DNA of 64,000 nt from Pandoraea thiooxydans (GTDB taxonomy: Bacteria > Pseudomonadota > Gammaproteobacteria > Burkholderiales > Burkholderiaceae). Location: assembly GCF_001931675.1 (NCBI RefSeq), contig NZ_CP014839.1:4154001-4218000 (forward strand). The letters are read 5' to 3'. This document shows positions 1 through 64,000 of the stretch, in pieces. Every line of letters begins with the position of its first letter. The stretch's first letter is position 1. Made by a program: the position numbers and the translations under genes. The notes beneath the pieces were generated by a model, which was given only the letters and a program-made list of their open reading frames with translations, did no database searches and had not been told where the DNA came from.

Positions 1-3000
1 GCGTCCTACGGATTCAGCGACATCAACGGCAGTTGCGATCGGCGCGACTATCCCGACGGTCGGGTGCCAAAACGGGGCTATGAGGTGATCGATACGGCGA
101 AACCCCTTTATGCGGGCGAGCTGTCCTTGAATTTGGTCCCCGGCCAGACGTACGAGGCGGTAACGGAAATTTATCCGTGGCGCAACACCGAGCCAGGCGT
201 GAGTTCACGATACTTCAAGATCCGTCCGCTCTCCGGTGGCGTGTCTACCGCCACACCGCACAAACACGTCCAGGGGCGCGTCGACATCACCGGCGCGTGG
301 CGGGGTAACGGCGCGACCGGCACCGTCAAGGCCTGGTACAAGAAAGATGGGGTCGGCCCCTACATTCTGGCCGGTCAGGGTTTGGGGTGGTTTTCCGTCT
401 ACAACTTGCCCGCCGGACGCCAGACGTTGGAGTTTTACGTCTATTACGACGGCAAGTTTGAAACCTATGTCGGCAGTAAAACTGTCGACGTCCTCGCTGG
501 GGGTGTCACGGCGCTGCGCCTCGAAGACAAACGGCTGCGGGTAAATGGCTGGGTTGACGGAGGTGTGAAACAAATAAAAATGGAGACGGTATGGCCGAAT
601 TCGATCGACCTCGGTACCTGTGCGGTCAGCGATGGTAAATTTTCGTGCCTGTCCGAGAAAGCATTGAGGGCCAGTTGGCACGACATAAGAATCACCGCCA
701 GCCGGGGCAGCACGGACCTCATTCTTCTCAACCGGCAGCACATCGACGTCACGCCCAGCGCGCGCTGGGCTGACGACAATCCCGGCATCAGGCTGCAAGG
801 TCAGCCATTCAGGCTCGCCGTGGACAAGGGCGAGGAGGCAACGCACCTGCAGGCCTATTGGCGACGAGGCGAAAAGGGTCTTTGGCACGTCAGCGGAGAC
901 CTCAAGCTTGGCAGTGACCGCAGCGTGGTTCTCCCCGATACTGCGGATTGGCTGCCAACCGACCGATCGCAGTACATGGTCATATTCTGGGTCAGGCGGG
1001 GTAGCGCAAACTGGTCACCGGATTCGGAGATTCGCAGCTTTCAAGTGAAGCCGTTGCCGCCAGAGTGGAGCAAGCCGCCCGCCGGCTCGGCGCCGGGACG
1101 CAAAGTCAGCGTCACGCTCAGGCCGCCGCCAGGCGTCGACGTCGTGCAGCCGCAATGGCGCCGTGAGGGCGGTGACTGGACAGACGGCCAAGCGGTTGCG
1201 CTGCAAAACACGCGAACCCAGGACCATACGATCGCGATCGCCGAATCGGCCGCGTGGTCGAGTGGGCACTACGACATCCGTCTGCGCGTGCGCAAGAACG
1301 AGGGCCTCTGGTCGGAGCCGTCCGAGGCAAAATCCGTCGTCATGCGCCCGTCGAGTCCCGCAGAGGTGTTCCGGGACAGTACGCTGACGGTATTCGATCA
1401 ACACGGCAAGCCGCTGATGGGTGGTGCGAATGTCACGGTTGGCGACCAAATCACTTATCGTCTGAAACTGGCGGCCGCGTCTGCCGCCGAGCAGATCGAC
1501 CTGTCGCTGAGTCTGGCCGGCGCGACGCAACTGCAAGGGCAGGCGGGTACGCTGCGCTATCGGGCCGCGCTGAGCGATCCGGGCGACGGCGCGAAGCCGA
1601 TCGACACCACGCGGCTCAACAAAGGCTGGACCGGCGCGGGAGCGGCGTTCGGGGCGACCACGCGTTTGCTGGTCAGCGGGGAGGACGCGCCGGGCATGCT
1701 GGCGGGCAAACACGCGGTGATCGACATACCGGTGACGGTGTCGCGGCCGGGCCAGATCCCAGGAGTGAAGGTGATCGCGCGCGGACACAGCGGTGGGCAG
1801 CCGCTGGCGGGGCAGCACGAGATCGCGGCGCTCGATCTCAGGGCGGTGATGCCCAGGCCGCAATGGGTGTGGCCGGCAACCGACAGCGAGGAATTGCTGG
1901 CGGGCCAGACGCTGCACATCCGCGGGCAAACGCACCCGAGCGCCGATCACGTCAAATTCCGGTGGCGCGACTGGCGCGACGGCCAATACCACAGCACAAA
2001 CGATATTCCCATTGAACCCGACGCGAACGGTCGATTCGACGTCGAGCTGCCGGATGCCAAGGCGTGGGTGCCCACCGCAAGCGGCGAAAGCTACCAGCTC
2101 AAATTCCTCGTCAGCAGCGCAGGCTACGCATCAGCCTGGACTGGCGTGCGCCACCTGCGGGTGCGCTCCGGGGCGGGCGTGTTGGGCGGGAGTTCATTGA
2201 CTGTCTACCGGGGTGACCGGTCATTGAGCGCGAACGCGGGCGTGGCCGCCGGCGAGACATTGACGTTGCGCCTGCGCATGCAAAGCTCGCACACGGCGTT
2301 GGGGCTGCAATGGTCGCTGGTCTTGCCGGCGGGTCTGGAGAAAGCGGGCGCACCGATGTACCGTGCCGACCTGAGTGATCAGGGCAGGCCGCCGCTGATC
2401 GGCGGGTTGGTGCAAATCGGGACCGGCACGCTCAACGGCCAATGGCGGGGCACGGGAGGCGCGTTTGGGGTGAGCGCGCAGCTGCTCGACCCGGTGCAAT
2501 CGCTGCTGGGCCTGGTGGGAGGCAAGCACGCGGTGCTCGACATCCCCGTGCGGGTCAAGGCCGAAGCGCAAGGCGCGATTCTGGTCAAGGCGGCGGGCCG
2601 CGCCACGCTGGTCAGCCAGCAGGATCTGGCCGCGCCGCCGTTGCTGGTCGCCAAAGTCCCGGGCCAGGGGGCGATGACGGCCGCGCTGGCGCCAACTGCC
2701 GAAGGCGACAGGCAGCCGGGCGAGGCACTGACCTACCGGGTCACGCTCGTCGCGCTCAAGGCGCTCGACGGCGTGCAACTGCAATACCGCCTGCCGGCTG
2801 GCCTGAAGCAACACGGCACGCCGGTGTTCGACGCGCAAAGCGATCTGCAGCAGGGGCTCGAGGCTGCCTGGGACGGCTCGCCGCGGCACGACGCATTGCT
2901 GGCGGCGGGCACGGCGCTCGAGGCGGGGCGCCGGATCATCGTCAACATTCCGCTGCAGGTCGCGCCGGAGGCGGTCGACAGCCGCATCGACAGTCGCATC

Positions 3001-3402
3001 GAAGCGGCGGCGGGCAATGTTGCGGGCACCGTCGAGGCCCGCCATGCCTTGCGCGTGGTGCCGGACAAAGAGGCGGACAACGGCCCGTTGCGGCTGAGAA
3101 CGCTGGTCGACAAGGGCGATGCCAAGCCCGGCGAGACCTTAGCCTACACGATCGAATTCATGAACCGCTCGGACCAGCCGCTGCACGAGTTGGCGATTCA
3201 CGAGGTCGTGCCGGAGCACACCACGCTGGTGCCGCAAAGCGCGGTGTGCAAGCAGATGCCGGCGGCGCTGGCATGCCGGGTGGCGACGCTCGATGAGGCA
3301 CACGGCACGAGCGATCCGACGCCAATACGCTGGACATTCTCGGGACGTCTGCTGCCCGGCGAGCAGGGCTCGGTCGGCTTCAGGGTGCGCGTCGAGCACT
3401 GA
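1..3402 (+). CDS. Large modular surface/secreted protein, 5' end missing (Ig-like and DUF11-like repeats)
   Basis: The frame is open from the first base, so the gene starts outside the window; about 1133 residues are visible. I do not recognise a named family for the whole protein. Tryptophan-rich Ig/Fn3-like modules lie near visible residues 250-450 and 610-720 (recurring 'W-R-x(n)-G-x-W' and 'Y-x-L/I-x-F/L-x-V' patterns). Three related modules with a 'LTVF/LTVY ... G ... T-Y/L-R' opening and a 'DIP/NIP-V-x-V' ending lie at about 460-585, 731-856 and 890-990. The last ~100 residues resemble the DUF11 repeat ('PGETLAYTIEFMNRS', 'VVPEHTTLVP'). No enzyme motif is visible. Cell-surface or secreted location is inferred from the modular all-beta appearance; the signal peptide would be upstream of the window. 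Confidence 0.7.
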   Translation, partial: ASYGFSDINGSCDRRDYPDGRVPKRGYEVIDTAKPLYAGELSLNLVPGQTYEAVTEIYPWRNTEPGVSSRYFKIRPLSGGVSTATPHKHVQGRVDITGAWRGNGATGTVKAWYKKDGVGPYILAGQGLGWFSVYNLPAGRQTLEFYVYYDGKFETYVGSKTVDVLAGGVTALRLEDKRLRVNGWVDGGVKQIKMETVWPNSIDLGTCAVSDGKFSCLSEKALRASWHDIRITASRGSTDLILLNRQHIDVTPSARWADDNPGIRLQGQPFRLAVDKGEEATHLQAYWRRGEKGLWHVSGDLKLGSDRSVVLPDTADWLPTDRSQYMVIFWVRRGSANWSPDSEIRSFQVKPLPPEWSKPPAGSAPGRKVSVTLRPPPGVDVVQPQWRREGGDWTDGQAVALQNTRTQDHTIAIAESAAWSSGHYDIRLRVRKNEGLWSEPSEAKSVVMRPSSPAEVFRDSTLTVFDQHGKPLMGGANVTVGDQITYRLKLAAASAAEQIDLSLSLAGATQLQGQAGTLRYRAALSDPGDGAKPIDTTRLNKGWTGAGAAFGATTRLLVSGEDAPGMLAGKHAVIDIPVTVSRPGQIPGVKVIARGHSGGQPLAGQHEIAALDLRAVMPRPQWVWPATDSEELLAGQTLHIRGQTHPSADHVKFRWRDWRDGQYHSTNDIPIEPDANGRFDVELPDAKAWVPTASGESYQLKFLVSSAGYASAWTGVRHLRVRSGAGVLGGSSLTVYRGDRSLSANAGVAAGETLTLRLRMQSSHTALGLQWSLVLPAGLEKAGAPMYRADLSDQGRPPLIGGLVQIGTGTLNGQWRGTGGAFGVSAQLLDPVQSLLGLVGGKHAVLDIPVRVKAEAQGAILVKAAGRATLVSQQDLAAPPLLVAKVPGQGAMTAALAPTAEGDRQPGEALTYRVTLVALKALDGVQLQYRLPAGLKQHGTPVFDAQSDLQQGLEAAWDGSPRHDALLAAGTALEAGRRIIVNIPLQVAPEAVDSRIDSRIEAAAGNVAGTVEARHALRVVPDKEADNGPLRLRTLVDKGDAKPGETLAYTIEFMNRSDQPLHELAIHEVVPEHTTLVPQSAVCKQMPAALACRVATLDEAHGTSDPTPIRWTFSGRLLPGEQGSVGFRVRVEH

Positions 3403-3482
3403 GTCGGGCCGGCCGGCGGGCCGCGCCCCTGGCAAATACAGGATCGGAAATCCGGACCTTCCCTGATCCTCGTCAAGCTATT

Positions 3483-3498
3483 TTTACGTTAACGTAAA
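3483..3498. promoter_or_regulatory. Perfect 16-bp palindrome, putative operator of the acyl-CoA synthetase gene
   Basis: TTTACGTTAACGTAAA is an exact inverted repeat, followed at once by a further ACGT-like half (cgtcaaac). It lies about 155 bp before the synthetase ATG. It resembles the palindromic sites described for MerR-family LiuR-type regulators of branched-chain amino acid and acyl-CoA catabolism in proteobacteria. The regulator is inferred; the palindrome itself is seen. Confidence 0.55.
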
Positions 3499-3653
3499 CG
3501 TCAAACAACCTAGGCAGGCTATGCTTGATACGAGCATGGCTGAATCCGCCCTGTCCGGCATTCGGGCAGGGCGGGTGCCACAGAAAAATACATCGCACTT
3601 GCCCGCGCGCCATCGTGGCGGCCGGCCCCTGCTGTTATTGGAGGAGACGCAGT

Positions 3654-5369
3654 ATGGATCAAGAAAATGCCGGCTTGGCGCCGCGTAACGGCCTATCCTA
3701 CGTCAAGGGCGATACCACGGTGCCGCTCTCGGAGGCGACCATCCCGCAATTATTGGCGCAGAGCGTGCAACGCTATCCCGAGCGGCCGGCGGTGGTGTTT
3801 CGCGAACAGCAAATCCGCTGGAACTGGCGCGAGTTCAGCCAGGCGGTCGATGCCCTGGCGCTCGGCCTGCACCGGCTTGGCCTGCGCAAGGGCGATCGGC
3901 TCGGTATCTGGTCGCCCAACCGGGTCGAGTGGTTGGTTACGCAATTCGCCACCGCGCGCCTGGGAATCATTCTGGTCAATATCAATCCGGCCTATCGGCT
4001 TGCCGAGCTCGAGTACGCGCTCAACAAAGTCGGCTGCAAAGCCATCATCGCCGCCGAATCGTTCAAGACCTCGCAATATCTGGCGATGCTGCAGACCCTC
4101 GCGCCAGAACTGGCGCAATGCGAAGCTGGGCAACTGCATGCGCAGAAGCTGCCCGACTTGCGTATCGTGATCCGCATGGGCGAGGCCCGCACGCCCGGCA
4201 TGTTCAACTACGACGACATTGTCGCGGGCACGGCCAACCCAGCGGTCGGCGAGCTCGATGCCATCACCGCGACGCTCGATGCGCACGAAGCCGTCAACAT
4301 CCAGTTCACCAGCGGCACCACCGGCAATCCGAAGGGCGCCACGCTCACGCACCACAATATCGTCAACAACGGCCGCTTCATCGCGATGGCCATGCGCTTC
4401 TCCGAGCAAGACAGCCTGTGCATCCCCGTGCCGCTTTACCACTGCTTCGGCATGGTGCTGGCGGTGCTGGCCTGCGTGAGCACCGGCGCCAATATGGTGT
4501 TTCCCGGCGAGGCATTCGATCCGGCCGCCACCATGCGCGCCGTGGCGCAGGAGCGTTGCACCGCCCTGCACGGGGTGCCGACCATGTTCATCGCCCAGCT
4601 CGATCACCCCGATTTCTCCAAGTACGATTTCTCGTCGCTGCGCACCGGCATCATGGCCGGCTCGCCCTGCCCGATCGAAACCATGAAACGGGTGATTTCG
4701 CAAATGCACATGAGCGAAGTCACCATTGCCTACGGCATGACGGAGACCAGCCCGGTTTCGTTCCAGAGTTCGACCGACGATCCGCTGGAAAAACGAGTCA
4801 CCACCGTGGGCCGCGTGCAGCCTCATCTCGAGGTCAAGCTGGTCGATGCCAGCGGGGCCATCGTGCCGGTCGGCGAAAAAGGTGAACTCTGCACGCGCGG
4901 CTACTCGGTCATGCTCGGCTACTGGGACGACGAAACAAAAACGCGCGAGGCCATTCGCGATGGCTGGATGCATACGGGTGACCTGGCCACCCTGGACGAG
5001 GCGGGTTACTGCAATATCGTCGGGCGGGTCAAGGACATGCTGATCCGCGGCGGCGAGAACGTCTATCCGCGCGAAATCGAGGAATTCCTGTTCCGTCACC
5101 CAAAGATCCAGGCGGTGCAGGTATTCGGCGTGCCCGATCCCAAATACGGGGAGGAGGTCTGTGCCTGGGTGGTCCTCAAGCCGGGCCAGAGCGCCACCGA
5201 AGATGAAATTCGCGCGTTCTGCCAGGATCAGATTGCCCACTACAAAATCCCGCGCTACATCCGCTTCGTCAGCGAAATGCCCATGACCGTGACGGGCAAA
5301 GTGCAGAAATTCATCATGCGCGCATCGATGGTCGACGAGCTCGGCCTGACCGAGAGCAAAACCGCCTAG
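3654..5369 (+). CDS. AMP-forming acyl-CoA synthetase (medium/long-chain fatty-acid-CoA ligase, ACSF2-like)
   Basis: It activates a carboxylic acid to its acyl-adenylate and then the CoA thioester in the cytoplasm. The 571-residue protein has the ANL-family P-loop '[15 protein letters not shown]' (about 219-233), the 'YGMTETSP' adenylate motif (about 360), the '[11 protein letters not shown]' C-terminal motif and the catalytic lysine in 'VTGKVQK' (about 549). The ATG at 3654 was chosen because GGAGGAG ends 7 bp before it; an in-frame upstream start at 3525 has no ribosome site and adds a non-homologous leader. Length fits the FadD/ACSF2 group. Exact chain length cannot be told from sequence. 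It is not part of the motility system and probably has its own promoter near the upstream palindrome. Confidence 0.9.
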
Positions 5370-5864
5370 CGCTGACCCGCCGACGGCACCCGGCCCCGCG
5401 CCGAGCGGGCCGCCGGCAGGGCACCGCCACACATCAGACGCGAACCGGCGCCGGCCCAACTTGTAACCATCTGTAAAGATGCTGTTACTCGTTTGGCGGC
5501 GCCGGCATAGTACCCCCCATGTCTTAAGAAATTTTTTTCAGCCGCGCCTAAAGTTTCTCCAGCGCCGGCCGAAATACAGACATCGCTTCGCGCGGCGCGC
5601 GGACAAACCAGTCTACTGCGCGGTCGCTGCGCATCACGGGCAAAGCGGTTTTTGCCGCGACTCGCCCGCTCAGGCCCTCCCATCAAGGCTTTTCAGCCTG
5701 TCGGGAGATTTTTCCTATGCTTGTAGGAAAAATGCCTACACAAAATTTCCGAAAAACTTATAGCCCGAGCGGATGAATCTCTGATTTTTTTCCGCCGCGG
5801 ATCGCTGCAAAATTGCAACCGAGATTGGGCCAGTGTCGCCAAAACCACAATCTACGGGGGTTAC
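5370..5864 (+). promoter_or_regulatory. Long flhDC leader / intergenic region
   Basis: This 495-bp stretch has no convincing gene: the 94-codon frame at 5479-5763 lacks a ribosome site and any recognisable protein character. Just after the synthetase stop, CGGCCC (5391-5396) and GGGCCG (5407-5412) could form a GC stem without a U-tract, possibly ending upstream transcription. The right half is much more AT-rich and holds the inverted repeats listed separately. It most likely contains the flhDC promoter(s) and a long untranslated leader, the usual point where regulators act on motility. No promoter boxes could be assigned with confidence. Confidence 0.6.
5708..5740. promoter_or_regulatory. Overlapping inverted repeats in the flhDC leader
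   Basis: ATTTTTCCTA (5708-5717) and TAGGAAAAAT (5724-5733) form perfect 10-bp arms around a 6-base spacer. Overlapping them, TGTAGG (5722-5727) and CCTACA (5735-5740) form a second 6-bp inverted repeat with a 7-base spacer. The two structures are mutually exclusive if formed in RNA, or give adjacent operator half-sites if bound as DNA. They lie about 125-155 bp before flhD. The binding factor is unknown. Confidence 0.45.
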
Positions 5865-6182
5865 ATGAGTAACAGCGAAACACTCAACGAGATTCGGGAA
5901 ATTAACCTTTCCTATCTGGTGCTAGCGCAACGTCTGATTCGCGAGGATCGCGCTGCAGCAATGTTCCGTCTGGGTGTCAGCGAAGAGTTGGCCGATGTTC
6001 TGGGCCGCCTTACGCTCGCGCAACTGGTCAAACTCGCCTCATCCAATTTGCTGCTGTGCCGCTTCCGTTTCGACGATCACGCGATCCTCTCGAATCTGAC
6101 GCATACCGCCAAGGACATCGCCGTGCAGCAGTCGCACGCATCGATCCTGCTGGCGAGCCAGCCGGTCGAAGCGATCGGTTGA
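5865..6182 (+). CDS. flhD: Flagellar master transcriptional activator subunit FlhD
   Basis: FlhD forms the FlhD4C2 activator with FlhC and switches on class II flagellar operons with sigma-70 polymerase. The 105-residue protein is mostly helical and carries the family pattern '[21 protein letters not shown]' split over residues 7-27 and '[18 protein letters not shown]'. Length is typical of beta-proteobacterial FlhD (about 105-119). The ATG follows a GGGGG run 5 bases upstream. flhC follows after 75 bp in the same direction, the standard flhDC order. Control probably acts through the long leader upstream. Confidence 0.95.
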
Positions 6183-6257
6183 CACGGCCACAGTCAGTCA
6201 AGGCCGATCGAGTGCGGCGAAAGGAATATTGATTCGTTTGTTGCAGGAATAAGCACT

Positions 6258-6824
6258 ATGCGCAGCAAAAGCGTGGTTCACGAAGCCAAGCAGATTCAAC
6301 TGGCCATCGAACTGGTCGAGTTGGGGGCCCGTCTCCAGATGCTGGAGGCGGAGACCACGCTAAGCCGCGATCGGCTGATCAAGCTCTACAAAGAACTCAA
6401 GGGCGTCTCGCCGCCCAAGGGTATGCTGCCGTTCTCCACCGACTGGTTCGTCACCTGGTTGCCGAACATTCACTCGTCGCTGTTCTACAACATCCATCAA
6501 TTCCTCACGCAACAGGCGCGTTGCGAAGGCATCGACGCGATCGTCAAAAGCTACCGCCTTTACCGCGAGCACGTCGAGCTGCACGCCTGGGAGCCGGTGC
6601 TGAGTTTCACCCGCGCGTGGACGCTGACGCGCTTCTTCGACAGCAAAATGCTGCAAATGACCCCCTGCACGCGTTGCGGCGGCCATTTCGTGGCGCATGC
6701 CCACGAACCTCGAAATCATTTTGTCTGCGGTTTGTGTCAGCCGCCGTCACGCGCCGGCAAGACGCGCAAGAGCAAGGCCGCCGCCGAACAGGCCGAAGCC
6801 CAGCAAGGATGCCTGGCGCTTTGA
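6258..6824 (+). CDS. flhC: Flagellar master transcriptional activator subunit FlhC
   Basis: FlhC supplies DNA contacts and a zinc site in the FlhD4C2 complex. The 188-residue protein holds four cysteines at 137, 140, 157 and 160 (C-x2-C ... C-x2-C), matching within one residue the Zn ligands known in E. coli FlhC. Upstream signature '[18 protein letters not shown]' (about 59-76) is family-typical. It follows flhD and precedes motA by 160 bp. The C-terminal tail after residue 163 is Lys/Ala-rich and not conserved. Confidence 0.96.
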
Positions 6825-6866
6825 GCGCCGCAACGCATTTCGTCCTTCCGGTTCAACTTCCTCCCT

Positions 6867-6893
6867 TCAGTTTTTCCCTCGCACTGCCGTAAT
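6867..6893 (+). promoter_or_regulatory. Weak sigma-28-like promoter candidate before motA
   Basis: TCAGTTTT (6867-6874), an 11-base spacer and GCCGTAAT (6886-6893) show the sigma-28 spacing (consensus TAAAGTTT-N11-GCCGATAA) but match only about 5 of 8 bases in each box. It lies about 90 bp before the motA start. Motor and chemotaxis operons are normally sigma-28 dependent, so the position is plausible although the sequence match is poor. Confidence 0.3.
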
Positions 6894-6984
6894 ACCTCTG
6901 AGAGAAAAATATTGTCCGCATGGCTTTAGGCGTGTTTGGCGAGCGATTCCCTGAATGCCCTGAATTTGCAAGAGGAACCCGGAA

Positions 6985-7845
6985 GTGCTGGTTTTTATTG
7001 GATATGCGATCGTTCTGGGCGCGGTGTTCGGGGGATACGCCTTGGAAGGCGGGCACCTGGGTGCACTATTTCAGCCCACTGAATTGCTGATGATCGGCGG
7101 AGCCGGTATCGGCTCCTTCCTGGTCGGCAACAACGGCAAGGCGATTCGCGCCACGCTACGCGCGCTGCCGCCGCTCTTGCGCGGCTCCAAATACACCAAG
7201 GCGCTCTACATGGAGCTCATGGCGCTGCTCTATGTGCTGCTGGCCAAAGCACGCAAGGACGGCATGCTGGCCATCGAGGCCGACGTCGACGATCCCGCGG
7301 CCAGCCCCATCTTCAGCCAATACCCGCTGCTCGCGCGCGACGCCCGCATCATGGAGTTTCTCACCGACTACCTGCGCCTGATGGTCAGCGGCAACATGAA
7401 CGCGTTCGAAATCGAGAACCTCATGGATCACGAAATCGAAACGTACAAGCATGAAGGCGAGATGCCCGCGCACTGCATCTCCAAAGTGGGCGACGCGATG
7501 CCGGCCTTCGGTATCGTGGCCGCGGTGATGGGCGTGGTGCACACCATGGCGTCGGCCGACAAGCCGGCGGCCGAACTCGGTGCGCTGATCGCCCAGGCGC
7601 TGGTCGGCACCTTCCTCGGCGTGCTGCTCTCATATGGCTTCATCGGCCCGCTGGCCTCGCTCATCGAGCATCGCGTGGCCGAGTCGAGCAAAGTGTTCCA
7701 GTGCATCAAGGTCACGCTGCTGGCCAGTCTCAATGGCTACGCGCCGGCGCTGGCGGTCGAATTCGGCCGGAAAGTGCTGTACTCCAGCGAGCGGCCGTCG
7801 TTCGCGGAACTCGAAGACCACGTGCGCCAGGTCAAGGCGCGTTAG
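6985..7845 (+). CDS. motA: Flagellar stator protein MotA
   Basis: MotA is the inner-membrane stator subunit that couples ion flow through MotA/MotB to torque on FliG. The 286-residue protein has four hydrophobic segments, a cytoplasmic loop with the conserved basic/acidic pair in 'KARKDGMLAIEADV' (about residues 80-93), and the two conserved prolines in 'GDAMPAFGIVAAVMG' and 'FIGPLAS'. Start is GTG at 6985, preceded by AGAGGAA. motB follows after 19 bp. It begins the motility/chemotaxis operon downstream of flhDC. Confidence 0.96.
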   Translation: MLVFIGYAIVLGAVFGGYALEGGHLGALFQPTELLMIGGAGIGSFLVGNNGKAIRATLRALPPLLRGSKYTKALYMELMALLYVLLAKARKDGMLAIEADVDDPAASPIFSQYPLLARDARIMEFLTDYLRLMVSGNMNAFEIENLMDHEIETYKHEGEMPAHCISKVGDAMPAFGIVAAVMGVVHTMASADKPAAELGALIAQALVGTFLGVLLSYGFIGPLASLIEHRVAESSKVFQCIKVTLLASLNGYAPALAVEFGRKVLYSSERPSFAELEDHVRQVKAR

Positions 7846-7864
7846 GTCGGTGCCCAGGTGAATC

Positions 7865-8815
7865 ATGAGCGACAAGGGCACCCACCCCATCATCGTCAAG
7901 CGCAGCATCAATGCGCCAGCCGCCCATCACGGCGGCGCCTGGAAGCTCGCCTACGCCGACTTCATGACGGCCATGATGGCGTTCTTTCTGTTGATGTGGC
8001 TGCTCGGCTCGGTCAATCACAACGAACTGGCGGGCATCGCGCAATACTTCCGCACGCCGCTCAAAGTCGCGATCATGGGCGGTAAGCGCGCTGCCGACAG
8101 CGCCGGCGTGATCGACGGCGGCGGGCCCGACATGACGCGCACCCAAGGTCAGATCGCCCATGGCGCCAATCCGCCGCCGCCCACCCGCAGCGCGGCCAGT
8201 GGCCAGCGCAACGAGGCCGAGCAGCTGCGCCGGCTCAAGGCACGCCTGCTGCAGGCCATCGAGTCGAATCCGGCGCTCAATCAATTCCGCAAACAGCTGC
8301 TGATCGACATCACCAAGGAAGGCTTGCGCATCCAGATCGTCGACACCCAGAACCGGCCAATGTTCGCCAACGGCAGCGCACGGGTCGAGCCCTACATGCG
8401 CGACATCCTGCACGAGATCGGCAAGGCGCTCAACGACGTGCCCAATCGCATCAGCCTGTCCGGGCACACCGATGCCACCCGTTACGCCACCGGCGACAAG
8501 GACTACAGCAACTGGGAGCTGTCGGCCGATCGCGCCAATGCCTCGCGACGCGAGCTGATTGCCGGCGGTATGGACGCCGACAAGGTCGTGCGCGTGCAGG
8601 GCCTGGCCTCGACGTTGAACCTCGACAAGGAAAACCCGGCCGATCCGATCAATCGGCGCATCAGCATCATCGTGCTGAACCATCAGGCGGAAGCCGCCCT
8701 GGAGCGCGAGAACGATGCGGCCACGGTCGATGCTCCGGATCAGAAGGGCGCCGCGCAGAGTGCGGTGCAAGCGGCGGCGCGCGCGGCTGACACCGCCGCT
8801 GTGCCAAAGCGATGA
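7865..8815 (+). CDS. motB: Flagellar stator protein MotB
   Basis: MotB anchors the stator to peptidoglycan and carries the proton-binding aspartate. The 316-residue protein has a short cytoplasmic tail, one membrane helix (about 28-49) with Asp32 in 'YADFMTAMMAFFLLMW', exactly the E. coli position, and a periplasmic OmpA/MotB domain with 'LSGHTDATRY' (about 199-208) and 'LSADRANASRREL'. The variable linker (about 75-120) and Ala-rich C-terminus are not conserved. Aspartate and the stator helix favour proton rather than sodium coupling, but this is inference. Confidence 0.96.
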   Translation: MSDKGTHPIIVKRSINAPAAHHGGAWKLAYADFMTAMMAFFLLMWLLGSVNHNELAGIAQYFRTPLKVAIMGGKRAADSAGVIDGGGPDMTRTQGQIAHGANPPPPTRSAASGQRNEAEQLRRLKARLLQAIESNPALNQFRKQLLIDITKEGLRIQIVDTQNRPMFANGSARVEPYMRDILHEIGKALNDVPNRISLSGHTDATRYATGDKDYSNWELSADRANASRRELIAGGMDADKVVRVQGLASTLNLDKENPADPINRRISIIVLNHQAEAALERENDAATVDAPDQKGAAQSAVQAAARAADTAAVPKR

Positions 8816-8827
8816 CAAGGCAAGGAA

Positions 8828-9241
8828 ATGACGCACATGACGCAATCCATTTTGTCGGTCGATGACTCCGCAGCCATGCGGCAGATCATCTCGGCCAGCC
8901 TGAGCGAGGCTGGCTACCGGGTGAACACCGCCTGCGACGGCGCCGCCGCGCTCGAGCTCGCGCGCGGTGAACGCTTCGATCTGGTGCTGACCGACCAGCA
9001 TATGCCCGGCATGGACGGCCTGGCGCTGATCCGTGCGCTGCGCGCGTTGCCCGGCTACGGGAGCGCACCGATCCTGGTGCTGACCACCGAGGTCGATGGC
9101 GCCTACAAAGAGGCGGCGCGCGACGCCGGGGCCAGCGGCTGGCTGCTCAAGCCGGTCGATCCCGCGATGCTGATCGAAGTGGTCGGTGCGCTGCTGGGGG
9201 CGTCGGCCGCGTCAATTCAAGCCAATAACGAGCGGGGATAA
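8828..9241 (+). CDS. CheY-like single-domain response regulator
   Basis: A 137-residue receiver domain with no output domain. Acid pair D12/D13, phospho-acceptor D56 ('VLTDQHMPGMDG'), T86 and K108 ('LLKPVDP') are all present, so it should be phosphorylated, presumably by the adjacent CheA. It is clearly different from the canonical CheY encoded further down. Such extra CheY proteins may act as phosphate sinks or bind other targets. Two ATGs (8828 and 8837) are possible; AAGG at 8817-8820 fits the first and AAGGA at 8822 the second. It lies between motB and cheA. Confidence 0.88.
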   Translation: MTHMTQSILSVDDSAAMRQIISASLSEAGYRVNTACDGAAALELARGERFDLVLTDQHMPGMDGLALIRALRALPGYGSAPILVLTTEVDGAYKEAARDAGASGWLLKPVDPAMLIEVVGALLGASAASIQANNERG

Positions 9242-9243
9242 CG

Positions 9244-11289
9244 GTGGATATAACGCAGTTCTACCAAACCTTTTTCGACGAAGCCGAAGAGCTGCTCGCG
9301 GAGATGGAGCATTTGCTGCTCGCGCTCGACGTAAGCGCACCCGACGCGGAGCAGCTCAATGCGATCTTTCGCGCTGCACACTCGATCAAGGGCGGCGCGG
9401 CCACTTTCGGATTCGCGGCGCTGACCGAAACCACGCATTTATTGGAAAACCTTCTAGATCGGGCGCGGCGCGGCGAGTTGGCCTTGCGCACCGAAATGAT
9501 CGACACTTTCCTGGAAACCAAAGACGTGCTGCACCAACAGTTGAATGCCTATCGCTCCTCGAGCGAACCGGATCCGGAGGCCATGGCGCGCATCTGCGCC
9601 GTGCTGCAGGCCCTGGCTCTCGAACAACAGACCGGTGCGCCCGCCGCAGCTGCTGCGCCGGTTGCGCCAGCCGTGCCGTCAACGCCTGTGGCGCCGGCCG
9701 CGGCGGGCCTGCCCGAGCCGTCCAGCGACCATCAGCGCCTGCAAGTCACGCTCAGCGGCGTGAGCACGAAAGATCAGGACTTGCTGGCCGAAGAGCTCGG
9801 CAATCTGGGCGAAATCGTCGCGCGCAGCGCCACCGACACCTCGCTCACGCTATGGCTGGATACCACCTGCGACGCCGACGACATCATCGCCGTGTGCTGC
9901 TTCGTGATCGAGCCAGGGCAGATCGACGTCAAGACCTCGGCATCGACACCGGAGGACGCCGACCACGCGCGCGCGGCACCGGCCGCGCCCGATGCCGCGC
10001 CTGCCGGCGAACCCGCCCAGGCTGTCGCCGAGCACGCCGAACTCGCCGGCGCGTTGCCGTCCGGCGCGGCCGGCCAGCGCCAGGCCGCGGCGGCTGCCCC
10101 CGGCCACGAAAACAGCTCGATCCGGGTCGGGGTCGAAAAAGTCGATCAATTGATCAACCTGGTGGGAGAGCTGGTGATCACGCAGGCCATGCTTGCGCAA
10201 ACCGCCAGCTCGCTCGACCCGGTGCTGCACGACCGCCTCTTCAACGGCATGGGGCAGCTCGAGCGCAATGCGCGCGACCTGCAGGAAGCGGTCATGTCGA
10301 TCCGCATGATGCCGATGGACTACGTGTTCAGCCGCTTCCCGCGCGTGGTGCGCGATCTGGCCAACAAGCTCGGCAAGCAGATCGAACTGGTCACCTTCGG
10401 GCAGGCCACCGAACTCGACAAAAGCCTGATCGAGCGCATCATCGACCCGCTCACCCACCTGGTGCGCAACAGCCTGGACCACGGCATCGAATTGCCGGCG
10501 GTGCGCGTCGCGGCGGGCAAGGAGCCGGTTGGGCAACTGGTCATGTCGGCCGCGCACCAGGGTGGCAACATCGTCATCGAAGTCAGCGACGACGGCGCCG
10601 GGCTGCAGCGCGACAAAATCCTCGCCAAGGCGATCCAGCAGGGCTTGCCGGCCAGCGAGTCGATGAGCGACAGCGAAGTCTGGCAACTGATCTTCGCGCC
10701 GGGCTTCTCCACGGCCGATGCGATCACCGACGTATCGGGCCGGGGCGTCGGCATGGACGTGGTCAAGAACAACATCCAGGACATGGGCGGCCACGTCGAA
10801 ATCCAGTCCACGCGCGGGCGGGGCACCACCACGCGCATCGTGTTGCCGCTCACGCTGGCAATCCTCGACGGCATGTCGGTCAAGGTCGGCCAGGAGATTT
10901 TCATCCTGCCGCTGAACTTCGTCATGGAGTCGCTGCAGCCGGCGGCGGCCGATATTCGCCCGGTGGCCGGCGAAGGCCAGGTCGTATTGGTGCGCGGCGA
11001 ATACCTGCCGCTGGTCGAGCTGCATCGCACCTTCCAGGTGCCCGCGGCGCGCGTCAACCCGACCGAGGGCATCGTCGTCATCCTGCAAGCCGAGGGCCGG
11101 CGCTTCGCGCTGCTGGTCGACGAGCTGGTCGGTCAGCATCAGGTGGTGGTGAAAAACCTCGAGACCAACTATCGAAGAGTGCACGGCATTTCCGCCGCCA
11201 CCATTCTGGGCGACGGCAGCGTGGCGCTGATCGTCGACGTGGCGGCCCTGCAACGCAATAACCGCCAGCTGGCGGCGATTTCTTCTTGA
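9244..11289 (+). CDS. cheA: Chemotaxis histidine kinase CheA
   Basis: CheA autophosphorylates in receptor arrays and passes phosphate to CheY and CheB. The 681-residue protein shows the five-domain order: HPt with His46 in '[12 protein letters not shown]' (P1), an Ala/Pro linker, a P2-like domain (about 160-245), an Ala-rich linker, the dimerisation helix pair ('[17 protein letters not shown]', about 299-315), an ATPase domain with N-box 'RNSLDHGIE', 'DDGAGL' and '[12 protein letters not shown]', and a C-terminal CheW-like domain. The GTG at 9244 sits two bases after the preceding stop and follows GCGGGGA. Length agrees with E. coli CheA (654). Confidence 0.96.
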
Positions 11290-11300
11290 TCCACGGGAGC

Positions 11301-11825
11301 ATGGCGAATATGGAAAATCTTCAGCAAGAAGCGGGAGCCTCCCGCCACCACATGGCGATGCAGAACGACGGCGACGGCCAGGAGTTTCTGGTGTTCACGC
11401 TGGGCGACGAGGAGTACGGCATCGACATCCTCAAGGTGCAGGAAATCCGCGGCTACGACGCGGTCACGCGCATCGCCAATGCGCCCGACTTCATCAAGGG
11501 CGTGATCAACCTGCGCGGCATCATCGTGCCGATCGTCGACATGCGCATCAAATTCAACCTCGGCCGCGTCGAGTACGACACGCAGACGGTGGTGATCATC
11601 CTGAACGTCGCCAATCGCGTGGTCGGCATGGTCGTCGACGGCGTCTCCGACGTGCTGACGCTGGCGCGCGGCGACATCAAGCCGCCGCCCGAGTTCGGCG
11701 CGACCCTGACCACCGAATACCTCACCGGGCTTGGCACCGTCGAGGGGCGCATGCTGATTCTGATGGACATCGAAAAGCTCATGACCAGCAACGACATGGC
11801 GCTGATCGATCGCGTCGCGAGCTAA
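11301..11825 (+). CDS. cheW: Chemotaxis coupling protein CheW
   Basis: CheW links MCPs to CheA in signalling arrays. The core '[19 protein letters not shown]' and '[19 protein letters not shown]' are almost identical to E. coli CheW, and the whole protein is about 174 residues. The start is uncertain: GGGAG at 11295-11299 is too close to the ATG at 11301 and better spaced for the ATG at 11310; a TTG at 11286 would overlap the cheA stop. Located directly after cheA, as in most enteric and beta-proteobacterial che operons. Confidence 0.95.
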
Positions 11826-11851
11826 GGCCGGGGTACGGGGGCGATACGGGT

Positions 11852-11875
11852 AACAGCACGGGCAACAGCACGGGC
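11852..11875. repeat. Two tandem 12-bp units before the first MCP gene
   Basis: AACAGCACGGGC is repeated twice back-to-back in the 98-bp gap between cheW and the PAS-containing MCP gene. It is a small direct repeat, probably replication slippage; no function is suggested. Confidence 0.6.
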
Positions 11876-11923
11876 GACGCCGCGCGTCGCAGGTGAAAAG
11901 ATCAGCCGGAAAGAGAGAGACCG

Positions 11924-14257
11924 ATGAGAAACAACCAGCCGGTGACCGACAACGAATACGTTATCAGCGAGACGGACTATCTGATCTCGCGTACCGACCT
12001 CAAGGGGCGCATTACCTACGCCAACCCGTCATTCATCGAGGTCAGCGGATTTTCGAAAGAGGAATTGATCGGTGCGCCGCATAACATCGTGCGCCATCCG
12101 GACATGCCGTCCGAGGCATTCGACGACCTCTGGAAATCGCTCAAGGCGGGCCAGACCTGGACCGGCCTGGTGAAGAACCGCCGCAAGAACGGCGACTTCT
12201 ATTGGGTGCTGGCCACCGTCAATCCGACGCTGGAGAACGGCAAGGTGGTCGGCTATACGTCCCTGCGGCTCAAGCCGCGTGCCGGCGAAGTCGAGGCGGC
12301 CACCGCCGCCTATGCCAAATTCCGTGCGGGCCGCGCGCGCGGCCTGCGAATCCGGCAGGGGCAGTTGCAGCGCACGGGCCCGCGCGGCTGGATCAGGCTG
12401 CTCAAATTGACAAGCATCAGCGCGCGCCTGACCGGCATGATCGTCACCGGTGCGCTGCTGCTGCTGGCCGTGGGCGGCCTCGGTCTGTTCGGCATGCAGG
12501 CCTCCAACCAAAAGTTGGCCAGCGTCTATCACGGGTCGATGGTGCCGGTCGGGCTGCTCAATACCATCGGTGCCAAGCTCGACCGCAACGCAGTGTTGAT
12601 GTCCACCGCGATCAGCAATCCCAACTTCAATGTGCAAAAGGACAATGCCGACGAAATCGTCCAGAACAACAGCGACATCGACCAGCTGTGGGCGCAGTTC
12701 GCGCCCACCGTGTCGAGCGATCTGAAGCCGGAGGCCGATCGCTTCAACGTGATTCGCAAGCGCTTCAACCAGGACGGCGTGCTCAAGCTGGTGGCGGCGC
12801 TGCGCTCGGCCTCGCCGCAAAGCGAGCAGTTGTACACGCAGGCGGTGCAGCCGGCCTATGGGCCGTTGCGCGACGAGCTCAATTCGCTGGTGCGGCTCGA
12901 GCTGACCCAGGCCGACTATCTGGACGGTCAGGCGCAGCGGCAATTCCGCCTCACGCGCGCGATCATGCTCGGCGGCGTGCTGGCCGGCGTGGTGCTGCTG
13001 GTCCTGCTTGGCACGATCCTGCGCCGCTCGATCGTCAAGCCGCTGGCCCAGGCGCTCGATGCCAGCAAGCAGATCGCCACCGGTAATTTGCTGGTCTCGA
13101 TCGCGTCACAGCGGCGCGACGAAGTCGGGCGGCTGCTGTTCGGCATGGGGGCAATGAAAAACAGTCTGCTGAATATCGTCAGCGACGTGCGCGGCGGCAT
13201 CGACGCGATCGACACGGCGGCGCGGGAGATCTCGGCGGGCAACACGGACCTGTCGGCGCGCACGGAGCAGCAGGCGGCGTCGCTGGAGGAGACGGCCTCG
13301 AGCATGGAAGAGCTGACGGCGACGGTCAAGCAGAACGCGGACAACGCGAAGCAGGCGAGCCAGCTGGCGGTCAACGCGTCGGAGATAGCGGGGCGCGGCG
13401 GAGTGGTGGTGGGCGAGGTGGTGGACACGATGCACGGGATCTCGGGCAGCTCGAAGAAGATCGTGGACATCATCAGCGTGATCGAGAGCATCGCGTTCCA
13501 GACGAACATTCTGGCGCTGAACGCGGCGGTGGAGGCCGCGCGCGCCGGAGAGCAGGGTCGTGGCTTCGCGGTGGTCGCAGGCGAGGTACGCACGCTGGCG
13601 CAGCGCAGCGCGGCGGCGGCCAAGGAGATCAAGGAGCTGATCGAGGACTCGGTGGGCAAGGTGGAGAGCGGCTCGCAGCTGGTGGAGCGGGCGGGCCAGA
13701 CGATGGAAGAGATCGTGCAGGCGGTCAAGCGGGTGACGGACATCATGGGGGAGATCTCGGCGGCGTCGGCCGAGCAAAGCAGCGGGATCGAGCAGGTGAA
13801 CAAGGCGGTCACGCAGATGGACGAGGTGACGCAGCAGAATGCGGCGCTGGTGGAGCAGGCGGCGGCTGCGGCGGGCTCGCTCGAGGAGCAGGCCCATCGC
13901 CTCAAGGGCGCTGTCTCGGTGTTCATGATCGGAAGTGCCGGCGACATAGCCCAGGCCCATGCGATCAAGAAGGCCTCCGACGCACATCCGACCGAGCCGG
14001 CCAGCGCCGCCGTTGCAAACGAAGCGGCCGGGGCGGCCGACCCGCGCAAGGCGGTCGAGTACCCGGCCAGAGCGCGGGGGGCGAGGCCCGGGCGCGGCGC
14101 GGCGGCGAGCCCGGCAGCCAAGCCGGCGCGCGCCGAGGCTCAGCCGGCGCACGACGAAGCACGCGTGCTGCCGATGAGCGCGCATCGCGCCAATGCCCCG
14201 CGCATCGTCAAGAGCGCTGCCAGCGTACCGGCCGGCGACGAATGGGAAGAGTTTTGA
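11924..14257 (+). CDS. Aer-like methyl-accepting chemotaxis protein with N-terminal PAS domain
   Basis: A 777-residue receptor. An N-terminal cytoplasmic PAS domain (about 10-115) has the Aer signature '[13 protein letters not shown]' and '[14 protein letters not shown]', which in Aer accompanies FAD binding and redox sensing. Two membrane helices (about 170-191 and 345-366) enclose a ~150-residue helical, probably periplasmic region, unlike classical Aer, which has a single short membrane hairpin. HAMP and the cytoplasmic signalling hairpin ('[20 protein letters not shown]') follow. The tail is long, Ala/Pro/Arg-rich, and ends in EWEEF, an xWxxF pentapeptide like the CheR/CheB tether of Tar and Tsr. 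From base 13227 the signalling DNA is nearly identical to the next two genes. Confidence 0.93.
13227..13924 (+). repeat. Near-identical MCP signalling-domain block, copy 1 of 3
   Basis: About 698 bp encoding the methylation helices and hairpin tip. By eye it differs from copies 2 and 3 at only a handful of bases, for example GAA/GAG at about 13311 and GCGGG/GCGAG at about 13688, while the flanking DNA on both sides is unrelated. Between copies 1 and 2 the similarity begins earlier, at about 13201. Confidence 0.9.
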
Positions 14258-14312
14258 GCTGCGCGGCGCGCGAGTCTCCAAACATACAAGCTAACTTTTT
14301 ATCGATCACATT

Positions 14313-16067
14313 ATGTTCAAGAACCTGACGATCCGCGCCCGCCTGACCATGGCGCTGGGGCTATTCATGGTGCTGCTGGTCGTGGGCGCCGTGCTCGGCA
14401 TCTACTCGCTCAAGCAGAGCAACGATTCGCTGAACCAGACCTACTCCGTCGACGCCGGCTCGATAGCCAATCTGGGACAGACCTCGAATCAATTACTGCA
14501 AGCCCGGCTCACGCTTGCCCGCATCGAGTTCATTGCTGATCCGGGTGACGTCAAGCAGGCCATCGATCTGGTCCAGGACGACATCAAGGCGTCCGACCAG
14601 GCCTGGGCGCGCTACCAGGCGGCGCCCAAGGGCGCGGAAGAAAAGTCGCTTGCCGACAAGGTCGCGGTGGCGCGCCAGGCGGTCGTCGATCAAGGGCTGA
14701 TGCCGGCGCTCAAGGCAATCGAAGCCAGTGACATCGCCGACTATCACTCGAAATCGGTGATGGACATACCGCGCCTGTTCCTGCCTTACGACAGCGCCAT
14801 CGCCAAGCTCTCGGCGATGCAGTTCGCGCGCGCCAAGGCCCGCTTCGAGGCATCGCAAGCGCGCTACCGGACGCTGCTGTGGCTGGTGAGCATCGGCCTG
14901 CTGATCGGCCTGGCGCTGGGCCTGATCACGCGCGTGGCCCTGACCCGCGCGGTGGTCCGGCCGATCGACGACGCCATCGATCATTTCGAGCGCATCGCCG
15001 CAGGCGACCTGAGCGCGCGCATCGACGTGTGGAACGATACCGAGACCGGGCGTCTGTTCAAGAGCATCAAACATATGCAGGACAGCCTGAGCCGCACCAT
15101 CCGCGATGTGCGTGAGGGTACCGACGCGATCGACACGGCGGCGCGGGAGATCTCGGCGGGCAACACGGACCTGTCGGCGCGCACGGAGCAGCAGGCGGCG
15201 TCGCTGGAGGAGACGGCCTCGAGCATGGAGGAGCTGACGGCGACGGTCAAGCAGAACGCGGACAACGCGAAGCAGGCGAGCCAGCTGGCGGTCAACGCGT
15301 CGGAGATAGCGGGGCGCGGCGGAGTGGTGGTGGGCGAGGTGGTGGACACGATGCACGGGATCTCGGGCAGCTCGAAGAAGATCGTGGACATCATCAGCGT
15401 GATCGAGAGCATCGCGTTCCAGACGAACATTCTGGCGCTGAACGCGGCGGTGGAGGCCGCGCGCGCCGGAGAGCAGGGTCGTGGCTTCGCGGTGGTCGCA
15501 GGCGAGGTACGCACGCTGGCGCAGCGCAGCGCGGCGGCGGCCAAGGAGATCAAGGAGCTGATCGAGGACTCGGTGGGCAAGGTGGAGAGCGGCTCGCAGC
15601 TGGTGGAGCGAGCGGGCCAGACGATGGAAGAGATCGTGCAGGCGGTCAAGCGGGTGACGGACATCATGGGGGAGATCTCGGCGGCGTCGGCCGAGCAAAG
15701 CAGCGGGATCGAGCAGGTGAACAAGGCGGTCACGCAGATGGACGAGGTGACGCAGCAGAATGCGGCGCTGGTGGAGCAGGCGGCGGCTGCGGCGGGCTCG
15801 CTCGAAGAGCAGGCTCATCGCCTCAAGGATGCCGTCTCGGTGTTCAAGGTCACTGCCGTCGACGAGTTCGCCGACGCGCGCATGACGGCGCCGGGCACGG
15901 CGGCCGTCGAGCCCTCGACAGTGCCCGAATCGGTTGCCGCGATCGAACCGGCGGTGATGCCGCTGCCGGCGGCGAAGAACCGCACGCGCAAGCCGGCGGT
16001 CGAGGCGGCGCGCGCGCCTGTGCGCACCGGCACCGATAACGGTGCCAGTGACTGGGAAACGTTTTGA
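14313..16067 (+). CDS. Methyl-accepting chemotaxis protein, Tar/Tsr type (four-helix-bundle ligand domain)
   Basis: A 584-residue transmembrane receptor. Membrane helix 1 (about 13-33), a ~155-residue helical periplasmic domain of the four-helix-bundle type ('[18 protein letters not shown]'), membrane helix 2 (about 189-211), HAMP (about 212-265) and the signalling domain ending near residue 511 are visible. The C-terminus is DWETF, one residue from the NWETF pentapeptide of E. coli Tar/Tsr that docks CheR and CheB. The ligand cannot be predicted. It lies 55 bp after the PAS-MCP gene and likely shares its transcript. Confidence 0.94.
15148..15845 (+). repeat. Near-identical MCP signalling-domain block, copy 2 of 3
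   Basis: The counterpart of 13227-13924, offset by 1921 bp. Visible differences include GAGGAG for GAAGAG near 15230, GCGAGC near 15610, CGAAGAG near 15803 and GATGCC for GGCGCT near 15828. Confidence 0.9.
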
Positions 16068-16125
16068 AATGAAGCAAGCAAGCCACGCCGGAAATACAGG
16101 TCAACTACCCAACGAGGAGCCGAAA

Positions 16126-17778
16126 ATGCAGCGGTTAAGTTTGAATGCGAAATTGTGGTCCGCTACGGTCGTCATGCTGGTGGGCATGTTGGTGCTGGTG
16201 GTCTGGGGGGCGCTGCAAACGCGCAACACCATGCTCGAGCAACGCAAGGCCGAGCTCAAGCACATCACTGAAGTTGCCGTGGATATCGCCAAGCTCTATG
16301 CGCAACAGGCGGCCGATCACAAACTCAGCGAGGCCGATGCGCAGCGCGAGGCGATGGAAAAAATCGGTGCCATGCGCTATGGCGCCGACGGCTATTTCTC
16401 GATCAACAATTCGCACAGCGTGATGCTGATGCATCCCATCAAGCCGCAGCTCGTGGGCAAGGATCTGACCGGCTTCAAGGACCCCAACGGCAAGCTGCTG
16501 TTTCCGGCCATCGCCCGCGCCGGCAAGGAGGGCGGAGGCTACGTCGGTTACCTTTGGTCCAAGCCCGGCAGCGAGCAGCCCGTGCCTAAGCTGAGTTATG
16601 TCGGCTATTACCAGCCGTGGGACTGGGACATCGTCACGGGCGCCTATATCGACGACATCAACACCGCGTTTTATGCCAACCTCGCGCGCTACATGGCCGT
16701 GCTGGTAGTGGTCGGCGCGCTCGCCTCGGCAGTCATGCTGCTGATCATTCGCACCATCAAGCGCAGCCTGGGCGGCGATCCCGAATATGCGGCCGGCATC
16801 GCCACCCAGATTGCCGACGGCAACCTGAATGTGAGCGTCAAGGTGCGTGCGGGCGACAACCACAGCCTGCTCCACGCGATGCAACGCATGCAGCAGCAAC
16901 TGGCCGGCACGATCGGCCGGATCCGCAGCGGCACCGATGCGATGACCGTGGCGGCGCGCGAGATCTCGGCGGGCAACACGGACCTGTCGGCGCGCACGGA
17001 GCAGCAGGCGGCGTCGCTGGAGGAGACGGCCTCGAGCATGGAAGAGCTGACGGCGACGGTCAAGCAGAACGCGGACAACGCGAAGCAGGCGAGCCAGCTG
17101 GCGGTCAACGCGTCGGAGATAGCGGGGCGCGGCGGAGTGGTGGTGGGCGAGGTGGTGGACACGATGCACGGGATCTCGGGCAGCTCGAAGAAGATCGTGG
17201 ACATCATCAGCGTGATCGAGAGCATCGCGTTCCAGACGAACATTCTGGCGCTGAACGCGGCGGTGGAGGCCGCGCGCGCCGGAGAGCAGGGTCGTGGCTT
17301 CGCGGTGGTCGCAGGCGAGGTACGCACGCTGGCGCAGCGCAGCGCGGCGGCGGCCAAGGAGATCAAGGAGCTGATCGAGGACTCGGTGGGCAAGGTGGAG
17401 AGCGGCTCGCAGCTGGTGGAGCGAGCGGGCCAGACGATGGAAGAGATCGTGCAGGCGGTCAAGCGGGTGACGGACATCATGGGGGAGATCTCGGCGGCGT
17501 CGGCCGAGCAAAGCAGCGGGATCGAGCAGGTGAACAAGGCGGTCACGCAGATGGACGAGGTGACGCAGCAGAACGCGGCGCTGGTGGAGCAGGCGGCGGC
17601 TGCGGCGGGCTCGCTCGAGGAGCAGGCTCATCGCCTCAAGGATGCCGTCTCGGTGTTCCGCATCGGCCAAGGTGCGGCCGACGTCGTTGCCTTGCGGCAG
17701 CCGGGAAAACCGGTCAGCGACGACCGCCGCGACCGCGAACCGCAGCATGCCCCGGCGCGCAAGCGCGCGCTGGGTTGA
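16126..17778 (+). CDS. Methyl-accepting chemotaxis protein with a single Cache domain
   Basis: A 550-residue receptor. The ATG at 16126 has GAGGAG 6 bp upstream; a GTG at 16042 inside the previous gene is rejected. Membrane helix 1 (about 11-30) is followed by a periplasmic sCache_2-type domain with '[19 protein letters not shown]', '[15 protein letters not shown]' and '[17 protein letters not shown]'. Membrane helix 2 (about 190-212) and a HAMP segment opening 'SLGGDPEYA' come next, then the shared signalling domain. Unlike the two MCPs before it, this one ends in a basic tail (RKRALG) without the xWxxF CheR/CheB tether. Related Cache receptors often bind small organic acids; the ligand here is unknown. 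Confidence 0.94.
16961..17658 (+). repeat. Near-identical MCP signalling-domain block, copy 3 of 3
   Basis: The counterpart of 13227-13924, offset by 3734 bp. Identity starts abruptly at AGATCTCGGCGGGC and ends with GTGTTC, after which the three genes diverge completely. One visible private change is CAGAACGCG for CAGAATGCG near 17572. Confidence 0.9.
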
Positions 17779-17793
17779 TTGCGCGAGAAGCAC

Positions 17794-18726
17794 ATGAGCT
17801 CGCCGCGCAACCCGCCGCTTTCGTCGCCCCCGCCGGGCCTGCCGGCAAGCGCGCGCCCGGCCAGAACGGCCGGGGGCGACTCGGTGCCGGCGCTCGACAG
17901 CGGCCGCGACTTCGTTTTCACCGTCGCGGACTTCGCGCGCATTCGCGACATGATTTACCAACGGGCCGGCATCGCGCTGGCCGAGCACAAGCGGGAAATG
18001 GTCTACAGCCGTCTGGCGCGCCGCATGCGCGCGCTCGGGCTGATGCGTTTTAGCGATTATCTCGACCGGCTCGAGGCCGAGCGCGACTCCGGCGAGTGGG
18101 AAGCCTTCACCAATGCGCTGACCACCAACCTGACCTCGTTCTTTCGGGAGGCGCATCACTTCCCGCTGCTGGCCGAGTTCGCCCGCTCGCGCGCCAGGCC
18201 GCTGTCCATCTGGTGTTGCGCCAGTTCGACCGGCGAAGAGCCGTACTCGATCGCCATGACGCTGCTCGATGCGCTGGGCCCGCGCGCCCAGGCCAGCGTG
18301 CTGGCCACCGACGTCGACACGCAGGTGCTCGCGCGCGGCGCGGCCGGCACCTATGCCGCCGAGCAGGGCGGCAAACTGCCGCCCGAATACCTGCGCCGCT
18401 TCTTTCTGCGCGGCACCGGTGCGAACGCCGGCAAGATCAAGGTGCGGCCCGAAGTCGCCGCCCTGGTGTCGTTCGCGCAGCTCAACCTGCTCGCGCCGCA
18501 ATGGCCGGCGCAGGGTCCCTACGATGCGATTTTTTGCCGCAATGTCATGATCTATTTCGACAAGACCACGCAGCGTCGCATCCTCGAGCGCTTTGCTCCG
18601 CTGCTCAAGCCCGGCGGCCTGCTGTTCGCCGGGCACTCCGAGAACTTCACCTACGTCACGCAGCAATTCCACCTGCGCGGCCAAACCGTCTACGAACTGG
18701 CTCGAGCCGAGGAGCGCGCACCATGA
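17794..18726 (+). CDS. cheR: Chemotaxis protein methyltransferase CheR
   Basis: CheR methylates receptor glutamates using S-adenosylmethionine. The ~310-residue protein has the N-terminal helical domain ('[21 protein letters not shown]'; '[15 protein letters not shown]') and the SAM-binding Rossmann domain ('[16 protein letters not shown]', 'ATDVDTQVL', '[11 protein letters not shown]', 'HSEN'). A proline-rich N-terminal extension of about 45 residues precedes the core. ATG 17794 is preferred over TTG 17779 because GAGAAG stands just upstream. The stop overlaps the cheD start (ATGA), indicating translational coupling. Confidence 0.95.
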
Positions 18727-19382
18727 ATGCCCCGGTGCTGGCCAAATCGCTGGCGACCAACCTCTATTTCGACCAGCAGTTCGGCTGCCAGGCAGTCAAG
18801 CTGCTGCCCAGCGAGTACTACGTTACCAATGCCGACATGATGCTGGTCACGGTGCTGGGCTCGTGCGTGGCGGCCTGCGTGCGCGATACCGTAAGCGGCA
18901 TCGGCGGCATGAACCACTTCATGCTGCCCGACGAAAACGACAGCGACCGCCTGTTGTCGGCTTCGATGCGTTACGGCGCTTATGCGATGGAAATGCTGCT
19001 CAACGAGCTGATCAAGGCGGGCGCGCGCCGCGAGCGGCTCGAGGCCAAAGTGTTCGGCGGCGGCGCGGTGCTCGCCGGCATGACCACGCTCAACATTGGC
19101 GATCGCAACGCACAGTTCGTACTGCGCTATCTCGAAGTCGAGCAGATCAAGGTAACCGCTCAGGACCTGCTCGGCGCGCAACCGCGCAAGGTTTGCTTCA
19201 TGCCGCGCAGCGGCAAGGTCATGGTCAAGAAATTGGGTCAGCGCGGCGACGACGCGATCGTCGTCAAGCGCGAGCAGGATTACGCCCGGCAGTTGCGCGG
19301 CAACCAGGTGCGCGGCGCGGTCGAGCTATTTTCCTCGCCGGCGCGCGCCGCGCGCCAGGCGAGTGTGGCGGAGGAAACTTGA
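18723..19382 (+). CDS. cheD: Chemoreceptor glutamine deamidase CheD
   Basis: CheD deamidates glutamines on MCPs, creating methylatable glutamates. The 219-residue protein shows the catalytic pair Cys48 ('[12 protein letters not shown]') and His65 ('GGMNHFMLP'), and the conserved '[10 protein letters not shown]' and '[13 protein letters not shown]' segments. It begins inside the cheR stop and its own stop overlaps the cheB start, so cheR-cheD-cheB form a tightly coupled set. CheD is absent from E. coli but usual in Burkholderiales. Confidence 0.95.
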
Positions 19383-20455
19383 AAGAGAAAATCAAAGTCC
19401 TGTGCGTGGACGACTCGGCGCTGGTGCGCAGCCTGATGACCGAGATCATCAATGAGCAGCCCGACATGACGGTGGTGGCGACCGCGCCCGATCCGCTGGT
19501 CGCGCGCGACCTGATCAAGCGCCACGACCCGGACGTGCTGACGCTGGACGTCGAGATGCCGCGCATGGACGGGCTCGACTTCCTGGAAAAACTCATGCGC
19601 CTGCGCCCGATGCCAGTGGTGATGGTGTCGTCGCTGACCGAGCGCAATTCCGAAATCACCCTGCGCGCGCTCGAGCTGGGCGCGGTCGATTTCGTCACCA
19701 AGCCGCGCCTGGGCATTCGCGACGGGCTGCTCGAATACGGCGAGATGATTGCCGACAAGATTCGTGCCGCGGCGGGCGCGCGCATCAAAAGCGCGGTGCC
19801 GCGTTATCTGAAGCCTGCCGCCAGCGAGGAAGTGCCGCTGCTGCGCAATCCGCTGGTCAGCACGGAAAAACTGATTATCATCGGCGCCTCGACCGGCGGC
19901 ACCGAAGCGATCCGCGAAGTGCTGCTGCCGTTGCCGCCGGATTGCCCGGCGATCCTGATCACCCAGCATATGCCGGCCGGCTTCACGCGCTCGTTCGCGC
20001 AGCGCCTGAATTCGTTGTGCCGGATCACCGTCAAGGAAGCCGAGCACGGCGAGCGGGTCTTGCCGGGGCACGCCTACATCGCGCCGGGCGACACGCACTT
20101 GCGGCTCTCGCGCAGCGGCGCGAACTATGTCGCGCTGCTCGATCAGGGGCCGCCGGTGAACCGGCACCGGCCGTCGGTCGATGTATTGTTTCAATCGGCG
20201 GCCGAACATGCCGGGCGCAACGCGGTCGGGGTGATCCTCACCGGCATGGGGCGCGACGGCGCGGCCGGGCTGCTGAGCATGCGTCAGGCCGGCGCGCATA
20301 CGCTGGCGCAGGACGAGGCCAGTTGCGTGGTGTTCGGCATGCCGCGCGAGGCGATCGCGCTGGGCGGCGCCGACGAGATCGTGCCGCTGAGCCAGATGGC
20401 GCGGCACGTGATGCAGCAAATCGCGAAATTCGGAGAGCGGGTGCAGCGCGTATAG
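19379..20455 (+). CDS. cheB: Protein-glutamate methylesterase/deamidase CheB
   Basis: CheB removes receptor methyl groups when phosphorylated by CheA. The 358-residue protein has a receiver domain (D11, D12, phospho-acceptor D57, lysine in 'VTKPR'), a linker and the methylesterase domain with catalytic Ser171 ('[10 protein letters not shown]'), His197 ('TQHMPAGFT') and Asp293 ('GMGRDGAAG'). No ATG fits: TTG at 19379 overlaps the cheD stop as TTGA and GGAGGAA lies 5 bp upstream, so a TTG start is chosen. Confidence 0.95.
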
Positions 20456-20539
20456 TGTGCCAATGCGGGTGAGCCAAAACGGGTGAGCCAATACGGCGCT
20501 GCCGGGTAAGTTGGGCCAGTTAGCAATAGTGGAGTGATG

Positions 20540-20938
20540 ATGGTGGACAAGAACATGAAGTTTCTCGTGGTCGACGATTTCCCGACGATGCGGCGCATCG
20601 TGCGAAATCTCCTCAAGGAACTGGGATTTTCGAATGTCGACGAAGCCGAAGACGGCGTCGTGGGGCTGGCCAAGCTGCGCGGGGGCTCGTTCGAGTTCGT
20701 CGTGTCGGACTGGAACATGCCGAACATGGACGGGCTGACCATGCTGCAGCAGATCCGCGCCGATCCGGCGCTGGCCAAGCTGCCGGTGCTGATGGTCACG
20801 GCCGAGGCGAAGAAGGAAAACATCATCGCCGCGGCGCAGGCCGGCGCCAGCGGCTACGTCGTCAAGCCGTTTACGGCCGCGACGCTGGACGAGAAGCTCA
20901 ATAAGATCTTCGAAAAAATGGAAAAAGCGGGGGCCTGA
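20540..20938 (+). CDS. cheY: Chemotaxis response regulator CheY
   Basis: CheY-P binds FliM and biases the motor to clockwise rotation. The 132-residue protein is very close to E. coli CheY: '[19 protein letters not shown]', phospho-acceptor D57 in '[10 protein letters not shown]', '[18 protein letters not shown]', 'VKPFTAATL'. Start 20540 (MVDKNMKF) aligns with E. coli MADKELKF and has GGAG 5 bp upstream; ATG 20537 and GTG 20534 are alternatives. This is the motor-switching CheY, in contrast to the divergent receiver after motB. Confidence 0.97.
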
Positions 20939-20940
20939 AC

Positions 20941-21615
20941 GTGAGCGAAGACGTCACTCTCCACCCGCCGGGCGAACCCGACGGCGGCCACGTCCCGAGC
21001 GACCACGAGCAGGCCGAGCGCATGCTCAACCGCATCGGGCAATTGACCCGCATGCTGCGCGACAACCTGCGTGAGCTAGGGCTCGACAAGCAGATCGAGC
21101 AGGCGGCCGAAGCCGTGCCGGACGCCCGCGACCGGCTCAACTACGTGGCCACCATGACCGAGCAGGCGGCCGAGCGCGCCCTCAATGCGATCGAGGCGGC
21201 CAAGCCGATCCAGCAGCGCCTGCAGCAGGAAGCCAGCGCGCTCGACGAGCGCTGGTCGCAGTGGTTCGGCGGCCCGCTCGACATGGACGACGCGCGCCGC
21301 CTGGTCAACGATACGCGTGCCTATTTGCGGGCGGTGCCGGACGAGACCCGCGCGACCAACGAACAGTTGATGGAAATCATGCTGGCCCAGGACTTTCAGG
21401 ATCTGACCGGGCAGGTCATCAAGAAGATCATGGAGGTGGTGCGCACCATCGAGAGCCACCTGCTGCAGGTGTTGCTGGAAAACGTCGCCCTGGACAAGCG
21501 GCGCGAGAGCGGCGAGCCCCTGCTCAACGGTCCGCAGATCAACCCCGAGGGACGCTCCGACGTGGTCTCCGATCAAGCCCAGGTCGACGACCTGCTGGCC
21601 AGCCTCGGCTTTTGA
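20941..21615 (+). CDS. cheZ: CheY-P phosphatase CheZ
   Basis: CheZ speeds dephosphorylation of CheY-P. The 224-residue helical protein has the active region 'AQDFQDLTGQVIKKIM', with Asp154 and Gln158 corresponding to E. coli Asp143 and catalytic Gln147, and a C-terminal CheY-tethering helix 'QVDDLLASLGF'. GTG start two bases after the cheY stop. It ends the chemotaxis operon; a convergent hairpin separates it from the next gene. Confidence 0.95.
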   Translation: MSEDVTLHPPGEPDGGHVPSDHEQAERMLNRIGQLTRMLRDNLRELGLDKQIEQAAEAVPDARDRLNYVATMTEQAAERALNAIEAAKPIQQRLQQEASALDERWSQWFGGPLDMDDARRLVNDTRAYLRAVPDETRATNEQLMEIMLAQDFQDLTGQVIKKIMEVVRTIESHLLQVLLENVALDKRRESGEPLLNGPQINPEGRSDVVSDQAQVDDLLASLGF

Positions 21616-21625
21616 GGCAGGCCTT

Positions 21626-21643
21626 GCGCGCGTTTTCGTGCGC
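21626..21643. terminator. Hairpin between convergent cheZ and aldo/keto reductase genes
   Basis: GCGCGCG-TTTT-CGTGCGC forms a 7-bp stem (one G-U pair) in the 28-bp gap between two converging stop codons. There is no long U-tract, so a bidirectional terminator is plausible rather than certain. Confidence 0.4.
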
Positions 21644-22759
21644 TTAGTCCGCGGCCGGTGCCGGCACCACCACCGGCCGGTGATAAGCCTGCGGTTTGGA
21701 CGCGACGCGCACTTGTCCATGAATGCGCGTCTGGTGCTCCGGCGCGAACATGTAGTACGGGAAGGCCGCGGCAGGCGCACTCACCGCATCGAGCCGGGCG
21801 AGCAGTGCCGGCTCGAGCGTGAAGTCGAGCGAAGCGAGCGACTGCTGTAGTTGCTCCGGCTTGGTTGCGCCGACGATGATGCTCGACACGCCGCGCTTGC
21901 TGGCCAGCCAGTTCAGCGCGACTTGCGCCATGGGTCGACCGACCGCGTCAGCGACCGCCTCGAGCTCGGCGACGATGCCGAAATTGCGTTCGGTCAGTTT
22001 ATCGAAGCCCGGACCAGGGTTGGCGCTCACCGTTTGCAGGCGACCTTCGCCGAACGCCGCACGGCCGTCCCGCGCCGGCCGATATTTCCCCGAGAGCAGG
22101 CCCATGGCCAACGGACTCCACGGAATCAACCCCATGCCCAGCTCGGTGGCCAGATCGCTGAACTCGTGTTCGGCGTTGCGCTCGATCAGCGAGTATTCGA
22201 TCTGCATTGCGGCAACCGGCTCGAATCCTCGCCAATCGGCCAGGGTCTGTGCCCGGCCGGCGAACCAGGCCGGCGTATCCGACAGACCCACGTAGCGAAT
22301 CTTGCCTGCCCGCACTGCGTCGTCCATGGCGCGCATGACCTCGTCGACCGGCGTCATCCTGTCCCACGTGTGCAGGTAGTACAAATCGATATAGTCCGTC
22401 TTCAATCGTTTGAGCGAGCCGTCGAGCGCGCGCATCAAATTTTTCCGGTGATTGCCACCGGCGTTCGGGTTGCCGGTCTCGCTGTTGTAGCTGTACTTGG
22501 TTGCCACCACCATGCGATCGCGCAAGCCGCGCGCCGCAATGAATTGGCCCAACCACGCTTCGCTGGTGCCCGCCGTATACAGGTCGGCGGTGTCGACGAA
22601 GTTGCCGCCGGCGTCCACGTAAAGATCGAACAGGCGCTGCGCGGTCGTCTGGTCCGCGCCCCAGCCCCACTCGGTGCCGAAGGTCATGGTGCCCAGCGCA
22701 ATCGGGCTAACGCGCAGGCCGGAGCGGCCCAGGGTGGTATAGGTTTGCATCATCGTCAT
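21644..22759 (-). CDS. Aldo/keto reductase
   Basis: An NADPH-dependent oxidoreductase of the AKR superfamily, 371 residues, cytoplasmic. The catalytic tetrad is complete: Asp56, Tyr61 ('FVDTADLYTAG'), Lys88 ('ATKYSY') and His130 ('LYYLHTWD'). Cofactor region 'SSIIVGATKPEQLQQSL' is present. The ATG at 22759 has AAGGAG 6 bp upstream; an in-frame extension to 22909 has no ribosome site and runs into the LysR promoter. The substrate is unknown. It is divergent from the LysR gene next door, a typical regulator-target pair, and unrelated to motility. Confidence 0.92.
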   Translation of the reverse strand: MTMMQTYTTLGRSGLRVSPIALGTMTFGTEWGWGADQTTAQRLFDLYVDAGGNFVDTADLYTAGTSEAWLGQFIAARGLRDRMVVATKYSYNSETGNPNAGGNHRKNLMRALDGSLKRLKTDYIDLYYLHTWDRMTPVDEVMRAMDDAVRAGKIRYVGLSDTPAWFAGRAQTLADWRGFEPVAAMQIEYSLIERNAEHEFSDLATELGMGLIPWSPLAMGLLSGKYRPARDGRAAFGEGRLQTVSANPGPGFDKLTERNFGIVAELEAVADAVGRPMAQVALNWLASKRGVSSIIVGATKPEQLQQSLASLDFTLEPALLARLDAVSAPAAAFPYYMFAPEHQTRIHGQVRVASKPQAYHRPVVVPAPAAD

Positions 22760-22863
22760 GGGAGTCTCCTTCAGGGTGGTTTGCGACGGGTTTGCGCAAC
22801 TGCATTGGTTGCCATATTGCCCCGACTTGTTTATGTAGAAAAATAGCGTTCTGCTAAAAGGAA

Positions 22864-22882
22864 TATGAAGCTGAACTTCATA
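22864..22882. promoter_or_regulatory. LysR-type operator candidate between the aldo/keto reductase and lysR genes
   Basis: TATGAAG (22864-22870) and CTTCATA (22876-22882) are a perfect inverted repeat with a 5-base centre, placed 12 bp before the LysR start and inside the divergent promoter region. The symmetry and position fit an autoregulatory LysR-family site. Confidence 0.5.
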
Positions 22883-22894
22883 AAAGGAGGCGCC

Positions 22895-23794
22895 ATGGAT
22901 GCCGCTCAACTACCCGCTGTCAGCGCTTTTGCCCGCGTCGCCCAATGTGGCAGTTTCACGCGTGCGGCGGCGGCGCTCGGGGTCTCGCCGTCGGCGCTGT
23001 CGCAGACGATCCGGGGCCTTGAAACCCAGCTCGGCGTGCGGCTGCTGCAGCGCACGACCCGCCGCGTGGGGCTGACGGAGGCTGGCGCGCAGTTCCTGCG
23101 CAGCGTCATGCCGGCGCTCGAGTCGCTGGCGGTGGCGTTCGACGCCCTCAACGATTGGCGCGCACACCCTGCCGGTACGTTGCGCATCAACTTGTCGCGG
23201 GTGGCCAGCGAGTTGCTGGTGATGCCATATCTGGCCGAATTCAGCGCCGCGTATGCCGATATCACGCTTGAGCTGATACTGGACGACGGCATCAGCGATC
23301 TGGTGGCCGAAGGCTGCGACGCCGGCATCCGGCTCGGCGAGCGGCTGGCGCAGGACGTCGTCGCGGTGCGTCTGGGCGGCGAGCAGCGCACCATCGTGGC
23401 TGGCTCGCCAGCCTATTTCGCACGGCACGGCAAACCGAGCACGCCCGAGGATCTGTGCACGCACGATTGCCTGCGCTACCGTTTCGCCTCGAGTGGCGGC
23501 ATTTATCGCTGGGAATTCACCCGCGATGGCCGCACTTTCGAGGTCGATCTCAACGGCCGTGTGGTGACCAACGACTTGCGCACCATGGTCGAGGCCGCAC
23601 TGCAAGGCGTGGGTCTGGTGCATGTGATCGAGGACTACGTGCGTGCGCCGCTGGCCGACGGGCGGCTCGAACGTGTGCTCGACGAGTGGTGCCAGCCCTT
23701 TCCCGGGTTTTATCTCTACACGCCAAGCCGCGCGCATATGCCATTGAAATTGCGCGCCTTTATCGACTTCCTGCAGGCAAAGCTCCACCGTTGA
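22895..23794 (+). CDS. LysR-family transcriptional regulator
   Basis: A 299-residue regulator: N-terminal winged helix ('FARVAQCGSFTRAAAALGVSPSALSQTIRGLE', split about 8-39; 'GVRLLQRTTRRVGLTEAG') and a C-terminal periplasmic-binding-like effector domain (about 90-295). ATG 22895 has AAGGAGG 4 bp upstream; the upstream in-frame ATG at 22865 lies within the palindrome. It is divergently transcribed from the aldo/keto reductase gene and probably controls it. The effector is unknown. The pattern 'GGIYRWEFTRDGR' is common in the large subgroup of LysR proteins next to oxidoreductases. Confidence 0.92.
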   Translation: MDAAQLPAVSAFARVAQCGSFTRAAAALGVSPSALSQTIRGLETQLGVRLLQRTTRRVGLTEAGAQFLRSVMPALESLAVAFDALNDWRAHPAGTLRINLSRVASELLVMPYLAEFSAAYADITLELILDDGISDLVAEGCDAGIRLGERLAQDVVAVRLGGEQRTIVAGSPAYFARHGKPSTPEDLCTHDCLRYRFASSGGIYRWEFTRDGRTFEVDLNGRVVTNDLRTMVEAALQGVGLVHVIEDYVRAPLADGRLERVLDEWCQPFPGFYLYTPSRAHMPLKLRAFIDFLQAKLHR

Positions 23795-23952
23795 CGGGTC
23801 GCTGGCCTTGCCGCACCGGCGAACAAATTTTGAATAAGACCTTAATCCCGGCCCTGTTTCGCCGATCGCCGCTTGACGTCTTCAACGACAATCGGTCCTG
23901 ATGGGGTGGGTCTCCCCGCCTACGGTACTGTGAAAAAAGGGCTTTGAAGGGC

Positions 23953-25110
23953 ATGGCTGAAGAGAGCGATCTCGAGCGCACCGAACCTGCGTCCCCCCGG
24001 CGCCTCGAACAGGCGCGCGAGGAAGGGCAGGTTGCGCGCTCGCGCGAATTGGCGACGTTCATGTTGCTGGCCGCCGGCGTTGGCGGCCTGTGGGCGATGG
24101 CCGGCAGCCTCTCGCAGCATTTCGCCGGGCTGCTGCGGCACAGCCTGAGCTTCGATCAGGCCAGCGCGCTCAACACGCACGTGATGATGGCGCGCGCCGG
24201 CGCCTCCGGCCTGGAAACGGTGCGCGTCATGCTGCCGCTGCTGGGCCTGATGGCGCTGGCGGCGCTGGTTGCGCCGATGATGCTGGGCGGCTGGCTGTTT
24301 TCGACCAAACCCCTGATGCCGCAATTTTCCCGGCTCAATCCGCTCAAGGGCCTGGGGCGAATGTTTTCCATGCAGAGCCTGGCCGAACTGGTCAAGGCGA
24401 TCGCCAAGACGATTCTGGTCGGGTGCGTCGCGCTGTGGGTGCTGCTGCGCGACCGCAACCAGGTGTTCGGGCTGATGGGGCAAGCGCCCGACGTGGCGCT
24501 GCGCCACGCCGTGCATCTGGTGGGCGAGTCGTGCGCGTTCATCGTCGGCTCGCTGCTGCTGATCGCCGCGCTCGACGTGCCGTTCCAGCTCTGGCAGCAC
24601 TATCGCAGGCTGCGCATGACGCGCGAGGAACTGCGCAACGAGTACAAGGAAACCGAGGGCGATCCGCACGTCAAGGCGCATATTCGCCAAATGCAGCGCC
24701 AGGCGGCGCGGCGCCGCATGATGGCGGCGGTGCCCAAGGCGGACGTGATCGTCACCAACCCGACCCACTTCGCGGTGGCGCTGCAATACGTCGACGACAC
24801 CATGCGCGCGCCGCGGGTGATCGCCAAGGGCGCCGACCTGGTCGCGCAGCGCATCCGCGAGCTCGGTCTCGAACACGGCGTACCGGTGCTCGAGGCGCCG
24901 CCGCTGGCGCGTGCGCTGTACCGCCACACCGACCTCAATCAGGAAATCCCTGCCACCCTCTACAACGCCGTGGCCGAAGTGCTGGCGTGGGTCTATCGGC
25001 TGCGCCGCTGGCGCGCCGAGGGCGGCGAGCGCCCGGTCGAGCCGGACGAACTGGCGGTGCCGCCTGAAATGGCGACCGGCGCGCCAGGCGCCGAAGGCGG
25101 TGCCGCATGA
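23953..25110 (+). CDS. flhB: Flagellar export gate protein FlhB
   Basis: FlhB is the substrate-specificity switch of the flagellar type III export gate. The 385-residue protein starts with the family motif 'SPRRLEQAREEGQVARSREL', has four membrane helices (about 36-58, 90-115, 140-165, 185-208) and a C-terminal cytoplasmic domain with the autocleavage motif NPTH ('VIVTNPTHFAVAL', about 268-280). ATG 23953 aligns with E. coli FlhB; a TTG nine bases upstream is possible. Its stop overlaps flhA (ATGA). A ~160-bp gap before it should hold the operon promoter. Confidence 0.96.
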   Translation: MAEESDLERTEPASPRRLEQAREEGQVARSRELATFMLLAAGVGGLWAMAGSLSQHFAGLLRHSLSFDQASALNTHVMMARAGASGLETVRVMLPLLGLMALAALVAPMMLGGWLFSTKPLMPQFSRLNPLKGLGRMFSMQSLAELVKAIAKTILVGCVALWVLLRDRNQVFGLMGQAPDVALRHAVHLVGESCAFIVGSLLLIAALDVPFQLWQHYRRLRMTREELRNEYKETEGDPHVKAHIRQMQRQAARRRMMAAVPKADVIVTNPTHFAVALQYVDDTMRAPRVIAKGADLVAQRIRELGLEHGVPVLEAPPLARALYRHTDLNQEIPATLYNAVAEVLAWVYRLRRWRAEGGERPVEPDELAVPPEMATGAPGAEGGAA

Positions 25111-27212
25111 ACGCGCGCGTGAACGACTGGCTGCGCCGCCCCGGCAATCTGCTGGGCGGCAATCTGCGCGCGCTGGCGCCGCCGATCCTGATCATGATGA
25201 TCCTGGGCATGATGATTCTGCCCTTGCCGCCATTTCTGCTGGATCTGCTGTTTACGTTCAACATCGCGCTGTCGGTGATGGTGCTGCTGGTCAGCATGTA
25301 CACCCAAAAGCCGCTCGACTTCGCCGCGTTCCCGAGCGTGCTGCTGTTCTCCACCTTGCTGCGGCTGTCGCTCAACGTCGCCTCGACCCGAGTGGTGCTG
25401 CTCAAGGGGCACACCGGGGCCGACGCCGCCGGACGCGTGATCGAGGCGTTCGGCCACTTCCTGGTCGGCGGCAACTACGCGGTCGGGATCGTGGTGTTCG
25501 TCATCCTGGTCGTCATCAACTTCATGGTGATCACCAAAGGGGCGGGGCGTATCGCAGAAGTGGGCGCTCGCTTTACGTTGGACGCCATGCCTGGCAAGCA
25601 GATGGCGATCGATGCCGATCTGAACGCCGGGCTGATCGGCGAGGACGAGGCGCGCCGCCGCCGCGCGGTGATTGCCCAGGAAGCCGATTTCTACGGATCG
25701 ATGGACGGCGCCAGCAAGTTCGTGCGCGGCGATGCCGTGGCCGGCCTGCTGATCATGGTGATCAACATCGTCGGCGGGCTGATCGTCGGGGTGGTCCAGC
25801 ACAATATGGATCTGGCCGATGCTGCCAAGACCTACACGCTGCTGACCATCGGCGACGGACTGGTGGCGCAGATCCCGGCACTGGTGATTTCCACCGCGGC
25901 CGGCGTGGTGGTCAGCCGCGTGGCCACCGACGAGGATATCGGCCAGCAGGTGATGGGGCAGTTGTTCTCCAATCCGCGCGTGCTGGTCCTGACCGCGGGC
26001 ATTCTCGGCATGATGGGGCTGATCCCCGGCATGCCGAACCTGGCGTTCCTGCTGCTGGCCGCCGCGCTCGGCGCGCTGGCTCGCTGGCAGCTCAAGCGCG
26101 ACGCGCTGGCCAAAAGCGGCGCGGCCACGCCGGCACCGGCCCCTGGCCCGGCGGTGGACGTGGCCGAAGCGAGCTGGGACGACGTCACGCTGGTCGACCC
26201 GCTCGGCCTGGAAGTCGGCTATCGCCTGATCCCGCTGGTCGATCGCGCGCGCGATGGCGAACTGCTCAAGCGCATCAAGGGCATCCGCAAGAAATTCGCG
26301 CAGGAAATCGGTTTCCTCGCGCCGGTGGTGCATATTCGCGACAACCTCGAACTGAAGCCGACCGCCTACCGCATCACCCTCAACGGCGTCGAGATCGGTC
26401 ACGGCGAAGCGCATCCGGGGCAGTTGCTGGCGATCGATCCCGGCCAGGTCAGCGGCCCGCTGCCCGGCACCCAGACGCGCGATCCGGCGTTCGGCCTGCC
26501 GGCCGTGTGGGTCGACCCCAGCCTGCGCGAGCAGGCCAATATGCAGGGTTACACGGTGGTCGACGCCGGCACGGTGGTGGCCACTCACCTGAATCATCTG
26601 GTCTATGGCCACGCATCGGAACTGCTGGGCCGTCAGGAAGTGCAGCAGCTGCTCGACCGTATCGGCAAGGACTCGCCGAAGCTCACCGAAGATCTGGTGC
26701 CCAAGGCGCTGCCGCTGACCACCGTGCAGAAAGTGCTGCAAAACCTGCTGGACGAAGGTGTGCCGATTCGCGACATGCGCACCATTCTCGATGCGTTGGC
26801 CGAGCACGCGCCGCGCGTGACCGACCCGCACGAGCTGACCGCGCTGGTCCGCCTGGCCTTGGGCCGTGCCATTACGCAAGCGCTGTTCCCGGGGCAAGGA
26901 GAGCTCCAGGTCATGGGGCTCGATGCCAATCTCGAACGCATCCTCAGCCAGGCGCTGGCGGCCAGCGGCAACGGCGCGGGCGCGGGTCTCGAGCCCGGCC
27001 TGGCCGAGACCCTGCTGCGCGAGACGCAGGACGCAATGCGCCGTCAGGAACGGGCGGGCCTGCCGCCGGTGCTGCTGGTGCAACATCCGCTACGCGTGTT
27101 GCTGGCGCGCTTCCTGCGCCGCAGCCTGCCGCAACTCAAGGTGCTGTCGTCGGCCGAAGTGCCCGATACCCGCTCCATTAAAGTGACTGCCCTGATCGGA
27201 GGTCAAGCTTGA
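25107..27212 (+). CDS. flhA: Flagellar export gate protein FlhA
   Basis: FlhA is the ion-driven core of the export gate and the docking site for chaperone-substrate complexes. The 701-residue protein has an N-terminal half of eight membrane helices with the FHIPEP-region motif 'TKGAGRIAEVGARFTLDAM', 'PGKQMAIDADLNAGLI', and a ~350-residue cytoplasmic domain ending 'SLPQLKVLSSAEVPD'. Length matches E. coli FlhA (692). Start ATG overlaps the flhB stop; the end overlaps flhF by the TTGA overlap. Confidence 0.97.
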   Translation: MNARVNDWLRRPGNLLGGNLRALAPPILIMMILGMMILPLPPFLLDLLFTFNIALSVMVLLVSMYTQKPLDFAAFPSVLLFSTLLRLSLNVASTRVVLLKGHTGADAAGRVIEAFGHFLVGGNYAVGIVVFVILVVINFMVITKGAGRIAEVGARFTLDAMPGKQMAIDADLNAGLIGEDEARRRRAVIAQEADFYGSMDGASKFVRGDAVAGLLIMVINIVGGLIVGVVQHNMDLADAAKTYTLLTIGDGLVAQIPALVISTAAGVVVSRVATDEDIGQQVMGQLFSNPRVLVLTAGILGMMGLIPGMPNLAFLLLAAALGALARWQLKRDALAKSGAATPAPAPGPAVDVAEASWDDVTLVDPLGLEVGYRLIPLVDRARDGELLKRIKGIRKKFAQEIGFLAPVVHIRDNLELKPTAYRITLNGVEIGHGEAHPGQLLAIDPGQVSGPLPGTQTRDPAFGLPAVWVDPSLREQANMQGYTVVDAGTVVATHLNHLVYGHASELLGRQEVQQLLDRIGKDSPKLTEDLVPKALPLTTVQKVLQNLLDEGVPIRDMRTILDALAEHAPRVTDPHELTALVRLALGRAITQALFPGQGELQVMGLDANLERILSQALAASGNGAGAGLEPGLAETLLRETQDAMRRQERAGLPPVLLVQHPLRVLLARFLRRSLPQLKVLSSAEVPDTRSIKVTALIGGQA

Positions 27213-28405
27213 ACATCCGTAAATTCGTCGCCGGTACGTGCCGGGACGCATTGCGCCAGATCCGCGAGGAAATCGGCCCCGATGCCGTGGTCCTGTCCAA
27301 CCGCACGGTGGCCGGCGGCGTAGAAATCGTCGCACTGTGCGAGTCCGATCTGGCGTCGCTCGCAATGGGCTCGCCCGCGACGGCCGCGCCCGCGCCCACG
27401 GCGGCTCGCGCGACGACGCTCGACCCGGCATTGGCCGAAGCCATGATCGGCGAGATCCAGTCGATGCGCGGCCTGCTCGAGAACCAGGTGGCCGGCCTGT
27501 TGTGGAGCGAGCGCCAGCGCCGCACGCCCGCGCACGGCGAGATCCTGCGTACCCTGCTGGGCAGCGGCTTCAGTGCGCAGCTTGCCAAAACCCTGCTGGA
27601 GGCATTGCCGGCGGGGCACGGGCGCGAAGCCGGCCTGGCGTGGGTCAAACAGGCACTGATGCGCAACCTGCCGATCATCGAAAACGAAAACGCGTTGATG
27701 GAGCGCGGCGGCGTCTATGCGTTGATGGGCCCGACCGGCGTGGGCAAGACCACTACCACGGCCAAGCTCGCGGCGCGCTTCGTGATGCGCCACGGCGCCG
27801 ACAAACTGGCGCTGCTGACCACCGACAGCTATCGGATCGGCGCGCACGAGCAGTTGCGCATCTACGCCAAGATCCTCGGCGTGACCGTGCATGCGGTCAA
27901 GGACGCGGCCGACTTGCGCCTGATGCTGGCTGAGTTGCGCAACAAGCACACGGTGCTGATCGACACCGTCGGCATGAGCCAGCGCGACCGCACCGTGCCG
28001 GAACAGGTCGCCATGCTGTGCGGCACCGATACGCCGGTGCGCCGCCTGTTGCTGCTCAACGCCACCAGTCATGGCGACACGCTCAACGAAGTGGTGCACG
28101 CCTATCAGTCGGCCGACGCGGCAAGCCTGGCCGGCTGCATTCTGACCAAGCTCGACGAAGCCACCAACCTGGGGGCGGCGCTCGATACCGTGATCCGCCA
28201 TCGCCTGTCGGTGTATTACGTCTCGACCGGGCAGCGGGTGCCCGAGAACCTGCACGTGCCGGAGCGCCAGTTCCTGATCGACACGGCATTGAGCGCGACG
28301 CGCGAGAACTCGCCGTTCGTGCCTGGCGCGGACGACATGCCGGCGTTGCTCAGCCGCGCCGGCGGCAGCGCCGGCGCTTTTGCCACGGAGGCGCGCCTTG
28401 GATAA
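27209..28405 (+). CDS. flhF: Flagellar SRP-type GTPase FlhF
   Basis: FlhF is an SRP-family GTPase that sets number and place of flagella, often with FlhG. The 398-residue protein has an N-terminal B/N region and the G domain with P-loop 'GPTGVGKTTTTAKLAARF' (about 173-190), 'LTTDSYRIGAHEQL', 'IDTVGMSQRD' and 'LTKLDEATNLG'. Start is TTG 27209 within the flhA stop (TTGA), with GGAGGT 5 bp upstream; no ATG is near. The B domain is short (about 90 residues). Confidence 0.95.
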   Translation: MNIRKFVAGTCRDALRQIREEIGPDAVVLSNRTVAGGVEIVALCESDLASLAMGSPATAAPAPTAARATTLDPALAEAMIGEIQSMRGLLENQVAGLLWSERQRRTPAHGEILRTLLGSGFSAQLAKTLLEALPAGHGREAGLAWVKQALMRNLPIIENENALMERGGVYALMGPTGVGKTTTTAKLAARFVMRHGADKLALLTTDSYRIGAHEQLRIYAKILGVTVHAVKDAADLRLMLAELRNKHTVLIDTVGMSQRDRTVPEQVAMLCGTDTPVRRLLLLNATSHGDTLNEVVHAYQSADAASLAGCILTKLDEATNLGAALDTVIRHRLSVYYVSTGQRVPENLHVPERQFLIDTALSATRENSPFVPGADDMPALLSRAGGSAGAFATEARLG

Positions 28406-29252
28406 GCTCGTGCGGGATCAGGCCGAGGGCCTGCGCCGCCTGTTGCGGCGGCACGCGCCGCGCGTGGTGGCGATCGCCGGCGGCACCCCGCGCGGCGGGC
28501 AGACCAGTGTCGCCGTCGAGTTGGCGGCAGCGCTGGCGCACCAGGGGCGCGACGTGCTGCTGCTGGACGAAACCGGCCACGCGTGCGCGGCCCTCGGGCT
28601 CGCCTCGCATCACCATCTGGACGACGTGCTGGCCGGTGAAATGCCACTGTCGATGGCGCAAACGCGCCTGCGCGACGGCCTTGCCGTGCTGCCGGCCGAG
28701 GCGCACAAGATGACCGGCGAGCTCAGCGCGCAGTGGCCCGCGCTGCTTGGCGCGACCGCCCCCGATATCGTCCTGATCGACGCCGCCGCGAGTCCGGCCG
28801 CGCCGCTCTCGCCGTTGGCCTGTCACGCGCAGGACGTCATGGTGGTGCTCACCCCGAGCGCTGAATCGATTACCGGCGCCTACGCGTGGATCAAGCGTGC
28901 CCACCTGACCCATGCAATTCCGCGCTTTCGCCTGCTGGCCAATCGCGCGGGCGAATCGGAGGCGACCGTGATGTGCCGCAATCTGGCTGGCACCGCCAGC
29001 CGCTATCTGGCCGTCGCGCTGGAGCTGGCCGGCTGCGTGCCGGTCGATCGCCAGTTGCAGCAAGCCCGGCAACTGCATCGCTGCGTGGTCGATGCGTTCC
29101 CGGCCGCGCCCGCCGCCGTGCAGTTCCGGCAGCTCGCCACGGCGTTGATGCAATGGCCGGCCGCCACGCGCGCGCCACTGCCCCTGGCGCGCAATGGCGC
29201 GGCCGGCGGCAGCGGCAGTGTCGGTCTTGCCGCGCAGCCTTGCGCGCGTTGA
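28398..29252 (+). CDS. flhG: FlhG/FleN-type MinD-like protein with degenerate P-loop
   Basis: A 284-residue member of the ParA/MinD superfamily in the usual flhF-flhG-fliA position, where FlhG restrains flagellar number. The N-terminal helix 'DQAEGLRRLL' is the FlhG type and 'VVAIAGGTPRGGQTSVAVELA' marks the P-loop place, but both lysines of the deviant Walker A motif are replaced (K-G-G-x-G-K-T becomes T-P-R-G-G-Q-T). The switch I region ('DETGHACAALGL') and 'LIDAAASPAA' are also altered. ATP binding or hydrolysis may be impaired. Start is TTG 28398 with GGAGG 6 bp upstream, overlapping flhF by 8 bp. Confidence 0.85.
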   Translation: MDKLVRDQAEGLRRLLRRHAPRVVAIAGGTPRGGQTSVAVELAAALAHQGRDVLLLDETGHACAALGLASHHHLDDVLAGEMPLSMAQTRLRDGLAVLPAEAHKMTGELSAQWPALLGATAPDIVLIDAAASPAAPLSPLACHAQDVMVVLTPSAESITGAYAWIKRAHLTHAIPRFRLLANRAGESEATVMCRNLAGTASRYLAVALELAGCVPVDRQLQQARQLHRCVVDAFPAAPAAVQFRQLATALMQWPAATRAPLPLARNGAAGGSGSVGLAAQPCAR

Positions 29253-29266
29253 CCATGGGGGACAGC

Positions 29267-29998
29267 ATGTATACGGCGCGCGGCACGGTTCAGACCAGCG
29301 ATCTACTGGCGCAGTATGCGCCGCTGGTGCGTCGCCTGGCGCTGCAGTTGATGGCCAAGTTGCCGGCCAGCGTAGAACTCGACGATCTGGTGCAGGCCGG
29401 CATGCTCGGCCTGCTCGACGCCGAGAGCCGCTATCAGGAAACCCAGGGGGCGCAGTTCGAGACTTACGCGAGCCAGCGCATTCGCGGCGCGATGCTCGAC
29501 GAGTTGCGCGAAATGGACTGGGCCTCGCGCGGCGTGCGCAAGATCGCGCGCCAGATCGAGCAGTCGGTGCAGCGCCTGCAGCAGCGCCTGGGCCGCTCGC
29601 CGGCCGAGAGCGAAATCGCCGCCGACATGCAGGTCTCGCTGGAGGCCTACCAGCAGATGCTGCAAGAGGCGCATGGCTGCCAACTGGTCTATTACGAGGA
29701 TTTCGAGGGAGACGACGAGGAGCCGTTCCTCGATCGCCTGAGCGCCGACCATCACGCCGATCCGCTGGCCGCACTGCTCGACGACGATCTGCGTCATGTG
29801 CTGTCCGACGCCATCGAGCGCCTGCCCGAGCGCGAAAAGCTGCTCATGAGCCTGTACTACGAGCAGGGACTGAACTTGCGGGAAATCGGCGCGGTGCTCG
29901 AAGTCAGCGAGTCGCGTGTCTGCCAGTTGCACAGCCAGGCGATCTCGCGCCTGCGCGTGCGTTTGCGCGAGCAGGCCTGGACCACATCGAAGCAATAG
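29267..29998 (+). CDS. fliA: Flagellar sigma factor FliA (sigma-28)
   Basis: FliA directs RNA polymerase to late flagellar and chemotaxis genes. The 243-residue protein has region 2 ('LPASVELDDLVQAGMLGLLDA', 'FETYASQRIRGAMLDELR'), region 3 and region 4 ('LPEREKLLMSLYYEQGLNL', 'GAVLEVSESRVCQLHSQAI'), all close to E. coli FliA (239). ATG 29267 is preferred because GGGGGA precedes it by 4-5 bases; ATG 29255 would add four residues. FlgM, its anti-sigma factor, is encoded about 0.5 kb further on the opposite strand. Confidence 0.96.
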   Translation: MYTARGTVQTSDLLAQYAPLVRRLALQLMAKLPASVELDDLVQAGMLGLLDAESRYQETQGAQFETYASQRIRGAMLDELREMDWASRGVRKIARQIEQSVQRLQQRLGRSPAESEIAADMQVSLEAYQQMLQEAHGCQLVYYEDFEGDDEEPFLDRLSADHHADPLAALLDDDLRHVLSDAIERLPEREKLLMSLYYEQGLNLREIGAVLEVSESRVCQLHSQAISRLRVRLREQAWTTSKQ

Positions 29999-30070
29999 AT
30001 CGTGAGGGGATGGGCGCCGCGGGGGCGTCTGGGGTGGCGGGCAGGCAAAGCGCCGCCCGCGCGGCGCGTC

Positions 30071-30523
30071 TCAGGCCGTGACGCTGCCGCCGCCGAGCAT
30101 TGCCTGCTGGCGGCCGTCGGGGCCGTAAAGCGGTTCGCCGGTGCCGAGGTTGAGGGCGGCCAGCGCGCGTTGAGTGTAATTCAGGCGCGTGCGGATCAGG
30201 CTGCCGTTGAGATCGTTGTTGCGTTTGGCGGCGGCGGCCAGCGTCAGCAGTTCGGCCCACGCCTGGCCGATCTCGGCGTCGCCTGCGGCGGCAGCCTCGC
30301 CACCGGCGCGTCCTGCGCCGAAACCCATTTCGTTCAATTGCCGGTCGCGGCAGCGGCCGTGTTCGGCCAGTTCGGCGACCAGCTGGGCTTTGCGTTCCGT
30401 CAATGCCGGCAGCGGCTCGAGCGAGCCGGCCACGAGGGCTCGCTGCTCCTCGTCGAGCACAGCCGCGAAGACCGCGACAGTGGCGTGTTCATTGGCAATG
30501 GCGGTCAACAAATCCTGTTTCAT
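30071..30523 (-). CDS. flgN: Flagellar export chaperone FlgN
   Basis: FlgN chaperones the hook-filament junction proteins FlgK and FlgL to the export gate. The 150-residue, mostly helical protein begins 'MKQDLLTAIANEHATVAVFAAVLDEEQ' in part and has the family-typical long N-terminal helix pair; the C-terminal tail is Gly-rich. Sequence conservation is weak, as usual for this chaperone, so the call leans on position: its ATG overlaps the flgM stop (ATGA), the standard flgMN order. Confidence 0.88.
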   Translation of the reverse strand: MKQDLLTAIANEHATVAVFAAVLDEEQRALVAGSLEPLPALTERKAQLVAELAEHGRCRDRQLNEMGFGAGRAGGEAAAAGDAEIGQAWAELLTLAAAAKRNNDLNGSLIRTRLNYTQRALAALNLGTGEPLYGPDGRQQAMLGGGSVTA

Positions 30524-30864
30524 GATTTCTTCTGAGCACTCAGCAGATCGCGCACGGTATTGATCAGGCCGCTGGCGATCTTGTCGGGGTTGATGGCGAG
30601 CTTGCCCTCGCTGATGGCCTGTTTGAGCTCAGCGACCCGGGCGGTGTCGATATCGGCCGCGCCGGACTGCGCCAGCTGCGTCTGCAGGCTTTGCATCTGG
30701 CTGGCCAGCGGACTGAGACTGACGCCGTCGCCCTCCAGACCGCTGCCGGCGCTCGTGCTGGCAGCGCCCGGCCCGCTCGTGCCGGCGTTGTTCGTGGTGC
30801 GCGAGGCGCCGCCGCCGACGGCGGACGGTCCGGTCACCTTATTGGCGGATTGTTGGATTTTCAT
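30520..30864 (-). CDS. flgM: Anti-sigma-28 factor FlgM
   Basis: FlgM binds FliA until the hook-basal body is complete, then leaves the cell through the flagellum. The 114-residue protein has a disordered Ser/Gly/Thr-rich N-terminal half and the conserved C-terminal sigma-binding helices ('DTARVAELKQAISEGKLAIN', 'IASGLINTVRDLL'). ATG 30864 was chosen by homology (MKIQQSANKV); longer in-frame starts run through the promoter. A strong sigma-28 promoter lies 26 bp upstream, giving the familiar FliA-FlgM feedback loop. Confidence 0.95.
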   Translation of the reverse strand: MKIQQSANKVTGPSAVGGGASRTTNNAGTSGPGAASTSAGSGLEGDGVSLSPLASQMQSLQTQLAQSGAADIDTARVAELKQAISEGKLAINPDKIASGLINTVRDLLSAQKKS

Positions 30865-30889
30865 CGTCTTTTCCCAGAATCTTGCCTGT

Positions 30890-30916
30890 TTAACGGCAGC
30901 ATCTTGCGGAACTTTA
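30890..30916 (-). promoter_or_regulatory. Sigma-28 promoter of flgMN
   Basis: Read on the minus strand: -35 TAAAGTTC, an 11-base spacer, -10 GCCGTTAA. Each box matches 7 of 8 bases of the sigma-28 consensus TAAAGTTT-N11-GCCGATAA. It ends 26 bp before the flgM start codon. Confidence 0.85.
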
Positions 30917-30990
30917 ACAGCGTACCGCGGCCCGCGCACTACCCTCCGGCCAGGGGGCGCGTCCTTGGGCCGCCACGGCCTCGCGGCGCC

Positions 30991-31752
30991 TCACAACGAA
31001 ACGATGACCTCCACCCCGCCGGAGCGGTCGTGGGCTACCACGCCGCTGACCACTTGCCCCGAGCGCATCCGCACCTGAACCATTTGGCCCACGCTGGCGC
31101 GCGTCAGAACCTGGCCCTCCGCGCTGACTTCGAAATGACTGCCCTTGGCGACCACGCGCAAATTCTGACCCTGCTGCACGACGATGGCACCGTGCAGTAA
31201 ATCTTGCCGAATCGGCAGGCCGGCGGTAATCATGTTTTGCGCTACCTGACCGACCGCCTGACTCGGGTCGGTCACGATCGAGCGCGGCAATAGTGTCAGA
31301 TCGCCTTGCCGCGCGATCAGGTCGCCGGCTTGAATCGTTTGTCCGGCACTGATCTGGCGCCCGGCCACGAAATAGGTCGCATCGACCGCGATGCGCGCCT
31401 GCAGATAAAGCGTCCAGGGCCGCGCGCCGCTGCAGCGCACACCCACGCTGGTGGTGCCCCACAGTCGGGCGCCCGGCGGCAGGAACGCCTCCATCGCGGT
31501 GCACGCCGCCATGCGGTTCGAGACCGCCTCGCCCAGCGTGATCTTGACGGTGCCGGGCATGCCGCCGGTCTGCGCCTGCAGGAACGACAGCGCCGTCTGG
31601 CGGATCGTCTGCGGATCCTGCCACGCAATCGACGGGGCCGCCGGCGCGGTTGCGGCAAGTGCCGGCGAGCCCGCGCACAGCAGCGTGAACAAGGCCGCGA
31701 GCAGGCATCGCGCGCGGCGCGCCAGGGCGGGATTGGGCAGCTTGGTCGTCAT
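30991..31752 (-). CDS. flgA: Flagellar P-ring assembly chaperone FlgA
   Basis: FlgA is a periplasmic protein needed to polymerise FlgI into the P ring. The 253-residue precursor has a Sec signal peptide ('RRARCLLAALFTLLCAGSPALA', cleavage near residue 32), followed by a central SAF-domain region ('YFVAGRQISAGQTIQAGDLI') and C-terminal 'GLPIRQDLL', 'VVQQGQNLRV', 'GQMVQVRM', 'GVVAHDRSGGVEV'. ATG 31752 fits the signal peptide; a longer in-frame start at 31890 has no signal character. It is divergent from flgB over 285 bp and followed by flgM. Confidence 0.93.
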   Translation of the reverse strand: MTTKLPNPALARRARCLLAALFTLLCAGSPALAATAPAAPSIAWQDPQTIRQTALSFLQAQTGGMPGTVKITLGEAVSNRMAACTAMEAFLPPGARLWGTTSVGVRCSGARPWTLYLQARIAVDATYFVAGRQISAGQTIQAGDLIARQGDLTLLPRSIVTDPSQAVGQVAQNMITAGLPIRQDLLHGAIVVQQGQNLRVVAKGSHFEVSAEGQVLTRASVGQMVQVRMRSGQVVSGVVAHDRSGGVEVIVSL

Positions 31753-32037
31753 CGTTTCGGATCCACTGGTACGGCGCCGGCGCAGTTGCGCCGGGTCTTG
31801 CGCCGAGTCTTTTTCACGCTTGCATTCTAGCCACGCAAGGGCGCGGGGCATGGGTGGAATTGGACGGCAATTTGCGGCCTGTTCGAGCAATTGATCGTGG
31901 CGTGACGAATCTAGAATGCCTCACATGCCAAAAGGTCTCGAGGCGTTGGTGCGGACGTTGCCCGCATTGCCGCGACGAGTCCCGCGGCACCGCCAAACCA
32001 TTGGAGCGCGCCGGGGCGCGCCACAGTCGAGGACAGC
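31753..32037. promoter_or_regulatory. Divergent flgA / flgB promoter region
   Basis: The 285-bp gap between the divergent flgA and flgB starts must hold both class II promoters. No sigma-28 box was found. A FlhDC box is expected here from the enteric model, but its weak consensus could not be recognised by eye. Confidence 0.5.
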
Positions 32038-32487
32038 ATGGTCGACAAACTGGATGCAGCTTTGCGTTTTAACCAGGACGCGCTGGATTTACGGGCCTAC
32101 CGTCAGGAAGTCCTGTCGTCCAACATCGCCAACGCCGATACGCCGGGATACAAGGCGCGCGACTTTGCTTTCGGCAGCGCGCTGGCGCAGGCCGTCGAGC
32201 GTGGCGCGCAAAGTGCGCAAGCCGCCCCGGCGCAACCCGGCGGGCCTGTGCTGCTGCGCACTTCGGCGCGACAGTTCGCCGGCCAGGCGATGCCGTCGAC
32301 CAATGCCGGTGCGCCGGCGGGCGTCGATCTCGCGTACCGGGTGCCCTATCAGCCGAGCGTGGACGGCAATACCGTCGACCTGGACAACGAGCGGGTCAGG
32401 TTCGCCGATAACGTCGTGCACTACGAGACGGGCCTGACGGTCATTTCCAACCAGATCAAGCAAATGCTGGCGGCGATCCAGCAATAG
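32038..32487 (+). CDS. flgB: Flagellar proximal rod protein FlgB
   Basis: FlgB forms part of the proximal rod. The 149-residue protein carries the axial-protein N-terminal motif '[19 protein letters not shown]' (about 26-44) and a C-terminal helix '[20 protein letters not shown]'. It opens the eleven-gene flgBCDEFGHIJKL run on the plus strand. The ATG at 32038 is preceded by GAGGACAG. Confidence 0.95.
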
Positions 32488-32497
32488 GGGTGAATCC

Positions 32498-32899
32498 ATG
32501 GCAATGATGAGCATTTTCGACGTGGCCGGTTCGGCCATGACCGCACAGTCCGAGCGCATGAACGTGGCCGCCAGCAACATGGCCAACGCCGACAGCGTGA
32601 CGGGTCCGGACGGCCAGCCCTATCGCGCGCGGCAGGTGGTGTTTCAGGTCGATCCGGCCGGCCAGGGCGTGGGTGGCGTGCGCGTGGCGGGCGTGATCCA
32701 GGACCCGTCGCCGATGAAACAGGTCTACGACCCGAAAAACCCGGCGGCCGACGCCAAAGGCTACGTGACCATGCCCAACGTCGACATGACCGACGAAATG
32801 GTCAACATGATTTCGGCCTCGCGTTCGTACCAGGCCAACGTCGAAGTGCTCAACACGGCCAAGACGTTGATGCTCAAGACACTCACGATCGGCCAATAA
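32498..32899 (+). CDS. flgC: Flagellar proximal rod protein FlgC
   Basis: FlgC is a 133-residue rod subunit. N-terminal '[20 protein letters not shown]' and 'SNMANADS', and C-terminal '[20 protein letters not shown]' with '[12 protein letters not shown]', are the family hallmarks. Length is the same as in E. coli (134). Ten bases separate it from flgB. Confidence 0.96.
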
Positions 32900-32911
32900 C
32901 GGAGCGCCGCC

Positions 32912-33622
32912 ATGACCACCATTACCGGCTCGAACGGCCAGTTTTCCAGCAGTTTTCTGGATGCCGTCAACGGCACCGGCGGCAGCAGCGGCGCCTCGGG
33001 CTCGAGCAGCGCCTCCGGCAGCAGCGCGACCAGCCTGCAGAACAACTTTCTGCAACTGCTGGTGGCGCAGATGAACAATCAGGACCCGCTCAACCCGATG
33101 GACAACTCGCAGGTGACCTCGCAACTGGCGCAGATCAGCACCGTCAGCGGCCTGAACCAGCTCAACACGACGCTCTCGTCGATCACCGGCCAGATCAACT
33201 CGTCGCAGAACCTGCAGGCCGCCGGCCTGGTCGGCAAGGGCGTGCTGGTGCCGGGCAGCACGGTGGGCGTGAGCGGCGGACAGGCGACGCCGTTCGGCGT
33301 TCAGCTGCCGGCCGCAGCCGACACCGTCACGGTCGATATCGTCAGCCCAAGCGGCGCGACGGTGCGCACCCTGCACGAGGGCGCGCTGGCCGCCGGGCCC
33401 CAGGTGCTGACGTGGGACGGCAAGGACAACAACGGCGTCACGGTCGCCGACGGCAGCTACACCGTGAAAGTCACCGCCACCGCCAATGGCCAGAACGTCG
33501 GGCCGACGGCATTGAACTATCAGGTGGTCAGCAGCGTGGTGACCGGCGCCAACGGCGCGCCGTCACTCAATCTCGGCACAGGCGGCGTGGTCAGCCTGAG
33601 CAGTGTCCAGGAAATTTTGTAG
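32912..33622 (+). CDS. flgD: Flagellar hook-capping protein FlgD
   Basis: FlgD caps the growing hook and is discarded later. The 236-residue protein has a Ser/Gly-rich leader, the conserved 'FLQLLVAQMNNQDPLNPMDN' (about 49-68), 'TSQLAQISTVSGLNQLN', and the FlgD Ig-like/tudor region ('LTWDGKDNNGVTVADGSYTV'). GGAG precedes the ATG by 8 bp. Confidence 0.96.
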   Translation: MTTITGSNGQFSSSFLDAVNGTGGSSGASGSSSASGSSATSLQNNFLQLLVAQMNNQDPLNPMDNSQVTSQLAQISTVSGLNQLNTTLSSITGQINSSQNLQAAGLVGKGVLVPGSTVGVSGGQATPFGVQLPAAADTVTVDIVSPSGATVRTLHEGALAAGPQVLTWDGKDNNGVTVADGSYTVKVTATANGQNVGPTALNYQVVSSVVTGANGAPSLNLGTGGVVSLSSVQEIL

Positions 33623-33673
33623 GCGCGGCCTGACGCATGTGCGTCAGCTGCATTCGCTTCCAAGGGGTTTGAT

Positions 33674-34921
33674 ATGAGTTTTTCCACAGCTTTGAGCGGC
33701 CTCGATGCGGCGTCCCAGAATCTGGACGTGATCGGCAACAACGTGGCCAATGCCAGCACCGTCGGCTTCAAGGAGGGCGAGGCGCTGTTCTCCGACATCT
33801 ACGCCAACTCGATGTCGGGCTCCGGCAATAATCAGATCGGCATGGGCACGCGCGTGACCGGCGTCGAGCAGCAGTTCACGCAGGGCGACCCGACCGTGAC
33901 CAACCAGTCGCTCGACCTGGCGATCAACGGCAATGGCCTGTTCCGGCTCAACGACAACGGCACCACGGTGTATTCGCGCAACGGTCAGTTCCAGCTCGAC
34001 AAGAACGGCTACATCGTCAACGCCAATGGCGATCGCCTGACCGGCTATGGCGCCAACACGACCGGCGTGATCAACAGCGTCAGCCCGCAGGACCTGCAGA
34101 TTCCGACCGGCTACATCGCGCCGATGGCCACCTCGACGATCGCCGGGCAATTCAACCTGGATTCACGCACCGCGGCGATTCCCTCGACCACGGCGTTCAA
34201 TCCGGCCGACACAACGACCTACACCAACGGCACCTCGGTCAATGTCTACGACTCGCTGGGCAACCAGCATTCGGTCAACCTGTATTTCGTCAATCGCGGC
34301 CCGGACCCGGTCACCGGCCTGGGCACCTGGAACGTGTATGGCACGATCGACGGCAGCACGCCGATCGGCACCGCGCCGGGCTTGATCGACACGCTGCAGT
34401 TCAATACCGCCGGCGGGCTGGCCAGCGGCGGCGGGCCGATCACGCTGCCCACCATCAGTTACGGCAACGGCTCGTCGAGCGTGAGCAACATGACGCTGAC
34501 CCTGAACGGCACCACGCAATACGGCAGCACCTATGCGGTCAACGCGCTGCAGCCCAACGGCTACGCCACCGGCCAGTTGAGCGGGTTCACGATCGGCACC
34601 GACGGCATCATCACCGGGACCTATTCGAACGGGCAGTCGGCCACCCTGGGCCAGGTCGCGCTGGCCAACTTCAATAACCCGCAGGGGCTGGTGCCTACCG
34701 GCAACAACGCGTGGGTGGAGTCGGCCACTTCGGGCGCACCCAAGGTCGGCGTGCCGGGCAGCTCCAACCTCGGCAGCCTGCAGTCGGGCGCGGTCGAGAG
34801 CTCGAACGTCAACCTCACGGCCGAACTGGTCAACATGATCACCGCGCAGCGTAACTACCAGGCCAATGCGCAGACCATCAAGACGGAGAACCAGCTGGTG
34901 CAGACGCTGGTGAACCTGTAA
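33674..34921 (+). CDS. flgE: Flagellar hook protein FlgE
   Basis: FlgE polymerises into the hook. The 415-residue protein begins 'SFSTALSGLDAASQNLDVIG' with 'NNVANASTVGFKEGEALF', has the D1/D2 region ('INGNGLFRLNDNGTTVYSRN') and ends with 'VESSNVNLTAELVNMITAQR' and 'NYQANAQTIKTENQLVQTLV'. Length is close to E. coli FlgE (402). AAGGGG lies 8 bp before the ATG. Confidence 0.97.
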   Translation: MSFSTALSGLDAASQNLDVIGNNVANASTVGFKEGEALFSDIYANSMSGSGNNQIGMGTRVTGVEQQFTQGDPTVTNQSLDLAINGNGLFRLNDNGTTVYSRNGQFQLDKNGYIVNANGDRLTGYGANTTGVINSVSPQDLQIPTGYIAPMATSTIAGQFNLDSRTAAIPSTTAFNPADTTTYTNGTSVNVYDSLGNQHSVNLYFVNRGPDPVTGLGTWNVYGTIDGSTPIGTAPGLIDTLQFNTAGGLASGGGPITLPTISYGNGSSSVSNMTLTLNGTTQYGSTYAVNALQPNGYATGQLSGFTIGTDGIITGTYSNGQSATLGQVALANFNNPQGLVPTGNNAWVESATSGAPKVGVPGSSNLGSLQSGAVESSNVNLTAELVNMITAQRNYQANAQTIKTENQLVQTLVNL

Positions 34922-34952
34922 TGCACGCCGCTCGCTTGCCGCGGAGGACCCC

Positions 34953-35696
34953 ATGGATCGCGTGATTTATCTGGCGCTCAGCGGTGCGCAACAGGCCTTC
35001 GAACAGCAGGCCGTGACCGAAAACAATGTGGCGAACGTCTCCACGCCGGGTTTTCGGGCGCAGCTCAGCGCCTATCGGCAAGTGCCGGTGGTCGGCGGCA
35101 GCGGCGATCCGACCCGCGTGTTCGTCACCGCCTCGACCCCGGGGGCCGATTTCACGCCGGGTCCGATCATGCAGACCGGCCGCCCGCTGGACGTCGCGGT
35201 GCAGGGCGACGGCTGGCTGGCCGTCAATACCGCCAACGGCGGCGAGGCCTACACGCGCGCCGGCGATATCCAGATCAATCCGGACGGCGGCCAGCTGACC
35301 ATCAACGGCTTGCCGGTGATGGGCTCCAGCGGGCCGCTGGCAGTGCCGCCCGGCGCGGCCATCACGATTGCCAAGGACGGCACCATCTCGGCGCTCGGGC
35401 AGGGCGACCCGCCCAACTCGGTGGCGGTGATCGGCCAGCTCAAGCTGGTCAACCCGCCGACGTCCTCGCTGGTGCGCGGCGACGACGGGCTGTTTCGCCT
35501 GGTCAGCGGCCAGCCGGCGCCGGCCGATCCGAACGTCACGGTGCTCTCGGGCGCGCTGGAGGGCAGCAATGTCAATCCGGTCACCGGAATGGTCGACATG
35601 ATCGCCCAGGCACGCGATTTTCAGATGCACATGAAGGTGCTGCAAAACGCCGACACCAACGACCAAAGCGCCAACCAGTTATTGAGCTTCAACTGA
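34953..35696 (+). CDS. flgF: Flagellar proximal rod protein FlgF
   Basis: FlgF is a 247-residue rod protein, related to FlgE and FlgG. '[20 protein letters not shown]', '[19 protein letters not shown]', '[20 protein letters not shown]' and the C-terminal '[20 protein letters not shown]' are diagnostic. GGAGG precedes the ATG. It follows flgE by 31 bp. Confidence 0.96.
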
Positions 35697-35742
35697 CGCG
35701 CCGCCAGCGCACCCGCCCCCGATTCCCGCAGGAGAACGCCGC

Positions 35743-36525
35743 ATGATTCGCTCGCTATACATCGCCAAGACCGGCATGGATGCCCAGCAAACCGAAATGG
35801 ACGTGATTTCGAACAACCTGGCCAACGTCAGCACCACCGGCTTCAAGAAAAGCCGCGCGGTGTTCGAAGACCTGATGTACCAGACCATCCGCCAGCCGGG
35901 CGCGCAGTCCTCGCAGCAGACCCAGTTGCCGTCCGGGCTGCAGCTGGGCACCGGGGTCGAGCCGGTATCGACCGAGAAGATTTTCACCCAGGGCAACCCG
36001 CAGCAGACCGGCAATCCGAACGACGTGGCGATCCAGGGCGACGGCTTTTTTCAGGTCCTGTTGCCCGATGGCACCACCGGCTACACGCGCGACGGCTCGT
36101 TTACGAAAGACAGCAATGGCCAGCTGGTGACCGCCAGCGGCTATCCGCTGCAGCCGGCCATCACCATCCCGGCCAACGCCCTGACCATGACCATCGGCAC
36201 CGACGGCGTGGTGTCGGTCACGCAGCCCGGCTCGGCCGCCAACGTGCAGGTCGGCACGATTCAGCTGGCCACCTTCGTGAATAACGCGGGGCTGCAAAGC
36301 AAGGGGCAGAACCTGTATCTCGAGACCGCGGCCTCGGGCGCGCCGAACGTGACCGCGCCGGGCACCAATGGCTCGGGCACGCTGGCCCAGAATTACGTGG
36401 AGTCGTCCAACGTCAACGTGGTGGAGGAGCTGGTCAACATGATCCAGGCGCAGCGGGCCTATCAGATCAACAGTAAGGCGGTCACGGCATCGGACCAGAT
36501 GCTGCAGACCCTGACGCAGCTTTGA
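35743..36525 (+). CDS. flgG: Flagellar distal rod protein FlgG
   Basis: FlgG forms the distal rod. The 260-residue protein has '[20 protein letters not shown]', '[20 protein letters not shown]', '[20 protein letters not shown]' and a C-terminal '[20 protein letters not shown]', and is exactly the E. coli length. AGGAGA lies 8 bp upstream of the ATG. Confidence 0.97.
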
Positions 36526-36559
36526 GCCCGGCGGGGCAGGTTTTCGGGCAGAACTGGAT

Positions 36560-37237
36560 ATGAAATTTCGTTGGGCCGCTTGGTGGGTCGTGCTTGGGCT
36601 GCTGTGCCTGGGCGGCTGCGCCTATTTTCCGCAGGAACCCGTGGTGGAGGGGCCGACGACCGCGCGGCCGCCGCCCGAGCCGGTCAAACCCGATCCGGAC
36701 GGCGCGATCTACCGGCCGGAATTCGCCAACCGGCCTTTGTTCGAGGATTTGCGCCCGCGCAATGTCGGCGACATCCTGACCATCGTGATCAACGAAAAGA
36801 CCGCGGCCAGCAAGAACTCGGCCACCGACACCAGCCGCTCGGGCAGCGCGGGATTCTCTTTCCCGTCGATTCCCGGGATGGTGGGCGGTCTGTTCAACAA
36901 CCAGACCACCTCGGTCAACGGCGCGAACCAGTTCGCCGCCAAGGGCGACGCCGATGCCAACAACGTTTTCACCGGCACCATCACCGTGACGGTATTGCAG
37001 GTGTTGTCCAACGGCAATCTGGTGGTCGCCGGCGAGAAGCAGATCGCGATCAACCAGGGCACCGAAGACATCCGCTTTTCCGGCGTGGTGAATCCGGCGA
37101 GCATTTCCGGCACCAACACTGTGTCGTCCACCCAAGTGGCCGACGCGCGCATCGTCTATCGCGGCAAGGGCGCGATCAACGAAGCACAGACCATGGGTTG
37201 GCTGCAGCGCTTTTTCCTTAACGTTTTACCTTTCTGA
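36560..37237 (+). CDS. flgH: Flagellar L-ring lipoprotein FlgH
   Basis: FlgH builds the outer-membrane L ring. The 225-residue precursor has a lipoprotein signal with lipobox L-G-G-C (Cys20), then the family motifs '[20 protein letters not shown]', '[20 protein letters not shown]' and '[20 protein letters not shown]'. The stop codon overlaps the flgI ATG by one base, as often seen for flgH-flgI. Confidence 0.97.
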
Positions 37238-38382
37238 TGATGTTGCCGACCTTATTCCAACGTTTGCGCCTGGCCCGCTGGGGACTGGCACTGCTGGCCG
37301 CGGCCGGGCTGGCGGCCGTTGCCGCCGCGCCGGCGCACGCCGAGCGCCTCAAGGATCTGGCCTCGATTCAGGGGGTGCGCGACAACCCGCTGATCGGTTA
37401 CGGCCTGGTGGTCGGTCTGGACAACAGCGGCGACCAGACCATGCAGACGCCGTTTACCACCCAAAGCCTGACCAATATGCTGTCGCAGCTGGGCATCACG
37501 GTGGCGCCCGGCACCAATATGCAGCTCAAGAACGTCGCCGCGGTGATGGTTACCGCGACCTTGCCGCCGTTTGCCCAGCCAGGCCAGCAGATCGACGTGG
37601 TGGTGTCCTCGATGGGCAATGCCAAGAGCCTGCGCGGCGGCACGCTGCTGATGACCCCGCTCAAGGGGGCCGACGGCCGCGTCTATGCGATCGCCCAGGG
37701 CAATCTGCTGGTCGGCGGGGCCGGCGCCTCGTCCAATGGCAGCAGCGTGCAGGTCAATCAACTGGCCGGCGGCCGCATCAACGGCGGCGCCATTGTCGAG
37801 CGCGGCGTGCCGACCACGATGGGCGGCCAGCCCGGCGTGGTGCGCCTGGAGCTGAACACGACCGACTTCGGCACTGCCGAGCGGGTCACCAATGCGATCA
37901 ACCAGCGCTTTGGATCGAATACCGCCAATGCGCTCGACGGGCGCGTCATCATGCTGCATTCGCCGCTCGATCCGTCGGCCCGCGTGGATTTTCTGGCGCA
38001 GGTCGAAAATATCGACGTGCGGCCGTCGCTGGCGCGCGCCAAGGTGATCCTCAATGCACGCACCGGCTCGGTGGTGATGAACCAGACCGTCACCATCGAT
38101 AGCTGCGCGGTGGCGCACGGCAATCTGTCGGTGGTGATCAACACCACCCAGACCGCCAGCCAGCCGGCGCCGTTCTCCAACGGCCAGACCGTGGTGGTGC
38201 CGAATTCGCAGGTCTCGCTGCAGCAGGATGCGGGCGGCCTGCACCTGCTCAGCTCGGGCGCCTCGCTGGCCGACGTGGTCAAGGCACTCAATACGCTGGG
38301 CGCCACGCCGGGCGACCTGATGTCGATCCTGCAAGCCATGAAAGCGGCCGGCGCCCTGCACGCCGACCTGGAAATCATCTGA
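37237..38382 (+). CDS. flgI: Flagellar P-ring protein FlgI
   Basis: FlgI forms the periplasmic P ring with FlgA's help. The 381-residue precursor has a Sec signal peptide (cleavage after 'AAAPAHA', about residue 35) and the highly conserved '[20 protein letters not shown]', '[18 protein letters not shown]' and '[20 protein letters not shown]'. A second ATG three bases later is equally possible. Confidence 0.97.
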
Positions 38383-38391
38383 GGAAGCGGT

Positions 38392-39285
38392 ATGAGCGAT
38401 TCCCCTCTCATCGGACAGCCGGGCGATCTGAGCCAGCGCCTGGCGCTCGACGTGCAAAGCGTCAACGCGCTGCGCCAGGCGGTGCGCACCGACCCGCGCG
38501 CCGGCGTGCAGTCGGCCGCGCGCCAGTTCGAGGCGGTATTTACGCAGATGCTGCTGCAGAGCATGCGCGATGCCTCCAGCGTGCCCGGCGCGTTGTTCGA
38601 AGGCGACAACCAGACGCAGACATATACCGAGATGCTCGACCAGCAGCTCTCGCAAGAGACCTCCACCAAGGGCATCGGCCTGGCCGACATGATGCTGCGT
38701 CAGTTGGATCGTGCCGCCGGCCTGCAGCCCGGCACTACGCCGCTGCGCGCCGCTCCCGCGCCGGTGCCGCTGACCGGCCGCCCATTCGAGGAGGCCGGCG
38801 CGGTCGGCGTGCCGGCGCCGCGCCATGACGGTACGGTGGCGGGCAACTTCGTCGACCGTCTGGCCGGCGCCGCGCAAGGCGCCAGCGCGAAAACCGGGAT
38901 TCCGGCCAACTTCATGCTGGGCCAGGCCGCACTCGAGTCAGGCTGGGGCAAGCACGAAATCCGGCGCGCCGACGGCAGTGCCAGCCACAACCTGTTCGGC
39001 ATCAAGGCGGGCAAGGACTGGCACGGCCCGGTGGTCGAAGCGATGACCACTGAATATATCCACGGCGTGGCCACGCGCGTGAAGGCCAAATTCCGCGCCT
39101 ACGGGTCGTACCAGGAGGCGTTTACCGACTACGCCAATCTGTTGCGCGGCAATCCCCGCTATGCGCAGGTCGTGGCCTCGGCGGGCGACGCCCGCTCGTT
39201 CGCGCAGGGCTTGCAGCGCGCCGGTTATGCGACCGATCCGCATTACGCCAGCAAATTGATGAGCGTCATCCGCCAGATGACGTGA
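38392..39285 (+). CDS. flgJ: Flagellar rod-cap muramidase FlgJ
   Basis: FlgJ caps the rod and opens peptidoglycan for it. The 297-residue protein has the N-terminal rod-binding domain ('AARQFEAVFTQMLLQSMRDA', about 43-62), a linker, and a C-terminal glucosaminidase domain ('FMLGQAALESGWGKHEI', with the likely catalytic Glu in 'LESGWG', and 'SHNLFGIKAGKDWHG', 'FRAYGSYQEAFTDYANLL'). This two-domain form is that of beta/gamma-proteobacteria. GAGGA lies 8 bp upstream of the ATG. Confidence 0.96.
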   Translation: MSDSPLIGQPGDLSQRLALDVQSVNALRQAVRTDPRAGVQSAARQFEAVFTQMLLQSMRDASSVPGALFEGDNQTQTYTEMLDQQLSQETSTKGIGLADMMLRQLDRAAGLQPGTTPLRAAPAPVPLTGRPFEEAGAVGVPAPRHDGTVAGNFVDRLAGAAQGASAKTGIPANFMLGQAALESGWGKHEIRRADGSASHNLFGIKAGKDWHGPVVEAMTTEYIHGVATRVKAKFRAYGSYQEAFTDYANLLRGNPRYAQVVASAGDARSFAQGLQRAGYATDPHYASKLMSVIRQMT

Positions 39286-39406
39286 TCGCGGTACCGGAGC
39301 GGCCGCGCCGGCGGGCTCAATTTTTCGCGCGCGCGGCCGTTAACACGAGACAAGGACAGGCCGCGCGAGCGAGCGCGGCCGCAACCAACGGATCGCCAGG
39401 GACACC

Positions 39407-41380
39407 ATGAGCATTGCAGGCCTGACAAGTATCGGGGTGAGTGGGCTGGATGCCGCGCAGTTCGGACTGACCACCACCGGCAACAACATCGCCAATTCCG
39501 GCACCGCCGGCTATAACCGCGAGACCGTCGGTTACCAGGAAGGGGTCGGCTCGTTCGCCGGCGTCGGCTACCTGGGGACCGGCGTGCAGGTCAGCGGCGT
39601 CAATCGCGTCTACAGCCAGTTCCTCGCGGCGCAGGTCAACCAGTCGCAGACCCAGTACAGCCAGCTCAATACCTATTACCAGCAGGTGCAGCAGATCGAC
39701 AACATGCTGGGCTCGCCCACCGCGGGGCTGTCGTCGTCGCTGAGCAACCTGTTCGCGCAGCTGCAGACGGCGAGTTCCGCGCCGGGTGACGCGGCCACGC
39801 GCCAGACCGTGCTGGGCGCGGCCCAGTCGCTGGCCACCACGTTCCAGTCGCTCAGCGGCAGCCTGTCGCAGCTGAGCACCAGCGTGAATGGTCAGATCGG
39901 CGACGACGTCACGCAAGTCAACAGCTACGCCAAGCAGATCGCCTCGCTCAACCAGGCGATCCTGACGGCCCAGACCAGCAGCAACGGCGCCGCGCCCAAT
40001 GCGCTGCTCGACCAGCGCGACCAGGCCGTGGCGAGCCTGAATCAGTTGGTGCAGGCCAACGTCGTCAAGGCCAGCGACGGCAGCTACAACGTATTCATCG
40101 GCACCGGCCAGACGCTGGTGATGGGGCAGCAGAATTTCTCGCTCAAGGCGGTCCCGTCGGCGTCCGATCCGACCCAGACGACGATCGGTTACCAAGGGCC
40201 CTCGGGCACCACCGTGGCGGTGCCCGAGGGCAGCATCGCCGGCGGCGCGCTCGCCGGGCTGCTGAGCTTCCGCGCGCAAACGCTGAACCCGACCCAGAAT
40301 GCACTGGGCGCCATGGCGCTCACGCTGGCCGACAGCTTCAACGGCCAGAACCAGCTGGGCATCGATCTGAACGGACAGCCCGGCGGCAACATCTTTTCGG
40401 TCGCGCCGCCGACGGTGCTGGCCAATGCCGCCAACTCGGCCACCGGCGGCGTGAGCGCGACCGTGGCCAACGCCGCGCAGCTCACCACCAGCGATTACAC
40501 GCTGGCTTACGACGGCACCAACTACACGCTTACGCGCACCTCCGACGGCACGACCTGGAGCGGCACCTCGCTGCCGCTGAAAAATACCAACGGCACTTAT
40601 CCGGACGGCTTGCAGTTGAGCGTGACCAACCCGCTTGCCGCCGGCGACAAGTTCACCATCTTGCCGACTCGCGACGCCGCCTCCAGCCTCGCCGTGACCA
40701 TGACCGACCCGTCCAAGCTCGCGCTGGCCGGGGCGGTGGCCACTGCCAAGGGCAGCGCGAATACCGGCAGCGGCGCAATCGACGCCGGCTCGGTCGACGC
40801 GACTTATCTGGCCGCGCCGCTGAGTTCGCCCGTGACGCTGACCTACAACGGCGGGCCGCCCAGCACGCTGAGCTTTTCGCCGGCCGGCGCGGCGGTGACG
40901 GCCACCGTCAACGGCACTGCCACCACCTATGCGGCCGGCACCCCCGTGCCGTACACGCCGGGCACGCCGACCCAATTGTCGTTCGGCGGCATCACGGTCA
41001 ATTTGAGCGGCGCGCCGGCCAACGGCGACACGTTCACCGTGTCGCCCAACACGTCGGGCGTGTCGGACAGCCGCAACGGCCAATTGCTGTCTGCGTTGCA
41101 AACGGCCAAAACCATGGCCGGCGGCACCGCCAGCTTTACCGATGTCTACGCCAAGCTGGTGTCCGACATCGGCTCGACGACCTCGCAATATCAGACCACC
41201 AGCACCGCGCAGTCCAATCTGCTCAAGCAGGCGACCAACGCGCAATCCTCGGTGTCGGGGGTGAACATGGACGAAGAGGCGGCCAATTTGCTCAACTACC
41301 AGCAGATGTACCAGGCCAACAGCAAAGTGATTCAGATCGCGTCGACGCTGTTCGATACGATCCTGAATCTCAATCCCTGA
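39407..41380 (+). CDS. flgK: Hook-associated protein 1, FlgK, with extra Ig-like insert
   Basis: FlgK is the first hook-filament junction protein. The 657-residue protein is longer than the ~547 of E. coli. The N-terminal 'LTSIGVSGLDAAQFGLTTTG', 'NNIANSGTAGYNRETV' and C-terminal 'SGVNMDEEAANLLNYQQMYQ', 'ANSKVIQIASTLFDTIL' are typical. The extra length is a Gly/Thr/Ala-rich region at about residues 345-560, where segments such as 'GSANTGSGAIDAGSV' and 'SFGGITVNLSGAPANGDTF' recur in related form in FlgL. FlgN is the expected chaperone. Confidence 0.95.
   Translation: MSIAGLTSIGVSGLDAAQFGLTTTGNNIANSGTAGYNRETVGYQEGVGSFAGVGYLGTGVQVSGVNRVYSQFLAAQVNQSQTQYSQLNTYYQQVQQIDNMLGSPTAGLSSSLSNLFAQLQTASSAPGDAATRQTVLGAAQSLATTFQSLSGSLSQLSTSVNGQIGDDVTQVNSYAKQIASLNQAILTAQTSSNGAAPNALLDQRDQAVASLNQLVQANVVKASDGSYNVFIGTGQTLVMGQQNFSLKAVPSASDPTQTTIGYQGPSGTTVAVPEGSIAGGALAGLLSFRAQTLNPTQNALGAMALTLADSFNGQNQLGIDLNGQPGGNIFSVAPPTVLANAANSATGGVSATVANAAQLTTSDYTLAYDGTNYTLTRTSDGTTWSGTSLPLKNTNGTYPDGLQLSVTNPLAAGDKFTILPTRDAASSLAVTMTDPSKLALAGAVATAKGSANTGSGAIDAGSVDATYLAAPLSSPVTLTYNGGPPSTLSFSPAGAAVTATVNGTATTYAAGTPVPYTPGTPTQLSFGGITVNLSGAPANGDTFTVSPNTSGVSDSRNGQLLSALQTAKTMAGGTASFTDVYAKLVSDIGSTTSQYQTTSTAQSNLLKQATNAQSSVSGVNMDEEAANLLNYQQMYQANSKVIQIASTLFDTILNLNP
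40750..41060 (+). repeat. FlgK module related to the FlgL tandem modules
   Basis: This ~100-residue stretch begins 'GSANTGSGAI' and ends 'FGGITVNLSGAPANGDTFTV', the same opening and closing signature as the two modules inside FlgL. Similarity is at protein level and moderate. Confidence 0.6.
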
Positions 41381-41406
41381 GCCCTCGCCACGCGGAGCAA
41401 AGCACC

Positions 41407-42942
41407 ATGCGCATCAGCACCAGCATGATCTACCAGCAGGGCCTGCAGGCGATGCAGGACCAGACCAGCCAGCTGCTGACGATCCAGCAGCAATTGAGCA
41501 GCGGCTCGCGCGTGCTCACGCCGAGCGACGATCCGAGCGCGGCGGCCGAAGCCGTGAGCGTGTCGCAGGCCAGTGCCATCAATACCCAGTACGGCGCCAA
41601 CGACGGCGCCGTGAAGACCGCGCTGTCGCAGGAAGACAGCATCCTGGGCAACGTCACCAACGTGATGCAAAGCGTCATGTCGCAAATCGTCGCGGCGGGC
41701 GACCCGACACTGAGCACGGGCGGGCGCAACGCCATTGCCAGCCAGTTGCAGGCCAGCTACAGCCAATTGCTGTCGCTGGCCAATAGCCAGGACGGCAACG
41801 GCAAGTACCTGTTCTCAGGCTATCAGGGCAATACCGCGCCATTCGTCGATCAGCCGGGCGGCGCGGTCTACGTGGGCGACCAGGGGCAGCGCATGGTGCA
41901 GGTCAGCGCCAATCTGCAGCTGGCCACCAGCGATATCGGCAGCGACATCTTCGCGCGCGTGCAGGGCGGCGCGGCCAGCGACGTGATCAGCGCCAGCCCG
42001 AACAACACCGGCACGGCCACCTTCAGCCAGGTGTCGGTGACCAATGCCGCGGACCCGGCCGCCAACGATAAATTCCAACTGTCGTTCACGGTCGACAACA
42101 CCACCACGCCGCCGACCACCCATTACACCGTGCAGGATCTCACCAACACGGCGAACGCGCCGGTCACCGGGGTATACGCAGCGGGCCAGGCGATTTCGTT
42201 CGGCGGCAAGCAGGTGAGCATCTCCGGTGCGCCGGCCAACGCCGACAGTTTCACCATCGCGCCGGCCGCCGGCGCGGGCGGCGGTTCCAGCGCGGTGACC
42301 GCGAACAGCGCCAACACCGGCAGCGCGACCTACGGCCCGCTCTCGGTGACCAACCCGGCCGACCCGGCCATCGGCGACAAATTCCAGATTTCCTTCGCGG
42401 TCGATCCGCTCACCTCGGCCACCACTTACACGGTGCAGGACTTGACCAACACGGCGGCCACGCCGGTCACCGGCACCTACACGGCGGGCCAGCCGATCGC
42501 CTTCGGCGGCCAGCAGCTGAGTTTTTCCGGCAGCCCTGCCAACGGCGACAGTTTCAACGTGACGCCCAGCACGCCGGTCAGCACGAACGTGTTTGTCGCG
42601 CTCAGCGGCCTGATCCAGACGCTCAAGAATGCCGGTGACGGCCCCGGCGCGCAGGCCAGCCTGACCAATGCGCTGGCAACCTACAACCAGCAGTTCAGCA
42701 ATGCGTTGAACAACGTGCTGACCGTGCGCGCCAGCGTCGGCGCGCGCATCGATCAGGTCACCACGCTGAGCTCGCAAAGCAGCAGCAACAATCTGCAATA
42801 CCAGACGCAGCTGTCGAATCTCATGGATGTCGACTGGAACAGCGCGGTCACCAAATTTTCACAGACGCAGGCGGCGCTGCAGGGCGCGCAGAAAACCTTT
42901 CTGCAGATCCAGCAGCTGTCGCTGTTCAGCCTGATCCAGTAG
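41407..42942 (+). CDS. flgL: Hook-associated protein 3, FlgL, enlarged by tandem modules
   Basis: FlgL is the second hook-filament junction protein. The 511-residue protein exceeds E. coli FlgL (317) by almost 200 residues. Ends are canonical: 'MRISTSMIYQQGLQAMQDQT', 'QLSSGSRVLTPSDDPSAAAE' and C-terminal 'YQTQLSNLMDVDWNSAVTKF'. The extra part, residues 201-388, is two tandem ~86-residue modules (201-287 and 304-388) with 'YTVQDLTNTA' and 'FGG-[KQ]Q' in each and the consensus 'SG-x-PAN-x-DSF'. They probably form surface domains at the junction. Confidence 0.95.
   Translation: MRISTSMIYQQGLQAMQDQTSQLLTIQQQLSSGSRVLTPSDDPSAAAEAVSVSQASAINTQYGANDGAVKTALSQEDSILGNVTNVMQSVMSQIVAAGDPTLSTGGRNAIASQLQASYSQLLSLANSQDGNGKYLFSGYQGNTAPFVDQPGGAVYVGDQGQRMVQVSANLQLATSDIGSDIFARVQGGAASDVISASPNNTGTATFSQVSVTNAADPAANDKFQLSFTVDNTTTPPTTHYTVQDLTNTANAPVTGVYAAGQAISFGGKQVSISGAPANADSFTIAPAAGAGGGSSAVTANSANTGSATYGPLSVTNPADPAIGDKFQISFAVDPLTSATTYTVQDLTNTAATPVTGTYTAGQPIAFGGQQLSFSGSPANGDSFNVTPSTPVSTNVFVALSGLIQTLKNAGDGPGAQASLTNALATYNQQFSNALNNVLTVRASVGARIDQVTTLSSQSSSNNLQYQTQLSNLMDVDWNSAVTKFSQTQAALQGAQKTFLQIQQLSLFSLIQ
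42007..42570 (+). repeat. Two tandem ~86-residue modules within flgL
   Basis: Module 1 (42007-42267) and module 2 (42316-42570) both run 'GTATF/GSATY ... SVTN.ADPA..DKFQ.SF ... YTVQDLTNTA..PVTG.Y.AGQ.I.FGG.Q.S.SG.PAN.DSF...P'. A short Gly/Ser linker separates them. Confidence 0.85.
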
Positions 42943-42950
42943 GTCCGGCC

Positions 42951-42969
42951 GGCGCGCACAGTGCGCGCC
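42951..42969. terminator. Perfect hairpin between convergent flgL and fliR
   Basis: GGCGCGCACAGTGCGCGCC is a perfect 9-bp inverted repeat with one central base, sitting in the 32-bp gap between the two converging genes. There is no clear U-tract, so it may act as a bidirectional terminator or mRNA 3'-end stabiliser. Confidence 0.5.
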
Positions 42970-42974
42970 GCGGC

Positions 42975-43763
42975 TCACGGGCCCTTGAGTGCGGCGCTGA
43001 TCTGATTCATCAGATCGATGCCGGTGGTGAACATATGCTGGAACATCGGCGCGAAGCGCGGCATCAGCAGCTCCAGCACCAGCAGCCCGGTCAGCAGGGT
43101 CAACGGGAAGCCGACCGCGAAGATATTCAGTTGCGGCGCGGCGCGGTTGAGAATGCCGAGCGCCAGATTCGCCAGCAACAGCGCGGCGATCAGCGGCAGC
43201 GCCAGCAACAGGCCGATCATGAAAATGTCGGCCCCCTTGAGCGCCAGCAGGTGCCAGCCGGCGGCGGCCAGCGGCGCGCCGCCGATCGGCAGCAGCTGGA
43301 AGCTGTCGACCAGCGCCGCGAGCATGGTCAGATGGCCGTTGAACGCCAGAAACGCCAGAATGGCGATCATATTGAACAGCTTGCTCAGCACGTCGGTGCT
43401 GCCGTCGCTGCCGGGGTTGATCAGCACCGCGAAACTCAGGCCCATTTGCAGTCCGACATAATCGGCGGCGGTTTGCGCGGCGGCGAAGATCACTTGCATG
43501 ACGAAGCCCAGCGCCACGCCGATCAGCACCTGCTGCCCGAGAATCCATAACCCGGCCAGGGAGAATGGCGTGAGTGCCGGCAAGGCCGGCAGCGTGGGGG
43601 CGACGATCAGGGCGATCACGGCGGCCAGGCCGACTTTCACCAGCGTCGGAATATTGCTCTCGTTGAATGGCGGCGCGGTGCTCATCAGCCCCAGGATGCG
43701 CACGAACGGCCACAGGAAGCTGACCACCACCGCGCTGAGCTGCGCTTCGCTAAAGGTGATCAC
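42975..43763 (-). CDS. fliR: Flagellar export gate protein FliR
   Basis: FliR is a multi-pass membrane protein of the FliPQR export gate. The 262-residue protein shows five to six hydrophobic segments and the family motif 'QMGLSFAVLINPGSDGSTDV' (about 105-124). The start is GTG 43763, since no ATG is near and the protein aligns from 'ITFSEAQLSAVV'. It is the last gene of the fliLMNOPQR operon and converges on flgL. Confidence 0.95.
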   Translation of the reverse strand: MITFSEAQLSAVVVSFLWPFVRILGLMSTAPPFNESNIPTLVKVGLAAVIALIVAPTLPALPALTPFSLAGLWILGQQVLIGVALGFVMQVIFAAAQTAADYVGLQMGLSFAVLINPGSDGSTDVLSKLFNMIAILAFLAFNGHLTMLAALVDSFQLLPIGGAPLAAAGWHLLALKGADIFMIGLLLALPLIAALLLANLALGILNRAAPQLNIFAVGFPLTLLTGLLVLELLMPRFAPMFQHMFTTGIDLMNQISAALKGP

Positions 43764-43779
43764 GTCACACCGGCGCGGC

Positions 43780-44049
43780 CTAGCTCACCATGCCGGGAAT
43801 GGCATCGAGGATCTGGCGCATATAGTCGGTCATCAGGTTGAGCATCCACGGACCGGCGATCACCAGCGTGGCGAACACCGCCAGCAGCTTGGGGATGAAC
43901 GACAACGTCATTTCGTTGATTTGCGTGGCGGCCTGGAACAGGCTGACCAGCAGGCCGGCGGCCAGCGCCACCAGCAGCGGCGGCGCGGCCAGCAGCAGGG
44001 TGATGACCATGGCCTGGTGGGCCAGGCCCATGACGGTTTCGGGAGTCAT
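43780..44049 (-). CDS. fliQ: Flagellar export gate protein FliQ
   Basis: An 89-residue protein with two membrane helices, same length as E. coli FliQ. 'MTPETVMGLAHQAMVITLLL' and 'QAATQINEMTLSFIPKLLAV' are characteristic. It lies between fliP and fliR in the usual order. Confidence 0.97.
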   Translation of the reverse strand: MTPETVMGLAHQAMVITLLLAAPPLLVALAAGLLVSLFQAATQINEMTLSFIPKLLAVFATLVIAGPWMLNLMTDYMRQILDAIPGMVS

Positions 44050-44061
44050 GATGAACGGCCC

Positions 44062-44841
44062 TCAGAAAACGAAGCTTTTCGCCAGCGAGCCCAGCAGGAG
44101 CTGCCAGCCGTTGACCAGCACGAACAGCATCAGCTTGAACGGCAGCGAGACCGTGGCCGGCGACACCATCATCATGCCCATCGACATCAGCACGCTGGCG
44201 ACCACCAGATCGATGATCAGGAACGGGATGAAAATCGTGAAGCCGATCTGGAATGCGGTTTTCAGCTCGCTGGTGGCGAACGCCGGCACGAGAATGCGCA
44301 TCGGCACATCTTCGGGTCCCTGCATCGGCGGGGTCTTGGCGATTTTGGCGAACAGCGCCAGATCGGCCTCGCGGGTCTGCTTGAGCATGAATGTGCGAAA
44401 CGGCTGCGCGCCGCGCTGCACGGCCTGCTCGAAGCTCAGCTGATTGGCCTCGAACGGCTTGTAGGCGTTGTTGTAGGCCTGGTCGAGCACCGGCGACATG
44501 ACGAAAAAGGTCAGGAACAGCGCCAGTCCGATGAGCACCTGATTGGGCGGCGTCGACTGCGTGCCGAGCGCCTGACGCAGCAGCGAGAGCACGATGATGA
44601 TGCGGGTGAAGCCGGTCATCATCAGCAATATTGCCGGCAGGAAGCTCAGCGAGGTCAGCAGCAGCATGGTCTGCACGCTGAGCGAGTAGGTCTGGCCGCC
44701 GCCAGGCGCTGGCGAGGTGGTCAGCGCGGGCAGCGCGGCCTGCGCGAACGACAGCGCCGGCAGACCCAGCAGCACCATGGCCAGGCAAGCGGCCGGCAGC
44801 CAGCGGCGGCGCGATGGCGCGAGGTTCGACGACGCGTCCAT
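44062..44841 (-). CDS. fliP: Flagellar export gate protein FliP
   Basis: FliP forms the core of the export gate. The 259-residue precursor has a cleavable-type signal region (about 10-33), then membrane helices and the signatures '[20 protein letters not shown]', '[19 protein letters not shown]' and '[20 protein letters not shown]'. The ATG at 44841 overlaps the fliO stop by one base. A longer open frame upstream belongs to the fliO shadow. Confidence 0.97.
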
Positions 44842-45326
44842 CAGCGGTCCTTGCGCAGCTTTTGTTGCAGGCGTTGCGCGAACTGCATGGCACTGGCGGC
44901 AGCCGCGCCGGGCGCCGGCGCGGGCAGGTCGGGCGGCACCTGATCGGCCGCGATGGTGTGCAGCGTGCGCACCTGGCCGGGGGCCACGCCCAGCACCAGC
45001 CAGTCGCCGGCCACCGATACCACCACGACGCGTTCGCGCTGGCCCACCGAGGCGCCGCCGATGACCTTGACCGGGCCGCCGGCGAGCGGGCGCTGCAGCC
45101 CGAAGCGCTTGGCCAGCCACGCGCAGCCGAAGACCAGCGCGAGCACCAGCACCAGCCCGAAGGCGGCCTGCATGAAACCGGCCGCGCCCAGGCTCGGGAC
45201 GTCGACCGCATGGGCGGCGGCCTGGCCGGCCGCATGCGCCGGCAGCGCCACGCCGGCGCCGAGCGCGAGCAGGGCGATCCGGGTGCTCAGCGCCGCCCGG
45301 GCGGTGGAGTAATGCGGGGATTTCAT
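44841..45326 (-). CDS. fliO: Flagellar biosynthesis protein FliO
   Basis: FliO helps assemble the FliP ring. The 161-residue protein starts with a hydrophobic, signal-like segment, followed by a membrane helix ('[20 protein letters not shown]', about 56-75) and a small cytoplasmic domain ('[20 protein letters not shown]'). It is poorly conserved in general, but position between fliN and fliP and topology support the call. Confidence 0.92.
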
Positions 45327-45712
45327 CGATTCAGTTTGCGAATGCGTTCGGAGGGCGTGATGATGTCGGTCAGCCGCACGCCGAATTTGTCGTTGACCAC
45401 CACCACTTCGCCTTGCGCGATCAGGTAGCCGTTGACCAGTACGTCCATCGGCTCGCCGGCCAGGCCGTCGAGTTCCACCACCGAGCCTTGCGCGAGTTGC
45501 AGCAGGCTCTTGATGGCGATCTTGGTGCGTCCCAGTTCCACCGTCAGCTGCACGGGAATATCGAGAATCATGTCGATATCGTTGTGCAGCGCGGGCGCAC
45601 CGCTGCCCACCAGCGGTTGAAATGCGGCCGGCGTGGCGGTGGCCGTGGCGGTATTTTGCTCGGCCATTGCGCTGGCCCAGTCGTCCAGCGCGGTATCGGG
45701 CGTGTCACTCAT
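45323..45712 (-). CDS. fliN: Flagellar motor switch protein FliN
   Basis: FliN forms the lower C-ring with FliM. The 129-residue protein has a variable acidic/Ala-rich N-terminus and the SpoA domain '[20 protein letters not shown]', '[20 protein letters not shown]', '[20 protein letters not shown]'. Length is near E. coli FliN (137). It overlaps fliM by 8 bp and fliO by 4 bp, suggesting coupled translation. Confidence 0.97.
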
Positions 45713-46709
45713 GATCCGGTTCCTTGAATGATTCGTTTTGCGCGTGATTGATCATTTGGTTCACGCGCAATGCATACTGGCCGTTGAAAATGCCATAGCC
45801 GCACTCCATGACCGGCACGCCGCCGACCTTGGCCGTCAGGGTCTCCGGCATTTCCACCGGGATCACGTCGCCGGCGCGCATATTGACGATCTGCGCGAGC
45901 GTGACGTCGACTTCGGTCAGGTTGACCACCAGTTCGACCTCGGCGCTTTGCACCTGTTGCGAAAGCAGGCGCACCCAGCGCTTGTCGACTTCCAGCGCCT
46001 CGCCCTGCAACGGGCTGGACAGATGATCGCGCAGCGGCTCGATCATCGAATACGGCATGCAGATATGCAGCTCGCCGCCGGTCGAGCCGAACTCGATGTC
46101 GAACGTCGTGGTAACCACCACTTCGTTGGGGGTTGCCACGTTGGCGAATTGCGTGTGCATTTCGGCACGCACGTATTCGAATTCAACGGGGTGCACCGGC
46201 CGCCACGACTCGCCGTAGCTGTCGAATACCAGTTGCAGCATCCGCTGGATGATGCGCTGCTCGGTCTGCGTGAAGTCGCGACCCTCGACACGGGTATGGA
46301 AGCGACCGTCGCCGCCGAACAGATTGTCGACCACCAGGAAAACCAGGTTCGGATCGAACACGAACAGCGCGGTGCCGCGCAACGGCTTGATATGAACCAG
46401 GTTCAGGTTGGTCGGCACCGGCAGGTTGCGGATGAACTCGCTGTACTTCTGCACGCGCACCGGGCCGACCGAGATTTCGGAGCTGCGGCGCATGAAATTG
46501 AACAGCGCGATGCGCAGCAGGCGGGAGAAACGGTCGTTGATGATTTCCAGCGTGGGCATGCGCCCGCGCACGATGCGTTCCTGGGTCGCCAGGTTGTACG
46601 GGCGCACGCCCGCCAGGTCGATGGCCGCGGAGTTGTCCTCTGGCTCGCCGGTGACGCCCTTCAGAAGGGCATCGACTTCTTCCTGCGACAGAAACTCCTC
46701 GTGTGCCAT
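45705..46709 (-). CDS. fliM: Flagellar motor switch protein FliM
   Basis: FliM receives CheY-P and transmits switching to FliG. The 334-residue protein (same as E. coli) begins with the CheY-binding peptide 'FLSQEEVDALLKG' (about 5-17), has the middle domain with 'VDNLFGGDGRF', and a C-terminal SpoA domain ('VDVTLAQIVNMRAGDVIPVE'). It follows fliL after 7 bp. Confidence 0.97.
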   Translation of the reverse strand: MAHEEFLSQEEVDALLKGVTGEPEDNSAAIDLAGVRPYNLATQERIVRGRMPTLEIINDRFSRLLRIALFNFMRRSSEISVGPVRVQKYSEFIRNLPVPTNLNLVHIKPLRGTALFVFDPNLVFLVVDNLFGGDGRFHTRVEGRDFTQTEQRIIQRMLQLVFDSYGESWRPVHPVEFEYVRAEMHTQFANVATPNEVVVTTTFDIEFGSTGGELHICMPYSMIEPLRDHLSSPLQGEALEVDKRWVRLLSQQVQSAEVELVVNLTEVDVTLAQIVNMRAGDVIPVEMPETLTAKVGGVPVMECGYGIFNGQYALRVNQMINHAQNESFKEPDHE

Positions 46710-46716
46710 GAGCGAC

Positions 46717-47190
46717 TCACTGAATCACGAAATCGGTGAACAGGACGTTGGTGACCTGCTGCGCGGGCAGCCCGGCGCCGAACGGCTGATCGACCAGGGT
46801 GCGGATCTCGCTGGCCAGCTTGTGCTTGTCGGCGATCGTGCCGAGGTCGCTGACCTGCTTGCTGGCCAGCAGCAGCAGGATGCGGCTGCGCACTTCCGGC
46901 ATGTGTTCGACGATGCGCTGTTGGTTGGTGGTGTCGCTCACTTTCAGTGCCAGCCCGATATGCAGGTAACGGTCGCTGTCGGTATCCGCCAGATTGACCG
47001 TAAAGGGTTCCATCGATACAAAAACCGGGGGTGCCGGCGGCTTGACTCGATGCGCATCGGACTTGTTCCGGTGCATCAAATAGACCGCGGCGGCCGTACC
47101 GGTCACGCTCATCAGTAGCAATACGATGCCAATCAGGAGCCAGGGACGCCGCTTGGCGGCGGCGGGTTGCGGGGTTGCGGGATTTGCCAT
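46717..47190 (-). CDS. fliL: Flagellar basal-body protein FliL
   Basis: FliL surrounds or stabilises the stator. The 157-residue protein has a single membrane helix (about 18-39) and a periplasmic domain with 'VFVSMEPFTVNLADTDSDRY', 'LHIGLALKVSD' and a C-terminal 'VTNVLFTDFVIQ'. ATG 47190 is chosen by homology (MANPATPQ); the in-frame start at 47262 has no family support. It is the first gene of fliLMNOPQR. Confidence 0.95.
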   Translation of the reverse strand: MANPATPQPAAAKRRPWLLIGIVLLLMSVTGTAAAVYLMHRNKSDAHRVKPPAPPVFVSMEPFTVNLADTDSDRYLHIGLALKVSDTTNQQRIVEHMPEVRSRILLLLASKQVSDLGTIADKHKLASEIRTLVDQPFGAGLPAQQVTNVLFTDFVIQ

Positions 47191-47280
47191 CGTAATTACC
47201 TGAATCTGGGAAGTATTGTCGGTCACGAATCGATCTTGCGATCGGCCGAATAGAAAGGACAAAGACGTCCTACTCGTGTC

Positions 47281-47308
47281 TTAACGGCAAAAACCGAAGC
47301 GGACTTTA
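47281..47308 (-). promoter_or_regulatory. Sigma-28-like promoter candidate upstream of fliL
   Basis: On the minus strand TAAAGTCC and GCCGTTAA (the same -10 as flgM) are separated by 12 bases, one more than the optimum. It lies about 90 bp before the fliL start. This would make fliLMNOPQR partly sigma-28 dependent, as in enterics. Confidence 0.5.
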
Positions 47309-47476
47309 GGCGTATTCGCGCAGGCCAGGGCGAATCAAAGGCAAGCCAGGCGCGGCAAGACGCATCAAGACGATTTTGCCGGCGCGGCGGCCGGCATGCG
47401 GGGCCGCGCGGTGAGGCGGGATGAGGTCGGGTGAGTGAATCGGTGCGCCCGGGGGGCGCCGGCTCGCTGACCGACC

Positions 47477-48799
47477 TCAGGCGAAGGTGTCGACCAGCCC
47501 TCGCGCGATGCGCGCGGCGGCCGTGGCGGCGGCTGTGCCGGTGACTGAGCCGACACCGCCGAGGCTGGCCGGGCCGCTCTGGCGCGAGCCGTTTTGCCGC
47601 GCCTGGGCGTTGAACTGCTGGAACGCCTGCTGCTGTTGCGACGAATCGGCGCTGACCATGGTGTTGCCCAGCGCGATACCGTTGTCGGCCAGCGACGCGC
47701 GCAACTGCGGCAAGGCCGCCTGCACGGCGTCGCGTACCGCCGCGTGGGCCGAGACGAACAGCGCCTGGGCCTGGTTGTCGGCCACGTTGAGCACCACGTG
47801 CAGCGGCCCGAGATCGGGCGGATTCAACTGCAGCGCCGCGCTTTGCTGGTGCGCGCTGCTCAGCCACACCACCTGCTGGCTGAACGCCTGGCCCCAATGG
47901 GCGCTGTCGTCCAGGTGCGGGGTGAGCGTCATCACCAGGGGTGCGGCGGCCTGCAGCGGGACGGCGGGCTGCGCGGCGGCCGCAGTGTTGGTGCCGGCCT
48001 GGGCGGCCTGGATTTGCGCGGCCGCCTGCGCGGTTTGCGTGGCTTGATTCGCCTGGCTTGCCTGCACCGCTTGCGCGAGCTGATCGAGCAGCGCATTTTG
48101 TGTCGCGCCGTGCCCGTCGGCGGCTGCGCCGGCCTGCCGCGAGTTGCCCGGCGAAGTCGCGGCAGCCGCGCTCTTGCCCGATTTCGCGCCGTCTTGCCCG
48201 AGCATTTTCCCGGCTGCCGCATCGGCCCGAATCTGAGTGCCCGGGGCGGCGTCGCCCTGGGCGTCTGCGCTTGCGCCGGCGAGCAGCGCGGCGCCAACCG
48301 GCCCCGCCGGGCGCTTGGCGGCGCCATTCGTGCCGGTGGCGGCCAGCGCCGCCGGAGCCGTGGCCGGCGTGCCGGTGCCGGTCGCCGTCGAGGCGTTGCC
48401 TGCGCCGGCCTGCACCGGCAGATGACCTGCCATGGCCGCCAGCGCGCAGGCCAGCGCCGCATCGGGCGTGCCTGGGGCCGGGGTGGCGTGGTGCGCGTCG
48501 TGCTGGTCGGTTTGATCGGCATCCTGAGCGGTTTTGCCGGTCGACCCATCGGCGCCCTTGGTGCCGTTGGTGCCACTCGACGAGGTACTCGTCGAGGCAT
48601 GGGGCGATGGGCTCGGCGAGGCGCCGGCCTGGTCGGCCGAGCCGTTGCCGGACGGTGCCGCGTTGACGGCAGGCTCGGCATTGACCTGCTGATCGAGCAG
48701 CGCGCCGAAAGTGCCGTCGGCGCTGCCGCTGGCCGGGCTGGCGCTGGTGCTCGCGCTGGCGGCGGCGCCGCCCTGGTTGACGGGCGAGACGTTCAACAT
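47477..48799 (-). CDS. fliK: Flagellar hook-length control protein FliK
   Basis: FliK is the secreted molecular ruler that triggers the FlhB specificity switch. The 440-residue protein has a long Ala/Gly/Thr-rich, low-complexity N-terminal part and the conserved C-terminal domain ('LQLNPPDLGPLHVVLNVADN', 'LPQLRASLADNGIALGNTMV', about 300-380). The Gln-rich tail is typical. Its start overlaps the fliJ end by 7 bp, so it is the last gene of the fliF-to-fliK set. Confidence 0.94.
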   Translation of the reverse strand: MLNVSPVNQGGAAASASTSASPASGSADGTFGALLDQQVNAEPAVNAAPSGNGSADQAGASPSPSPHASTSTSSSGTNGTKGADGSTGKTAQDADQTDQHDAHHATPAPGTPDAALACALAAMAGHLPVQAGAGNASTATGTGTPATAPAALAATGTNGAAKRPAGPVGAALLAGASADAQGDAAPGTQIRADAAAGKMLGQDGAKSGKSAAAATSPGNSRQAGAAADGHGATQNALLDQLAQAVQASQANQATQTAQAAAQIQAAQAGTNTAAAAQPAVPLQAAAPLVMTLTPHLDDSAHWGQAFSQQVVWLSSAHQQSAALQLNPPDLGPLHVVLNVADNQAQALFVSAHAAVRDAVQAALPQLRASLADNGIALGNTMVSADSSQQQQAFQQFNAQARQNGSRQSGPASLGGVGSVTGTAAATAAARIARGLVDTFA

Positions 48800-49263
48800 G
48801 CGCGTTCCTTTGTATCGTGCAGAGTTTGACGCGACCGGCTTAGCTTGGCCGCGTATTCGTCGTTGTCTTTTTGCTCGCGCCTGGCTGTGCGCACGTCCTC
48901 ACGGGCCTGCGCACGGCTGGCCAGGGTTTCGAACGAATTCAGACGCTGTTTGTGCTGTTGCCAGTCGTGCTGGGCCGCGGCGACTTTCTGCTCGGCCAGG
49001 ACGAGCAAGTCGCGCTGGCGGCCGATCGCCACGTCGAGCGTGTCGATGAATTGCTGGAAATTGCGCCAGCCGGCGGCGGCCATGCCGTCTTGCGTGGCCG
49101 TTTGCAGCCGGTTGCGATATTCGTGCCGGTAGGCCACCAGTGCCTGCAGCTGCCGCTCGGCTTCGGTACGCTGAGCCTGCTGGGCGCCGAGCTTGCGGGC
49201 GGCGTCGTCGAGATCCTGCTGCGCCAGTTCGGTCAGTAAATTCAGCGGTAGGTGCTCTGCCAT
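48793..49263 (-). CDS. fliJ: Flagellar export protein FliJ
   Basis: FliJ is the coiled-coil stalk of the FliHIJ ATPase that also contacts FlhA. The 156-residue protein is almost wholly helical and charged, with heptad patterns ('LVLAEQKVAAAQHDWQQHKQ', 'ARREQKDNDEYAAKL'), and matches E. coli FliJ (147) in length. Divergent sequence but clear position between fliI and fliK. Confidence 0.93.
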   Translation of the reverse strand: MAEHLPLNLLTELAQQDLDDAARKLGAQQAQRTEAERQLQALVAYRHEYRNRLQTATQDGMAAAGWRNFQQFIDTLDVAIGRQRDLLVLAEQKVAAAQHDWQQHKQRLNSFETLASRAQAREDVRTARREQKDNDEYAAKLSRSRQTLHDTKERAC

Positions 49264-49290
49264 GTCGTTTCCTCAAAAAGGGGCGGCCGC

Positions 49291-50916
49291 TCAGCTCAGC
49301 AGCGCGTGAAGCTGCGTCGCGCTGTCCTGGTAGCCGGCGCGCTCGCGCATGCCCTGCTGCAAAAAGGCCTCGAGCTGCGGGTATAGCGCGATGGCTTGAT
49401 CGAGCTGCGGATCGCGCCCGGCCGCGTAGGCACCCACGCTGATCAGGTCGCGGTTGCGCTGGTAGCGCGAGAGCATCTGCTTGAAGCGGCGCACGTCGTC
49501 GAACTGCCGGTCGTCGACCAGCGCGACCATGGCGCGGCTGATCGAGGCTTCGATGTCGATGGCCGGGTAGTGGCCGGCCTCGGCCAGATCGCGCGAGAGC
49601 ACGATGTGGCCGTCGAGAATTGCGCGCGCGGCATCGGCGATCGGATCCTGCTGGTCGTCGCCTTCGGTCAGCACGGTGTAGAAGGCGGTGATCGAGCCGC
49701 CGCCCTGGGCGCCGTTGCCGGCACGCTCGACCAGCGCCGGCAGCTTGGCGAACACCGACGGCGGATAGCCCTTGGTAGCCGGCGGCTCGCCGATGGCCAG
49801 TGCGATTTCGCGCTGGGCCATCGCATAGCGCGTGAGCGAATCCATGATCAGCAGCACGTCCTTGCCCTGGTCGCGAAAATGTTCGGCCAGTGTGGTGGCG
49901 TAGGCCGCGCCCTGCATGCGCACCAGCGGCGAGACGTCGGCCGGCGCGGCCACCACCACGGCGCGGGCCAGGCCCTCGGCACCCAGAATGTTTTCGATGA
50001 AATCCTTGACTTCGCGGCCGCGCTCGCCGATCAGTCCGACCACGATCACGTCGGCGCTGGTGTAGCGGGCCATCATGCCGAGCAGCACGCTCTTGCCCAC
50101 GCCGCTGCCGGCGAACAGGCCCATGCGCTGCCCGCGCCCGACGGTGAGCAGGGCGTTGATGGCGCGCACGCCGACGTCCAGCGGGGTGTCGATCGGCGCG
50201 CGGCTCAGCGGGTTGATCGGCGTCGTGCTCAGCGATGCGCTGTCGGCATGGCCCAACGGGCCGAGGTCGTCGAGCGGGCGGCCGGCGCCGTCGACCACGC
50301 GCCCGAGCAGCGCGTCGCCTACCGGCAGGCGCTTGCCGCCGGTGGCGGGTGCGGCCGGGGCACCGGCCTCGGCTTCGAGTGGAAATACGCGGGCGCCGGG
50401 CAGCAGGCCGGCGGCCTCGGTTTGCGGCATCAGGAACAGGCGCTCGCCGGCGAAGCCCACCACCTCGGCCTCGGCCGTGGCCGGATCGCGCTGCGGGTCG
50501 TGCACCGGCAATTCGATCAGGCATCCGCTGCCCACCGGCAGCCGCAGGCCGACGGCTTCGAGCACCAGTCCGGCGGCACGCGTCAGGCGTCCGCAGGTCC
50601 GTGACGGTTCGCAGGCCCGCAGGCGCGGCAGCACCGCCTGCATCCGGTTGCGCCAGCGCAGTAAGTGGGCATCGCGCAGGTCGTGACGCGGGTTCGATGC
50701 GTGCTGATCCGGCTCCGCGATGGCAGGTGTTGCGGCGGCCGGCGTCTCGTCCCACAGGCGAACGCGCGGCCGGGTCTGGTCGTTGTTGTCAGGCGCCGGC
50801 TCCAGCAGGTCCGGCGCGTCATCGGGGTTGTCCGCGCTGTGGGCGTCAGGCTGAACGGCGAGATTGGCGCGGCGCGGCGCGTCGGGTGCCGCCGGGATCG
50901 GATCGAGATTCACCAT
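49291..50916 (-). CDS. fliI: Flagellum-specific ATPase FliI with N-terminal extension
   Basis: FliI is the F1-beta-like ATPase of the export apparatus. The ~541-residue protein has Walker A '[15 protein letters not shown]', '[15 protein letters not shown]', Walker B '[17 protein letters not shown]' and '[20 protein letters not shown]'. It is about 85 residues longer than E. coli FliI (457); the extra N-terminus is Pro/Asp/Ala-rich and looks disordered before homology begins near '[13 protein letters not shown]'. ATG 50916 overlaps the fliH end by 7 bp; the next few in-frame starts within the extension cannot be excluded. Confidence 0.94.
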
Positions 50917-51542
50917 GTCTGCTGTTTCCCGAGAGCGGCCGCCACCCGTGCCCACCGGGTCGGCAGGCTCGCGTCGATTTCGCCGCTGGCCGATTGGGCT
51001 CGGCAGCCGCCGCGCGCGATCGTCGGATCGGCGCGCACGGTCCAGCCGCCGGCCTCGAGTTCGTCCTGCAGATGTGACTGCACCAGCCCGATATCTTCCG
51101 GGTTGAGCAGCAGACGTGGAGCGTCGCCGATGGTCTCGCTGGCCAGCACTTCGCGCACTGCCGGCAGCAGCGCCTCCGGGCGCACCGCGAGGGTTTGCCG
51201 CAACGCCTGGTGGGCGATGTCGAGCGCCAGGCTGACCAGCGTGTCGGCGATTTCACGGTCGAGCGCGTCCAGCGCGTCTGTGAAGGCGGCCGCCAGCGTG
51301 CGCAGGTGCTCGGCCTGGGCTTGCACTTGTGCCTGCCCGGCCGCCGTGCCGGCTTCGAGGCCGGCCTGGTAACCCGCCTGATAGCCCGCGGCGTGTCCTT
51401 CGTTGCGCGCGGCTTCGCGTCGTTGCGCGAGCTCGGCCGCGGCGGCCGGGTCTTCGCGCACCGGCGGTGCGGCGTCGAACGAAGCCATTTCCCAGCGCTG
51501 GTAGGCGCTCAGGCGCTCCTTGGGGATCACGCTGGAGCTCAT
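50910..51542 (-). CDS. fliH: Flagellar export stator protein FliH
   Basis: FliH binds FliI and anchors it to FliN. The 210-residue protein has the N-terminal '[19 protein letters not shown]', an alanine/glutamate helix with a glycine-repeat stretch ('[21 protein letters not shown]', GxxxG pattern, split about 49-69) typical of FliH, and a C-terminal V-ATPase-E-like domain ('[13 protein letters not shown]'). Length is close to E. coli FliH (228). Confidence 0.94.
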
Positions 51543-51593
51543 GGGCGACCCCCGCTGGGGCGGATCGCTTTACCGCCGGTCGTCTCGCGTGCG

Positions 51594-52589
51594 TCACACA
51601 TAAGCGTCGTCTCCACGGCCGCCGATCACGATTTCGCCGGTGTCCGACAGGCGGCGCGCGGTCTGCAGGATCTTCTTCTGTTCCGCTTCGACCTCCGAGA
51701 CACGCACCGGGCCGCGCGATTCGAGGTCGTCGCGCAGCAATTCGGCCGCGCGTTGCGACATGTTCTTGAGGAATTTCTCGCGCAATTCGGGCGGCGCGCC
51801 CTTGAGGGCGATGATCAGCGATTCCGACTCGACTTCCTTGAGCAGTACCTGGATGCCGCGGTCCTCGACGTCGAGCAGGTTCTCGAAGACGAACATTTCG
51901 TCGACGATCTTTTGCGCGAGGTCGGCGTCGTAGGTGCGCACGCTCTCGATCACGGTTTCTTCCTGCGTGCCGCTCATGTAATTGAGGATCTCGGCGGCGG
52001 TGCGGATCCCGCCCATCGGGCTGCGGCGCAGGTTTTCGCTGCCCGAGAGCAGTTTGGTCAGCACGTCGTTCAGTTCCCGCAGCGCCGCCGGCTGGATGCC
52101 GTCGAGCGTGGCGATGCGCAGCACCACGTCGTTGCGCAGGCGCTCGGTAAACAGGCCGAGGATTTCAGAAGCCTGGTCGCGGTCCAGGTGCACCAGGATG
52201 GTGGCGATGATCTGCGGGTGCTCGTGGCGGATCAATTCGGCCACCGCGCTCGAGTCCATCCATTTCAGGCCTTCGATGCCGCTGGTGTTGCCGCCTTGCA
52301 GGATGCGCTCGATCAGGCCGGCCGCCTTGTCGTTGCCGAGCGCCTTGGTCAGCACGGTACGGATGTACTCGGTGGAGTCGAGATTGAGCGCGGAGTGCTG
52401 CTCGACCTCCATGGAGAAATCTTCCAGCACCGCGAGGATCTGCTCGCGCGAGACCTGCTTGAGCGAAGCCATTGCCGCGCCGAGCTTTTGCACCTCGCGT
52501 GGCGCCAGGTATTTGAAGACCTCGGCGGCTTCATCCTCGCCCAGCGCCATCAGCAGGATGGCACTGCGTTGTAGTCCGTCAGCGCTCAT
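51594..52589 (-). CDS. fliG: Flagellar motor switch protein FliG
   Basis: FliG is the rotor protein touched by the stator. The 331-residue protein equals E. coli FliG in length. The five torque-relevant charged residues are kept: Lys263, Arg280, Asp287, Asp288 and Arg296, one position lower than E. coli Lys264, Arg281, Asp288, Asp289, Arg297. The middle 'EHPQIIATILVHLDRDQASE' carries the EHPQ motif. It overlaps fliF by 11 bp. Confidence 0.97.
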   Translation of the reverse strand: MSADGLQRSAILLMALGEDEAAEVFKYLAPREVQKLGAAMASLKQVSREQILAVLEDFSMEVEQHSALNLDSTEYIRTVLTKALGNDKAAGLIERILQGGNTSGIEGLKWMDSSAVAELIRHEHPQIIATILVHLDRDQASEILGLFTERLRNDVVLRIATLDGIQPAALRELNDVLTKLLSGSENLRRSPMGGIRTAAEILNYMSGTQEETVIESVRTYDADLAQKIVDEMFVFENLLDVEDRGIQVLLKEVESESLIIALKGAPPELREKFLKNMSQRAAELLRDDLESRGPVRVSEVEAEQKKILQTARRLSDTGEIVIGGRGDDAYV

Positions 52590-54252
52590 CGCCGCTCACC
52601 CATGATTTGACCACGGTCGCCATGACCTTGGGGTCCTGCCGCGCCACTTGGCGCGCGAATTCCAGATTGCGCTCGTAATCGCCCGCCTCGGGCCCGGCCC
52701 GCCTGACTTCGGTCGTTGTCTCGGCGGCCGCGACGGCTTGCGGCTCGGGCGCCGGCGGGGCCGCCAGCAGGCGGCGCAGCGCCGGGCGCAGCACGCCGAA
52801 CCACAGATACAGGCCGACCAGGATCACCAGCGCGTATTTGCCGATGTATTTGGCCAGCTCGATATTGCGCGAGCGTTGCCACCAGGGTTGCGTATCGACC
52901 GGCGCCTTGGTGAGCTCGAACGGGCTGTTGACGACGTTGACGGTGTCGCCGCGGGTGCCGCTGAAGCCGATCGCGTCCTTGACCAGACCCTGGATCTGCT
53001 GCAACTGCGCGCTCGTGAGCGGCACCAGCGCCGGCTTGCCGGCGGCATTGACGCCGGGCCGATAGTTCACCACCACCGCTGCCGAGATCCGCTTGACGCC
53101 GCCGCTGGCTTCCTGGGTATGACGAATGGTGCGATCGACCTGATAGTTGACGGTCGAATCCTTGCGGTCGCTGCGCGGACCCTGCGGCGCCTGCGCGGCA
53201 CTGGCGCCGCCCGGCGGCTGGCCGGTGCCGGCCGCGTTGGCCTGGCGTTGCGATTGGGCCGGCGCGAGGTTGTTGGCCGGCGAGGCGGTCGGCGTGGCTG
53301 GCGGCTGATTCGACAGCGCGCCCGGCACGCCGCCCACGGACTGGCCGCCGACCTGTTGGGACTCGCTGGTCTGCTGGCTGAGGATAGCCTGATCGCCCTG
53401 ATTCGGCTTGTAGGTCTCGGCGGTCTGTTCGACCCGGGAAAAATCGATATCGGCCGAGACTTGCGCGTGCACGTTGCCCTGACCGACCAGCGGCGTGAGG
53501 ATCGCCTCGATGCGGCGCTGGTAGGACTGCTCGAGTGCGCGCACGTATTTGAGCTGATTGGCGTCCAGGCCGAGCGCGTCGCTCGCCGGCGCCGAGAGCA
53601 GATTGCCGTTCTGGTCGAGCACGGTGACGTTGCTCGCGGGCATGTCGGGCACGCTGCTGGCGACCATGTGGACGATCGCGTTGACCTGGCCGTCGTCGAG
53701 CACGCGGCCGGGATACAGTGTGAGCATGACCGAGGCGGTGGGCTTTTGCTGGTCGCGCACGAATACAGATGGCTTGGGAATGGCCAGCAGCACGCGCGCC
53801 CCCTGCACCGATGAAATGGCCTCGACCGTGCGTGCCAGCTCGCCTTCGAGGGCGCGCTGGTAATTGACCTGTTCGGCAAACTGGCTGATGCCGAACGGCT
53901 GGTGGTCCATCAGTTCGAAGCCGACCGAACCGCCCTTGGGCAGTCCCTGGGTGGCCAGCCGCAGGCGAGCCTCGTGCACCTGATCGGAGGGCACCAGGAT
54001 CGCGCCGCCATGCTCGGCGAACTTGTACGGCACGTTCATCTGCTGCAGCGCGGTGATGATGGCGCCGCCGTCGCGATCCGACAGGTTGCTGTACAGCACT
54101 TGATAGTCGGGGGTGCGCGCCCACAGCAGCAACGCCACGAAAACAGCCACCAGGGCGGCCACGCCGAGCATCAGCGGCAAGCGCTCCCGGGCGCGCAGTT
54201 GCACCAGGAACGGCAGCTTGTCGGCCGGCACCACGGGCGTAGTCGTGCTCAT
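52579..54252 (-). CDS. fliF: Flagellar MS-ring protein FliF
   Basis: FliF forms the MS ring and is the first assembled part of the motor. The 557-residue protein has a membrane helix near the N-terminus (about 28-47), the ring-building motifs 'YQVLYSNLSDRDGGAIITAL' and 'QVNYQRALEGELARTVEAIS', a Gln/Ala/Pro-rich loop (about 295-375), a second membrane helix (about 463-485) and the C-terminal FliG-binding tail ('FARQVARQDPKVMATVVKSW'). ATG 54252 was chosen by homology; the frame open further upstream is not FliF. Confidence 0.96.
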   Translation of the reverse strand: MSTTTPVVPADKLPFLVQLRARERLPLMLGVAALVAVFVALLLWARTPDYQVLYSNLSDRDGGAIITALQQMNVPYKFAEHGGAILVPSDQVHEARLRLATQGLPKGGSVGFELMDHQPFGISQFAEQVNYQRALEGELARTVEAISSVQGARVLLAIPKPSVFVRDQQKPTASVMLTLYPGRVLDDGQVNAIVHMVASSVPDMPASNVTVLDQNGNLLSAPASDALGLDANQLKYVRALEQSYQRRIEAILTPLVGQGNVHAQVSADIDFSRVEQTAETYKPNQGDQAILSQQTSESQQVGGQSVGGVPGALSNQPPATPTASPANNLAPAQSQRQANAAGTGQPPGGASAAQAPQGPRSDRKDSTVNYQVDRTIRHTQEASGGVKRISAAVVVNYRPGVNAAGKPALVPLTSAQLQQIQGLVKDAIGFSGTRGDTVNVVNSPFELTKAPVDTQPWWQRSRNIELAKYIGKYALVILVGLYLWFGVLRPALRRLLAAPPAPEPQAVAAAETTTEVRRAGPEAGDYERNLEFARQVARQDPKVMATVVKSWVSGDER

Positions 54253-54524
54253 GCGAACTCTCGCGAGCGCGGGGGCTGCCGCACGACGGTGAAAACTGCG
54301 ACTGGCATGGTGTCGAACTCTCCAAAAAACGCAAATTCCGGCCCAGGCGCGCACGGACCGGATTGTGCCGATTATTGGCCAGGGCAAGCCATTCCAATTG
54401 CTTGAAAAGCGGGGCCTTTTCCCGTTACTTGCACCGCTGGGGCCGGGCGGGCCGGTGCTAAGCTGCGTTTTGTCTGGAAATGGGCCTGATGGGCCCGGGT
54501 AAAACGGGCTTCCCGGAGAAAAGC
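54253..54524. promoter_or_regulatory. Divergent fliF / fliE promoter region
   Basis: The 272-bp gap between divergent fliF and fliE should contain both class II promoters. No sigma-28 match or obvious symmetric operator was seen. Confidence 0.45.
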
Positions 54525-54860
54525 ATGGCGATTTCAGGTATCGAATCGATGTTGCAACAACTGCGTGCGCTGGCGACCGGCGCGGCCGATCCGGCTGCCT
54601 CGGCCAGCTCGGCCGCGCCTGCCGGCGGTGCCTCGCCCGGCGGCTTTGCGTCGGCGCTGCAGGCATCGCTGCGCGACGTCAGCGCAGCCCAGAACCACGC
54701 CAACCAGCAGGCGCAGGCGTTCGAGCTCGGCGTGCCGGGCGTCGGGCTCAACGACGTCATGATCGACATGCAAAAGGCCAATATCGGCTTTCAGATGAGC
54801 CTGCAGGTGCGCAACAAACTGGTGTCCGCCTACACCACCATCAGCAATATGCCGGTCTGA
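54525..54860 (+). CDS. fliE: Flagellar hook-basal body protein FliE
   Basis: FliE joins the MS ring to the rod and is the first exported substrate. The 111-residue protein ends with 'LNDVMIDMQKANIGFQMSLQ' and 'VRNKLVSAYTTISNMPV', diagnostic of the family; the N-terminal half is Ala-rich. ATG 54525 with GGAGAAA 6 bp upstream is preferred over an in-frame start at 54480. It stands alone, convergent with fhlB with 5 bp between stops. Confidence 0.95.
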   Translation: MAISGIESMLQQLRALATGAADPAASASSAAPAGGASPGGFASALQASLRDVSAAQNHANQQAQAFELGVPGVGLNDVMIDMQKANIGFQMSLQVRNKLVSAYTTISNMPV

Positions 54861-54865
54861 TGCGA

Positions 54866-55213
54866 TCAGGTGCGCTGTCCACGTCCCGGGGCGCGCCGCA
54901 ACGGCGCCAGGGGCGGAGGCTTTGGCTTGGGCGGTGCCGGCTTGTCGGTCTTGCCGGCTTCCAGCCGGTACAGCCAGGCCAGCAGTTCCGCGACCGCCTG
55001 ATACAGCTGCGGCGGGATGCGGGCATCGAGATCGACCTGCATCAAAAGGCCCACCAGCTCGGGCGACTCATGCACGTACAGGCCATGCTCGCGAGCGGTG
55101 CGCACGATGGTGTCGGCCAGCAGCCCGTACCCCTTGGCGACCACGCGGGGCGCTTTTTCCTTGCCGGCGTAACTCAGCGCGATGGCGCTGCGCCGAGGGT
55201 CGTGCTTGCTCAT
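54866..55213 (-). CDS. fhlB: FhlB: stand-alone FlhB C-terminal-domain homologue
   Basis: The 115-residue soluble protein corresponds to the cytoplasmic FlhB(CC) segment after the NPTH cleavage site: 'RRSAIALSYAGKEKAPRVVA', 'KGYGLLADTIVRTAREHGLY', 'LDARIPPQLYQAVAELLAWL'. It lacks the N-terminal membrane part and has a Pro/Lys-rich tail. Such FhlB proteins can partly replace FlhB(CC) in export switching in other bacteria. Its ATG overlaps the stop of the FliK-like gene (ATGA), suggesting a joint role. Confidence 0.93.
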   Translation of the reverse strand: MSKHDPRRSAIALSYAGKEKAPRVVAKGYGLLADTIVRTAREHGLYVHESPELVGLLMQVDLDARIPPQLYQAVAELLAWLYRLEAGKTDKPAPPKPKPPPLAPLRRAPGRGQRT

Positions 55214-56394
55214 GGGACGGCACCCGCGTCGGCGGCCTCCGGTTTGTCATCGGGGATCGGCGCCGCAGCCGCTGGCGAGGCGCCCAACTGGCCGATGACC
55301 AATTGGCTGGTGCTCAGCCCGTTGGCGGAAAAGCGCTGACGCAAGTCGGCGCCGCCGCCGGCCAGCAATTCGGCGGTGCCCGCGTCGGCGGCCTCGATTT
55401 TGGCCTGCAGCTGATTGCCGACCAGCGCGAGACTCACTTCCACCGTACCGAGCTGGGCTAGCGACAGACGCAAATGCGTATGCCAGCTGCTGGGCGCCGG
55501 GCGCACGCCGGGCGGCGTGTCCGGCCGCCTTTCCTCGGCGTGCCATTGCAACGGCGCGCCCGGCCACGCCTCGCCTTGCCACTGGAAGCGTGGCACCACC
55601 AGCATCTCGAGCTGCTGGCGCACCAGATTCAGATTGCCGCTGACCCCCGCCTGAGCGGTTGTGCCGGCCGCCGCCAGGCCGCCTGGCGCGGCACTCGGCG
55701 TCGAGAGCTGCTGCGGGGCGGGCGCGGTGCCCTGTGCGGTGTTCGACGTCGTGCCTGACGGCGTCATGCCCTGGGCCAGCGCCGATGCCGCCGGCGTCGG
55801 CGCTGCCGTAGGCGGGCCGGCCGGGTTGGCCGAGTAGAGTGCGTGGGTCTGGCCGGACAAGGTCTCGCCCGATCCGGTGTCCGGATTGGCCGCCGATGCC
55901 GGCAGCCCGGCCAGCAGGCGGGTGTCGGGCGGCCACTGCGTTTGCGGCTCGGTTTGCAGTTGCTCGAGCGAGCGGCCGCCGCTGGCCCATTGCGCCAGGT
56001 GCGATTCGTAGAACAAGCCGCTGCTGTCCATCGCCTGATGCAGGGCCGCGACGATGACCGGCGCCAGCGCGTGCGTGGCATCGCCCGGCGGCAACGGCCA
56101 CAAAGGTTCGGTGCCGGTGACCGGGCCGGGCGCGTCCGGGGCCAGGCTCAGCAACGTATCGATGGTGCGTGCCGCGCTGCTGAGCACCGCCGGCGGGCGG
56201 GGCGGCGCGGCGCCGGTATTCAATTGGTGTGCGTCGGCGCCGTCGGTGGTGCTGCTCGGTGTGTCGGCGGCGACGGCGACGTTGGTCGAGGCGGACTCCC
56301 CGACGGCATTGGCCGGGGCACTGTCGAGCGCCTCCATCAGCACGTCGAGGCGGCGGGCGAGCGAGGAAGCCAGCAGGGAATCGAGGCCGACCAT
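55210..56394 (-). CDS. Second FliK-like hook-length control protein
   Basis: A 394-residue, Ala/Pro/Thr-rich protein with a folded C-terminal segment ('LRLSLAQLGTVEVSLALVGN', 'QLQAKIEAADAGTAELLAGG', 'ADLRQRFSANGLSTSQLVIG', about 305-370) that resembles the Flg_hook domain of FliK. The N-terminal half holds a predicted helix and long disordered linker. It is distinct from the fliK gene near 48 kb and is translationally coupled to fhlB. An alternative is a diverged regulator that works with FhlB rather than with FlhB. Confidence 0.75.
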   Translation of the reverse strand: MVGLDSLLASSLARRLDVLMEALDSAPANAVGESASTNVAVAADTPSSTTDGADAHQLNTGAAPPRPPAVLSSAARTIDTLLSLAPDAPGPVTGTEPLWPLPPGDATHALAPVIVAALHQAMDSSGLFYESHLAQWASGGRSLEQLQTEPQTQWPPDTRLLAGLPASAANPDTGSGETLSGQTHALYSANPAGPPTAAPTPAASALAQGMTPSGTTSNTAQGTAPAPQQLSTPSAAPGGLAAAGTTAQAGVSGNLNLVRQQLEMLVVPRFQWQGEAWPGAPLQWHAEERRPDTPPGVRPAPSSWHTHLRLSLAQLGTVEVSLALVGNQLQAKIEAADAGTAELLAGGGADLRQRFSANGLSTSQLVIGQLGASPAAAAPIPDDKPEAADAGAVP

Positions 56395-56464
56395 CTTGCT
56401 CCCCTTTCATCTTGTGGTGTCGAGCCGCGGCAACGCTGATGGTGAGCGCCGGCCGCGCGTGATC

Positions 56465-56797
56465 TCAACGGCTGTTGCCGTAAGCCTCTTGCAGGGCGCG
56501 CCGCTGATGCGAGCTGCGCAGCAGGCGGTCGAGATGCATCAGATGAGGCGTGGCCAGATCGCGAATGCGCGCGTCGTCATCCAGAATGCGGCGGATAACG
56601 GCATGCTTGCGCGCGCGCTGGCTGTCGTCGAGCGGCACCTGTGCGTCGACCGGCTTGAGTTCGTCGACGCGGGCGCGGTACTGCTTCTCGAGCTCGATCA
56701 GGCCGTCCCAGTCGCCGTCACGCGCGGCGCGCAGCATGTTTTGCGTCAGGCCGGCGATAAGCTCGTAATGCGACAGAAGCTCGGTGGCCGAATTCAT
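56465..56797 (-). CDS. fliT: Flagellar export chaperone FliT
   Basis: FliT is the chaperone of FliD and, in enterics, an inhibitor of FlhDC. The 110-residue helical protein ('NSATELLSHYELIAGLTQNM', 'ARDGDWDGLIELEKQYRARV', 'RRILDDDARIRDLATP') fits FliT in length, helix pattern and position after fliS, whose stop it overlaps by 4 bp. Confidence 0.88.
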   Translation of the reverse strand: MNSATELLSHYELIAGLTQNMLRAARDGDWDGLIELEKQYRARVDELKPVDAQVPLDDSQRARKHAVIRRILDDDARIRDLATPHLMHLDRLLRSSHQRRALQEAYGNSR

Positions 56798-57216
56798 GCG
56801 GGTACTCCCTGCGCGGCCACCTGGGCGGCAGCGGCCGCCGGATCGATCGCGCGCCAGGCCGAGCCGATGGTCTCGAGCAGAGCGTCGACGATTTGCAGCT
56901 GGTCGGCGTCGTTGTGGAGGTTGGCCAGCAGCAGTCGCTGATTCATATGGTCGTAGAGCTCGGCGAGCTGCTCGGCCAGCGCGCCGCCGGCCTCCATGTT
57001 CAGCGCGCCGCGCAGCCCGCCGATGATCGCAATGGCATGCGAGATCGCTTTGCCCTTGCCGGGTATGTCGCCTTGCTGCAGCAGGCGACGCGCATTGGCC
57101 AGGGCGGTGCGCGCGCCGTCGAACAGCATCACGATCAGTTGATGCGGGTTGGCCGCGATGACGCCGGTCTCCAGGCCGACTTTGCGGTACGCGTTGGCCG
57201 CGTTCATGCCGTACAT
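56794..57216 (-). CDS. fliS: Flagellin export chaperone FliS
   Basis: FliS binds the C-terminus of flagellin before export. The 140-residue protein has 'ANAYRKVGLETGVIAANPHQ', 'LIVMLFDGARTALANARRLL', and 'LYDHMNQRLLLANLHNDADQ', the classic four-helix pattern. It lies 29 bp after fliD and overlaps fliT. Confidence 0.96.
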   Translation of the reverse strand: MYGMNAANAYRKVGLETGVIAANPHQLIVMLFDGARTALANARRLLQQGDIPGKGKAISHAIAIIGGLRGALNMEAGGALAEQLAELYDHMNQRLLLANLHNDADQLQIVDALLETIGSAWRAIDPAAAAAQVAAQGVPA

Positions 57217-57245
57217 GAGTGATTCTCCCCGAGCGTTGTCATGGC

Positions 57246-59333
57246 TTAGCCTTTGGTGGACGAACCCGACGACGAGCCTGAGGAGCCCGACGAACCGGAG
57301 GACGATCCCGTTGAAGTGCCAAGCACTTGCTGCAAATAGTTGCTGGTGCTGTTGAGCTGCGAGATGGTCGCGTCCAGCGCGGTGAATTGCGCCAGATACG
57401 TGTTCTGCATCTGAGTCATTTGCGCCTGCCAGTCGGTCTGCGCCTTGGTCAGGCTGGTGATCGTCTGGTTCAGGCTGTTGGTCGCCGAGGTCAGCGCGCC
57501 CGAGCTGCCGAGAAACCCGGTGATCTGGCTCGACAGCAGGCTGGCGTAGCCCTGCGAAAAATTGAGCGTGCCCCGGCTGCCGGTGGTCGTGCCCTGCACG
57601 CTGATCTGCAGGCCGGCGACCGCCGTGCCGGGCGCGCCGGTGAGCGTCTGGCCGCTGCCGGTGGTGGCATATCCGCCGATCGTGCCGGCGATGTCCAGGC
57701 CGGTGGTGTTGGTGGTCGTGCCGATCAATGAGGCGTAGCCGTTGCCGCCGGTAAACGACACGTTCGAAGCGCTGCCATAGCGGTTCGAGGTGAATTTCAG
57801 CACGCCGCCGCTTTGCGTGACGGCGACCGTCGAGCCGGCGTTGGCGAAGGTGGTGTTGCCGTTGACGGCCGACTGGATTGCCGTGGCGAGCGCGCTGGCG
57901 GTGTAGGTGCCGGCCGGAATCGTGATGCTGGACGAAACATTGTCGAGCGTGAGATTCAGTGTGTTGTTGCCGCTGCCGATGACGGTGCTCGCGCCGAGCG
58001 TCACCGAGCCTGTCGCGCTGCCCTGCGTGGCCGCCTGCGTGACGTTGACGGCGTATTGCCCGGCTTGCGTGCTGGCGCTCGAGCCGAGATAGCTGACCAG
58101 ACTGTCGGTGGCCGTGCCGTTGGTGGCAAACAGCGACGCCAGTTGGCTGAAATTGTTGTTGACCGCGTTTTGCAGCTTGGTCGAGTCGACCGATAGCGAG
58201 CCGTCGGCCTGGAACTGCACGCCGACCTGGGTGAGCGTGGACAGCGCCGACTGGCCGACTCCGGGCAGCGGGTTGTCCAGCACCGAGCGAATCTGGTTTT
58301 GAATCAGCTGCACGGTCGGGTCGCCGAGTAGCGCGCCGGTGTTCTGGCCAGTGCTGTCATAGGCGGTGAGCGAGCTGATCGCGCTGTTGAGCGTGTTGTA
58401 GGCCGAGACGAAACCGTTGACCGCGGACGTGACGCCGGCGGTGTTGTTGGCGGTCGTGACGGTGGCGGTGCCTGCCTTGAGCAGGTTCAGGCTCACGCCC
58501 TGAATCGCGCCGGCGACGGTATTGGTGCTGCTGGATACGGCCAGGCCGTTGACCGTGAGCTGGGCATTTTGCGCCGCCGCCGTCTGGGTCATGTCCTGCG
58601 TGCCGGTCGGGTCGTAGCTGAGCAGGCCGGCGATGGCGCTGTCGGGCGAGCCGCTGCCGGTGGCGCTGCTCGCGCTGATGCGCATGCTCATGTTCTGGCC
58701 GGTCGAGGTCGACGTCAGCACCAGGCGATAGGGGTTGCTGCTGCCGTCATTGACGATGGTCGCCTGCACGCCGCCGTTGGCGGCGTTGATCGCGTTGGCG
58801 ATGCCCTGCAGCGTGTTGTTGCTGCTGTCGATGGTGACCGACAGCGATTGTTGTGCGGCATTCTGGGCGAACGAGGCGCCGCTGTAGGTGCCATTGCTCA
58901 GCGTGCCGCCGCTGATGGTGCCGAAATCGATCGTCAGCTTGGTCGGCGTGCCGCTGCCGATGGTGCTGGTGGTGCTGGCCACGCCGGCCGCGCTCAGGCT
59001 CTGGGCCTGGGCCAATTGCGAAACGTTGACGCTGAAGTTGCCGGCCTGTGCACCGCTGGCGGCAGTGGCCGTGACGATGGTTTTGTCGCTGCTGTCGGCC
59101 GACAACTGCAAAAATTGAGACGGGTCGGACAGGCTGCTGAGCGACGACTGGAACGAGCTCAGCGCGCTTTTCAAGGCGCCGAAGGCCGACAGGGTGGTCT
59201 GGTAGCTTTGCTGCTGCGATTTGAGCAGCGTGAGCTTGTTTTGCGCGGGCTGCATCAAGCTCGTCACCAGGGCGTTGACGTCCAGTCCCGAGCCGATGCC
59301 GGGGGAAGAAACAAGGCCTGATGAGCTCGACAT
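57246..59333 (-). CDS. fliD: Filament cap protein FliD (hook-associated protein 2)
   Basis: FliD caps the filament and folds incoming flagellin. The 695-residue protein is longer than E. coli FliD (468). 'SSPGIGSGLDVNALVTSLMQ' and 'PAQNKLTLLKSQQQSYQTTL' mark the N-terminus, and a C-terminal coiled coil ('ALTSATNSLNQTITSLTKAQ') ends in a Ser/Gly tail. The extra length lies in Ser/Thr/Gly-rich central domains with Flagellin_IN-like repeats ('NTLQGIANAINAANGGVQAT'). Such enlarged FliD occurs in several Burkholderiales. Confidence 0.95.
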   Translation of the reverse strand: MSSSSGLVSSPGIGSGLDVNALVTSLMQPAQNKLTLLKSQQQSYQTTLSAFGALKSALSSFQSSLSSLSDPSQFLQLSADSSDKTIVTATAASGAQAGNFSVNVSQLAQAQSLSAAGVASTTSTIGSGTPTKLTIDFGTISGGTLSNGTYSGASFAQNAAQQSLSVTIDSSNNTLQGIANAINAANGGVQATIVNDGSSNPYRLVLTSTSTGQNMSMRISASSATGSGSPDSAIAGLLSYDPTGTQDMTQTAAAQNAQLTVNGLAVSSSTNTVAGAIQGVSLNLLKAGTATVTTANNTAGVTSAVNGFVSAYNTLNSAISSLTAYDSTGQNTGALLGDPTVQLIQNQIRSVLDNPLPGVGQSALSTLTQVGVQFQADGSLSVDSTKLQNAVNNNFSQLASLFATNGTATDSLVSYLGSSASTQAGQYAVNVTQAATQGSATGSVTLGASTVIGSGNNTLNLTLDNVSSSITIPAGTYTASALATAIQSAVNGNTTFANAGSTVAVTQSGGVLKFTSNRYGSASNVSFTGGNGYASLIGTTTNTTGLDIAGTIGGYATTGSGQTLTGAPGTAVAGLQISVQGTTTGSRGTLNFSQGYASLLSSQITGFLGSSGALTSATNSLNQTITSLTKAQTDWQAQMTQMQNTYLAQFTALDATISQLNSTSNYLQQVLGTSTGSSSGSSGSSGSSSGSSTKG

Positions 59334-59450
59334 GATTGATGCGACTCCGAAAATTCAATTAGGCGACTGATCGCGGCATCGATTAAAACGGATGCCCCGT
59401 TTGCCGCGCGAACCAACCCGAAAAAGGGGCCGGCCCGCGCGGTGACTACG

Positions 59451-61151
59451 TTACTGCAGCAGCTTCAGAACCTGTTGCGGCATGGCATTGGCTTGGGCGA
59501 GCATGGAGATGCCGGCCTGTTGCAGAATGTTGGAGCGCGTGAGGTTGGCGGTTTCCGACGCATAGTTGGTGTCTTCCACGCCGGAGCGGGCGGAGGTCAG
59601 GTTTTGCGCCGAAGTGCTCAAGCTGGAGATGGCCGACTGGAAGCGGTTTTGCATGGCCCCCATGGTCGACTGCAGTGCATCCACCGAGCTGATGGCCGCG
59701 TCGATGCGGGCGATGGTGGTTTGCGCGCCGCTGGTGGTCAACACGTCGGCGCTGACCAGGCTGCCGCTGACGGCGGAAGTGCCGGCCAGGCCGAGCGTGG
59801 TGGCTTGCGCACCGCTGACGGTCAGGGTGCCCTGGGCGGTCATCGACAGGCTGTTGCCGTCGCTGCTGACGGTGGCGTTCAGGCCGTCGACGCTGGCGCT
59901 GTTGATGGCGTCGGCCAGGGACTGCACGGAGGTGAAGGTGCCGGTGATGCTCAGGGGGCTGTTGCTGCCGACCTGAATCGACAGATCGCCGGTGGCCAGC
60001 GTGAGCGACTTGGCGGCCACGGCGGCGGCCACACCGGTCGACGTCAGCGTGCCGGGTGTCGTCGGCGGCGTCGCGGCAGCTACGCTCAAAGTGCCGGCAT
60101 TGATGTCGGAACCGACCACCGAGTAGGCCGTGGTGCTGGTGTTGGAGAAGGCGATGTTGCTGCCGCTGGCCGATGCGGTCAGCCCAGTCAAGCCGGCGGC
60201 GGTGATCCCAGCCTGGATTTGCGAGGCCAGGTTGGCGGCGCTGGTCCAGGCCGTGCCGGCGGCCAGCACGGTCGTGCCGTTGACGGTGATGGCGGCGGCG
60301 GTGGTGCCGGTGGCGGCGAGGGCAACGCTGCCGGTGGCGGTACCGGTGGTGCCGCCGGTGCCTGCTGCGACCGAGGCACCGCCGAACAGCGTGGTGCCGC
60401 TAGTGCCGCCAATCGCGATGGCGCTGGAGGTGGCGTTGGACAGCGAGATCTGGCCGCCGCTGACGGTGGCGGTCAGGCCAGACACGCCGGCGGTATTGAT
60501 GGCTGCGGCCAGGCCGTTGGCGTCGGCGAAGCTGCCGGTGATCGATTTGCCGCCGATCGACAGCTGGCCGGCGGTCAAGGTGATGCCCGTCGGCTTGATG
60601 TAGGCGCTCAGGTCAACCGGGCCGGACTGCGCGATGCCGCCGATTTGCGACGACTGCACGCCGGTGGACAGATTCACCGAGATCGATTGGCCGGCGTTGG
60701 CGCCAACCTGGAACGAGGTCACGCCCAGCGAGCCGTCGAGCACGTGCAGGCCGTTGAAGGTGGTTTGCGTGGCCAGGCGGTTGACTTCGGCGATGTCCTG
60801 CTGGACTTGCTGGTTCAACGCGGCGCGGTCGGAGCTGGAATTGGTCGCATTGGTGGCTTCGACGGCCAGCGTGCGGATATTCTGCAGGTTGTTGGTGATC
60901 TGCTGGAGCGCGCCGCCAGCGGTCTGCACCAGCGAGATGGCGTCGCTGGCGTTGCTTTGCGCTTGCGTGGTGCCGTTGATCTGCGCGGTCATGCGGTCGG
61001 CGATGGCCAGGCCCGCGGGATCGTCTGCGGCGCTGTTGATGCGCAGGCCCGAGGACAGGCGCGTGATCGAGGTCTGCAGGCTCGATTGCGAGTTGTTCAA
61101 ATTATTCTGCGCGATCAGCGAGAATATATTTGTATTGATGACTGATGACAT
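59451..61151 (-). CDS. fliC: Flagellin FliC
   Basis: The filament subunit, 566 residues. Conserved N-terminal D0/D1 ('INTNIFSLIAQNNLNNSQSS', 'RLSSGLRINSAADDPAGLAI', 'LQNIRTLAVEATNATNSSSD') and C-terminal D1/D0 ('NILQQAGISMLAQANAMPQQ', 'VLKLLQ') enclose a variable centre (about 155-440) of Flagellin_IN-type repeats. The TLR5-contact region is kept, with Arg93 at the place of Salmonella Arg90. AAGGAG lies 7 bp before the ATG. It is the only flagellin gene seen, expressed from a near-consensus sigma-28 promoter. Confidence 0.97.
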   Translation of the reverse strand: MSSVINTNIFSLIAQNNLNNSQSSLQTSITRLSSGLRINSAADDPAGLAIADRMTAQINGTTQAQSNASDAISLVQTAGGALQQITNNLQNIRTLAVEATNATNSSSDRAALNQQVQQDIAEVNRLATQTTFNGLHVLDGSLGVTSFQVGANAGQSISVNLSTGVQSSQIGGIAQSGPVDLSAYIKPTGITLTAGQLSIGGKSITGSFADANGLAAAINTAGVSGLTATVSGGQISLSNATSSAIAIGGTSGTTLFGGASVAAGTGGTTGTATGSVALAATGTTAAAITVNGTTVLAAGTAWTSAANLASQIQAGITAAGLTGLTASASGSNIAFSNTSTTAYSVVGSDINAGTLSVAAATPPTTPGTLTSTGVAAAVAAKSLTLATGDLSIQVGSNSPLSITGTFTSVQSLADAINSASVDGLNATVSSDGNSLSMTAQGTLTVSGAQATTLGLAGTSAVSGSLVSADVLTTSGAQTTIARIDAAISSVDALQSTMGAMQNRFQSAISSLSTSAQNLTSARSGVEDTNYASETANLTRSNILQQAGISMLAQANAMPQQVLKLLQ

Positions 61152-61491
61152 TTAGCCACTCCTTTTCCCGTAAATAGGCATTCGGCGAACCCGCCGTAAC
61201 TTTGGCCCTGCGGCGCATGCCGCGGAAAAAAGCCGCCGTTGTTTGGGTTATCGGACGCTTGCCGGAAAAATTTAGGGTATGCGCGATGTTTCGCCGCAAT
61301 GAATGCGACAGGCATGCGCTTCCCTGCCCACTGTTCGGGAGTCCTGACAGGCCTCATGACAGTGTAGTGGCGGGGCGGGAAGCCGATCGGTCGAGCAGAG
61401 GCGAGAACCGGGCTTTAATCAGGGATTGCCCGGGGATATGGGGTCGGGGCGGTACCGGCACGCAGTGGCGCCGCCGCCGTGTTTGAGCCGT
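61152..61491. promoter_or_regulatory. fliC upstream region
   Basis: The 340-bp gap between fliC and the response-regulator gene, both on the minus strand. It holds the fliC leader and the sigma-28 promoter. CCGGGC (61408-61413) and GCCCGG (61428-61433), followed on the minus strand by a short pyrimidine run, could form a weak terminator behind the response regulator gene. No further gene is seen. Confidence 0.5.
61248..61274 (-). promoter_or_regulatory. Sigma-28 promoter of fliC
   Basis: On the minus strand -35 TAAATTTT, an 11-base spacer and -10 TCCGATAA match the consensus at 7 of 8 bases in each box. The -10 box lies 96 bp upstream of the fliC ATG, leaving a leader of about 90 bases with an AAGGAG ribosome site. 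Confidence 0.85.
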
Positions 61492-62157
61492 TCAGGCGAA
61501 CGCGGCCATGCCGGCCATTTCGGGATCGGCCAGACCGTGCTGCATGACGTAGAAGGTGAGTTCGGCGTTGTTGGACAGGCGCATTTTCTCGAGCAGGCGC
61601 GAGCGGTAGACGCTGACCGTCTTGACCGACAGCGACAGGGCATTGGCAATGTCGGTCAGGCGCTTGCCGGACCCGATCATGCACAGCGTCTGGTATTCGC
61701 GATCGGACAGGATTTCATGCGCCGGGCGGTCGGCATCGGGCGCCAGATAGTCGGCCAGCGATTCGGCCACTTGCGGGCTGACATATTTGCGTCCGCTGGC
61801 GACCTGCCGCACCGCGTGCACCAGTTGCGTCGCGCTGGCGCGCTTGCTGAGATAGCCTGCCGCGCCGGCCTTGAGCGCGCGCAGGGCGAACTGCCCTTCG
61901 TCGTACATGCTGAAGAGCATTACCGGCAGGCACGGGTGGTCGCGCCGCAGTTGCTTGAGCACCTCGAGTCCGTTGGTGTCGGGCAGCGAAATGTCGAGCA
62001 GCACGACGTCCCAGTGGGACTGACGGACCAGTTCGATGGCCTGGGCACCGGTTTCGGCTTCGCCGACCGCGCTGACGACGCCATCCGCCATCAGCAGCTG
62101 CCGCACCCCTTGGCGTACGATCGTGTGGTCATCGGCGATCAATACTCTAAGCATCAT
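61492..62157 (-). CDS. NarL/FixJ-family response regulator
   Basis: A 221-residue two-component regulator. The receiver domain has D9/D10 ('LIADDHTIVRQG'), phospho-acceptor D55 ('VVLLDISLPDTNG') and the lysine in 'YLSKRASATQL'. The C-terminal LuxR-type helix-turn-helix reads 'ILSDREYQTLCMIGSGKRLT' and 'LSLSVKTVSVYRSRLLEKM'. It follows the soluble histidine kinase gene by 24 bp and lies just upstream of fliC in the same direction. Target genes are unknown. A second ATG three bases downstream is equally likely. Confidence 0.93.
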   Translation of the reverse strand: MMLRVLIADDHTIVRQGVRQLLMADGVVSAVGEAETGAQAIELVRQSHWDVVLLDISLPDTNGLEVLKQLRRDHPCLPVMLFSMYDEGQFALRALKAGAAGYLSKRASATQLVHAVRQVASGRKYVSPQVAESLADYLAPDADRPAHEILSDREYQTLCMIGSGKRLTDIANALSLSVKTVSVYRSRLLEKMRLSNNAELTFYVMQHGLADPEMAGMAAFA

Positions 62158-62181
62158 GATGATTGTTCTGCGCAGGAAATG

Positions 62182-62913
62182 TCAGGAGAGCGTGGCAGAC
62201 CCTGCGCGTCGGGGCAGGGTGACGCGCACGGCCGTGCCATGGGGCTGGGCGTTTTCGATGCGAAAGGTGCCGTTGAGGGAAATGCAGCGTTCTTGCATGC
62301 CTTTGAGGCCGAGCGAAGTACTTTTTCGCCGGGCGCCGGCGGGGATGCCGCGGCCGTTGTCGGCGACGGTCAGGGTAACGGATTGGCGCCTGGCGACCAG
62401 AGCGACACGCAACTGCGTGGCACGCGCGTGCTTGGCGGCATTGTTGAGCGCTTCCTGAGTGATGCGAAACAGCGCGGCGGCGGTCGCCGGCTCGAGCGCA
62501 TCGAGTGCCGCCGCATCGTCGCATTCCCATGCGCACGGCAGTGCGGTGCGGCGCTCGAATTGCCGGACCCAGGCGCGCAGCGCCATGCTCAGGCCGTCGC
62601 GCAGTTCCGGCGGGTGCAGGTCGTGGGCCAGGGTGCTGACTGCCGTTTGCGTGTCGGCCAGTCCAAGTTCGAGCGACTCGAGCGCGCTCGACAGCGCGCT
62701 GTTGCCATCAGGCGCCTGCCGGCGTACCAGTTCGAGCGTCAGACGCAAGGCGGTCAGATGCGCGCCGAGCACGTCGTGGAGTTCGCGTCCGATACGAGTG
62801 CGTTCCGCATCGCGCGCGGCATTGATCTGTTGAGGCGCGAAGTGCATGACCTCGCGCCGGCGTGAGGTGCCGGGCCTGATCTGCGTCGTAATGGAATCGA
62901 CGGAATGCCGCAT
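62182..62913 (-). CDS. Soluble NarX-type sensor histidine kinase without input domain
   Basis: A 243-residue protein made only of a HisKA_3 dimerisation domain (phospho-accepting His46 in 'RIGRELHDVLGAHLTALRLT') and a HATPase_c domain ('ALFRITQEALNNAAKHARAT', 'VADNGRGIPAGA', 'SLGLKGMQERCISL'). No membrane helix or recognisable sensor domain precedes it. It forms a two-component pair with the next gene. ATG 62913 (CAGGA 8 bp upstream) is chosen over TTG 62916; a later start at 'MHFAPQQIN' is possible. The signal must come from a partner protein or from the cytoplasm. Confidence 0.9.
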   Translation of the reverse strand: MRHSVDSITTQIRPGTSRRREVMHFAPQQINAARDAERTRIGRELHDVLGAHLTALRLTLELVRRQAPDGNSALSSALESLELGLADTQTAVSTLAHDLHPPELRDGLSMALRAWVRQFERRTALPCAWECDDAAALDALEPATAAALFRITQEALNNAAKHARATQLRVALVARRQSVTLTVADNGRGIPAGARRKSTSLGLKGMQERCISLNGTFRIENAQPHGTAVRVTLPRRAGSATLS

Positions 62914-63357
62914 CAAACTGTCCTGTAAATTCAGTGCACAAGCGGACTTGTCTTACGCGCTTGTTGACTTGCCGAGAATTTAACAAAATTTACATTTCGC
63001 AACAATTACAAGCGATGAAATTCTTGATAAATGACAGTTTTTCTTTTTGTTCGTTGATTTAAAAGGAAATTTATAAAAATAAGATGGTTAAAAGAAGTAA
63101 AAAGATTTGAAATCCTTAAGTAAGTAAGGGTATCTCCTTAGGGAATCGGGTCGAATTTCGCCAAAAAGCAACGCTCTCCGAATAAATATTTTTTGCGTTG
63201 TCGCCGGTTGAGCACAAATTACCGGCCGTCGAGACGGCTCGGACGACGAATCAGCATGACCGACGCGGACACATCGGTGGGGTTTGTAAGAATTTGTAAG
63301 GCATGGCGGTACGCCGTTCGGCTCGAGTGAATCGCCCGCCGTGCCCCGGCGTGATGA
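62914..63357. other. AT-rich intergenic island
   Basis: About 440 bp between two minus-strand kinase genes without a gene. By direct count, 63001-63120 has 28 G/C in 120 bases (23 percent), in a window that is otherwise very GC-rich. It contains A and T runs and 'TTAAGTAAGTAAGG'. Functions such as a promoter zone, xenogeneic-silencer binding or a small RNA are possible but not shown. Confidence 0.7.
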
Positions 63358-64000
63358 CTAGGTGCCGCGATTCGAGGGTGCGGCCAGCGGCAGACGCACG
63401 CAAACAGCCAGGCCAATGCCGCCCGGGCCGGCTGCCAGTTCGATGGCGCCCTGACTGGCCGCGACGATCTCCTTGACGATCGCCAGGCCCAGACCGGTGC
63501 CTTCCTGTCCGGGGGCGGCGTGGCGATAGAAGCGCTCGAATACGCGGGCGCGGGCTTCGGCGCCGATGCCGGGGCCATTGTCCAGCACGACCAGTTCGGC
63601 AGCCTGACCGCGCCGGTGCGTCGATACGGTGACCTTGCCGCCCGACGGGATGTAACGGATCGCGTTGTCGACCAGGTTCATGACCAGTGCGCTGAATAGA
63701 CCCGCATTACCGGTGACCCACACCGGGCTTGGGTCGGCCTCGAGTCCCAGATCGATGTCGCGGCGTTGCGCCAGCGCGGCCAGCTCTTCGAGTACGGCCG
63801 CGCTGACGGCCACCAGGTCGACGGGCTGGCGCAGCAGCGCGGCCGTGTTGGCCGCTTCGGCCTGCGCGAGCAGCAACAGTTTGTTGGTCAGGTCGATCAT
63901 GCTGCGGCTGCTGTTGTGCATCGCGTCGAGCACGTCGGCGACGGCGGCGCGGTCGTCGAGCTGGGTGGCGAACTGAATTTGCGTGTCGAGCAGGGTGAGT
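63358..64000 (-). CDS. Membrane-type sensor histidine kinase, C-terminal part (start beyond window)
   Basis: The frame stays open to the last base, so the N-terminus with the membrane helices lies outside. Visible are the end of the HisKA domain ('LTLLDTQIQFATQLDDRAAV', as expected just after an 'H-x-L-R-T-P' phosphorylation box), and the ATPase domain with N-box 'VMNLVDNAIRYIPSGG', 'VLDNGPGIG', 'VFERFYRH' and 'GTGLGLAIVKEI'. The overall pattern is that of TctE/QseC-like kinases (EnvZ/OmpR type). Its partner regulator should lie outside the window or downstream; none is seen immediately after its stop. Confidence 0.88.
   Translation of the reverse strand, partial: LTLLDTQIQFATQLDDRAAVADVLDAMHNSSRSMIDLTNKLLLLAQAEAANTAALLRQPVDLVAVSAAVLEELAALAQRRDIDLGLEADPSPVWVTGNAGLFSALVMNLVDNAIRYIPSGGKVTVSTHRRGQAAELVVLDNGPGIGAEARARVFERFYRHAAPGQEGTGLGLAIVKEIVAASQGAIELAAGPGGIGLAVCVRLPLAAPSNRGT

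Follow-up and report, generated by a model that had tools for sequence, protein, structure and literature searches.

A conserved fliK2-fhlB gene pair as a candidate accessory component of the flagellar export switch

The flagellar specificity switch, in which FliK and FlhB signal that hook assembly should end, has been modelled mainly on Salmonella, an organism that is not known to carry fhlB. What does a stand-alone version of the FlhB C-terminal domain do in a bacterium that also encodes full-length FlhB, and what does it mean that its gene is joined to that of a second FliK-like protein? These questions are raised by a 64,000-nucleotide stretch of DNA from Pandoraea thiooxydans, a member of the Burkholderiales (the whole stretch is hereafter referred to as the window). 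The initial annotation of the window had described an fhlB gene overlapping a FliK-like gene by ATGA, apart from the ordinary fliK and flhB, and had suggested that the two genes could form an accessory or alternative specificity-switch module.

The window locus and its two proteins

Both open reading frames lie exactly where the initial annotation had placed them. The second FliK-like gene, henceforth fliK2 (394 aa), occupies positions 55210–56394 of the minus strand, and its stop codon overlaps the start codon of fhlB (115 aa; 54866–55213, minus strand) in a 4-nt ATGA at 55210–55213 of the same strand. The canonical fliK, whose product ends in GLVDTFA (47477–48799, minus strand; Flg_hook match at G000:C1:4201627-4201878, E = 1.8e-20), and full-length flhB, whose product contains NPTH (23902–25110, plus strand, as a stop-to-stop ORF; PF01312, E = 4e-132), are both found elsewhere, as had been noted. 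A purine-rich, Shine-Dalgarno-like stretch, AAAGGGGA, precedes fliK2 (56400–56407, minus strand), whereas none is visible in the window ahead of fhlB. Given this difference and the ATGA overlap, fhlB is probably translated by coupling to fliK2.

The order of genes along the minus strand is a fliD-like ORF (57246–59333; named from its position and content, with no profile scan), fliS (56794–57216; PF02561, E = 1.3e-35), fliT (56465–56797; PF05400, E = 6.2e-24), fliK2 and fhlB, with gaps of 29, -4, 70 and -4 nt. The pair is flanked on its other side by fliE (54480–54860, plus strand; PF02049, E = 2.5e-27), which is convergent with fhlB such that the two genes end 5 nt apart, and by fliF. A promoter pattern scan of the window found no sigma-28-like site immediately 5' of fliD or fliK2; a sigma-28-like match with 1 mismatch is present near or upstream of fliC (61248–61274, minus strand). 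At 3.07 Mb the same genome encodes a further full-length FlhB-type protein (L006; G000:C1:3074038-3075045), which is perhaps the SctU of an injectisome.

The window FhlB passes the PF01312 gathering score (65.8 bits against a cut-off of 24.4; E = 5.3e-18) and covers just the last 79 of the 335 profile positions (257–335), the N-terminal membrane part being absent. Where FlhB has the NPTH autocleavage motif, the window protein has DPRR. NPTH is found in 0 of 223 FhlB ORFs compared with 46 of 53 FlhB proteins, and the remaining 7 FlhB proteins retain NP. In profile searches FhlB matches FlhB structures. Proteins of this kind have been named previously: Bmul_3056 of Burkholderia multivorans is called fhlB (PMC8231446), FlhX is listed in Campylobacterota (PMC9321776), and the NCBIfam family TIGR00789 comprises FlhB-related proteins that, like the window FhlB, are stand-alone FlhB C-terminal domains. 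The window protein differs from these in being tied to a dedicated FliK-like gene and in scoring under the curated TIGR00789 cut-off (86.1 against 117.35 bits, though with E = 1.4e-24). Its C-terminal tail (54866–54960, minus strand) is proline-rich, with 9 Pro among the last 25 residues, and at least 5 Pro are present in the last 25 residues of 8 of 41 FhlB proteins from the same order. In this respect the window tail is like the proline-rich element known from FlhB in beta- and gammaproteobacteria (PMC7771051).

Residues 299–370 of the window FliK2 (55285–55500, minus strand) match the Flg_hook/FliK profile PF02120 at 57.3 bits (E = 1.4e-15; cut-off 29.8). FliK2 thus shares with FliK, the hook-length control protein, a T3S4 domain at the C terminus that passes the Pfam cut-off, but differs from it in having its own N-terminal half, a separate locus and, in this order, no VDx(F/Y)A tail. 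The N-terminal half is marked by the motif SGxFYE (SGLFYESH in the window protein, residues 125–132; 55999–56022, minus strand), which is present in 41 of 41 same-order FliK2 proteins and in 0 of 31 canonical FliK proteins, and which forms invariant columns in an alignment. A model of the N-terminal OB-type domain identifies it in 34 of the 41, the proteins scored including the 15 donors of the model itself; the seven proteins in which it is not recognised are the window protein, five others of its family and one other. The pattern used for the VDx(F/Y)A-type tail was matched by 23 of 25 canonical FliK proteins of Pseudomonadota, with the other two very close, and by 0 of the 41 same-order FliK2 proteins. 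The window FliK2 matched no solved structure by sequence. No ORF carried both profiles, as a FliK2-FhlB fusion would, and a search of plasmids with FliK2 returned just five weak matches (four from Cupriavidus and one from Pseudomonas).

These features bear on the possibility that FhlB is simply a back-up for FlhBCC and FliK2 a back-up FliK, a redundant duplicate with no distinct role. The domain types are identical to those of the ordinary switch, and a paper on H. pylori HP1575, known from its title only, offers a precedent in describing that protein as a "spare part" for FlhBCC. However, the possession of SGxFYE and, in most cases, an N-terminal domain of its own, together with the FliK tail missing in this order, makes FliK2 unlike a recent copy, and the pair has been retained across two phyla. 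We therefore regard redundancy as unlikely.

Conservation of the pair within and beyond the order

Among 120 genomes of the same order that we scanned, 87 had an FhlB- or FlhB-type match and 76 a stand-alone FhlB. A FliK2 homologue lies directly upstream of fhlB, on the same strand, at 30 of 30 same-order loci (the window included), and the arrangement is therefore not due to chance. The two genes usually overlap by 4–23 nt. In two of the loci, L011 and L029, the reading frames are not contiguous, and that of fliK2 seems to be disrupted in L029. At least 70 of the 76 genomes with a stand-alone fhlB have a FliK-domain gene directly upstream of it, a figure made up of 67 with Flg_hook no more than 500 nt upstream among the matches listed and three confirmed otherwise (G119, G057 and G008), with G051, G001, G096, G097, G017 and G108 left out for the upstream partner.

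Is FliK2 ever found alone? We ran a FliK2 model on 25 genomes of the order in which no FhlB was detected, chosen because most have FlhB or a FliK-type match. It matched either nothing or a C-terminal domain only, the latter being equally expected of canonical FliK. The exception is G058 (L384). Here a FliK2-like ORF comes after a fliT-like ORF, but the place next to it is not taken by fhlB; ~4 kb farther on lies a diverged stretch that resembles FhlB and contains an in-frame stop. FliK2 without FhlB is not clearly seen, and this single case is doubtful.

We also examined what lies upstream of fhlB across 110 genomes, taking one locus for each and the longest ORF, counting the window and repeated entries a single time, and leaving out L100, which had no upstream candidate. 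Flg_hook was detected in the upstream ORF of 90 genomes. Among the 20 upstream ORFs without it, five matched CorA, two matched CsrA and the others had no match; the HpaP profile was matched by 9 of the 110. The corA-type transporter gene precedes fhlB in one family (L063, L065, L066, L067, L097 and L204), where a FliK2 homologue is encoded 9.6 kb away on the same strand (seen in L204), and in two loci of other classes (L107 and L112) csrA rather than fliK2 is located directly ahead of fhlB, constituting a second recurrent neighbourhood.

Outside the order but within the phylum, we took 71 genomes, approximately one per family (f52–f127), from those already known to have an FhlB or FlhB match. 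The adjacent pair was present in 36 of them, fhlB without an adjacent partner in 14 and no fhlB in 21, frequencies that belong to this sample and are not phylum-wide rates. (G201 was counted as having the pair, with FliK2 directly ahead of an FhlB whose open frame exceeds 300 aa.) Copies of Flg_hook outnumber copies of full FlhB in 38 of the 50 fhlB-bearing genomes and in 0 of the 21 that lack the gene (Fisher p = 6e-10). FliK2 occurs only where FhlB is present in the 71-genome sample, while FhlB can exist without FliK2: 12 of the 14 genomes lacking an adjacent FliK2 have no extra FliK at all. In family f87 (G152) FliK2 and fhlB are separated by 9.6 kb. The initial annotation had proposed co-occurrence as a check on the module, with widespread fhlB lacking a FliK-like partner as the result that would speak against it. 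Conservation of the pair is wide both within the order and beyond it; at the same time fhlB without a neighbouring partner is seen in 14 of 50 genomes outside the order, and FliK2 is evidently not essential to FhlB, which counts against reading the two as a module.

The linkage of the two genes might alternatively reflect a common role outside the flagellar switch, such as another export or regulatory task. This would fit the fhlB genes that adjoin csrA or corA, as well as the many copies in Bacilli and in the same class that lie away from canonical fliK. Yet full FlhB is also encoded in 49 of the 50 fhlB-bearing genomes of the family-wise sample, and the window pair sits between the fliD-like ORF, fliS and fliT on one side and fliE and fliF on the other. 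We regard this reading as very unlikely.

An arrangement of the same kind is found in Bacilli. Scanning with a typed consensus probe yielded 80 loci, and in all 80 an ORF of 421–738 aa ends just ahead of FhlB, in the same two-gene order as in the window. In Bacillus the corresponding genes are named ylqG-ylqH. Flg_hook was detected in 10 of 27 of the Bacilli upstream ORFs at E ≤ 1 (best, 3.4e-6) and in 22 of 28 upstream ORFs from a wider Bacillota sample at E ≤ 0.1, and profile-profile alignment of Burkholderiales-type FliK2 with the Bacilli ORF was collinear (E = 1.1e-4, probability 56%). In the AF2 model of the Bacilli protein (mean pLDDT 85.5), the N-terminal part forms an OB-type barrel, which matches many OB folds, and the first Foldseek match of the C-terminal part is the SS (switch) domain of PscP (5cuk; E = 0.046, prob 1.00). 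The FliK C-domain 2rrl gave a VIA Z of 5.8, and the fold listings for the C-terminal half held nothing convincing besides 2rrl and 5cuk. Being weak by E-value and Z, these structural matches support, but do not prove, the assignment of the predicted Bacilli protein as FliK2-type.

The Bacilli FliK2 is longer than that of the window and ends in a conserved GVDIRI-like tail (79 of 80 by a strict pattern). The tail, which resembles the VDxFA of proteobacterial FliK, is thus present in Bacilli (L123-L202) and also in many loci of the wider Bacillota sample (L211-L238). A canonical FliK, with Flg_hook above the cut-off, is encoded away from the pair in 14 of 14 Bacilli genomes tested. Our literature search found no functional paper on ylqG or ylqH. 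The substitution P457Q in ylqG, which appears in a table from swarming evolution of B. subtilis, was rejected as evidence since the clones also bear other mutations.

The closest published parallel that we found is in Nitratiruptor, for which "flhX-fliK" are named jointly as genes outside the main flagellar cluster, an FlhX gene and a FliK gene named together as in the window pair; the passages on these genes connect them neither with a second FliK nor with other phyla (PMC9321776). Beyond this mention we found no paper on the FliK2-FhlB pair, including interaction or hook-length data, although this is weak evidence of absence, as most subscription papers lay outside the search.

Origin of FliK2 and FhlB

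In a tree of 131 FliK domains, a single branch separates the 55 canonical rows from the 76 FliK2 rows (SH-aLRT 92), on 89 alignment columns, which are few for that number of rows. FhlB (75) and FlhB (53) are likewise split at one branch (SH-aLRT 96). AU tests did not reject a separate FliK duplication in the order (p = 0.109) or separate FhlB/FlhB duplications in Pseudomonadota (p = 0.398). An old single origin of FliK2 and of FhlB is favoured by these sequence comparisons but unproved, and transfer of the pair between phyla is possible. That fliK2 arose from a recent fliK duplication within this lineage is disfavoured by the tree and by the motif peculiar to FliK2, although the AU test does not reject it.

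A possible role at the export gate

We consider it reasonably probable, from comparative evidence, that fliK2 and fhlB form an accessory module of flagellar type III export that is old and co-inherited, with FliK2 as the dedicated partner of FhlB. FhlB would represent a free version of the C-terminal domain that FlhB yields on cleavage (FlhBCC, or FlhBCCD), a version for which cleavage is unneeded, and FliK2 a FliK relative that is probably no hook ruler and whose T3S4 domain may be dedicated to FhlB binding. Probably made together via translational coupling, the two proteins could act in concert: FhlB would most likely occupy, or compete for, the FlhBCC position at or near the export gate, and FliK2 would hold, deliver or remove FhlB and so tune when the gate leaves hook-type secretion.

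Precedents from two systems lead us to favour a model in which FhlB sits at the FlhBCC site or close to it and is partnered by FliK2. Work in Salmonella reports that FlhBCCD docks early substrates, that its loss requires FliK and that secretion is locked in the late mode once the domain and Fluke are both removed; the final residues of FliK have been proposed to engage FlhBCCD and eject it (PMC13344023). Since the cleaved domain is reported to dock early substrates in that organism, FhlB is a possible stand-in for it, and the type of domain that makes contact with it is present in FliK2. In the second system, that of HrcU, the C-domain (HrcUC) is able to function in trans and is bound by HpaC, a T3S4 protein described as cytoplasmic (PMC3040844). 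HpaC/HpaP and YscP/PscP, the T3S4 proteins of injectisomes, have a switch domain related to that of FliK2, but act on the C-domain of full-length HrcU/YscU, whereas FliK2 is paired with a separate FlhB-like protein. As the window FliK2 lacks the tail that has been proposed for ejection of FlhBCCD by canonical FliK, FliK2 is by analogy likelier to be a holder or carrier of FhlB than an ejector in the window's order.

Several points argue against the module reading. In Xanthomonas the binding of HpaC to HrcUC requires the NPTH region (PMC3040844), which is missing from FhlB. In addition, the AU tests leave room for separate duplications, and FhlB falls below the TIGR00789 cut-off. The accessory module proposed in the initial annotation is thus partly supported. 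It fits a pair of domain types known to act on each other, encoded by probably coupled genes, conserved in order in Pseudomonadota and Bacillota and accompanied by the excess of FliK copies seen with fhlB; FhlB is not strictly dependent on FliK2.

Two other roles at the gate merit consideration. FhlB could act as a sink that titrates canonical FliK or early substrates off FlhB, with FliK2 relieving this effect, the two together setting the threshold for switching. FhlB retains the fold that is contacted in FlhB by FliK and by early substrates, judging from its profile matches, and docking of early substrates in FlhBCCD has been reported (PMC13344023); such a sink would, however, predict a strong overexpression phenotype, and we view it as distinctly unlikely. 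More speculatively, FhlB might serve as an exchangeable FlhBCC cartridge: once the hook is complete and FliK has ejected the native cleaved domain, a new FhlB carried by FliK2 would re-occupy the site and return the gate to its early mode, making the switch resettable. In the lineage of the window FhlB is encoded beside the fliD-like ORF, fliS and fliT. We hold this last idea to be very unlikely, yet if it were true a supposedly irreversible specificity switch would be resettable in bacteria bearing the pair.

To return to the reading of an accessory module, the pair recurs with its gene order unchanged in many bacteria that are only distantly related, which makes it look like a genuine, though unstudied, accessory component of the export switch. 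In laboratory strains amenable to genetics, the pair offers a direct genetic test of the supply of FlhBCC in trans and of the factors that maintain early secretion or reset it. A widely conserved second pair of the FliK/FlhB type would mean that an additional, unstudied layer of the switch is present in many flagellated bacteria.
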